NCBI RefSeq assembly: GCF_030463565.1
Contig: NC_134660.1
Span: forward strand, 3,547,501 to 3,611,500
Reading direction: 5' to 3'
Source: Pelecanus crispus
Taxonomy: Eukaryota > Chordata > Aves > Pelecaniformes > Pelecanidae
Length of the DNA: 64,000 bases
The position numbers and the translations under genes are program-made. A model generated the notes under the pieces. That model was not told where the DNA came from, did not search any database, and saw only the letters and a program-made list of their open reading frames with translations. Shown here piece by piece: positions 1 through 64,000 of the stretch (positions are counted from its first letter, which is position 1; each line of letters starts with the position of its first letter).

Positions 1-260
1 GGCCACGCCCCCGGGCCACGCCCCGAGCTGAAGCCCCGCCCCATACCCCGCCTCCTGCGCTGCGGCCACGCCCAAGACCCCGCCCCCTGCGCTGCGGCCC
101 CGCCCCCCGCCCCCGCCCCGTGTTACGGCCCCGCCCCTGCGCTGAGACCACGCCCCAGACCCCGCCCCTGTGCTGCGGCCCCGCCCCAGACCCCGCCCCC
201 GCGCTGCAGTCCCGCCCCAGGCCCCGCCCCCCTGTTTCGGTCCCGCCCCCAGACCCCGCC
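1..260. repeat. GC-rich degenerate tandem repeat (CACGCCCC / GCGGCCCCGCCCC units)
   Basis: The first 260 bases are built from imperfect copies of a unit of roughly 20-30 bases alternating GACCCCGCCCC, CTGCGCTGCGGCC and CCACGCCC. They contain many GC-box (CCCCGCCC) cores. This looks like a local minisatellite in a CpG-rich region rather than coding DNA; open frames across it exist only because stop codons are rare at this base composition. Confidence 0.6.
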
Positions 261-1268
261 CCCTCCCGCCGCCGCCGCCGGTACCGGTCGGGCCCGGGCG
301 CACAGCGCTGCCCCGGCGGGGCGGGGAGCGCGGGCGCTGGGGCGCTCTGAGCTCGGACCCAGACCCGGGCCCGGGCGGAGCCCCGCGGGGCGCGCCCGTT
401 TCAGCCCACAGAACCCCCCCACCGGCCGCGGGGAACGGGCCGAGCCCGGCGGCTCCGAGCCCGCTGCCCAGCCCGCCCCGGTGCTCGCCCACGCTCGGGC
501 GCGCCCGGCCCCGTCTCCCCGCGGGCTCTCCCCGACCCGGCCCTGCCGCGGGCCCGGCCCGGTCCTGCGGGAAGCGCTTGGCGGGGCAGCGCCCGGCCCC
601 GCCCCGGCTCTGCCGCCCTCCGGGCCCGGGGGGGAGCCTGGCCCGGCGGGGCCGCGCTCCCCGACGAGGCGCCCCGGTGGTCCCTGCGGGCGCGGCCCTT
701 TTGGCCAGCGCCTCCGGGGCCGCAGAGCGGGCAAGGACGGGCCCGGCGCCCCGGGGGACACGGGTGCCGCATCGCTGCGGGACGATGGCGGGGCCGGTCC
801 CCGCGGCCGGGCGGGCCCCGGGCTTCCTGCGGCGGCGCCGGGCAGGAAGCGGCTGTTGGCGGCGGCCTTCCTGCCCCGGGGGCCCCGGCGGCGGGGAGCG
901 GGCGGTGCTGGGTCCTGCCCCGGCGAGGGCCCCGTCCTTGCCCTCGGTGCGAAGCGCCGGCTGCCCCGGCCGGGGGCTGGGGGCTGCCCCGGGGCGGCGG
1001 CTCCGCACCCCCGAGGGCCGGGGTGCCGCTGGGGTGACCGCGGGGGACGAGCAGGGCCGGCCCGTGCCCGCAGCCCCGCATCCCGCCCGGGCCCGCATCC
1101 GATGCCTTTGGAGCTTCGCTGAGTCAGGCGGGGCGGGAGCCCGGCGTCCCCCCGACCTTCCCGGGCATTGGCTCGGGAGTGGGCGGGCAGCGCTGGGACG
1201 GGCCGGGGACCGGGATAAATCCCCGTGCAGAGCCCCAGCCCGGCCGCAGCGGTCCCGGCGGTGGGAGG
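261..1268 (+). promoter_or_regulatory. CpG-rich 5' flank and promoter region of the RAMP1/3-type gene
   Basis: This is about 1 kb of very GC- and CpG-rich DNA just upstream of the start codon at 1269. A TATA-like GATAAAT lies at 1214-1220, about 50 bases before the ATG, leaving room for only a very short 5' UTR. Long open frames on both strands are low-complexity Pro/Arg/Gly/Ala and show no known domain, so I do not call them genes. Confidence 0.4.
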
Positions 1269-2884
1269 ATGCTCCTTGGGGTGCGGCTCTGCTGCCTGCT
1301 CCTTCCTCTGCTCCAGCGGGGTAAGGGCAGCCGGGGCTGCACGGAGGTGCGCAGGGGGTCGGGCAGTGGGTCTGGCAGGGCAGCGGGTCTGGCAGGGCAG
1401 CGGGTCCCTGCAGGCTCCCTGGCCCGTTTCTCCCCATCCCAACATATCTGTGCTGGGCGGCAGCTCCCCTGGCCCCTCCTGGCCTCCCCTCGGAGGATGC
1501 TCTGGGCAGGGTTTGCCATGCGCTTCCCTGCCCACGGGGTTGGTGTTTGCTCAGAAACTGCTCTGCTCCAGTTGCAAAGGCCAAGGCAGAGCCAGGAGCC
1601 TCCTGCTCCCCTTCCCTCAGCCCAGTCACCGCTGCTGAGCTCAGCTCGGCCTGGGAGGAGGTCCCCGGTGTGCTGGGACCATCCTAGCTCATGCCCCAAA
1701 GCTGGCTGGGCGCTGGGGCTGTCCCCGGCTGCGCAGCCCTGGCACCCCGTGTCTCCTTGCTGCAGGGCGTGGGGACGCCGAGTATGGGGACCTCGAGGAC
1801 GAAGGTAAGACCCTGGTGCCATCGTCCCAGCGCAGCTCTGGCCCCAGCTGCTGCAGCATCGCCACAGCCACGGGCTCTGCTGCTGGCGGAGGCCGTGTCC
1901 GCACCCCCGGGGGACGGGGCCCTGCCCTCACACGGGCCCGCGGGTCCTGCCAGCGCCGACGGCACCGTCTGTCCTTCCAGGTCACTACCTGTACCTGGAT
2001 GAGGACGGTGAGTAGAGCTGTCCTCCCGTGATCCCGGCTGTCCTCCCCATCCACCTACAGACCTTGGTGGGCCCCGTGCAATCTGTGCTGGGGCTCACAA
2101 GAGCCCAGGTCCCGGCGTGGCTGAGCCCGGGGGCCCCCGTGGCTGCATGGGACCCCCAGGGCTGCGGGTTGAACTCCCACCCAGCAAACAGCCACCCCGA
2201 AACCAGGCTCGGGGGAGAGCTGGGGACGGGGCAGCATCCCAGGGTCTGGCCGGTGCTCTGCAGGACCGCCCGAGGTGCTGGGGGGGCCGGCCCGCTGCCA
2301 GGACACCTACGGGGACTGGATCTCCCTCTACTGCTGGGCCCCCTTCCACGCCACCCTGATGGCCACCCCCGAGGGCAGCCGCTGCCGCTGGGACCAGATC
2401 AGCAGGTGGGTTGGCGTCAGCCCCGCCGGTGCCGAATGCGCCCTCAGAGCGGTGCCTTTGCGGGGCCACCGCGGGGGATGTGTCCCCGTCCTGGCAGCCG
2501 GCCTCACACCAGCCCCTCCACAGCACCTATAGCGAGCTCTCCAGCTGCACCCAGCTGCTGGCCCAGCTGCTTTCCTGCCCCTGGCCCGGCGCTGTCCTCG
2601 ACGCCTTCTTCCTGCAGGTCCACACCGAATACTTCACCAACTGCACGGGAACCGAGCCCCCCAGGCTGGGCGGGCTGCCCCCGGGGATAGCCGTGGCTGT
2701 GGCCGTGGGGCTCAGCTGCCTCGTGCCCCTTGCAGCCGCCCTCACGCTCAGCAGAGCCCGGAAAGGGGCTCAAACCCCAGCAGGCAGCTGCCCAGCCCCT
2801 GCCTGCCCCCGTGCCTGTGAGGGGCCGGCAACAGCCCCCTTCCCTCCCAGCCCTGGGAGCCAGCAAGTGGGACGAGTGGGCTGA
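1269..2884 (+). CDS. RAMP1/RAMP3-type receptor activity-modifying protein, next to RAMP2
   Basis: Predicted coding exons are 1269-1320, 1766-1804, 1981-2007, 2264-2405 and 2524-2884 (206 aa), all with GT-AG introns and matching phases. The product has an N-terminal signal peptide, a short acidic stretch from two mini-exons, a RAMP ectodomain and one transmembrane helix. Six ectodomain cysteines match human RAMP1, with intervals of 16, 14, 9 and 21 residues between the last five. The motif PWPGAVLDAFFLQVHTEYF parallels RAMP1 FWPNAEVDRFFLAVHGRYF. RAMPs pair with class B receptors such as CALCRL and set ligand choice and surface delivery. Two features are odd. The DPP motif before the membrane helix is missing, and the predicted cytoplasmic tail is about 45 residues instead of about 10, so the 3' end may be mis-modelled. 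It could be a bird copy of a RAMP1/3-like gene lost in mammals. I am sure of the family, not of the subtype. Confidence 0.75.
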
Positions 2885-4450
2885 GGGTGAGGGGGACAGG
2901 GCAGAGCAGGGACAGGGGTCTGGGCGTCCCTGGGGATGGAGCAGGTCCCGTGGCATGGGGGAGGCTGGGCTCGGGGCTCTGGATGCATCTGCCTCGGCAG
3001 GAGGAGAGTCGGGAGAAGGGTCCCAGGCGCTGGGGTTCTGATCCTGCATGGGCCAAGCCCCTTCCTCGGCACCCCGGGGTGGGGGCTGGCAGGGAGCGCC
3101 GGGGGTGCCAGGCTGGGGGCGGGGAGCCCCAGGCCTTGGCTGGCAGCCACCGTCCCATCCCTGCCCATCCCATCCCTGCCCATCCCCTCCGGATGCCCCA
3201 GGAGGGGGGCGGCCATCCCAGCCCCGGGACGGCGCTGAGATCATTGGGTGTCTCCCTGGCAGAGGCTTCTGCCGCCCGGCCGGAGGCTCCAGCGGCTCCA
3301 ACAAGGAGCGGGGCCGGGGGCTTCGACGCCGCAGCCCCCAGAGCGCCAGGGCCTGATGGCTTCCAGATGCCGCCGCTCGCCCGCGAAAGGTCCCACGGTG
3401 CCCTGGTGGCTGCCGCGGCCTGGGGAGGATCAGGCAGCTCTGCCAGGACGTTTGCTGGGGAGCGCGAAGCCTGGCAAGATCGTCTTTCCGCAGCAGGGAG
3501 GGTCCCTCCGAGCTGCGCTTCATTGCGCTCCGATTCATGCTCTGCACGTCCCACGGGCGGGCTGTTAAAGGGGAAGCCTTGGGCTCGCGCTCTGCCCCAG
3601 GCCGGAGGTGAAATGAGCTCACCCGGCCTCAGCCCGGTGCTTGGGCGAGAACGCCACAGACCCGTGGGGCTGGGGTTGTCCTCGGCGGCACTGCTCCGTG
3701 GGGAGGTGTGGGCCCCGCAGGCGGGAGCTGCGCCAGGAGCGAGGGGCTCCGGCAGAGCCGGGCTGGCGCCAGGCGGGGTGGTGCGGCAGGAAGGCGTCGG
3801 GGCTGAGGACGGGCAACGTCGGCCAAGTCTTTGCCCTCTTCCCCATCTCCCTGCCTGCGCTGGCCTCGCGCTCGCGGGTGGGTCGTGCCACCGCCCTTCC
3901 CTCCCCGGCTGCAGGCAGGGGCCGGGGCTGCCCCGGCGATGCCGGCCGTGGGGCAGGTGCCTGGGTAAGCCAGAAGCCACGGTGTCAGGGCAGCGGGTCC
4001 CCCCGCCACCCCCGCGCCCGGGCGGCAGCGCCTGTCCGGGGATGTTACGCTTCCCCGTCCACTCCCCCCGGCTGCCGGGCTGCCTGCCCTCCACGCAGGA
4101 GACGAGGGATTTCACAACCCAGCCCAGACAGGATTAAAGAGAAATACACAAGTAAACAAATAGCGGCCTCGTAAAACTGGACGTGCTGCGCGGGGAGCGG
4201 AGCCTCTGGGCCACCGGGTGAGGCGCGGGCTGCCCGGGCACCGGGGCGCGGGAGCGATGCCCGCGGGGGCCAGCACCGCGCTGCACGGCGGCGGGGTCCC
4301 GCCGGGAGAGCCGCTTTAAAGCAGCGCTGAGCAATCTCATTTTTCACACGTCTCCTGTAGTCAAACTGCCCCTGTCAGAGGAAAGGAGTTGCTTCCTGTT
4401 ATTTCCATTGAAATACTTGTCCCGGTCGTTAGCCGGCAGGCTTTTTCAGG
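2885..4450. other. Intergenic spacer between the two RAMP genes
   Basis: I see no conserved coding exon here. A short direct repeat, CATCCCATCCCTGCC, lies near 3153-3185. The best poly(A) signal candidate for the upstream gene is ATTAAA at 4133-4138, about 1.25 kb past its stop. The last 300 bases become less GC-rich and probably hold the RAMP2 promoter. Confidence 0.4.
4133..4138 (+). terminator. Candidate poly(A) signal ATTAAA of the RAMP1/3-type gene
   Basis: ATTAAA lies downstream of the 2884 stop and before the RAMP2 start. It is the only clear hexamer I found in the spacer; its use is unproven. Confidence 0.3.
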
Positions 4451-6878
4451 ATGGCACCGCGCGCGCAGACGGGCTCCGGCCGGCTCTCCCGAGGGCTCCT
4501 GCTGCTCTGGGGTAAGTGCGCGGGGGCTGGCCCCGGGGCCGTGGCCGCCAGCGGCGGGAGGCTCCGTGCCTCGCACCACCCCGCACGCGGCCGCCCTCCC
4601 GCACGTGGGGCCCGGGGACGGGGTCTCGGCTCAGCCCAGCCCAGCGTCCACCCCGACACGGGGCCAGGGGCCGGTGGCAGGCGGGCACCGGGCACTGCGG
4701 GGCGTCCCCCACCATGCTCGTCCCCGATCTCTTTGCAAATGACCCATGAGAACGGCTGGGAGCCCTGCGAAGCCCGGGGCTGGGACAGAGAGGGGCTGGA
4801 CGGGGCCGTCGGGGACAGGGACCGGGACAGGGTGGGCTGCGCTTGCCACAGCCGCTGTGCCAGCCCGGGAGCACCAGTGCCTGGCTGTGCCAGGGCTCCA
4901 CGTGAGCGGCCCAGGCAGGGCCCACTGGGGCGGTTCGCCGTGCCGCTGGCATCGCTGCCCCATGCCGCGGGCCCTCGGCTGAGGGTGGAAGATGGATGGG
5001 GTTGTTTCCTCGGGCCGTGGGGCTCCGGTGGGCCAAGCGGCTGGCAAGCGGCTGGCAGGGTGGAGCAGTCACATACCCCACGCCCATGGCGGGCTGTGCT
5101 GGGTGTGGGGCAGCTGGCAGGCGGAGGGGCTCTCCGGCAGTGCCGTGCTGCGGCCAGCGCTTCCTCTTCCTGCCCCGGCCCCGTCTGGCTGCAGCGCGGC
5201 CCCCCAGGGCCATGGTGCGGCCCCTGCGCTGGCTCACCGCGGGTGGGGGGCATGGCTCAGCCCCAGGCTGTGACCCACGGCCCAGGGCCCGCAGCCCCCA
5301 GACAGCCCCTCCGAACCCTTGGGCAGCTGCCCGCAGCCTGGCTGGCCCCCTCCCCGCAGCCCCTGCCTGTACGGGGGGCTGGATGCCGGGCTCTGGACAG
5401 CACGGTTCCCCGTGCCCTGACCACTGGCTCCAGCAGCCCCTGAGGGACACCCGAAACCATTTCCCCCCTGCAGACCCCAGCCTCTGCTGGGGCAGCTCCC
5501 GTGCAAGGGGCCCTGCCAGTGCCTGTCCCCTTCTGACCCTGTCCCCTCCCCTCCGCAGCGCTCCTGGGGACCGGGTTCTGCCATGCAGATGCCAAGGTGG
5601 AGGGCTTCGGCCAGGATGCCAGGACGAGCCCACCCATGGCCACGTTCAACTGGACGGCCCAGCTTGTGGGTGAGTGCCGAGGCTCGGCGAGGGCTGGGCG
5701 GCGCCATGGGGCTGACGGCGCCCTGGCCGGGACTGGCTCTGCGCCGCAGGGTGACCCCTCCTTTTCCCGGCCATGCGTTCTCTGTCCATCCCCAAAATAG
5801 CCGGGCTGCGCCACGGAGCCCTCCCCAGCGCTGGCCACAGTGGGAGCAGCTGGCAGCAGCCTGTCCTCCTGCTGTGGCCCCGGGCATCGCCCTGGGGCTG
5901 CTGCGCGGTCCGGGCCCCCACCGTGCCTGCACCCTGCCCGCCAGCCTGGGCACGGGTCTGGGTGCCGGGTGTTACCCGCTGGCAGCCGCAGGCAGGGATG
6001 GGCTCTGGCAGGGGCACGCTGCCCACACTCAGCGCCTTTCCCCTGCAGAGGAGACATACACCAACATTACGCAGAAGTGCTGGGAGTTCTTCGTTGACCT
6101 GATGAAGAATGTGACGGTATCCGAGCTGTGCGAGTGGAAGGTCATCAGCAGGTACGGGGCGGCGGGATGGCCGAACAGCCCTCCGGGGCAGCACTGCCAG
6201 GGTGTGGCGGGGGCAGGGGCTCTGACTGGCTCTGGGGACATCCCCGGTTGGGGAAGCCACACGTGGGGACCCTTTGGTGGGGGCATTGCCTGTGGCCCCT
6301 CTGTCCCCATGGGCGCATGAGTGGAGCAGCTCCCAAGACAGCGGAAAGTGTTTGCTGGGGGCAGAGCCCCCGGGCCGTGCTGACAGGCCGCCAGCTCCCG
6401 AGGGACCCAGGGCCACCTTCCCTCCGGCAGCTCCTGCCTGCGTGGGGCTGATGGGTGCAGGCAGTGGGGCTCAGGGCAAGCCCTGGGCAGTCTGGAGGGG
6501 TGCTGCTGGGCTGGGGGGGTCCTGGGGCCACGCGGGGCGGTCCGTGCCTCCGGTGTCCTGCAGCCACCCCGTGCCCCCGCACATCCCCACCCCCTCCCAG
6601 CACGCTGTGGCTCTCTCCCCAGGCCCTACAGCGAGCTGCAGGCCTGCCTGGAGGGCTCGGCCGATCAGCTGCACTACGGCTACCCCAACGCGCTGGCGGA
6701 GCAGTACATCTTCCAGAGCCACCACCGCTACTTCCACAACTGCACCCTGGAGCACCAGGTCTACTTCGACCCACCCGAGGACGTACTGCTGGCCATGATC
6801 ATCGCTCCCATCTGCCTCATCCCCTTCCTGGTCACGCTGGTCATCTGGCACAGCAAGGACGGCAAGGCCCAGCCCTAG
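4451..6878 (+). CDS. RAMP2: Receptor activity-modifying protein 2
   Basis: Four coding exons, 4451-4511, 5559-5669, 6049-6151 and 6623-6878, encode 176 aa (human RAMP2 has 175). The order is signal peptide (LLLLWALLGTGFCHA), a short linker, the RAMP ectodomain, one transmembrane helix and a short tail. The ectodomain carries KCWEFFVDLMKN, CEWKVISRPYSELQACLE and FHNCTLE, and lacks the extra cysteine pair, as is typical of RAMP2. The segment DPPEDVLLAMIIAPICLIPF is the same as I remember for human RAMP2, so the subtype is firm. RAMP2 escorts CALCRL to the plasma membrane and converts it to an adrenomedullin receptor; it is needed for vascular development in mice. Splice phases are 1, 1 and 2. 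It sits about 1.6 kb downstream of a second RAMP gene and about 0.8 kb upstream of VPS25, as expected for this block. Confidence 0.95.
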
Positions 6879-7190
6879 CGTTGCTGCCCAGGCCCCCGCG
6901 GCTGATCGCTGGCCGTCCCGTCCCGCTGCCCGCGGCGGGCAGAGAGCCGGCAGGCAGCAGGCAGCGGCAACGCTGCGGGTCCTGCGCCTGGGCGCTGCCC
7001 CACACTTCCCGCCCGCCCCGGGCTGCGGGGCCACCGGCTGCTTGAGCAGCCCCACGGGTCCCGGGGGGACTGCCCCGGGGTGGGGTCCCGGCGTTCCCAG
7101 CACACGCTGCCGGGGCGGCCGGTTCCCGCTGTGCCGCCATCGGCATCCCCCCGCCGTCCCCCCGCTCAACCACCGGCCCCGCGGCTGGGG

Positions 7191-7196
7191 ATTAAA
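7191..7196 (+). terminator. RAMP2: Poly(A) signal ATTAAA of RAMP2
   Basis: ATTAAA occurs 313 bases after the RAMP2 stop codon and about 500 bases before VPS25, giving a compact 3' UTR. Confidence 0.6.
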
Positions 7197-7389
7197 CGCT
7201 TCTTCCCCCACGCGTGGTGCTGGTTCTTCCGCCGCTCGTTCTGCCGTGGCCCCCGGGCCCGCTCCCGCCGCCGGCACGGCCCCGGCACGGCCTCGCTGGC
7301 AGCTCCTCGCCGCGGGGCAGCAGCGGGCAGCGCTGGGGGCGGCTGGAGCCCGCGTCCCTTGGCGGGGCGCGGGGCACCGGGCACCGGGC

Positions 7390-7691
7390 CCCGGGCCGCC
7401 GCCGTCCTGGCGGGGCTGGGCTCCCCGCGGGGGGCGTGGCTTCGTGTGGGCGGGGCTCCGCACGGGGGCGTGGCTTGGGGTGGGCAGTGCTGGGGGGCGG
7501 GGCTTGGGGTGGGCGGGGCTCTGAGCGGGGGCGTTGCTTCGTGTGGGCGGGGCTGAGGGAGGGGCGGGGCTCCGCTGGGGCGGGACTGCGTGGGAGGGCG
7601 TGGCCTGGAGGGAGGGCGGGGCTCCGCGGGGCGGGCCGGAAGCGGCGCGGGGCGGGCCGGAAGCGGGGCGGCGGCTGTTCCGGCGGCGGCG
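7390..7691 (+). promoter_or_regulatory. VPS25: VPS25 promoter: GC-box array and tandem ETS sites
   Basis: This region repeats GGGCGGGGCT and GGGCGTGGCTT many times (Sp1/KLF-type GC and GT boxes). It ends in two copies of a unit containing GCGGGCCGGAAGCGG. The ETS cores CCGGAAG are at 7636-7642 and 7657-7663, 29-56 bases before the ATG. There is no TATA box. This is a typical TATA-less CpG-island housekeeping promoter. Confidence 0.6.
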
Positions 7692-10096
7692 ATGAGTTTC
7701 GCGTGGCCATGGCAGTACAGCTTCCCGCCGTTCTTCACGTGAGCACCGGCACCGGGGGAGCGGGGCTGAGGCCGGGCCGGGGCGCGGGGACCGGGAGCGG
7801 GGCGGGGGGACCGGGATCTGGGGGAGCGGGGCGGGACCGGGCCGCGCCGCGGCTGGGGTTAGGCCGGGCCGGGTGTTCCGGGTCCCCCCGCGGAGCCGCC
7901 CGGCCCCGGCCCGGTTGCTGAGCGGAGCCCCGCAGGCTGCAGCCCAACGGCGAGACGCGGCAGAAGCAGCTCTCGGCCTGGTGCGCGCTGGCGCTCGCCT
8001 ACAGCCAGCGGCACCGGCTGCCCGCCATGACGGTGCGGGAGGCCCAGGACAGCCCGCTCTTCGCCAACCGCCGCCTGCAGCGTATCCTTGGGACCCCCGG
8101 TGCACCCCGTGCCCCCGCCTGCCGCCCCGTCCCCTCCCTCCCTCCCTCCCTCCCTCCCCCGGTTGGTGAGCACCTCCTTAACGCCCATCCCAGGGAAGCT
8201 CCCGCTGGAGTCCATCCAGGTGGTGCTGGAGGAGCTCCGCAAGAACGGTGGGTGCCGTCTGTGCCGTCTGTCCGTCCATCTGTCCCGCCTGTGTCCGCTG
8301 TCAGACCCGTAGCTAGCAGGGCAGGAAGGGCAGGAGCTGCCGGGCAGGCTCCAACCCGCTGTCGGGAGCTGGACCCGGGGCTTGCCCAGCCCAGCCCGCT
8401 GGTGTGGGCCGTGCCTCGGCCCGGGCAGGGTCCCACCCGCCTTCCCTGCTCCTGGCTCCTCGACATCGCCCGTGCGCGGGAGCCAAGCAGCTGCCTTCCC
8501 AGCGGCAGATTAAGCTGCGGGAGGAAGAGGGGACTCAGAAGAGAAATTAATTTCTGTACGCGTAGAGATAGTTAGGAAGTTGGCGCGAGCGGTCACGTGG
8601 CAGGGAGAGGCAGCTACCTGAGGCTGCCTGTGGGCATAAGGTCTAGCACGTGTTGTGAAATCTGCAGGTTTGATCATTACTGTAGACTTGTGCTCTGATT
8701 AAATACCTTTTCCCTGTTGATTTTAGGGAACCTGGAATGGTTAGATAAGAACAAAACCAGTTTTCTGATCATGTGGAGGAGACCAGAAGAATGGGGAAAG
8801 CTCATCTATCAGTGGGTGAGAATATAGAAGCTATTTCGCCCCGCAGACCAGGCTTTCTGTGTCTGGGACAAGTGGTATTGGCTGCAATTTGTGAAAAAGA
8901 CCACTGTAATATTTTTCTCTTGCTTCCTCACTGCTTTTACCTTTCTTCTTCCACTTCTCTCTGTCGCAAAGAAGTGTAGAGATGTTAACAGCTTCTTACT
9001 TGTTGTAAGATGTGGTTTGAGCAGCGGATGCAGTTGTCTGCTCCCACTGCAGTTGGCTGTTCCTTAGTGAGGACAGAGCAGCGTTGCCTTTGTATGGCAC
9101 AAGTCCTTACTGCAAAACACATGGGCAGAAAGAGCAAAGGGGCAGGGGAAAGAGCCGTCTTAGTTTCCTTAGGTGTCGTTTCTTGACTCTCCAGTGCCCC
9201 AGAGCGTTTCCAGGGTATTTTTGCTCATCGAGCGCCGTCTGTGTTCCGTTTCACTTGCACTGAGATATAGGAGAGATTGTGCTGAGGATGTTAAATCACA
9301 CGGACGAGATTTGCTATATTGCTTTTATGTTTCCAGGTGTCGAAGAACGGCTTGACCAACTCTGTATTCACGCTGTATGAATTAGCCAGTGGAGATGATA
9401 CAGAGAACGAAGGTAATGTCATGTGTCATGTTCTGGAGCAGCTTTTCAGAGCACACTTGATTTGAGTGCGTAAACAGTTGATTGTCAGATTATGGTTTTG
9501 TAGATTAAGTATTTTAAAATTGCTTATGCAAGCTCACACCAATCACCACTGGCAAATACTGCTCTGAAGGCTTTTTTACTACTTTGCATGAACATCTCCC
9601 TTTCTTATCACTGTTTGCATATTAAACCCCCCCCCCCCCAAGCCTCCCCAGTGCCCAATTCATTATCTGGCGTGAGGTGTGGGGTGTTTTCTTTTTATGC
9701 CTAGCTTCTGCGCTGCCTTTGAGACCGCTGTGACTCATTCCCTTCTGTCTGTTGACCTTCAGGCTTTGTTCCTGATGCAGCAATGTAATGATGTGTCTGT
9801 TGGCATAGCCGTGACTCTGGATTTGCCGTAGTGTTATGGCGCTGGAGTCTGAAAGGTGCTCTTGAGAGTGCTCTTGAAGCTCTGCTTCACTGCCACCAGT
9901 CCCTGAACTTTGTAAGCCTGTTTGTTTCCTGATGTGGGTTTCTTTTTCCCCCGCCATTGATGGGGATCTCTGTCCTTCCCTAGAGTTCCACGGCTTAGAT
10001 GAAGCTATGCTGCTCCGTGCCCTGCAAGCCTTGCAGCAAGAGCATAAGGCTGAAATTATCACGCTGGATGATGGCCGAGGCGTCAAGTTCTTCTGA
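7692..10096 (+). CDS. VPS25: ESCRT-II subunit VPS25
   Basis: Six coding exons, 7692-7738, 7936-8081, 8194-8247, 8727-8815, 9337-9412 and 9984-10096, encode 174 aa (human 176). VPS25 is the two-copy subunit of ESCRT-II; it binds the VPS22-VPS36 core and recruits ESCRT-III VPS20/CHMP6 on endosomes during sorting into multivesicular bodies. The N-terminal PWQYSFPPFFT holds the PPFF motif that docks on the core. Two winged-helix domains follow; MWRRPEEWGKLIYQWV and EEFHGLDEAMLLRALQALQQ are almost the human sequence, and the C-terminus is GRGVKFF. The start at 7692 drops the two residues before the second Met of human VPS25, and no in-frame upstream ATG competes. All introns are GT-AG. Confidence 0.96.
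8131..8160. repeat. (CCCT)n microsatellite in VPS25 intron 2
   Basis: About seven tandem CCCT units lie in the 112-base intron between VPS25 exons 2 and 3. Confidence 0.8.
9627..9639. repeat. Poly-C run in VPS25 intron 5
   Basis: Thirteen consecutive C bases. Such runs are prone to sequencing-length errors and can form i-motif/G4 structures. Confidence 0.85.
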
Positions 10097-10644
10097 TAGG
10101 ACCCTCCTCCCCTCCACTCTTCCCTGGCTGCTGAAGCGGTTCTCGCTGTGAAGGTTCGCTCTCCTGGCCTGGTTTCAAGCCGTGACTGCAAGCAGCTGCA
10201 TACTCGGGATTTCTTGGGGCAAGGAGAATCTGCGAAGCCTTCCAAAGACATGACTTCTTAGAAATATTCAGAGATCCTCTGTCTTTTCTCCCTGTTGATT
10301 GTGTTTGAGAGGCTAAAGCTGCTCTAGGCAGTTCTGAGAGGGACCACCCAGAAGTCAAATAACAGGACGGCTCCTGTTGCTGGTCGCCGTTCCTGTGAAG
10401 GCCATGGAGCAGTCTCTTCAGCTGGCTGGTCGAGCTTGGCCTCGAAGGGCACCTCCTCCCCTCCTGCCAGCCGTGTGCTTGGGCTCTACAGTCCCCGCTG
10501 CGCTGCCAAGCGGGGTGAAAGCAAGCACAAGGAACTCCCTGTCGCTGCTGTGCTGTAGAAGACCTCAGTGGCAGAGTGTGTGCTTGCTGCAAAGCAGGCT
10601 GTGCAGCAAGGTGGGGGTGGATGCCAAGGAACTAATTTCAAGTA

Positions 10645-10650
10645 ATTAAA
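10645..10650 (+). terminator. VPS25: Candidate poly(A) signal ATTAAA of VPS25
   Basis: ATTAAA lies 549 bases after the VPS25 stop, followed by AT-rich sequence. It is the first clear signal downstream. Confidence 0.5.
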
Positions 10651-13600
10651 ATGAGATGTATTTATAGAGCAGCCTGGGTGCTTTCGTCTATCTCTATTTT
10701 TCCATCAGAAACAAAACAGAGCAGCATACCAGATTCTTGCCCTTCGGCTGCGTTTCCTTACTGCACCAGATGAACACAGCAGCGTGCTGGGGAGCCACCC
10801 CATCTGAGTGCGAAGCAGGCAGCACAAGTGCTTTTTTCCCCATGACAGAGCTACGGACCATGTGGGCCCTTACTGCCCATCTTCAGGGCAACATTTACTT
10901 TAATTTTCCACGTGCAGTCCCCTGAAAGCTAATGGGTTTGTTGCAGAGGTGGTGGGTTAAGCTCTGTATGACAGTGGCTGATAGAGGGTATGACTAAGTT
11001 TTTAGATTCTCGGTGCTGATAACAAAGTACTCAGCTTGTCAGAAACCCTGACCCAGGTACAATCTTTGACCCAGTAAATCCTTGATTGCTGACCGGTGGA
11101 AGCTGGACAGCTGTGCTGGGGAGGAATCACGCTCGCCTTTCCTGTTCTTTGGCTGAGCATTCAGTGCTTGTTGCAGGCAGAGGTGGGTGCTGTGCTGGAG
11201 CAACCTTTGATCAGAGCTGGCGTGGTCGTTCTCGGGATCCAGTGGAGCAGACGGTGCCTGCTCCCCGGCACGCTTTGGCCATCTGTCCCCAGCTGGTGCT
11301 GAACAGCTTGTCCTGCCTGCCCTGCCCTCGCAGGATGACTCGGCACTGGTTCAGCTGCAGTGCTGCTGATGCCCCTTGTCGACGGTAGGTAATTTTCAGT
11401 GGAGACAAGATGCTGGAGTCCGGGCTGAGTTTGTGGGGCTGTGAAATTTAAAAATTTCCTTTTTGTAGTAGGAGTACATTGACCTGAACTCAGTGGGATG
11501 TGCTGGCTTGATCTGGGCACATCGTTCTGGAGCTGCAGCTGGAGGCTGGTGACCAGGGTTGTTCTCTGTGCTGGTGACAGCAATGCTGCAGAGGAATTCC
11601 TGTGTGCCAGCAATTGTCTGCTGGAGAATGGCACTGCCGGCGCTCGTGCCGAGTCACTGACACGCTCGGTTAATGTGGTCTCTGATCCTTTCTGGAGACT
11701 ATCATCCCAGCAAGCATTGAGATGTCTTACGTGAGCGAGTGGGGTGGTGCAGCCTGCGGTGAGCACGCCTGCCCCTCTCCCACTGGTGCGGCGGCAGCCT
11801 GGGGGCAGCCCGGGTTGGTTTCACGTGCCCTGCTCTCAGGTGCCTGTTCAGACAGCCTGGGCTGAGCCTGACCTGAGCTGGGAGGTTTGGGAGCAGGGGA
11901 TGGACGTGGCAGCCCTCGGGGATGGACACGCTGGGGACGCAAAGAGCTGTCTTGGTGCCGCCGTGCACCGTCTCGCTGGGCAACATCTGATGGCGGCTGA
12001 AGAAGCCCGGCTGCCGCCAGCCACGTTTGCAGAAGCAAAGGCTGGTGCAGGCTGTGCCATGCCACGTGCTGGGAGCCCTGCAGCGCATCTCGGCAAAGGG
12101 TGTCCCTGCAACTGGCACAGGCTCTGCTCGACCCGGGGCTCGTTGGTTGGACGGGGGTCCTCCCTCTGTGCTTGCAGCCCAGAAAGTCTCTCTGTAGGAA
12201 TCATCCGCTACCAGTGCCTGCCCTGGACTTGTTTTGATGTCTGAGATCTGCCTCCCTCCCACGTCATGCCACCCACATTGACTCCTTCCCTCTGGTTGCT
12301 GTGCCCTCCCCTCTTGCTGCTTTCGTACCCCTGCAACGAGCCGTATTTCTGTGCTGGCTGTTCTGTGCCTGATAGCATCTGCATTTGATCCTGAATAACA
12401 AGCCTTTAGCAGCCAGGCCTGGGATGTTTGTATTTCTTGCTCTCTCTATGTGTGATGCCGACCTGTCAGCATTGTGCTCTGAGTTGCATGTGCTGTACGT
12501 AACCTGTCTGTCCTTGAGTGAGTCTGTGTTCTTAATTAAATTTGCTCCCTTCTTAGGAAATGGCTGATATGACATTAGATAAGCCTAAAACCAGGCTTTT
12601 TCTTTCCAAGGCGCTCCTGGCAACAATTCACTGCTCTTTTTCAGCTTCCTACTTAGTTGCTTACTTAGTGAGAGGAGGAGGAAGAGTATGTCCTCTGCTT
12701 CCAGAATGAGCATGGTGTAAAATTCCTTTTTCCACACCCTCTCGGCTGCTTATGAAAAGTCACATCCAGCCATGCCTGTGAGGTCCTTGTGGAACCCACT
12801 CCCTGTGCCGGGCATAACTGCAGCCCCGCAGCAGCAGCGAGGCGCCCGCAGATGCTGCTGTCTGCCGGCGATTGCTCGGGGCCGTGGGCCGGGTGCTGGG
12901 ACTCAAGAGTCGCTGCTGGCTGCTGCTGCCGCCACCCTGGAGGGAGCAATGCTCCCTGGCTGTTCCCTCTGCGGGGGACGGTGGCAATTTGTAACTCGTG
13001 GTGATGTAAGCTCCTGTCAGCAGGTAAAACGGAGCCTTTTAATTGTCCTCTGAAACTGGCTTCCTTATCTTTCTTCAGCGCTTCATAGCGTTTGATGATG
13101 CAACCGTGGGATTGGGACAGCAGAGCCAGCCCGGAGATGCTGCGTGAGGCTGCTGTGGTGTGGAAGCCCTCGGGTGCTGGGTAGAGATGAAGGAGATGTA
13201 ATGAGGCTGCTCGGAAGGAGAGAGCGTGGCAGCCTCGAACCGTGACATTCCCATCAGCGGGAGCAGTCACGCCTCTTCCCGGTGCTTCAGACGCAGGGTG
13301 AGAGCTGCAGGTGCTCCGGGAGCAAAGCGAAGGGCAGGGGAGGGCTGTGTTCATGTAGGAGCATGGCTGAAACCCTCCCGGGCAGCTCCCTCGCCTGCTG
13401 CTTCTCTGCCTCTGCTGCGCTGCCCGGCGCTGCCCGTGGCAGGGGATTGCCCGCCGCATGGCTGCAGCGGGGCCAATCCCTTCTCGGGGGGGTCTGGCAT
13501 TGCAGAGTTTAAAAACCCAAACGCAAACCTCTCTGCGCTCCCAGGAGCACCACTGCGGGCACGGTTCAGGCTCCAGCACCCGGAGGTGCCATCAAGCCTG

Positions 13601-16600
13601 GCCGTGCGGCCCCGCGGAGGGGCTCGCCAGAGAAGGTGGTGTTTCTGCAGGGGGGGCTGGCGTGGCCCCCTGCCTCTGGCCCGTGGCCACTCTGAGTTTT
13701 GTTGCCAGGGCTGGGTCTGGCCACAGTGATTAGGGCTCGCTGGCCAGGGCGAGGCAGAGCTCGGGGGGCTGGTGCTGAGATAAGGCACTATCAGGCTGTA
13801 CGCAGTCGGATCCTGCTGATGGGAAAGGAAAACGGCGAGTAGTTGTTTTATTTAACATGGCTGGTTTGGAGCAAGAGTTGTTTCAGTTTGATAAATTTAT
13901 ATGTTGGGATAAACTTGCACATGGGTTACATCTGAGGATTTCCTTAGCCCAGAGTTAGAGAAGTTATCTGCCCGGGGTTAAAGTCACAACTGAGGTTTGG
14001 GTGACATCTCCCTGAACTCGGGCGCGCTGGGGCAAGGAGGGAGGCAGCAGGAGGCGGCTGGGAGCTCCTGCGGGCACAGGGTGCTGAAGCCAACCACGAA
14101 ACAAGCCCTGGGCCACCGCAGAGTCCTCCTCTGCTCTGACCCTTCCCGGGCCGGGCACCCTGTGCCTCACAGCCCGAGCTGCGCATCCCCCGTCTGCAGG
14201 GGCTGCCTGCATTCGGACCTGTCTTGGCCCCTCTGTGATCCCGCGCTGAGCTCCGGGATCAGAATGGACAATTCCTGGCAGGGCTCGCTGGAGCAGGGAC
14301 CTGAGCAGGGCTTTGATTCATGATCTAATCCCAAGGAGAGCGATTACACGGTCCCCTGTTTTCTTCCTGGCAGCCAAATGCGAGTGAGAAATGGGTTACG
14401 CTGCCTGATTGCAGCGGTTTCTCAAAGCGAAGGGCTGGCGCCGGCACCTGCAGCCCAGAAATGTCACCCTGATAACGGCCGGGGAGCTGCAGGCACCATC
14501 GGAGTGCTGCGATGGTCAGCTGATTGCAGAGCAGGAACTTTTCTGGTTTTGGGCCAAGCTGGCTCCAGCTTGGCGTCCTGGGCCAGGACGGGACCTGCAC
14601 CCCTGCCCAAGCGGCTCACGGTGTGGGACGGTGTTTGGGGGGGCGGTTGGGGAACTTCTCGGCCGGTTCACCAGGGAGGTGTGGGAGGGCAGCAGTCGGA
14701 GCAAACTTCACCCCTAATTTCCTCTCCCGTCTGTAGGGGCCTGACCGGGACACTCCTCTGCTCCTCTGGGATCTTCTGAGGCATCTCGTTTCATGATGAA
14801 AATACTTGATAGGGAGACATGAGCCTACCAGACCAAGCCCAGATCCCTGCCCGGCTCCGTGTCTCTCGCTGAAGAGCACGGGCTCCCTGCCAGCCTGGGC
14901 CGTGTCCCCGCGCCTGGGCAGCGCAGGGCCCCTGGCAGGGACCCCGGTGTGGGGGTGACCGCAGAGCCAGCCCGCAGGGGCTCAGGCAGCGTTTCGGCTG
15001 GCCGTGGCCGGGAGCCGTGCCACCGCTCGGAGATGCGCGGGTTCGGTCTCCCTGCCCAGCTCGGGGCTGGCAGCCCTTGGGCCCCTGCTGCAGACGTGCC
15101 AGCTCCATCCTGCAGCCGCCCTGCTCCATGCTGTGCCGAGGGAGAGAGGAGCCAGGACCGGTTTTCTCTCTTTGGGCTCCCCAGGCTGGGGACAGCCGAG
15201 CTGAGCGCCCTTGGAACACACGCCTGTCCCGGCGTGGTGGGAGCTCCCAGCACAGCCAGTCCTCTTTCCTTCCCAGGACAGATCTGTTTTCCTGTTTAAT
15301 TTAAGGAAGCCATCAGTGTGCGCTGGCAGGTGCTGGGATTGATCGTCCAGAGGCCCCACCGCTGCCTGAGCTGCCAGATTTGCCTCCGCTTTGGCAGCTG
15401 CAGAACGAGACGCGGCGCTGCCCGTCCCACGGATCAGGCTGAGGATTTTCAGCTGGGAAGGACTGAAATCTCCACCTCTGCTGGAAGCTGTAGTCAGGAC
15501 AGGATAAAAACAAAAGCAATTACTTTTTAAGCAGGGAGGTTTCTAAACCAGACATGTATTACATGAGTTAAAGCTGCAGCCTCGTATCCTGTGACGGGTT
15601 CCAGAGGAGAGGCAGAAGCTGAGGGACGGCTCTTTGCACGCCGCCTCCTGCCCTCCCAGGCTGGGACAGCGATTGCCTGGTTCCTGCGCGGGCTCCTTAC
15701 ATTGTGCAGCCTCCGAGGCGCTTGAGGAGAGAGTTCAATAGGAGCAGGAAAGCCCTCGGGCTTTCGAGATGCAGCGTCAGAGGCAGCTGTGAGTGGAACG
15801 GGGGGTGCACCCCTTTCTGGCAATGGATCTGGGGAGAAGCAGGCAGGTTCTGGGCAGGTCTGGGGCGGGGTGCATCCAAACAAAGCCCGTTGTTTGGCAG
15901 AGCCAAGTCAAACCATGTCGCATCTTACAACGTGAGAGTCTCCCACACCGGGGCCGTTGCGAGCGCTGCACCCATCACCCATCTGTCCCGGCCTTTTGTC
16001 TCTGGCAGCCACGGACACCCGGTGCTCCGGCCAAGGGGCTGCCTCTCCTGCAGGCAGCAGGCAGAGCCCTGCAGTGGGGCAGGCACCAAGCACGTGTCCC
16101 TCAGCCGGCAGCGGCTGTTCCCCGGGGACCGTGCCCCACACACGCTCCAGGGAGCACAGGGCTGGCTGAGGATGCGGTGGCTGCTCTCTGCACGGCAGCA
16201 CGGCTGCAGGCGAGAGCTCTCAGCAAGGAGATGTCGGTCAAACCCCTTCCTGGGGACGCGGGACCTGGCTCCTCCGGTGAGCCCAAGAGCAGGGCTGGAC
16301 AAGCGGGGTCACGCAGCGGGAGCAGAGCCTGCCTGCGCACAGGAGATCAGCACGGTGACGCTCAGCCTAGCCAGGGCTGCTGTAGGAACAACATTTCATT
16401 AAATGCTTCTCCCTCCTCCCACCAGACAGGGCCTGCAGCTGTGCGGGACGGGGCCTGCAGCTGTACTGCGGATCCAGCGGCCGCGGCTCGCCCTGCGTGC
16501 GCCAGGTCAGCGGTTGAGGAGGACGTGGCTGGGCTCCTGTGTCGATCCTCTCCTTCATGTTTCTGGTATGGTTGAGCAGAAACAATCTGACCTTAGGGAA

Positions 16601-16800
16601 AAGAAATTAGCACCGGCCTCAATTGCTTTGTGTTTTGTGTAAACAGCCTCACCGGGTAGAACAACCTCCCCGTTTAACCTGCAGAGACAACAAGCTCTTG
16701 TCCGGGTTTTTGGCTCACGCAGGGCTGACACACACGTTCATATCTTCCTATTTGCATGACCCTCATTTCAGGATTTCGGACCGCAGTAAACCCGGAGAGG
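10651..16800. other. Gene-free interval between VPS25 and WNK4
   Basis: I found no conserved exon, RNA gene or recognisable mobile element in about 6 kb. The human order also has WNK4 directly after VPS25. Open frames here are short, overlap on both strands and have no family resemblance. The interval alternates moderately GC-rich blocks (for example 11700-12200 and 14840-15230) with AT-richer islands near 13830-13990 and 16540-16700, which could be regulatory or part of a noncoding transcript. Confidence 0.4.
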
Positions 16801-17590
16801 AATGGCTGTCTGGGATCCCGCAGCCCGGGGGAGCGGGATGGGGCTTCTCCTGGACACGCTGCTCCGGAACCCCGAGTCAGAAGCTCCGAGGAAATGTCTA
16901 AACCAGGCGCTTTCCTACGGCCCCCGCCTGGGGCTTCAGCTGCAGCGGCCCCGTGGCCCGGAGCCGCTCCGGGGGCGGCGGGGGGGAGGGGGCTGCCCCG
17001 CGGGGAGGGCTCGGAGCCCCCGGTCAGCGCCTCGGCAGCGCGGCTCCGGAGCCCCGGCTGGGAGCCGGGCCGTGTCCCCCCGGCCGGGGCCGAGCGGGGG
17101 GGACGGGGCGGGGGCGATGCCCACCGACCCCGCGGGGCCAGGCCGGGTCGGTGCCGGGGCTGCGGGGCGGCCGCTCGCTGCGCGCAGCCCGCGTCTGCTG
17201 CCACGGTGCGGGACGCCCGTCCCGGGGCCGCTGCCGGTGCCCGGTGGCGGGGTCGGTGCCTGGTGGCAGGGCCGGTGGCAGTGCCTGAGGCCGGTGCCTG
17301 TGCCCAGTGGCGGTGCCGGTGCCCGGTGCCCGTGCCCGGTGGCGGGGCCGGTGGCAGTGCCCGGGGCCGGTGCCCGTGCCCGGTGGCGGGGCCGGTGGCG
17401 CAGCGCAGGCGGGGGACGGCCCCGGGCGGTACCGGGGGCGGGCCCGGGCGGGGCCGGGGGCGTGCCGCGGCGGGGCCGGGGCCGCGGCGGGGCCGGGGCC
17501 GGTGCCCGCCGGTCGTTCCTGGCTGCGGGGCAGCGGCGGCACCGGGTGCGAAGCTGCGCGGGAGCGGCCGCCCCGGGCCGGGCTGAGCCG
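16801..17590 (+). promoter_or_regulatory. WNK4: WNK4 CpG-island promoter and 5' UTR region
   Basis: This is extremely GC- and CpG-rich sequence directly upstream of the WNK4 start. It has no TATA box and contains the minisatellite listed separately. The reading frame of WNK4 exon 1 stays open far upstream (from 16802) because stops are scarce. The upstream residues are low complexity, so I do not include them in the protein. Confidence 0.5.
17215..17405. repeat. GC-rich minisatellite (GGTGCCCGGTGGCGGGGCC-type units) upstream of WNK4
   Basis: Imperfect tandem units of about 18-40 bases alternate GGTGCCCGTGCCCGGTGGCGGGGCC and GGTGGCAGTGCC. The block ends less than 200 bases before the first candidate ATG, so copy number could affect promoter spacing. 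Confidence 0.65.
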
Positions 17591-30681
<13,091 letters not shown>

Positions 30682-31343
30682 CCGGCTGGTCAGGAGTGAC
30701 TTCATGAACTACCTCAACGAAGTGCCTGCTGCCCCGGGGGCAGGTGAGAGCCCCTGCACCTCCTGGGAGGACAGCACCGGCCCTGGGGGCAGCCAGCACC
30801 CTCGGCCCCAGCCAGCTGGGTGCCCACCCCAGGGAGCCTGGTCCCCGCCTCTACCCTTGCACCCGTGGCAGGGTGCCTGCTGCCTCTGTATCAGAGGGCA
30901 GGCCTGTCCCATGCTTGTCCTCCTGTTTCCTCCCTCCTTGTGCCCCCCCCGGTACCCTCCCTGCCATTCTGAGCCCGTTTGCTCAAGCTCAGTGCCAGCT
31001 GTGGGATGCGTGCGAGGCTCTGCCATCTTTCATGGCTTTACTCCGAGCTGAACCCGTGCGGGCAGAATCAGGCCCCGCCGGCGCACTCCCCGGAGCAGAA
31101 CCACACCCTCACCACGTCACGATACGTCCCCACCCCTGCCACCACGCTGTCCTCCAACTCTGCTGCCCAGCTGCCCAGCTGGCTGCCACCCTCATCTCGC
31201 TCTGCGCAGCCGAGAACGAGCCGGCTGCAGGGCGGGAAGAAGCCTCCCTTGGCCCCGTACAGCGATGGAGCTGGCACACCAGGAATGGCAGCGGTTGTGC
31301 TTTGTTATGAACTGACATCTGGGAAGTGTTTTCATAAATACGA

Positions 31344-31349
31344 ATTAAA
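31344..31349 (+). terminator. WNK4: Poly(A) signal ATTAAA of WNK4
   Basis: ATTAAA lies 660 bases past the WNK4 stop, in an AT-rich pocket and about 500 bases before the 3' end of the COA3 coding region on the other strand. Confidence 0.5.
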
Positions 31350-31852
31350 TACAAATGAGGTCTGTCTGGTGGAACTTGCGGACACCGGCCTTGCTATTTG
31401 TTTGTGGTAACAGATGATAAAATGAAGAGCAAAACAGAAAATTCGCCCATCTAAGCAGACACTTGAGTGGGTGCTAAGAACCTGAGCTGGACTCTGGCCA
31501 CCAGCTGCTTTAACAACAGGTGCTGACGCAGTCTCCAGACAGGGTATTTATTGTGGAAAGTGACGGGCACCTGGGCACCCCGGCCCTTCCCAGGAGCGAA
31601 GACCCTGGCAAAGGCGCTGGTTGCTCTCCTGCAGCAAGGCGGCTCCGCAGGGGAGGGAGCCCTGCCCGCAGGGGAGCCCCCCCAGCGCGTTTCCCTGGAC
31701 CGCACCGAGCGCTGCACAAGCCCAGACCCCCGCAAGGGTGGCTGCCCCGTGCTCAGGGCCAGGCGATTCCCCTGTGCCCAGGGCCCGTTCTGCCCGGCGG
31801 GGGCCGCAGCTCACTCACGGCGTTTACCGGGACCGGGCCGGGCCCTCCGCGC

Positions 31853-32281
31853 TCAGCTCGCTGCGCTCTCGGCCCGCGCCTGTGCCCGCGCCCGCGCCGC
31901 CTCTGCCTCCTGCTCCAGCTCATCCAGGAACCGCTCCTGTGACACCGAGTAGAAGGTGTAACCGTCTGGGGGAGGGGGGGGTTAAGGAAAACAGCGGGCG
32001 CAGCCCGGCGGCGGCGCGGCGCGGCGCGGCGCGTCCCCCCGGCCCCGGCCCCAGCCCCGGCCCCGGCCCCAGAGGATACAGATGCCGAACACCACCGCGC
32101 CGATGCCGAGCGCCAGCAGCGCGTTGCGGCCGCGGAGCCGCCGCTGCAGGGCGCGCTGGCGCTGGGCGCGCTCCACCCGCGCCATGAGAAGGCGCTGCTC
32201 GGGGCTGAGCCCGGGCTCCCGTGCCGGGTCGATGCGCCGGGCGAAGGCCGCCTCCCCGCCCGGCTCCCGCGGCGCCGCCAT
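31853..32281 (-). CDS. COA3: Cytochrome c oxidase assembly factor 3 (CCDC56/MITRAC12)
   Basis: Two coding exons on the minus strand, 32080-32281 and 31853-31965, encode 104 aa (human 106). The intron is about 114 bases with GT-AG ends. COA3 is a single-pass inner mitochondrial membrane protein of the MITRAC complex that stabilises newly made COX1 and couples its translation to complex IV assembly. The N-terminal part has [12 protein letters not shown] and a basic helix (LQRRLRGRN). The transmembrane segment [20 protein letters not shown] spans the exon junction, and [20 protein letters not shown] is close to human. The start ATG lies inside a YY1-like AAGATGGCGGC. It shares a 375-base upstream region with CNTD1, which runs the other way. 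Confidence 0.95.
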
Positions 32282-32284
32282 CTT
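32274..32284 (-). promoter_or_regulatory. COA3: YY1 consensus overlapping the COA3 start codon
   Basis: On the minus strand the sequence reads AAGATGGCGGC, an exact match to the YY1 core, and its ATG is the COA3 initiator. Start-site YY1 motifs of this kind are common in mitochondrial and translation genes. Confidence 0.5.
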
Positions 32285-32656
32285 CTCTGCCACCGCTTCC
32301 GCAGAGCGTGGTGACGTCACATCCGGCAGGGAGGCTGGCCAATCGGGAGGGCGCGGGTGACGCAGCGCTTGGCGACGCGCGGGAGCGGAGCGTCGAGTGG
32401 TTGGCTGAGGCCCGGCGCGTGCTGGCCGTTGAGGAGGTGCGCGCTGATTGGCGGAGCGAGGCCCCGTAACTAGGGAGGCGCTGGGGTGGGGTCGCGGCTG
32501 TTGCGGGTTCGGTCCTGGCAGCCGCCTCAACGCCCGGGGGCTGTGGCTTCTCGGTCGGGCCCAGCACGGCCGCGGCGGGGGCTCTCGGGGCCCGTTCCCA
32601 CCCGTGGTGCCGTTGAGATAATTAGCGTCCTTACGGTCTCTGGCCTGAAGTGATAA
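32282..32656. promoter_or_regulatory. Bidirectional COA3/CNTD1 promoter
   Basis: The 375 bases between the two start codons hold a perfect CRE palindrome TGACGTCA at 32312-32319, a CCAAT box at 32339-32343 and an inverted one (ATTGG) at 32447-32451. A MYB-type core CCGTTG lies near 32425. There is no TATA box. The CRE lies 31 bases above the COA3 ATG; CRE and MYB sites would suit testis/meiotic use for CNTD1, which is an inference. Confidence 0.65.
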
Positions 32657-35600
32657 ATGGTGTCCCAGGTGCAAGCAGCGTCCTGGTGGCGTGACCCAAG
32701 CCCCATCTTCGGCAAGGTTGCTCCGGAGATTATCGAGGACACGCTGATCCATTTGGCCACGGAAAATGAACACTACCTGAGCAAGCTGTCGGATCAGGCC
32801 GGATGCTTCAAAGACACACGGATAGTGGGTGAGGCTCTTTTTCAACTACAGCTAGCTCCTGAGATGGTTAACAGCTGCATAACTAGATTCAGCCGACTGA
32901 AGCGAATGCCTGTTGCGCTTTTTTGCAGAATTTATATTCCTTTTGTCTGAAAAATGGCACTTGGACCAATCGGCAAGGTACCAAGCGGTAGAGTTATTTG
33001 AAAGGTAATAAATATCCCGAATGCTCAGTGTATTTCTCATTTCTCTCACATGGTTACGCTGTGCATGCTCTATCCACTCATTCAAACAATGTATAATTTT
33101 TTTTGTGTCTAAAGCTTTGTCTCTTTACTCATTTAATTCAAATTAACAGTTCTCCGTATATTCTGAGTACATGCAGAATTGTTTTTCTTCCTTTTTCCTT
33201 AGCAGAAGAGAACTGTTTTCTGAGCAGTTGTGGCTTTTGTAGGTTTATGATCAAGCAAGTAGAACAAATCTCTAAGTCCTGCAGAGAGAACGTTAAAAGT
33301 CGCGAACAAGGACAAGGCAGCAGCTGGAGCTCCCTGAAAGATCAGATAGACGACACGTTTGTCCTCCGGCTTGTGTCATGCATTCAGCTTGCAAGCAAAC
33401 TTTCCTTACACTATAACGTAAGCCAGCTAAACCTTTTTCCTATAGAATTTTTTAGCAGTGTAGTATACTGTGTAGTATATTAATCACTTAAAAAATAAGA
33501 TTGCCTCTCTGAAAGACAACAGCGATAATGAAATGCAAAGGATATTGAAATGGAAACCTAAGTCTCTTCTGTTTAGGGCAGATTAACTCATCAAGTAACA
33601 ATTTGTCAGGAAATGTTCCCAGTACTGGGGGGAAAAAAGTATGGGCAGCGGGAAAACAGTGGCCTGTGGTGGTTCAAAATTGTATGACTAGAGAGAGTTC
33701 ACACCTGTCTGGGGAAGGTTTGTGGAGTAAAGGATACCTACGGGAAGGAAGGTCTGAGCTGGGTTTCTCATGCCAGCTTAAAATTCGAGTTAGACAGCTG
33801 GGTTAGCGGGCAGCATCGCCGCGGCAGTGGCTCATGCTTAAATTCAATGAGAGGAGTAAAGCAAGAAAATACTTTGTTCTTAGCAAGTGCCTTATTGCCT
33901 AGAAGATAATTTGCCTTTTTTTTTTTTTCCCCTCTTCAGGTAGTTAACAGTGACACAGCTTTAAAATTTCTGCAATCCTTGAAATATTCATACACTAAAC
34001 AGGAATTGCTCGAGTCGGAGCTTGCTGTTTTAAAAATGCTGCACTTTGAGATCAATGTGTTAACTCCTTTGGCTTACGTGGAATTGCTTCTAGAGGTTTT
34101 AGGTAAGACTACTATAGGAGAGAATGGGAAAGAATTTTTTTAAAAGCATAATAGAGCTATTACTGCTCTGAACCAAAATGTCTCACGTTACGGATTTTTG
34201 CATACTGTGAAGGCATGTGAAACTTTTCAGATTGTCCAGGGCTTTACTTTTCGGATGAGAAGTTTGTCCTTAGTAGAATCTGATGAATGTTGTCGGACAG
34301 CCAGTCGTGACTCATTCAGTAAAAGATTAAGCATTTAAAACCCCCCAAACCTAGCGTAAGGCCACATTTTCTGCAACGACCTACCATTTTCTTTGCCCAG
34401 GTCTGACAACCTGAATTTCAGAATGAGTGAAATTATACTGAGATTGAGAAGCCTATGGCATGAGAAGGCCTGTGGCATTTGGAAACAAAGGGCAGTTGTC
34501 ACCAGAAATCTTCATCCCTCGCTTACAGTAACTAACGCCTCTTTCTAATTCAGTTTAATGACTCAAAATGTATGGCTGCTTATGGATGATCTCTGTGCTA
34601 GGATACAATGGCTGCCTGCTTCCTGCAAAACCATTACATCAGATGTGTATGCAACTACTAGACTTCTCCTATCTTACAAGAGATACCATCTACGACACTT
34701 TGTTGAAAATTGCCATTGAAAATTCGACACCAAGCGAACTGCAGATGTAAGTAGCTTACATGACTATTGCTTAAAATAACTATTTGAAATTAAAACCCTA
34801 AAAAAACCCTAAGGAATAGTAGCATAATTCCCATTATGCCGTTTTTGGGCATGTTTTAAAAAATTTTAATTTGAGGGGCTTTTATTGATCTTAATATACC
34901 AGTTCAAAGCAGTGTGCTTCACTACCTTTGCTTTAGGGGCAAGCTAGGAAAATGTTTAACTTATTTGACAGTGCTAAAGCTGGATTTTTACAATTAAGTT
35001 AACAGGTTTTATTTGGACTGAATAAGGTAACGTGTCTGTAGGCTGTATGGCGATTTACAGAAGTAGGTGCTTTTGAACTGTAAAACTAGCATCCTTTTAC
35101 ACCAGAAGATGCTTTTACTTCTGCAGAGCAAAGTTTTTGGCAGTAAAGGAAGATTTCATGCTCTTGGCTGTTGGAATCATCAGCACAAGCGTGTTCATAC
35201 TAAGCCCTGAGCACTGGCAGCAGGTAGAGTCGCTTCTAAACACGTTAGAACTACGTGAAAAAAATGGGAAGGTGGTTTATAAGTTTAAGCACAGCAAGAA
35301 GGCAGGTAGATTCTACTGCGAGTAGCATGAAGGAAGTGACGTCTTTCAAGTCTTTTAGCAGGAAGTGTGTGTACTTTTGTAAGAGCGTCATGAGGGTATG
35401 CGGGCAATTCCGCAGGAAGGCTTGCGCTCACACTGGTGTGAGCGGATCCTCGCACTTCAGCTTCTTTACAGCCAGAACAAACCCACACAGACGTTGCTTC
35501 CTTGACAGGTGGAGAAGAGATCCCATGGGACAATGTTCTGCCCAAACTGCTACTGAATACTCTAACAAACAGCGTATTACAGATAGCAGTTTTTTCATTT

Positions 35601-36033
35601 TACTTCTTTAGTAGAAGCAATTAAATAAATAAAAAAAAAACCCCAAACCAAACCAACAAAAAACCGCAAAACAAGCAAGCAAGCAAACAAAAAAGCCCAA
35701 CCAAATAAAAAAAAACATGCTGAGAGGCTTCAAGTTTTGTTGAAGTGCACCTGTGGAGCACTATTGTTCTTGTTAGATTTGGAGGGTTAAGAAGTATGTC
35801 TGTAAACTAATGTCTCTTAGGCATTGTAAGTAAGTTGGTTTTTCTTTTTTTCTTTTTTTTTCTTTATTTTTTTAAAGGTTGTGGAGCATTTAAACTGTAT
35901 CACTGGCATTACTTCACAAAGTATCTTAGAATTTTCTTATGCAGTACTGATACATGTCGTTGGCACTACCACTCCAAAGCAGCACTACAGGAACTGTGGA
36001 CCAAGCTCCGGAGAACAGAATTATGCCTCTTAA
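32657..36033 (+). CDS. CNTD1: Cyclin N-terminal domain-containing protein 1
   Basis: Seven coding exons, 32657-32828, 32929-33004, 33243-33417, 33940-34102, 34602-34746, 35127-35223 and 35878-36033, encode 327 aa (human 330). CNTD1 is a divergent cyclin-like protein needed in meiotic prophase to turn crossover-designated sites into crossovers, acting with PRR19 and CDK2. Conserved parts include KVAPEIIEDTLIHLA, EFIFLLSEKWHLDQS, a cyclin-box helix (FVLRLVSCIQLASKLSLHYN), LGYNGCLLPAKPLHQMCMQL and VKEDFMLLAVGII. All junctions are GT-AG and in phase. Exon 7, which follows a long polypyrimidine tract, supplies VVEHLNCITGI and ILEFSYAVLIHVVG, matching the human C-terminal region. The gene is AT-richer than its neighbours. 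Confidence 0.94.
35622..35720. repeat. A-rich simple repeat in CNTD1 intron 6
   Basis: A run of about 100 bases made of A tracts broken by CC, CAAAC and AAGC units on the plus strand. No target-site duplication or LINE/SINE body is evident next to it, so I cannot tell whether it is a decayed retroposon tail or simple-sequence expansion. Confidence 0.7.
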
Positions 36034-36350
36034 ATAGAACTATCTTCTACGGCCAGTCACTAGGATATCGGTAGCAAACTCTTACACCGCTGATAATAGA
36101 CCATCTTCTGTGATGCTGCACAGGGCACCCAACGCAATTTGGTTTTACTTTTGGTTTTGAATGCCAGGTGTTCTATAAAATTTCATATGTTACGTGTTAA
36201 TTAGGAAAGCTTGTCCCTTCAGGCAACGCACTAGTGCTGTGAAGGGAGGCACACAGGAAGCAAAGTAGCATTTAGAAATACCTCTTTTCAGCCTCAAAAG
36301 ATTTATTGTTAGAGCTACATCTTCTAAGTTAGGAATGTAAGTTTCCTTTG

Positions 36351-36356
36351 AATAAA
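36351..36356 (+). terminator. CNTD1: Poly(A) signal AATAAA of CNTD1
   Basis: This is the first canonical hexamer after the CNTD1 stop, 318 bases downstream; a second lies at 37187. Confidence 0.6.
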
Positions 36357-37112
36357 GAGAAAACTCTGAGTCATGTTTTGAAGACATTAATGTGCATGGT
36401 ATTCTGCTTGGTGATCTGTAGTGCTAGAAGCAGCTCACATGCCCAGTCACTACAAACAGGGCTGTACTTCCTTTCTCCACTTGCTGCTTTTTAAAAAATT
36501 AGTTATTATCACAGCCTGTTACTGTGTTCCCTTTTTGCCAGTGCTCAGTGCCTGTTTGCTCTTACCCCGAGAAAGCCGGCTAGTTGGCTGGTGCTGTGAA
36601 AAGGCCAGAATCCACCAGTTTTGAAAGCGATGCGATTGTCACAACAGCAGGTGCCCACTCAGCACGTCCATGTAAACGCCACGGGCTGTTTATGCTGTAC
36701 CTGGCATATGCTAGATGAAAGCACTCTTTGCGTAGAATAGTGTTTTATTATTTACTCAGTGCACCTCCGTGCAAGAACAGGCTGCAGGAAGTATTAACAA
36801 ATAGTTCATATCCTCATAGCTAACAGTATTTTAAACAGTATCAAACCTGGTTAAGTTCAGTGGCACAAAGAAGTGCTGATATGACTTAGAAAATATTTTA
36901 TTTCAAACTGTAGTTACTCTTCAATGACCAAGCAGAGCTTCTGTGAGTTCTTCTACATTATTCCCTGTGCAGTATTTCACTTTTCTAACCCCTGTGTTAA
37001 GCTGTAAGAGTAGCATCAAACTCACTCGTGTTGTCAAGTTTGACGGTAATTTATACATGTATCTATAAACCCCAAAAGTACCAGTTCAGCATCTATTTAA
37101 TAACTGATTCTT

Positions 37113-37118
37113 TTTATT
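37113..37118 (-). terminator. BECN1: Candidate poly(A) signal AATAAA of BECN1
   Basis: TTTATT on the plus strand, so AATAAA in the BECN1 sense, about 200 bases after the stop. Further copies at 36897 and 36744 could give longer 3' UTRs. Confidence 0.5.
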
Positions 37119-37316
37119 CTGTTCAGCTCAATGATGTAACTTTACATATTGCTTTTCTATATACTACTTGTAATAATGCTATTTAAAATAAAGTGTCTTG
37201 TGGATTTTTGGTATTGTAAACATTTTGTACTAGTTAATGTTAAGAGACATCTTAATTTGACTTTCTCCAACGAAACGCAGACACTCTACAGCTGCCAGGA
37301 TGACTTCTTTACATGG

Positions 37317-42174
<4,858 letters not shown>

Positions 42175-42492
42175 GCCGCCGCTCAGCCCCGCGCCCGCCC
42201 CGCCATCGCCACGCGACGGATGTGACGCGGGCGGCAGGGCAACGGTCCTGGCAGGGGTGTAAGAGCGGCGGCGGCCATTTTCCTCTCGCCTCGCCGTGTG
42301 AGCGGCCAGGACCCGGCGGCGCGTGCGCGCCGGGGTGAGCGGGGGGGGGGGGGGCGGGGGTGGGCGCAGGGTCACGCGGGCGGCGGGCGCGCGCGGCATT
42401 GGCGGGCGCGCCGCGTGAGGTCAGTTCCGGTGGCGGCGACGCCGGTGGTGGGGCAGGCGGCAGCGCGAGACCCGGACCCGCCCGCCGCCGCC
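42175..42492. promoter_or_regulatory. Bidirectional BECN1/PSME3 promoter
   Basis: Only 318 bases separate the start codons. The segment is CpG-rich and TATA-less, with a YY1-type site (AAAATGGCCGC on the minus strand, 42271-42281), an ETS core TTCCGG near 42425, and a G-rich run at 42341-42360 (14 consecutive G, then C, then 5 G) able to form a G-quadruplex. The human genes have the same head-to-head order. Confidence 0.7.
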
Positions 42493-45400
42493 ATGGCCTC
42501 GCTGCTCAAGGTGGACCCGGAGGTGAAGCTTAAGGTGCGCCCCCCGCGCTGCCCGCCGGGCCGGGCCGGACCGAGCCGGGCTGGGCTGGACCGGACCGGG
42601 CTGGGCTGGGCTGGGCTGGTGCCGGCCCGGGCCTCGGGGCGGGGCGGGCTCGGGGCCGCCCCGGGGGCGCCGCCCGGCCGCTTGGCCCCGGCCGTTGGTC
42701 CTGCGGCTGCCGAGCGCGGCCCGCCCGCCGGGCTCTGCCCCCGCCCCCGCCGCTCCGCGGCTCTGCCGGAGCGCCGGGAGGGCGGGGACGGGGCCGGGGC
42801 TGCTCCGCGGCCGCCCCCGAGCCGTTCCCTGGCGACGGGTGGCCGCTGGCCCGGGCACGGTGCATCTCCCTCCCCGCCCCGTGCCGCAGCCAGCCCGGGC
42901 GGGAGCTGCTCGGTTCGCGGTTCCCCCCGCGCTGCTCCGCGCCTCCCCTCGCACGTCCGGCCCGGCCCGGGCAGGCGAGAGGGGCAGGGAGCTGCCGCTG
43001 GCCGCCCCGGCAGCTGCCGCTCGGCGCTCACGGGCTCTCCCAGCTCCAGGTCGCTTCTCCCGAGGATGAGAGCTGTACCGGGAGAGCTCTGGGGTTGAGG
43101 CTGTAGTCGGGCTCCACGGCCGCAGGGCGCAGCGCTTGGCTTGCGCTGAGCCCTGGTTTTTGAGAGCGGCTCTGAAGCGTTGCTTTTCTCCTTCTGCAGG
43201 TTGACTCCTTCAGGGAGCGGATCACAAGCGAGGTGAGTGTCCCTCTGCCACTGCCCAGAACGTGGTAGCACAGGAAAGAAGCCATTTGGCCATAGCCTTC
43301 TGACAGACTTGATTGCGAGTTGAGCTTCTCCTGGAAGCTCAGCAGTGCTCAAGAGCTTCAGTCGCCAGCTGGAGTGAGGTTATGTAGCCTTATGGCTCTC
43401 CTAGCTGGCATCTTCTCACCTTGGCTTAGCGTGGCGGTCGGCAGCAGGCAGAACTCGTGTTCTCTCCTGTTTCCTGCCTTCGGACAGTTGATTTCCCTCG
43501 TGTTCTTGCCTGTTAGCGGGAACCTTGCAGCGTCGTTTCATGTCAATGTCTGTTCTTTCTCTCTCAGGCTGAAGACCTGGTGGCAAACTTTTTCCCAAAG
43601 AAGCTGTTAGAACTCGATGGGTTCCTTAAGGTAAGGTATACATTGTCCTCTGTATCCTTTTTCATTTTCAAGCAATCCGGTCCCGTGTATTTTCTTGTGC
43701 ATTTCACCTTGTTACAAAGACATGAAGCAGTGGCTGGGTCGCTTGCGTGCATTTGAGTGCTGTTAGCTCTAGAGGGGGTGCTTCCTTTTTCAGTTTTCTT
43801 TGTGCGATCACCACATTTATCTTTCCTACGTATTCGCCAACTTCGGGCCGTCCTTCGCGATGCTGTGGTCTCACAGGGACTCCGGCGTTGCAGATGGTTC
43901 ATAGCTTTGATCGAGTCTGGAGCTGGCACGCTGTTCTTGGGTGGAGGGAGGTCTCATCACAGGCCTGTTGTTAGACTTTTTTTTTTTTCATTCATCCTTA
44001 TTTTATGGTTGGATAAGGGGAAGGTCTGAATCTTTTGTCTTCTCATTATGTTTGGCGTGACGGAATTTGTTAGTTCGTAATTAAATAACAAATCTGCTTT
44101 ATTTTCCAGGAGCCTATCCTGAATATTCATGATCTCACTCAGATCCATTCGGACATGAACCTCCCAGTGCCTGACCCAATTCTTCTCACAAACAGCCATG
44201 ACGGACTGGATGGGGTAAGGTTACTCTCTTGGCTGTGATCCCTACTTTTGTTAATTAAAACTGCATGGCTTGCTCTGTGCTGGAGTAGGATATTCTTATT
44301 TAATAACAGGCTATGGCTCTCCCAAAGGCTTTAGGAATGGGTCTCTCGAGCCTGGGAAGTCTGCTGGAGGTAACACTGTGCTCTGCAGTCCTCCTTTGTT
44401 TTTAAAGAAGGATGCTTAGAAACCAGGAGTGTAGCAGAGGCTGTAAAGTTTTCCTTATTTCCTTTGCAACACTGTTGTAACTTATGACTAGTTTGTGAGT
44501 AAAACATTTTGTATATTTTAGCCAAATATGAAAAAGAGGAAGCTGGAAGACCGCGAAGAGACCTTTCAGGGTAAGAGTCCCCAAGTCTCTTATGCTGCTG
44601 CCTGCCCCCCGAACCAGTGCACCATGCCTTAGGGGAGTGAAATCACGGGAACCCCACTTGCCCTGTCCTGACAGCAGCTGCTGCTCATGCAGGCCTGTCC
44701 CTGCAACCTCTCAGAGCCTGACCTACGGATGGTCTGTTGTGGAGGAGGCAGGTTCCAGCTCTTAGAAGCATCGTTATGACTTCTCTGATAGACATAAGTA
44801 GTACTTGCTTGAGCTTGCCTGCTGACAGAGGCAGCTGATCTCCCTGTAGCTCTGTGCTGAAAGCTCTCCTTGTCTGGACGAAGATACCAGGCTTTGGATT
44901 AAGCTGAGGCAGAAACAGCTCGTATATGTCCATCAGCCAAATCCTTTCTGCCCAGCCTCAGCAGTCTAGAGCTCTTCAGCTTTTGTCTCCGCTCCATGTT
45001 TTCTCTTTTCCTTCCTTGCAGTAATCGCTGTTATCCCATGTGAAATTTCCCCTTCCATACAGGTTAGCTATAGCCTGGCCCAGTGTCCGCTTAGTAGGGA
45101 GAGAAGACGCTCGGGTAGACCTTGGGTCTGATCCCCTGGCACAGCCGTTCCTACGCGTTGCTGATGCAAGGTGGTGTTCTCCTCTGCCGCTAGGTACCAA
45201 AGTGTTCATGATGCCCAATGGGATGCTGAAGAGCAACCAGCAGCTGGTGGACATCATTGAGAAAGTGAAGCCAGAAATCAGGCTGCTTATTGAGAAGTGT
45301 AATACGGTGGGTATGAGCGCTGGAGCGAGTGGAGACAGTAGGATGCTTTTACTCCTGGAGAGGCAAAGCTTCTCTGAGTGGAAGGAGCAGGCCCCTCTGT

Positions 45401-47365
45401 ATTCTGTAGATGAGGAAAGGCAGGATTCGTGTTACAGTGTCTAAAAGTGGCTGGGAGGTAGGTGTAGGGAAATAATGTTTTGCCGAGCCCTCAGGGAGCT
45501 CTGTAGTTCACTTACTGAAGGAGGATGATGTCTGTTATGCAGGCTCCTTCCTTGAGGCTTTTCTTCACCCTCCTTTTGCACAGTTTGAGATACTTGCTGA
45601 GAGCTTCGGTGGGCACAGTCAGGAAAGCTTCCCATGGGAAGCTCTGCTTGTGCTGGCGTGTGTGGTGTCCCAGCTGTGTGCGAAATGATCTCAGACATGT
45701 TACACGAGCATGAAGGACCTGCAGTTTATCATGAACTGCATGGCAAAGGCAGGGTCCGGGGGGAGGGGGGCTCTCGATAAAGCTTTTGAGAGAGGTGTCT
45801 GTGGAGATGTTGGCGTTGATCAGCATTGTGATCTTTCCACCACAGGTGAAAATGTGGGTGCAGCTTCTTATCCCCAGGATAGAAGATGGAAACAACTTTG
45901 GTGTTTCTATTCAGGTAAGGCACCACTGGCTCTATGCCCTGCCGCAGGAGAAAGCGCTGTGCTGCAGAGACGTGGATCTCTTGGGTTCCTCTGAATCCTT
46001 CATTTGATGGTATCCAGCAGCTGCAGTCATGGGGTTGGTTTAGGTTTTAAAACCCAAACCTGAGCTTGACATGGCACTGCTGAGACACGTTGCTTTCAGA
46101 GCCCTGAAGGCTGGCTGCAGTCTCGTGAAGCTAATGGCTTCCGTGTCTTCCCTGCAGGAGGAAACAGTTGCTGAGCTTCGAACTGTGGAGAGCGAGGCAG
46201 CGTCCTACCTGGACCAGATTTCTAGGTAGGCAGGCAAGAACAGGCCTCTTTTTTTGGGATCCTCTTGGGAAAAGTAAAGTGCTTGGGGAATGTCCCCCAG
46301 CTTTTCTAGGGCAGCTTGGGCCTGAAAAAAATCTTGGTGCTATTTATCTGACCTTCAGTCTCTCCCTCTTCCTACCAGATATTATATCACAAGAGCAAAG
46401 TTGGTTTCCAAAATAGCTAAGTACCCTCATGTGGTAAGTAAACGGGGAAGTGGAGAGTTACATGTTACGTGCTGCTGCTCTTTGGGACTCTTTGGGCCAC
46501 TTCACAACTGTCCTTTTTGAGCTGAGGGTCCTGGGGGAAAAGGGGGGATTGCACAAGGATGCAGGACACCTGCGTTAGAGGAGAGCAAGCTGAAGGGGGG
46601 ATTCCTTTGCAAAAGGTAGGACCTTCACTTGGTGTGTGGGAGGCACAGCTGAGCTCAGGCCACTCAGCCGTGTGTCTGCTCTCTGTAGGAGGACTACCGC
46701 CGCACAGTGACAGAGATCGATGAGAAGGAGTACATTAGTCTGCGCCTGATCATTTCAGAGCTGAGGAATCAATATGTAAGTGAAAAAATGGAGCTCGCGC
46801 TGGCTCCCTGCACAGAGTGGAGAGCGCCTTCCTGACCCTGCTGCTGCCCTCCCCCTTCCCTATGAGTACACCTAGTCCTGGCAAGAAGCCTGTCTCCTCC
46901 CCACTCCGCTTTGGTCTGACGAGAGGAGCCGACTGTTGCCTCTCCACCGTCTCCTAGAGATGCAGGTGTTTCCAACTGAGCATTCACAGGAGTCTAGCAC
47001 AAAATATTCCTTCCACCTCTGTGGGAACCTGTGATCCTAAACTTTTCACGCAGTACAAGCCACTCGTGGGGTCTGTAAACTTCTCTTTTTGGTGTTACAT
47101 GCAGTGGCTTCTGTAAAGTCTGGCTGAAAGAAGCCCTTATCTTAACTAGGCGTGTGATTGCACGTGGGGATTGAGGGTGGTGCCAAGGTGAGCTGTGCTG
47201 CTCTTTTAACCAGCGCTCATTGTGAAAGCTGAACACTGGATGACTTCGCCCTTCTTGTCTGAGTCCTGTTCTCCCTTTTTGCAGGTCACTTTGCATGACA
47301 TGATCCTTAAAAACATTGAGAAGATCAAGAGGCCTCGGAGCAGCAATGCTGAGACCCTCTATTAA
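42493..47365 (+). CDS. PSME3: Proteasome activator PA28 gamma (REG gamma)
   Basis: Eleven coding exons, 42493-42534, 43200-43232, 43568-43630, 44110-44214, 44522-44570, 45194-45306, 45846-45914, 46158-46225, 46379-46433, 46689-46775 and 47285-47365, encode 254 aa, the human length. PSME3 forms a heptameric ring that caps the 20S proteasome in the nucleus and promotes ubiquitin-independent breakdown of proteins such as p21 and SRC-3. It starts MASLLKVDPEVKLKVDSFRE. The family-specific insert holds the basic NLS-like KKRKLEDREE, with some change from human. The activation loop and helix bundle (LIPRIEDGNNFGVSIQEE and following) and the C-terminus RPRSSNAETLY are as in human. All introns are GT-AG and in phase. 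The promoter is shared with BECN1. Confidence 0.97.
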
Positions 47366-49040
47366 GTGTCAACGTTTGAACTTGAGAACTGTTCAGTCAA
47401 CTAAAGACCCTCATTGCCTTGGTTTGTTACGTGACTATCGAGATGGGAAACTGGCTGGAAATAGTATCGCATTCTTAGTTAAACTCTAAAGAAATTCTTG
47501 CCTAGTTTTGTGATTGGTTTTGTTCAGGTCTCAGGAGCTCTCCCTCCCTCTAGTAACTGGTAACGAGAAGGCCGTGCTGCTTTGGGGTGCCCTAGAGGCT
47601 ACTGCAGCGTGAGAGCACCAGCCAGGCAGGAACATTCCTTCATGCCTTTCTTCCTACCTGAGTAGGAACGACACTTAGAGACCAAGCCCTCGTCTTGTCC
47701 CATCTCTTGGCTGGAGGCTTCACTGGGGTCTCTGGGAACGGGGCAGACAGTCTAAAGCACGAGAGCAAGCCCAGGTGGTGGTGCAGTGGTGGAGAAGCTC
47801 GCTCTCTTCACTGCTGGCTGTAGCTGGGCCCCTCCGCCGCCGGTGCTCTGCACTGACCGATTGCAAAGACAGGGGAACCTGCCCTTTCTGGGCTGGTGGC
47901 AGCAGCCACGCTCCAGTGCTGCTGAGCGGTCTGCACTCCTTTCCTGGCTCTCTTCTGACTCAGCAGAGCCTGCCCCGTCTGTCTCTGCCTCGTCAGTTCT
48001 GGCTAGTCAGCGCAGAGCACAAAGTGGTGCTTGAAACTAGGGCTGGTTGCTCTCCTGGCTGGTCGTGAGCTCAGGTGGCTTCTGCTCCTGTTTGCCATTT
48101 GACTAGAGCAGCTTTCCTGGCTAAAACCAACGTTACTTCACGTACGTCCTAGTGCCCCTTCAGCATGAGCTGCTTTTGCCCAGGCTGAGAGAAGGGAGGG
48201 GCCGGAGATCCGATACTAAAGTCCTGATAAGTCTCCGCACGTGGTCAGACTGAGACCCGCTGTCTCCTGGCAGTGCTCCCTGCTGCCTGGGCAGAGCACG
48301 CCAGCTGTGGCAGTTGGTGCTCGGGGGGCGAGGATGGCCGATACCCGCCTGGTACCACTGCAGACCTTTGTAGTCTTTCCCCTGCAAAGGGCACGCTCGC
48401 GTGCCTGGTGACTCCTCTAAGCCGCCGGAACGTTTCATGGTCCATTACAAACCCCTTTGGAAATGACTGGTTGTGTTGCGTCAGTTTTTGTGTGTGGCAA
48501 GTGGGCCCATAACGCTGCAGGCTCCCAAAATTTTCTTATTTATAGTATTTCTACTTAAGTCCCTTATTCAGGGAACTTTAAATCATTTGTTTCAGGAACC
48601 TTGCTGTTTCCCGGGTCTTGCTGTTACACCCATATATTCTTATTGTGCAGTAGCCTTAATAGTTGTGTTAACCTCATTGTAACAACAGTGACAAATGGAA
48701 TGAACTTTCTCCACTTCTTTTTTTTACTTTGTTTTTGTTTCTTCTGCTTCCACATCTAAGAGCCATGTTGTCTCTTGCTGGTTTCCCAGGGATTTGCCCA
48801 GAGTGTGGAGGGCCGCTGGCCCTTGCTATAGACTCTTCTGTTGTTGTTTGTAGTAAGTCAACTCTTAGTCTTCCCGCTAATAAATATTCAGTAACAAACC
48901 AACTGCGTTCTAGCTGCTGTCTGGGAGCAGCACTTCCCCTTGTGTTTCTTTGTATTGATTCCTTTTAATTTGTTCGGCTCTCTTTGCCAGATGAAAGTAT
49001 GTAAACTTTTACCATGTCAAGAAATTAAAATAAGGTACTT
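47366..49040 (+). other. PSME3: PSME3 3' UTR region
   Basis: About 1.7 kb after the stop without coding signal, becoming AT-rich toward the end. Candidate poly(A) signals are AATAAA at 48879-48884 and an ATTAAA inside GAAATTAAAATAAGG near 49020-49034. Human PSME3 also has a long 3' UTR. Confidence 0.5.
48879..48884 (+). terminator. PSME3: Candidate poly(A) signal AATAAA of PSME3
   Basis: AATAAA about 1.5 kb past the stop in AT-rich sequence; a second variant signal follows near 49024. Confidence 0.45.
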
Positions 49041-52000
49041 GGAATTCTTTTAAGGTAGCCCCTTGTGTGTGATACTGAGCTCTTAGGCTGTGCAGTGTTA
49101 ACGTCTGTTCTGGTCCTGCCTTTTTCACATCCAGTTGCTCCTTCCCTGCATTCTCCTCATGCCTCTTTTTGACTCTGTTATAAACTGCTATGCACTGCTT
49201 TGTAGGCTGTTTCTATTCCTTTAGCATGCCTTACGTTAGGTCCCTGGTCTTGGGTTTAACGCAATCCGTCGCACCTCAACCCAACGTGCGGGACTTGGGC
49301 CGTCTTGGTTAGAAGAGACGCAAGAGATTTGCGTGGTGTTTCTCTAAGAGTCTGCAGCCTGCTCCGCGGCTGCTCCTGCACCTCTGCCGAGCAGGCGCCT
49401 GGGTGCCGCGCCTGGTGCGTGTGTTCGGTGCATGGTCCGTTACTCTCTTGGCTGCTCCGTGCATGTGGTACCAAAGGAAACGCAGGCCGCCCTGCAATCC
49501 CCTGGCCAAAGCATCCTCTGCTCGCTCCAGGAGATTGTCCTTGTCCTTGTCGCGCATCCTCCCGTGTCTGCCGCACCGCAGCCTCGGGTACGGAGACCTC
49601 TCCGGGGGCACTCCTGTCCCCCAGCTGCTGGCATGTGGGCCCCTCCGTGAGCTGCCCCCCGGGCCAGGCAGAGCCCGGGGCTCGGCCACCCTTCCCGGCC
49701 GGGGTGCCGCTAGGTGGGGCCCGTGCCCAGCCCCGGGAGCGGAGCGGGGCTCCTGCCTGGCACGTACGGCCTCCAAAATCTTCAGCTGCTGAGAAGCAGG
49801 AGCAGCTGCTGAGAAGCAGGAGCAGCCGCTTGCGGACAGATGCTTCCTGCCTCCCGCAGGGCCGCCTGCCCCACGGTGCTTCCTGCGGTGTGGGAAAGTC
49901 CTGCTGGTGCCCGAGCCGCTCCGGGGAAGGTGGGAGTCGAGCTGGAAACGGGTCACTGGGGGCCAAGACGGCTGGAGCCAGAGCTCAAAGGAAGCACTGT
50001 TGTTGGCAGGACTCGATGTGGTGCAGCGCAAGGGGTTCCTCCTCACCACAGCCAGAAGAAACTGAACTCCCAGGAGGCCTGTGCCAGCAGTCCTGTGCAA
50101 GGACGGAACATCCAGGACAGTTGTCTTGGGGGGTGTTGGCAGGGAGCCTGGTTCATCCACAGGAGCAGGGGAGAGTTTGTTATCCGTGATCTTCACCCCT
50201 CAGTCTCAGCGCAGTGGTTTCTGCTTTGCTCTCCGGGAGAAGTGGCAGCGTGCCGTCAGGGCTCTAATTCACAGGTCCTTGAGACATCCCAGCTTACATG
50301 CAGTGACTGTTAAAACTTTGAGAGGAGCATAAAGGCGCAGCAGTTGTGTGCAGATGCAAACACTGCCAGAAACGCAGCTGGTATGGGTAAGGGTCAAGCA
50401 ATTTCCACCTTTCTGTTTGACACAACGTGACCCTATGAGATGAGAGAATGGGAGCGGGAGTTTTCCAGAGTCTGAGGTCTGGCTGCTTAAGACTTGCCTG
50501 TGTCAGGAGAGTTGGCAAGGGGTTTTCTGTACTGTATTCTTTAGCTGTCTGGCAGTCACTGACTCTGAGTTTCCCTGAGCCAAAGGCTGTCTGTCTCTGG
50601 TTTTGGTTTCTATAAATTTCGGAGACTATTTTTTGCCACATCTACCTTTCTGTGCGAGCAAAAAACAGCAAACCGCTCTCTTCCTTGCTTTGTTTGGGAG
50701 AAGTGGACAATTTAGCAAATATAAGATATACTGATGGGCAGTACCTAACAGCAACCGTGTAGCCAAAATAAACATCGGTAGGATGTGAATTCTCCATATT
50801 AGGTGTGGGACAGAGTGACGGGCTAATCGGGCTGGGGAGCTGAGTTGTGGGAAGACGTGTGTGCACCAAACAGGTCATAAACAAGTTACGCTGCTGTTAG
50901 TGAGACATGTAATTTTTTTAAATTCTAGGTTAGTTTTAAGCTGCTTCAGGCTTCTTTTGGAGAAGGTACATGAGCAATTCAGTGGTATGCATGGCCCTTA
51001 AAGATCCCTGATCGCTTTTCATCAGCACGGTATTGACACGGGTTTCCTGGCTTTGCGGGCTCAGTTAATTACTCTGCTTCCTGAAATCTCTACTGCAAGA
51101 TGGAGATGGATTTAGGACCATTCTGTTTATTCTGAGACAGAGCTCCCAGAAAATGCAGGCTGATTCTTGTGTTGCTTGTAATAGGCTTTAAAAGTCCTCA
51201 GCTTGAAAAGTACAGCAGAAATGGACAGTGTTAAATAACGTGGTATTAGACATGGCGTCCACGGCACGTATCCTTGTAGCGGGGCAGAGGCAGCACAGAA
51301 AGCTTCGTTTGCATCATCTGTATCCTGCAGACCTGGGGTGTGTGCTGTGGGTTGGTTTGTCGTCGGGATGTCATTACATGTTAGGATTTCTCTTTTTTTC
51401 CAAACACCCAACATGCACAGAACTAAGAGAGTTCCCATACTTTATTTTCAGACATCTCCCAGGCAAGCTGCAGGCTTGAGTGGTGATTTGCGGGGCAGTA
51501 AGGCCTGTGGAGTTTGTCCAGTTCTCTTAAACTACTGCTGTGCTGCTTAGAAAATGACCATCTGTAATTGCAGCCTATGCCTTGACCTTTAGGGACTTGG
51601 GATGCAAAACCAAGAGGCGAAGTCAGAACTGATCTGCTCTTTTTGTACTTCTTTAAGCAAATGTCAATGTGAGCATTGTGCATGCAGCCTCAGAGGTTCG
51701 TGCAGCTGTCTCGGCTCAGCTGTGTAGGTGTGTGTTGCAGCAGAACGCTTGTGGAACTCCTGGGAGGCAGGAGGCATGTCCTGGCTCTGCTCTAAACTTT
51801 AACTGGGGCAACATCGCTTCCTCTCTGCACTCTGAGTGACATGGATACCATGTTCTAGGCTTACACCAAAAGGGAATTTTTCTTTCAAGCCTAACCCCAA
51901 GTAATCCTCGAAGACTTGACTTCATGGATTGAAAGACTGACTTGGAAGTCAGGGCTTCTCTGCCTAATTTAGGGCTACTCAGAGGCATCTGATTCTGCTG

Positions 52001-53658
52001 CTGGAGGCCAGTTGAAAGTCGAAGAGAGCAGGGTACCTCTGAAACCTGTAGCTGTTGCATCCCGTGTAGCCAAGGCTCTCTTCTCTTCTCTCCTGTCTCT
52101 CCCCATTGCTTGTGTCCATGCTACAGAACGAGCCCCTCTCCTGGCCCAGCGGCCACGTGAATTGACTGCTGCGGCTCTGCTGGCGCAACGGCCAGTGAGG
52201 CAGAGATGACGCATGCTGGCACGGAGTGGACGTGCGTGTCCGTGACCTGCACAGCTTCAGCCTGGGCTAAAGAAGGCTGAGGCTGCCAGTGGTGGTGAGG
52301 ATAATGGAGTGTGTCCTATGGCAACGTGGCCTTCTGCCTACCAGTGTGGTGTCTGGTAAGCACGGCCGGAGGACCGTGGAGGGGCTGTGTCCAGGGCAAG
52401 ATCTGCTGCAGAGGAAGAACTGGAAGGAGTGCTGAGGCTGGGGGGGGCTGTCTCCCACCGGGAAACTGATGGGAGGAGGAAGAGAAGGCCAGGGTGAGGT
52501 GAGGTGAGGCTGGCAGCTGGAGTGGAAATGTTGGGTTGAATCTCCAGCCCTGGTTCTCTTGCATGCCTTGTGCTTCCCAGCACCAGCTCAGGGACAGGCA
52601 GGGATTGTAGCTGAAGCGCTGAATCTTGTCTACCCCAAGCATCTGCTGCATGGCAGGATGGAGCACCGAGTCCTGTTGTCTGGCTGCCTCGTTCTGCCAA
52701 GGCCTTTCAACGGTGCTGTGAGACCAGCCGAGGCCCCTTCGGTGGGGATGGCAGAAGGCAGTCGTGACAACCTTTGGTAGAAACGCTGGAGGTGGCTGCT
52801 CAGCCTGGGCAATGGTAGCCTGGCAGCACTGTGACAGCGGGCACTGCCATCGGCTGCCTGCTTGGATGCCACAGGATGGTTTTGTCCTTGAGGGAACTTC
52901 TCAGAAGCTGCACCTCAGCTGATCTTTGAATCGGAGTCAGAAACAAAAGCTGCGCGATCTTGTTTCGGTGGAATGCTGGGGGATTGATTAGTTCATAGCT
53001 GTTCAAAGGTGCAAACTAAGAGGTAGTTGCTCACAGCGTATTGGGGCCTGAATCTCATCCTGAACTATATCCCTCCATGCCTGCCAAAGTTTTTCTACTG
53101 CTACGCAGATGGATGTGTTTTCAGCAAAGGCTTCCATGTGGAAGATTTAAAAAAAATAAAATAAAAAGTAACTCCAAGCTTGGAATCGTGCTGCCAGGGA
53201 GAATGTTTACAAGGAAGCAGCCTGATAAACAAGGAAATTCGGTGAGTTGCAAAGAGGTGAAATTCTACAGCATGGCAACAATTCCCAGCTTGTCAGAGCC
53301 TCACAGTGGTCCCAGCCACCTCAGGCTGACTCAGGATCTTCGTTTTTACAGGCAGCCTCAGGAAGCTAGGTTGGACTGAAAAAGTAACAGAATTATGTGA
53401 AACTTGTCTGAGTCACTGACCCTGCATCTCCACTAGTTCTTTCAGGGCACTGGTCGTGGAGAAGGACGGAGAAGGCTGCAGCTGAGAGAGGAGATCTGCC
53501 CTTTCTGGTCACCACGAATTTCAGATCTCCTCCCCTAGCCTCTCCCAGTCTTTTGTACTTTCCGTGCTAATCCATCCAGTGCAGCATAAACTGACAGAGG
53601 CAGCAGCTAGAAACCCTGCTCTGAAAGCTGCTGTGAATGCCTCAGGACCAGCAGCAGC
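49041..53658. other. Interval between PSME3 and the AOC locus
   Basis: About 4.6 kb without a recognised gene. A GC-rich island at about 49340-50050 holds long open frames on both strands, one of 295 codons on the minus strand (49309-50196), with no family match I can name. A 17-base block is duplicated in tandem at 49784-49820. The rest is of mixed composition and shows no transposon I recognise; short A-rich tracts occur near 53145-53167. The last few hundred bases should include the promoter of AOC first exon A. Confidence 0.4.
49784..49820. repeat. Two-copy 20-base tandem repeat
   Basis: AGCTGCTGAGAAGCAGG occurs at 49784-49800 and again at 49804-49820, inside the GC-rich island. Confidence 0.8.
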
Positions 53659-55228
53659 ATGCACATGAAAACCGTGCTCATCCTCCTCCTTCTGGCCTTA
53701 GCCACGATATTTGCTTTGGTCTGTGTGCTGCTGACCAGAGGACGGGGCCCCAGCACCTGCCAGCACCAGCCCCTGGAGCAGGAGGCCACCGACGACGGCC
53801 AGAGCCTGGTCTTTGCCGATCTGACGCCCGAAGAGATGCTGCAAGTGGTGCGGTACCTGCAGGGAAACCTCGGGGTGCAGCTGGTTGACGCCTCGCGTGC
53901 AAAGCCCTCCGACAACTGCATCGCCTCCATCGACGTGCAGGTCCCCGCCAAGGCAGAGGTGCTGCGGTTCCTGGATGGTGGGGGGCCTCGCCCCCCCCGG
54001 GAGGCGCTGGCTGTGCTGTACTTTGGGAACCAGCCAGACCCCAACGTCACCGAGTACGTGGTGGGTCCGCTGCCGACACCGGTGTATCACCGGGACGTCA
54101 CGGTGCAGAAGTACAGGGGGAAGGTGCCGTACCACCGCAGACCAGCACTGGCTGTTGAATACAAACAGATTGCAGGGTTTTTAAAAAGCCAAGTGTTCCC
54201 TGCAGCTCCATCTTTCATGCGTCAAGTAATGGAGTATGATGGAGCCAGCCTAGCAGCCCTGACAGCCGCTCCCCGTGGATTCCAGTCTGGAGATCGAATC
54301 ACCTGGTTCGTTTTGTTTCAGAACGTGAGCGGGTTCTTCGTGCACCCGGTGGGGCTGGAGGTGCTGGTGGACCACAGCAGCCTGGACATCTCCCGGTGGG
54401 CGGTGAGCAGGGTCTTCTACAACGGGCAGTACTACAGGGACATGGTTCAGCTGGAGAGCGCCTACGTGCAGGGTCGCATCAGCGTGGAGAAGGTGAGGAA
54501 GGCGCCGCGGGATGGGGACTTCTCATCCATGAAGCCCCGAGCACCTTCGGCTGCGCTGTTCCCTTTGCAGTATGAGCCCCAGGGTCCCCGCTACAGCGTC
54601 AGGAACAACCACGTCCTCTTCCAGGCCTGGAGCTTTGCCTTTGGGATGAGTGTGAACACGGGCTTGCGCCTGTTTGACATCCGACACAAGGGGGAGAGGG
54701 TTGCCTATGAAATCAGTGTCCAAGAAGCATTGTCAGTGTATGGCTCCAACTGCCCCGGAGGAATGTCAACGAGGTACATGGATGGGAGCTTTGGCATCGG
54801 GCGCCACACCTCCCCCTTGGTGCGAGGGGTCGACTGCCCCTATTTAGCAACGTACCTGGATGTGCACTACCTTGCCCATTCCCAGGCCTCTGGAATTAGT
54901 AAAAATGCCGTCTGCATTTTTGAGCAGAACCTGGGCTCCCCTCTGAGGCGCCACTACTCCAACTTGCAGTCGCTCTACTACTACGGGGGGCTGGTCAACT
55001 CTGCGCTGGTCGTTCGCTCCATTGCGACCGTGGGCAACTATGACTACGTGTGGGACTTCATCTTCTACCAGAACGGGGCCATTGAAGGCAAGGTCCAGGC
55101 CACGGGGTACATGAGCTCCTCCTTTCTCCATGGGGATGGTCTGAGATACGGCAACAGGGTTTGGGAGCACACGCTGGGTACGATACACACCCATTTCATC
55201 AACTATAAAGTGGACTTGGATGTGGGAG
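53659..55228 (+). CDS. AOC2/AOC3-type copper amine oxidase, first exon A, active site intact
   Basis: One open exon of 1570 bases encodes about 523 residues, the same part that exon 1 covers in human AOC2 and AOC3, and ends at a GT donor (GGAG|GTAGGT) in phase 1. The protein begins with a type II signal anchor (KTVLILLLLALATIFALVCV), then the D2-D3 domains and most of the catalytic domain. It keeps the catalytic-base Asp ([10 protein letters not shown]), the TPQ precursor tyrosine in TVGNYDYVWD and the copper pair HTH in LGTIHTHF. Exons 2-4, which supply the third copper His and the C-terminus, do not follow before first exon B. Read through the donor, it would stop at 55302. It is either a truncated duplicate or an alternative first exon for the exons at 61919-63392. 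The TVGNYDY context is closer to AOC2 than to AOC3. Confidence 0.85.
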
Positions 55229-57119
55229 GTAGGTCTGGGTCTTCCTTTAATGTCTGCCATTACACCGGTAAACCCCAGAGCTTTGGGGAGATTGCCTCCT
55301 AGTCTGTAGAATCCCTAATATTTGTCATCAGAACTCTGCTTTTTCACTCTCCTAACCTCTTCTTTCATTACAAAGTTATTTTTCTATATATAAAATAGTC
55401 TGTTAAGGTCACAGAGTTGAAGGCAGTGTGAATTGTCTGGGAGTTCTGTGTTCAGCCCAGGGAAAGTATGAAAGTTCGCAGCTGGAAAATGTTTGTGTTT
55501 CCTTGAGGCCTCACGTCTGGCACGATGAGTGTTGCCATAGGCATGGCCAGGCAGACAGGGAGACACAGCCCTGTCTGCAGGGCTGAAGGTGCGAGCCTGC
55601 TCTTGCTGCGCCTGATGCTGGTCCTAGCACTCCTCCTAACTTGGGAAAATCCTTTTTGTATCTCGACTGCCCAGCGTAAAGCCGGGCAGCTGGACTGGTG
55701 TTCTGCAGGACGGAGCTTGTGCAGCTCTATCCCTGCTCCTCTTTTGAGGAAACACTTGTAAGTTGGATCCTGAGTCTCAGGCTGCAAAGCCGCTGCAGTG
55801 AGCCAGTGAATTTCCCGGCTTCGGCACAGAGTCACGGTTTCTGGCAGTGGATCCCTGCAGAGGGTTATTTGAGTCCAGGAGCAGTTCCTTCTGCACCAGC
55901 TGGCAGGCTGAGCAGCAAAGTGCTGGCGTCCACCCTGGGAGGCACAAAGATGCTCAGCCTGAAAGGACAGCTTTGCTTCCCCTTAAAGGCCATTCCGGTT
56001 ACTGCAGTCCGGGAAGGTGCAAGGGTAGTGGTGGTGCTGGGGGCACGGACCGGCAGCATTAGGTGTCTGTTACTGAAACCTGCTCCTGTAAAAGGTAAGG
56101 GAAAAAAATGTTTTACATCTGCAGAGGACCAAAGAGATTGCTGGTAGGCAGTAGACTGCATCTGTACCAGCCCAGGAGAAATGCAGCTCCAGTAACCCGT
56201 GCTGTCTCCTGGATTGTGGGGAGGAATCGGAGAACTATGTACGTCAAGCTCCAGCTGACTCCGGTGCAAGCGTTCAGTCCCGGCACGTGTCCGCTCTTGT
56301 ACCTGCCTGAGATGCAGTGGTTTGTGTGGCCTTAAAAGGTGCTGCTGCTATCATTATGGTCAAAAACAGGGCTGATACTGCTTCCCTTTTTGTAAGCAAG
56401 TCTTGAAAATGTGCTAAAATACAGTTCCTGCGTGGTGGCAAGGTTCTTTTCCATGACTGCTGTGCCCCTCAGCCCCCTGCTCTGTTTACAGCCCCTCAGC
56501 CCTGGCAGCTGCAAAATGCTCTTGAAGAGAGTTGTGTAAAATCCCAGACTTGTTCCCCTTAGCGAGGGAGGGGAGCGCTGTCCCGAGTGGCGGGGTTTGA
56601 GGCCACGCGGGGTGCTCGAGAGGCGCCCGGCAGGATCCCCGCCTTCTGAGCGCAGGGAAGGCAAAACTGCAGCACAGCAAAAATGGGTCATCTCCCACAC
56701 AGGTTTCTTGGATCCTGATCTGAGGCTGGCGTGGGACCTGCAGGGAAAAAAGGGCAATTATTCCCTGGCTGGAAGTGAGAATGAAAACATAAATTCCTAG
56801 ATTAACATGGTCGTGACAGGAGTAAATTGATCCAGTGCTGTAGTGGTTTCAGCCCCTGCCCAGCCCCTCCTGCCTGTGCCCCAAACTGTCCCCACCAGGA
56901 GGGTGTGAAGTAGCCCACGATCTCTGGAAAGCCGTCCTCGGCTGTCGGTGATGCATCGCTGCCGCCTCGCGTGGGGCTGGGCGCAGCGGGGCCAGCCTTG
57001 CAGAAGCTGGTGGCCACGCAGGAGCAGCCACCTCGCGCCGTGGTGGGGTGGTCCCGGTGCCCCGGCCCCCGGCTCGCAGCCTCCGAAGGGCTGCTCGCTG
57101 CTCTCCTCGCCAGGGAAGG
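55229..57119. other. Spacer between AOC first exon A and the solo LTR
   Basis: I searched this stretch for AOC exons 2-4 (the conserved [16 protein letters not shown] and [11 protein letters not shown] regions) and found none. About 30 bases after the exon A donor resemble the start of the exon B intron, then similarity ends. No other gene is recognisable. Confidence 0.55.
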
Positions 57120-57686
57120 TGTCGTGGTTCAGCCCCAGCCAGCAGCTCAGCACCACGCAGCCGCTCGCTCACTCCCCCTGCCCCGATGGGGTGGGGGAGA
57201 GAATCGGAGGAGTAAGAGTGAGAAACACTCCTGGGGTGAGATAAGAACAGTTTAATAATTGGAAGAAAGTAAAATAGTAATGATAATAGTAACAATACAA
57301 TAATAATAATAATAACAATATACAAAACAAGTGATGCACAACGCAATTGCTCACCACCCGCCGACCGATACCCAGACAGTTCCTGAGCAGCGATCGCTGC
57401 TCCCCGGCCAACCCCCCCCCAGTTTCTATACTGAGCATGATGTTACGTGGTATGGAATGGCCCTTTGGGCAGTTTGCATCAACTATTCTGGCTGTGCCCC
57501 CTCCCAGCTTCTTGTGCGCCTGGCAGAGCATGGGAAGCTGAAAAGTCCTTGACTAGCATAAGCAGTACTTAGCAACAACTAAAACATCAGTGTGTTATCA
57601 ACATTCTTCTCCTACTAAATCCAAAACACAGCACTGTGCCTGCTACTAGGAAGAAAATTAACTCTATCCCAGCTGAAACCAGGACA
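57120..57686 (-). mobile_element. Solo LTR of an avian ERVL-type endogenous retrovirus
   Basis: A 567-base LTR with TG...CA ends and inverted termini (TGTCGTGGTT at one end, AACCAGGACA at the other) is flanked by a perfect 5-base target duplication GAAGG at 57115-57119 and 57687-57691. In the minus orientation it reads TGTCCTGGTTTCAGCTGGGA and contains an ATTAAA signal, as in the bird ERVL LTRs I know. No internal retroviral sequence remains, so it arose by LTR-LTR recombination. The identical duplications and clean ends suggest a moderately young insertion. It contains a short TAA-type microsatellite. Confidence 0.92.
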
Positions 57687-57691
57687 GAAGG

Positions 57692-58560
57692 TCAATCGTG
57701 TGGTCAGGAATACTGAACAGTTTCCCGACAGTAACCATTTCTGTCCATGACAGCTCTTGTCCACGCATCCTGCCCGCTGGAGTGGGGTTGGGATGGCTGA
57801 ATGGGGACAGATGTGTCCTGTTAGTCATCCTGCAGCCGCTGCTCTTCCTGGCGCAGCCGCTCCAGGTGCTGCCCGTCGCTTGCAGTTGCTGCCAGGGGTT
57901 TGGCAAGTGCTGCCCGTTCTCACCAGGGAGCTTCCTTTCATCTCGGCAGCTGGAGCCAGGCTGGAGCTGCCAGGTCCTTTCCCTCAGGGTTGGGAGGGAC
58001 TTGCAGGCGATAGAGAGTGGCGACGGGGAGAACAGGCACGTGGAGGTGCTGGGGAGCCGGCGGGTCTTGGGCTCTCCTGGAGCACCAGCCTAGACCGGCC
58101 CTGCAGGGGAGCGGGGCTGCTCCCAGGGCACTGGGGTGCAGAAGGAGCGGGGCTGGCCGAGCCTGCCCCTGCGGCATCGCTGCGCTCCCACATGAGACGG
58201 GACAGGGTGTCCTGGGAGACGCTGGGAGAAGCAAAGGCCCCTTGGGCAGACCAAGGACGGGGCTCTTCATGGTGTCACCCTGCAGCGGAGAAACCCATCA
58301 GCAGCTTGGGGAGTGAGTCAGGCACCGGCTCCCCAGCTGGCTTCCTCGGTGTGTCTGGGGTGGGGAGGAAACAGGCTGAACTGGCCAGGACCTGTGATCT
58401 CCTCTCCGAGTCCCATGTGAGCTCCAGGCTCCCTCCCCACCTCGCAAGCGACGCCTTTACGCCCACAGTTTGCAAATGAATTAAAAGCCTGGTCTGCGGG
58501 TGAGGGACGTATTCTGGATGCTGCAGCTAAACCCCACGCACTGTCTCTGCACTCGGAAAG
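57692..58560. other. Spacer and putative promoter of AOC first exon B
   Basis: No AOC exon 2-4 sequence and no other gene is visible. A TATA-like AATTAAAAG lies near 58479, about 80 bases before the exon B start. The 5' flanks of exons A and B do not resemble each other. Confidence 0.4.
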
Positions 58561-61500
58561 ATGAACCCCAAACTTCCCTACGTTCTCCTGGCTGGGGCTG
58601 CGGCGATAATCTTCATTCTCTCCTGCATGCTGCTGAGCAGGGGGAGGCGATCACCCAGCTGTGAATCCCAGCCCCGCATCCTGGAGAAGACGGGACCCAC
58701 GAGCCAGAGCCTGGTCTTTGCCGATCTGACGCCCGAAGAGATGCTGCAAGTGGTGCGGTACCTGCAGGGAAACCTCGGGGTGCGGCTGGTTGACGCCTCG
58801 TGTGCAAAGCCCTCCGACAACTGCATCGCCTCCGTCGATGTGCAGGTCCCCGCCAAGGCAGAGGTGCTGCGGTTCCTGGATGGTGGGGGGCCTCGCCCCC
58901 CCCGGGAGGCGCTGGCTGTGCTGTACTTTGGGAACCAGCCAGACCCCAACGTCACCGAGTACGTGGTGGGTCCGCTGCCGACGCCGGTGTATCACCGGGA
59001 CGTCACGGTGCAGAAGTACAGGGGGAAGGTGCCGTACCACCGCAGACCGATGCTGGGCAGTGAGTACGAGCAGGTGGGAGTGTTCTTACAGATGGTGGCA
59101 TTTGCTGCAGCCCCAACCTTCCTGAAAGAAGTGTTTGAGTACGACGGCACCAACGTGGCATTTCAGACCACGGCCCCTCACGGGTTTCAGTCTGGAGACC
59201 GTAAGTCCTGGTTCATCGTGTTTCAGAACGTGAGCGGGTTCTTCGTGCACCCGGTGGGGCTGGAGGTGCTGGTGGACCACAGCAGCCTGGACATCTCCCG
59301 GTGGGCGGTGAGCAGGGTCTTCTACAACGGGCAGTACTACAGGGACATGGTTCAGCTGGAGAGCGCCTACGTGCAGGGTCGCATCAGCGTGGAGAAGGTG
59401 AGGAAGGCGCCGCGGGATGGGGACTTCTCATCCATGAAGCCCCGAGCACCTTCGGCTGCGCTGTTCCCTTTGCAGTATGAGCCCCAGGGTCCCCGCTACA
59501 GCGTCAGGAACAACCACGTCCTCTTCCAGGCCTGGAGCTTTGCCTTTGGGATGAGTGTGAACACGGGCCTGCGCCTGTTTGACATCCGACACAAGGGGGA
59601 GAGGGTTGCCTATGAAATCAGTGTCCAAGAAGCATTGTCAGTGTATGGCTCCAACTGCCCTGGAGGAATGTCAACGAGGTACATGGATGGGAGCTTTGGC
59701 ATCGGGCGCCACACTTCCCCCTTGGTGCGAGGGGTTGACTGCCCATACTCAGCCACCTACGTCGACACACACTCTCTGTCTGAGACCCTCAGCCCCAGTA
59801 AGAGAAAGGCTTCCCTCTGCATTTTTGAGCAGAACCTGGGCTCCCCTCTGAGGCGCCACTACTCCAACTTGCAGTCGCTCTACTACGGGGGGCTGGTCAA
59901 CTCTGCACTGGTCGTTCGCTCCATTGCGACCGTGGGCAACCACGACTACGTGTGGGACTTCATCTTCTACCAGAACGGGGCCATTGAAGGCAAGGTCCAG
60001 GCCACGGGGTACACAAGCTCCTCCTTTCTCCATGGGGATGGTCTGAGATACGGCAACAGGGTTTGGGAGCACACACTGGGTACGATACGCACTCATTTCA
60101 TCAACTATAAAGTGGACTTGGACGTGGGAGGTAGGTCTGGGTCTTGTCTCTCCTTTGTGCCCTCCCCGAGTACTTTTAGACTCCCCAAAATTGACTTCTT
60201 TTTTGGTCCTTATACAGATTTTTCTTTCCCTGTGTGGGGTAGGATGGTGTGCTGACACAGAGCCGCTTCCCTTCTGTTTTTCGAGCAGTGAAAGGTGTTG
60301 TCCTACAGGGAGAGGTTCCCCCTCTGTCCCTCGCAGTTACCCCTAAGCATGTGCAGAGCTGCGGCTTCCTGGGCTGGGTAACGCCAGCACTGCCGTGTGC
60401 CCAGCCCGTGCCCTAATGGGACACATCCTTCCCCTCCTGCCTGGGCAGACAGACCCAGCCCCAACCTTGCCCCATTGGCCTCAACGCTTCCGGGGCTCTG
60501 TAGAAGTTGGGATTTTTCCCTCCGCCGCCCTGCCCCTGTCCTGAGCCCCAAACGATAGTAGGAGTCGATCAAGCTGGTTTGTTGGGATGTGGTTTCCAGC
60601 TCACATTCCTAATTCCTACAGCTTTGTCGAGCTGTTCCTGCTGCTCGTGTGCGAGTGGGGCTGGCAGCTGCCCTCTCCGTAGGGCTGCAGGCACAGCAGG
60701 CAGACGCTGGGCTGGCGGCCAGCTCTGAGCTTTGGGCTGTGCTGCATTTTGCCAGGGGTACAAGGGGTCCTTTGCTCACAGCAGCAACGGGAACGTCAGC
60801 TGCAGTTTTCTAGATCTTCCCCTACCATTTATGCCACAAATCTGTCCTCACATGCCTGCTGAAATTGCATTTGCTGCATGCTCCTGCCATCTACTAAAAA
60901 TTGCCCTATTTCCTTTTAATTGGGAAACACAAATTTAAAGACTGTTTCATGCAGTTTTAGGATGAGTTTTGAGTACCTAAGTAAAAATGGAGGACTGCAA
61001 AAATGTGAGAACAGGGAAAAGGCAGATGAAATCAGAGTGTCACTGCTACCACTGGAAGAGGAGGTGTGGGGTTAGAAGTTTTGTTCACATCAGAAAAGGG
61101 AAGAAAATGAGCACGGTGGCGGTTGCTGGGCGTGGATCCTCTTCCATGGGGCTCGGGGTCTGGCGCTGCCCTCGATGGCAGCCCCGGCGCTCAGGCCCAA
61201 GGCGCTGCTCAAACCTTCCAGGATGGCCAGAGGTTCAGCTCTGAAATGGCCCTTACGCCAGCTGGAAACTCGCGTGGGGCCGAGGGGAGCGGAGCACGGG
61301 AGGGCGTTTCACCATACACCTCGAGCGCTCTCAGCCAGATCTTTGCCATCTTGTCCCCAGATTTATTTGCTCTTGTGCCCCTCCTGTTGCTCTGAGCCTC
61401 TGGCTCATGACTCTTCTTTGTGGAAAGACCTGAACTGCATAGCACTGCTCCAGTTTTGTGATGTGCAAATGTCTTGGAGCCTGGGCTCTTTCTAGTGCTT

Positions 61501-63392
61501 TCCAGCTCACAGGATGCATGCTGATGAGCACAAACACAGTACCTGGGCCATCAGGCGCTTGAGTTAATTAGACTGTGCTTGCACGGGGAAGCAAACCTGT
61601 TCTTCTGCACTGGGACAAGGTTCCTGTCTTGTCTGCACAGAGAGGGAGAGTCCCCATGGATGGTGGTGTCTGCCACAGAATGGTGTTGCCTGGGTCAGAC
61701 AAACGTACAGTCATACAGCCACAGATAAACGTACACGACGTACAGTCACGCTGCCGTGGAGCTGCGGAGCGGGAACTGCTCTCACAGGCAGGAACCGGTG
61801 CTTGGAGCGTGGGGTATGGGAAGGGAGGATGGGGAGAGCAAGCTCTGGCTGCAGTGATGTCCGTAGGGAACAGGGGACTGTGGGGATGCTCCTCAGCGAC
61901 TTTGCTTTGGCTTCGCAGGGGTGAAGAACTCCCTGGTGGCCCACGACATGGCGTTTGAGATGGCGCGGGCTCCCTGGAGCCCGGAGCAGCAGATAGAGCG
62001 GCCACGACTCACCAAGAAAGTCCTGGACACGGAGGACCAGGCTGCCTTCCGGCTCCAGTCGAAGATGCCCAGATACATCTACTTTGCGGCCAACAGCAAA
62101 AACAAGTGGGGCCACCAGCGTGGTTACAGGATCCAGATCACCAGTTTTGCGGGGGACCATGTCCCCGAAGCCAGCTCCATGGAGAGGGCCATCAGCTGGG
62201 CAAGGTCAGGCTGCTCTGACTGGGACGGCAGGTTCTCAGAGATGCCCCCAGCCCCGCCGGCTGGGGAGGCATGGCGTGGGTGTTCCTTGGTGGGGAGGCA
62301 CAAGGCAGACGCTCTCCTGGGCTGGGGTTACTCCGTGGGAGCAGGCGTGTGCTCTGCGGACTCTCTGGGGAGCTGGCTTTTCGCTCTGCCCTGCCCCAGG
62401 GGGCTGCTCCCGTCTCTTTTCTTGTCCTCAGGTACCAGCTGGCCGTCACCCGACGGAAGGAGGAGGAGCCCACCAGCACCAGCATCTACAACCAGAACGA
62501 CCCCTGGACGCCCACCGTCGCCTTCGCCAACTTCATCAACAACGAGACCATCACCAACGAGGTGAGCTGGGGTACCTGGGGCTGGAGCTGTGATACCCCA
62601 CCCCGGGCTGAGCGGGAGCCCCAGAGCTGCCCCAGGGGCTGAGTGACCCTGGCGTCGCCCGCAGGACAGCGGGCTCAGCCGGGAGAGCAGCAGCCCCGGG
62701 GAATGAGGAAAGCGTGTTTGAGTATCCCCTTTTCTGTGTATCTGCTTGGTGCTTCGATCAGAGCATGTAGATCAGAGTGCAGAGCAGAAGCTCGTTTCTC
62801 CCTATGGAGAAATGCTGGCAAAACATCAGGAAAATCTCTGCGAGGCTGGGGCTTGGCCGTGGGGACCAGGGCAAGGGCCCTTCTGCTGGGTGGACGTCTG
62901 CAGCTGTGGCTGTGGGCAGCTCTTTGGAGGAGGGAAGGGATCATTCCCAGGAGGGGGAGCTTGGCATGTGGGAACGTGGCCAAGCTGGTTCCCCATGGAG
63001 GTCCTCTCCTGCTCTTCTGTAACTTTCCGTGGCCCCTGCACAGATTTTGGTCGCTCCCGCTCCAGGCTTCTGAAATAACCATGGTCTTGTGGCTCCTCCC
63101 TGCCTAGGACCTGGTTGCCTGGATAACCGCTGGTTTCCTTCACATCCCGCACTCGGAGGATATTCCCAACACTGTGACGGTGGGAAACTCGGTCGGCTTT
63201 CTCCTGAGACCCTACAACTACTATGACCTGGACCCCTCCATATACTCGCACGATGGTGTGTTTTTCACCAGCGAGCAGGACTTCACGGCGTGTGAAATCA
63301 ACCCTATCGCATGCCTGCCCAAAACTGCCTCTTGTTTGCCAAACTTCCCCCCGTTCACCTATGATGGTTTCCAAAATATGAGCAGGCTTTAA
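58561..63392 (+). CDS. AOC2/AOC3-type copper amine oxidase B, complete but with active-site substitutions
   Basis: Four coding exons, 58561-60130, 61919-62204, 62432-62561 and 63108-63392, encode 756 aa, the length of human AOC2 (AOC3 has 763). The family are dimeric, membrane-anchored ectoenzymes that oxidise primary amines to aldehyde, H2O2 and ammonia with a TPQ cofactor and copper. There is a signal anchor ([17 protein letters not shown]), the catalytic-base region [10 protein letters not shown], and in exon 4 the third copper His in [18 protein letters not shown]. However, the TPQ tyrosine is His ([10 protein letters not shown], codon 59941-59943) and the first copper His is Arg (LGTIRTHF), so this product should not form the cofactor or bind copper normally. 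Long parts of exon 1 are nearly identical to first exon A; two short blocks differ strongly. Exons 2-4 look fully conserved. Confidence 0.93.
60131..61918 (+). other. AOC B intron 1, 1.8 kb
   Basis: GT donor at 60131 and CAG acceptor ending at 61918. No further AOC-like exon or transposon is apparent. This acceptor is the only one in the window that could also receive first exon A. Confidence 0.6.
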
Positions 63393-64000
63393 TGCTCCAG
63401 GATGGTGTTAGGAGACACAGTCAGAGACAAGAGGTTGACTGTTCTGTCTCAGATTTTCAGTTTTTTAGTGAAGTTGTCTCAATTTCCAGTTGTGCCATGA
63501 CTTCATTTTTTATCCTTGCTTTTAAAATAGTGCTCTTTAAAAGGGAAGCATAATCTTCCTGGCATGGTGCCAGTCAGGAGTCTACGTTATCTCTGTTAAT
63601 TGCTAAATTTGAGTCTGTTGCAGGAGGAAAGTGAGGAGAAAATCCTGTTCCTCTGCTGTAGAAGCAAGCGCTGTGTAGTGCCTAACTCAGGTTAAAAAAA
63701 ATGAAAATTATTCTGGTCCAGTGCTCTCTCGAGTGTCTCATTCTTACAACGTACAGCAGCATCTCTGGGGGGGATGATGCTGGGTCTCCACTGTGTTTCC
63801 TGCATCCACAAACCAGCCCAGCAGCAAGGCCCTGGGTGCCCGTCCGGGCACGGGGATAGTCCAGCCGGAGGGCAGGAGGGATGGGCTGGCAACCCCGGGG
63901 CTCTGGGGGAAGGACCGAGGTGGGTGCTGGCACCGAGCTCTGTGGGTGCTTGGGGTGAGGCTGGGGACAGAGCAAGGACCTGCTTGGGCTGCAGCTCTCG
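63393..64000. other. 3' flank of the AOC locus
   Basis: AT-rich to about 63720, probably 3' UTR, then GC-richer. I find no perfect AATAAA or ATTAAA in the first 330 bases, so the poly(A) site is unclear. No further gene starts before the window ends. Confidence 0.4.

Follow-up and report, generated by a model that had tools for sequence, protein, structure and literature searches.

In Pelecanus crispus, the AOC2 position is very probably occupied by a single gene with two alternative first exons (A and B) and one constant set of exons 2–4, from which an active oxidase and also, in many birds, a pseudoenzyme would be made. The locus lies in a 64-kb stretch of DNA without any N (C18:3547501-3611500, here called the window), and its features are collected in Table 1. 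Each first exon would bring its own start codon, its own anchor in the membrane and 523 of the 756 aa, some 69% of the protein, and would be spliced separately to the common exons 2–4, A skipping B and both transcripts being made. The exon A product would be a catalytically complete membrane amine oxidase, while the exon B product, in the pelican and many other birds, would be a pseudoenzyme without the TPQ-precursor tyrosine and with one copper ligand gone, presumably with a non-catalytic role. Most of A and B is continually homogenised by gene conversion, leaving distinct islands in the anchor, the channel and a surface segment.

Table 1. Features of the two-start AOC locus, in window coordinates.
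Feature	Position	Strand	Remarks
Exon A	53659..55228	+	alternative first exon, 523 codons + 1 nt, catalytically complete by sequence
Exon A island 1	53659..53798	+	membrane anchor; dS 1.5 vs B; near-identical to AOC3
Exon A island 2	54144..54321	+	N3/D3-domain stretch with substrate-channel positions; dS 1.9
Optional internal intron, exon A	54493..54624	+	in-frame, 132 nt, GT-AG; compare 711-aa A-type isoforms
Exon A island 3	54839..54907	+	includes human Ser419 position; dS 2.3
Exon A catalytic codons	TPQ Tyr 55039-55041; Cu-ligand His 55186-55188	+	
Possible A-only terminal exon (rival partner)	55749..55801	+	NTCKLDPESQAAKPLQ*; open stretch behind AG, resembles the end of Gavia stellata P0111
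Exon B	58561..60130	+	alternative first exon, 523 codons + 1 nt
Exon B island 2	59049..59226	+	
Optional internal intron, exon B	59398..59529	+	in-frame, 132 nt, GT-AG; spliced out in P. crispus isoform X3
Exon B island 3	59744..59812	+	
Exon B lost residues	TPQ Tyr to His 59941-59943; Cu-ligand His to Arg 60088-60090	+	
Shared exon 2	61919..62204	+	in-silico splicing, tblastn, genome search
Shared exon 3	62432..62561	+	in-silico splicing, tblastn, genome search
Shared exon 4 and stop	63108..63392	+	third Cu-ligand motif GFLHIPH inside

Exons A and B are each 1570 nt long, remain open, end in phase 1 and share an identical GGAG/GTAGGT donor; boundaries, lengths, phase, donor and frames are all as the sequence-only reading had given them. 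When either is joined in silico to exons 2–4, a protein of 756 aa with a single terminal stop results. As in genes with variable first exons, the two are similar and in tandem (1397 of 1581 aligned columns identical), and both contain the same four copper amine oxidase Pfam matches; the top PDB match of exon A is human VAP-1/AOC3. The 132-nt optional introns are absent from many annotated bird isoforms (711/712 aa), and their removal would take 44 aa out of the stretch that separates the N3 domain from the enzyme domain. Pelican exon A carries an extra in-frame tyrosine codon (around 54974–54988), reading SLYYYGG where B, like the other A-type proteins compared with it, reads SLYYGG; this codon is part of the Arm I region, close to human residues 448–452.

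That only one set of exons 2–4 exists had been stated earlier, and tblastn searches of the window agree: exons 2, 3 and 4 each give one strong match, the runners-up having E-values of 0.31, 0.69 and 2.5, and no second set or remnant is recognisable in the window, including the interval between A and B. Nucleotide self-comparison of this interval, of intron 1 and of the region before A reveals no gene repeat outside the exons. In the genome assembly (1.314 Gb, 310 contigs), counts from the best candidates, which are lower bounds, give at least four matches to exon 1 of A (A, B, AOC3 and an AOC1-like one on contig C105) and at least three sets of exons 2–4 (the shared one, that of the downstream AOC3 and the AOC1-like set on C105). 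A separate set elsewhere in the assembly, for which a search had been proposed, is thus not present among these best candidates, and window and genome searches both find the one common constant set of a variable-first-exon gene. Exon 1 of the downstream AOC3, also of 1570 nt and with exons of its own, is located just past the window (window-equivalent 64995–66564; L005:995-2564; C18 match 3612495–3614060).

The catalytic residues, numbered as in human AOC3 (checked), differ between the two first exons. In exon A, Asp386, Tyr471, His520 and His522 are all present, and the product spliced to exons 2–4 has the N2, N3 and enzyme domains, the TPQ tyrosine, Asp386 and the three histidine ligands of a copper amine oxidase. 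Exon B has a histidine at position 471 and an arginine at the copper-ligand position 520. Its product retains the copper amine oxidase domains without the TPQ tyrosine and His520; judged from its sequence, it is a copper amine oxidase homologue by descent and probably not a competent enzyme, and it should not form TPQ.

Rows of related proteins were classed as A, B or C according to whether their island 2 is nearest to that of pelican or Calonectris, a class which for reptiles does not indicate orthology (the crocodile second-type rows land in class A); among the rows are several isoforms from one species. Positions 471, 520 and 522 are kept in 27 of 29 bird A-type rows, the exceptions (Accipiter X8 and Charadrius) being hybrid models with a B-like second half, and in all 28 class C (AOC3) rows. 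At least one of the three is lost in 26 of 38 bird B-type rows. Counted by species, with two Falco A-locus rows set aside, this is the case for 22 of the 31 with a B-type row (471 lost in 18, 520 in 21), while all three are kept in the B-type rows of nine: Athene, Strigops, Catharus, two Strix, Vidua, Grallaria, Apteryx and Tinamus. The substitutions vary, with H or Q at 471 and R, Q or C at 520. Outside birds, all nine class-B rows keep the three residues, and the second-type rows of lizard, crocodile and turtle are catalytically intact. There are no galliform B-type rows among the matches listed. Eleven further rows lack island 2 and have no class; at the three positions, seven read H/R/H, three Y/H/H and one H/H/H. 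Since the complete active site is back in several lineages, the dead state of B is not strictly required; B would more likely be a retained non-catalytic isoform than a relic.

When exons A and B are aligned, it is clear that they form a gene-conversion mosaic, in which homogenised blocks alternate with three distinct islands. The dS between A and B is 0.024, 0.035 and 0.079 in the three blocks, compared with 1.5, 1.9 and 2.3 in the N-terminal, second and third islands, where omega, as an average over both lineages, is 0.42, 0.18 and 0.25, respectively. The longest identical run is 350 nt, a length reached in none of 10000 shuffles (largest 108). The introns adjoining A and B are unlike past their first bases. 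By alignment, human VAP-1 channel positions 173, 176, 177, 180 and 210–212, as listed in passages of PMC7144023, map into island 2, and Ser419 into island 3 (passages of PMC7144023 and PMC5794975). The downstream AOC3 exon 1 is 97–100% identical to A per 20-codon bin over codons 1–160 and divergent afterwards, so conversion links all three first exons.

Block residues differing between A and B number 7 of 383 in pelican, 3 of 339 in Mycteria, 4 of 339 in Heliangelus, 8 of 308 in Accipiter, 11 of 302 in Haliaeetus albicilla and 12 of 383 in Falco. Position 520 differs in all six species and position 471 in five; in the stork Mycteria, these two make up two of the three differences. Between birds, the B islands are about as conserved as the A islands: for B of pelican and Rissa, 56 of 60 residues are the same in island 2 and 25 of 25 in island 3, and for A of pelican and Mycteria, 57 of 60 and 23 of 25. 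Island 3 has been converted in Anas, Phalacrocorax and Heliangelus. The A locus of Falco naumanni (P0133, P0132) combines a B-like anchor and island 2 with an A-like island 3 and an intact active site, and is a natural A/B recombinant.

The mosaic alters one argument made previously for sharing, namely that the active site of exon A is conserved. Conversion with B has homogenised the blocks that hold most of this region, and conservation there does not count as independent evidence. Better grounds are that Tyr471 and His520 remain in A though the near-identical B has lost both, and that the unconverted islands of A are conserved. Were A free to lose its function, it would tolerate conversion from the dead B; to work, A in turn needs exons 2–4, in which the third copper ligand lies. 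Together with the annotated isoforms, this need makes sharing of the exons the best explanation. The sequence-only reading had missed that B, not A, has lost active-site residues, as well as the conversion mosaic and the extra tyrosine codon of pelican exon A.

The annotated isoforms are predicted database entries; some are strange A/B hybrids, to which the identical blocks could give rise. Isoform X3 of P. crispus (P0119), 549 aa long, is identical from residue 164 onward to exon B of the window followed by exons 2–4, joined as predicted, with 44 internal aa skipped. The comparison with other birds that had been suggested reveals A- and B-type first exons with the same carboxy-terminus annotated within one species: identical carboxy-termini (233/233) stand behind different first exons in Accipiter (five isoforms), Mycteria (X5/X3) and Heliangelus (X3/X1), and likewise in the lizards Anolis and Elgaria, where exon 1 identity between X1 and X2 is only 294/527 and 328/523, respectively. 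The A-type protein of Alligator mississippiensis (P0059) and the second-type protein of A. sinensis (P0085) agree in 231 of 233 carboxy-terminal residues and in 339 of 526 of exon 1, and Podarcis rows have 230 of 233 in common at the carboxy-terminus. In models from the turtle Lepidochelys (1281 aa) and the skink Lerista (1295 aa), two exon 1s run into one carboxy-terminus.

AOC2-type exons stand at the end of 26 of 30 listed A-type bird proteins, two of the 26 being A/B hybrids. The A models of Gavia and Haliaeetus albicilla are without exons 2–4, that of Haliaeetus albicilla ending at exon 1, and models starting with A in Geospiza and Erithacus have a different last part. In Gavia stellata P0111 (539 aa), exon A is closed by a short terminal exon; at the Falco naumanni A locus, the model reads into the intron, and both its rows are tallied as B-type because island 2 is B-like. 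For B, the Athene X4 and Anser models join it to an AOC3-type last exon, and those of Apteryx rowi and Empidonax have no matching exon 4. Separate splicing of each first exon thus fits the annotated isoforms in several species, but not the Gavia or Falco models. The UGT1A-like design proposed from the letters alone, in which A skips B to reach the shared exons, finds support in the identical carboxy-termini, in the endings of most A-type bird proteins and in the lack of a fourth exon set among the best genome candidates. Annotation and logic together make the sharing well supported, if not proven, and a 55228–61919 junction is predicted. Against it count the predicted nature of the isoforms, the deviating A models of Gavia, Falco, Haliaeetus, Geospiza and Erithacus, and the falcon A, which took B-like islands 1 and 2.

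That A is the sole working first exon, and B a duplicate decaying within the first intron of the A gene, its frame kept open by conversion, is unlikely. The loss of two catalytic residues, by substitutions that vary among birds, would suit decay, but the islands specific to B, intact and conserved between pelican and Rissa, are not upheld by conversion from A, and the A–B island omega, averaged over both lineages, is 0.18–0.42. In addition, B-type models spliced to exons 2–4 are annotated in many birds, the pelican included, and the second-type rows of lizard, crocodile and turtle have intact catalytic residues. We also consider it distinctly improbable that A is expressed with a terminal exon of its own (55749–55801), or by read-through into the intron, as a product of about 540 aa with neither exons 2–4 nor the third copper ligand. 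Such forms are annotated in Gavia stellata and Falco naumanni, and the pelican has matching open stretches, yet most A-type bird models use AOC2-type exons 2–4, and a truncated product would not need the Tyr471, His520 and His522 that A retains; it could exist as a minor form.

If the assembly hid a second set of exons 2–4, A and B would be two complete genes of the ordinary kind found in mammals. Assemblies are known to collapse near-identical sequence, and gene conversion could keep two sets alike, but this alternative is highly improbable: contig C18 is 9.3 Mb long, with no N in the stretches inspected, the introns beside A and B are dissimilar, and the one-set layout is implied also by lizard and turtle isoform models whose exon 1s differ by up to 44%. 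One gene with two alternative first exons and one constant exon set remains the preferred reading.

Trees of blocks and islands were built separately; a neighbour-joining style reading of the whole exon 1 was dropped, as blocks and islands conflict. In the blocks, sequences group by species (pelican A with pelican B, Heliangelus A with B), while in the islands they group by A or B type. The block trees reject A as a single clade (p-AU 5.5e-64) and also bird B (1.1e-10), the latter being the cleaner value since the A set there includes lizards. In the island tree of labelled rows, A and bird B each occupy one side of a branch (100/100), although with 85 columns the bootstrap is unsettled. In the free island tree, the A-types, alligator and lizards do not form one clade, but holding them together is not rejected (p-AU 0.194). 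Deep orthology of A across birds and reptiles is likely; for B across reptiles the case is weaker, with FastTree uniting only the crocodile and lizard second types (0.77). Pelodiscus P0069 and Tiliqua P0086, which have no clean exon boundary, were left out of the FastTree run.

Human AOC2 and AOC3 (VAP-1) are separate four-exon genes, each with its own exons 2–4; the likeness to the pelican locus lies in the homologous protein, the domain order and the neighbour PSME3. A PSME3-like exon is found upstream of the AOC locus and adjoining it (window about 45170–45320), as are a kinase segment and a RAMP gene; PSME3 next to the AOC genes, and the order PSME3, kinase segment, RAMP, are presumably those of human. 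Between A and B, positions 57130–57680 form a repeat with at least 39 other near full-length genome copies among the best candidates (93–96% identity), which resembles a solo LTR of a bird endogenous retrovirus.

The tandem similar first exons and single downstream constant set resemble UGT1 and GCNT2. In passages of PMC1885805, which defines the UGT1/GCNT2/PCDH kind, the variable exon carries the substrate-recognition domain (UGT1) or the anchor (GCNT2), and little gene conversion is described in either. Unlike these, the AOC locus is dominated by conversion outside three islands, and one of its variable exons appears to encode a catalytically dead product. The clustered protocadherins, in the same passages, have variable first exons, constant exons and strong conversion between neighbours, but they encode adhesion proteins and have over a dozen variable exons, whereas the AOC locus is an enzyme gene with two. 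Plant clade I CuAOs without the TPQ motif T/S-X1-X2-N-Y-D resemble the exon B product, with the difference that, in passages of PMC12058724, they are separate genes, whereas exon B is one of two alternative starts of an active gene. That paper covers AOC phylogeny, the word exon being absent from its main text, and passages of PMC2566581 treat local duplication in mammals. Searches of open-licence PMC text brought up no description of this two-first-exon AOC layout.

If this reading is true, a single gene supplies birds and reptiles with more than one AOC2 protein, and AOC gene counts from exons 2–4 or from whole-gene predictions would mislead. We suggest tentatively that the choice of first exon lets one vertebrate gene alternate between an active oxidase and a conserved pseudoenzyme with the same fold, and that this layout is ancestral to living reptiles and birds. 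As the enzymes are dimers in which an arm reaches the partner's channel, mixed A/B dimers, or an adhesion form free of catalysis, could tune activity. Selection against conversion becomes measurable here, in an exon that is homogenised while its substrate-channel segment stays distinct. According to passages of PMC6306676, the enzyme-dead Y471F form of the mammalian protein is expressed, has an unaltered structure and supports fewer leukocyte contacts; B would be its natural equivalent and offer a direct comparison, and a natural dead isoform could separate the catalytic from the adhesion roles of the VAP-1 family.
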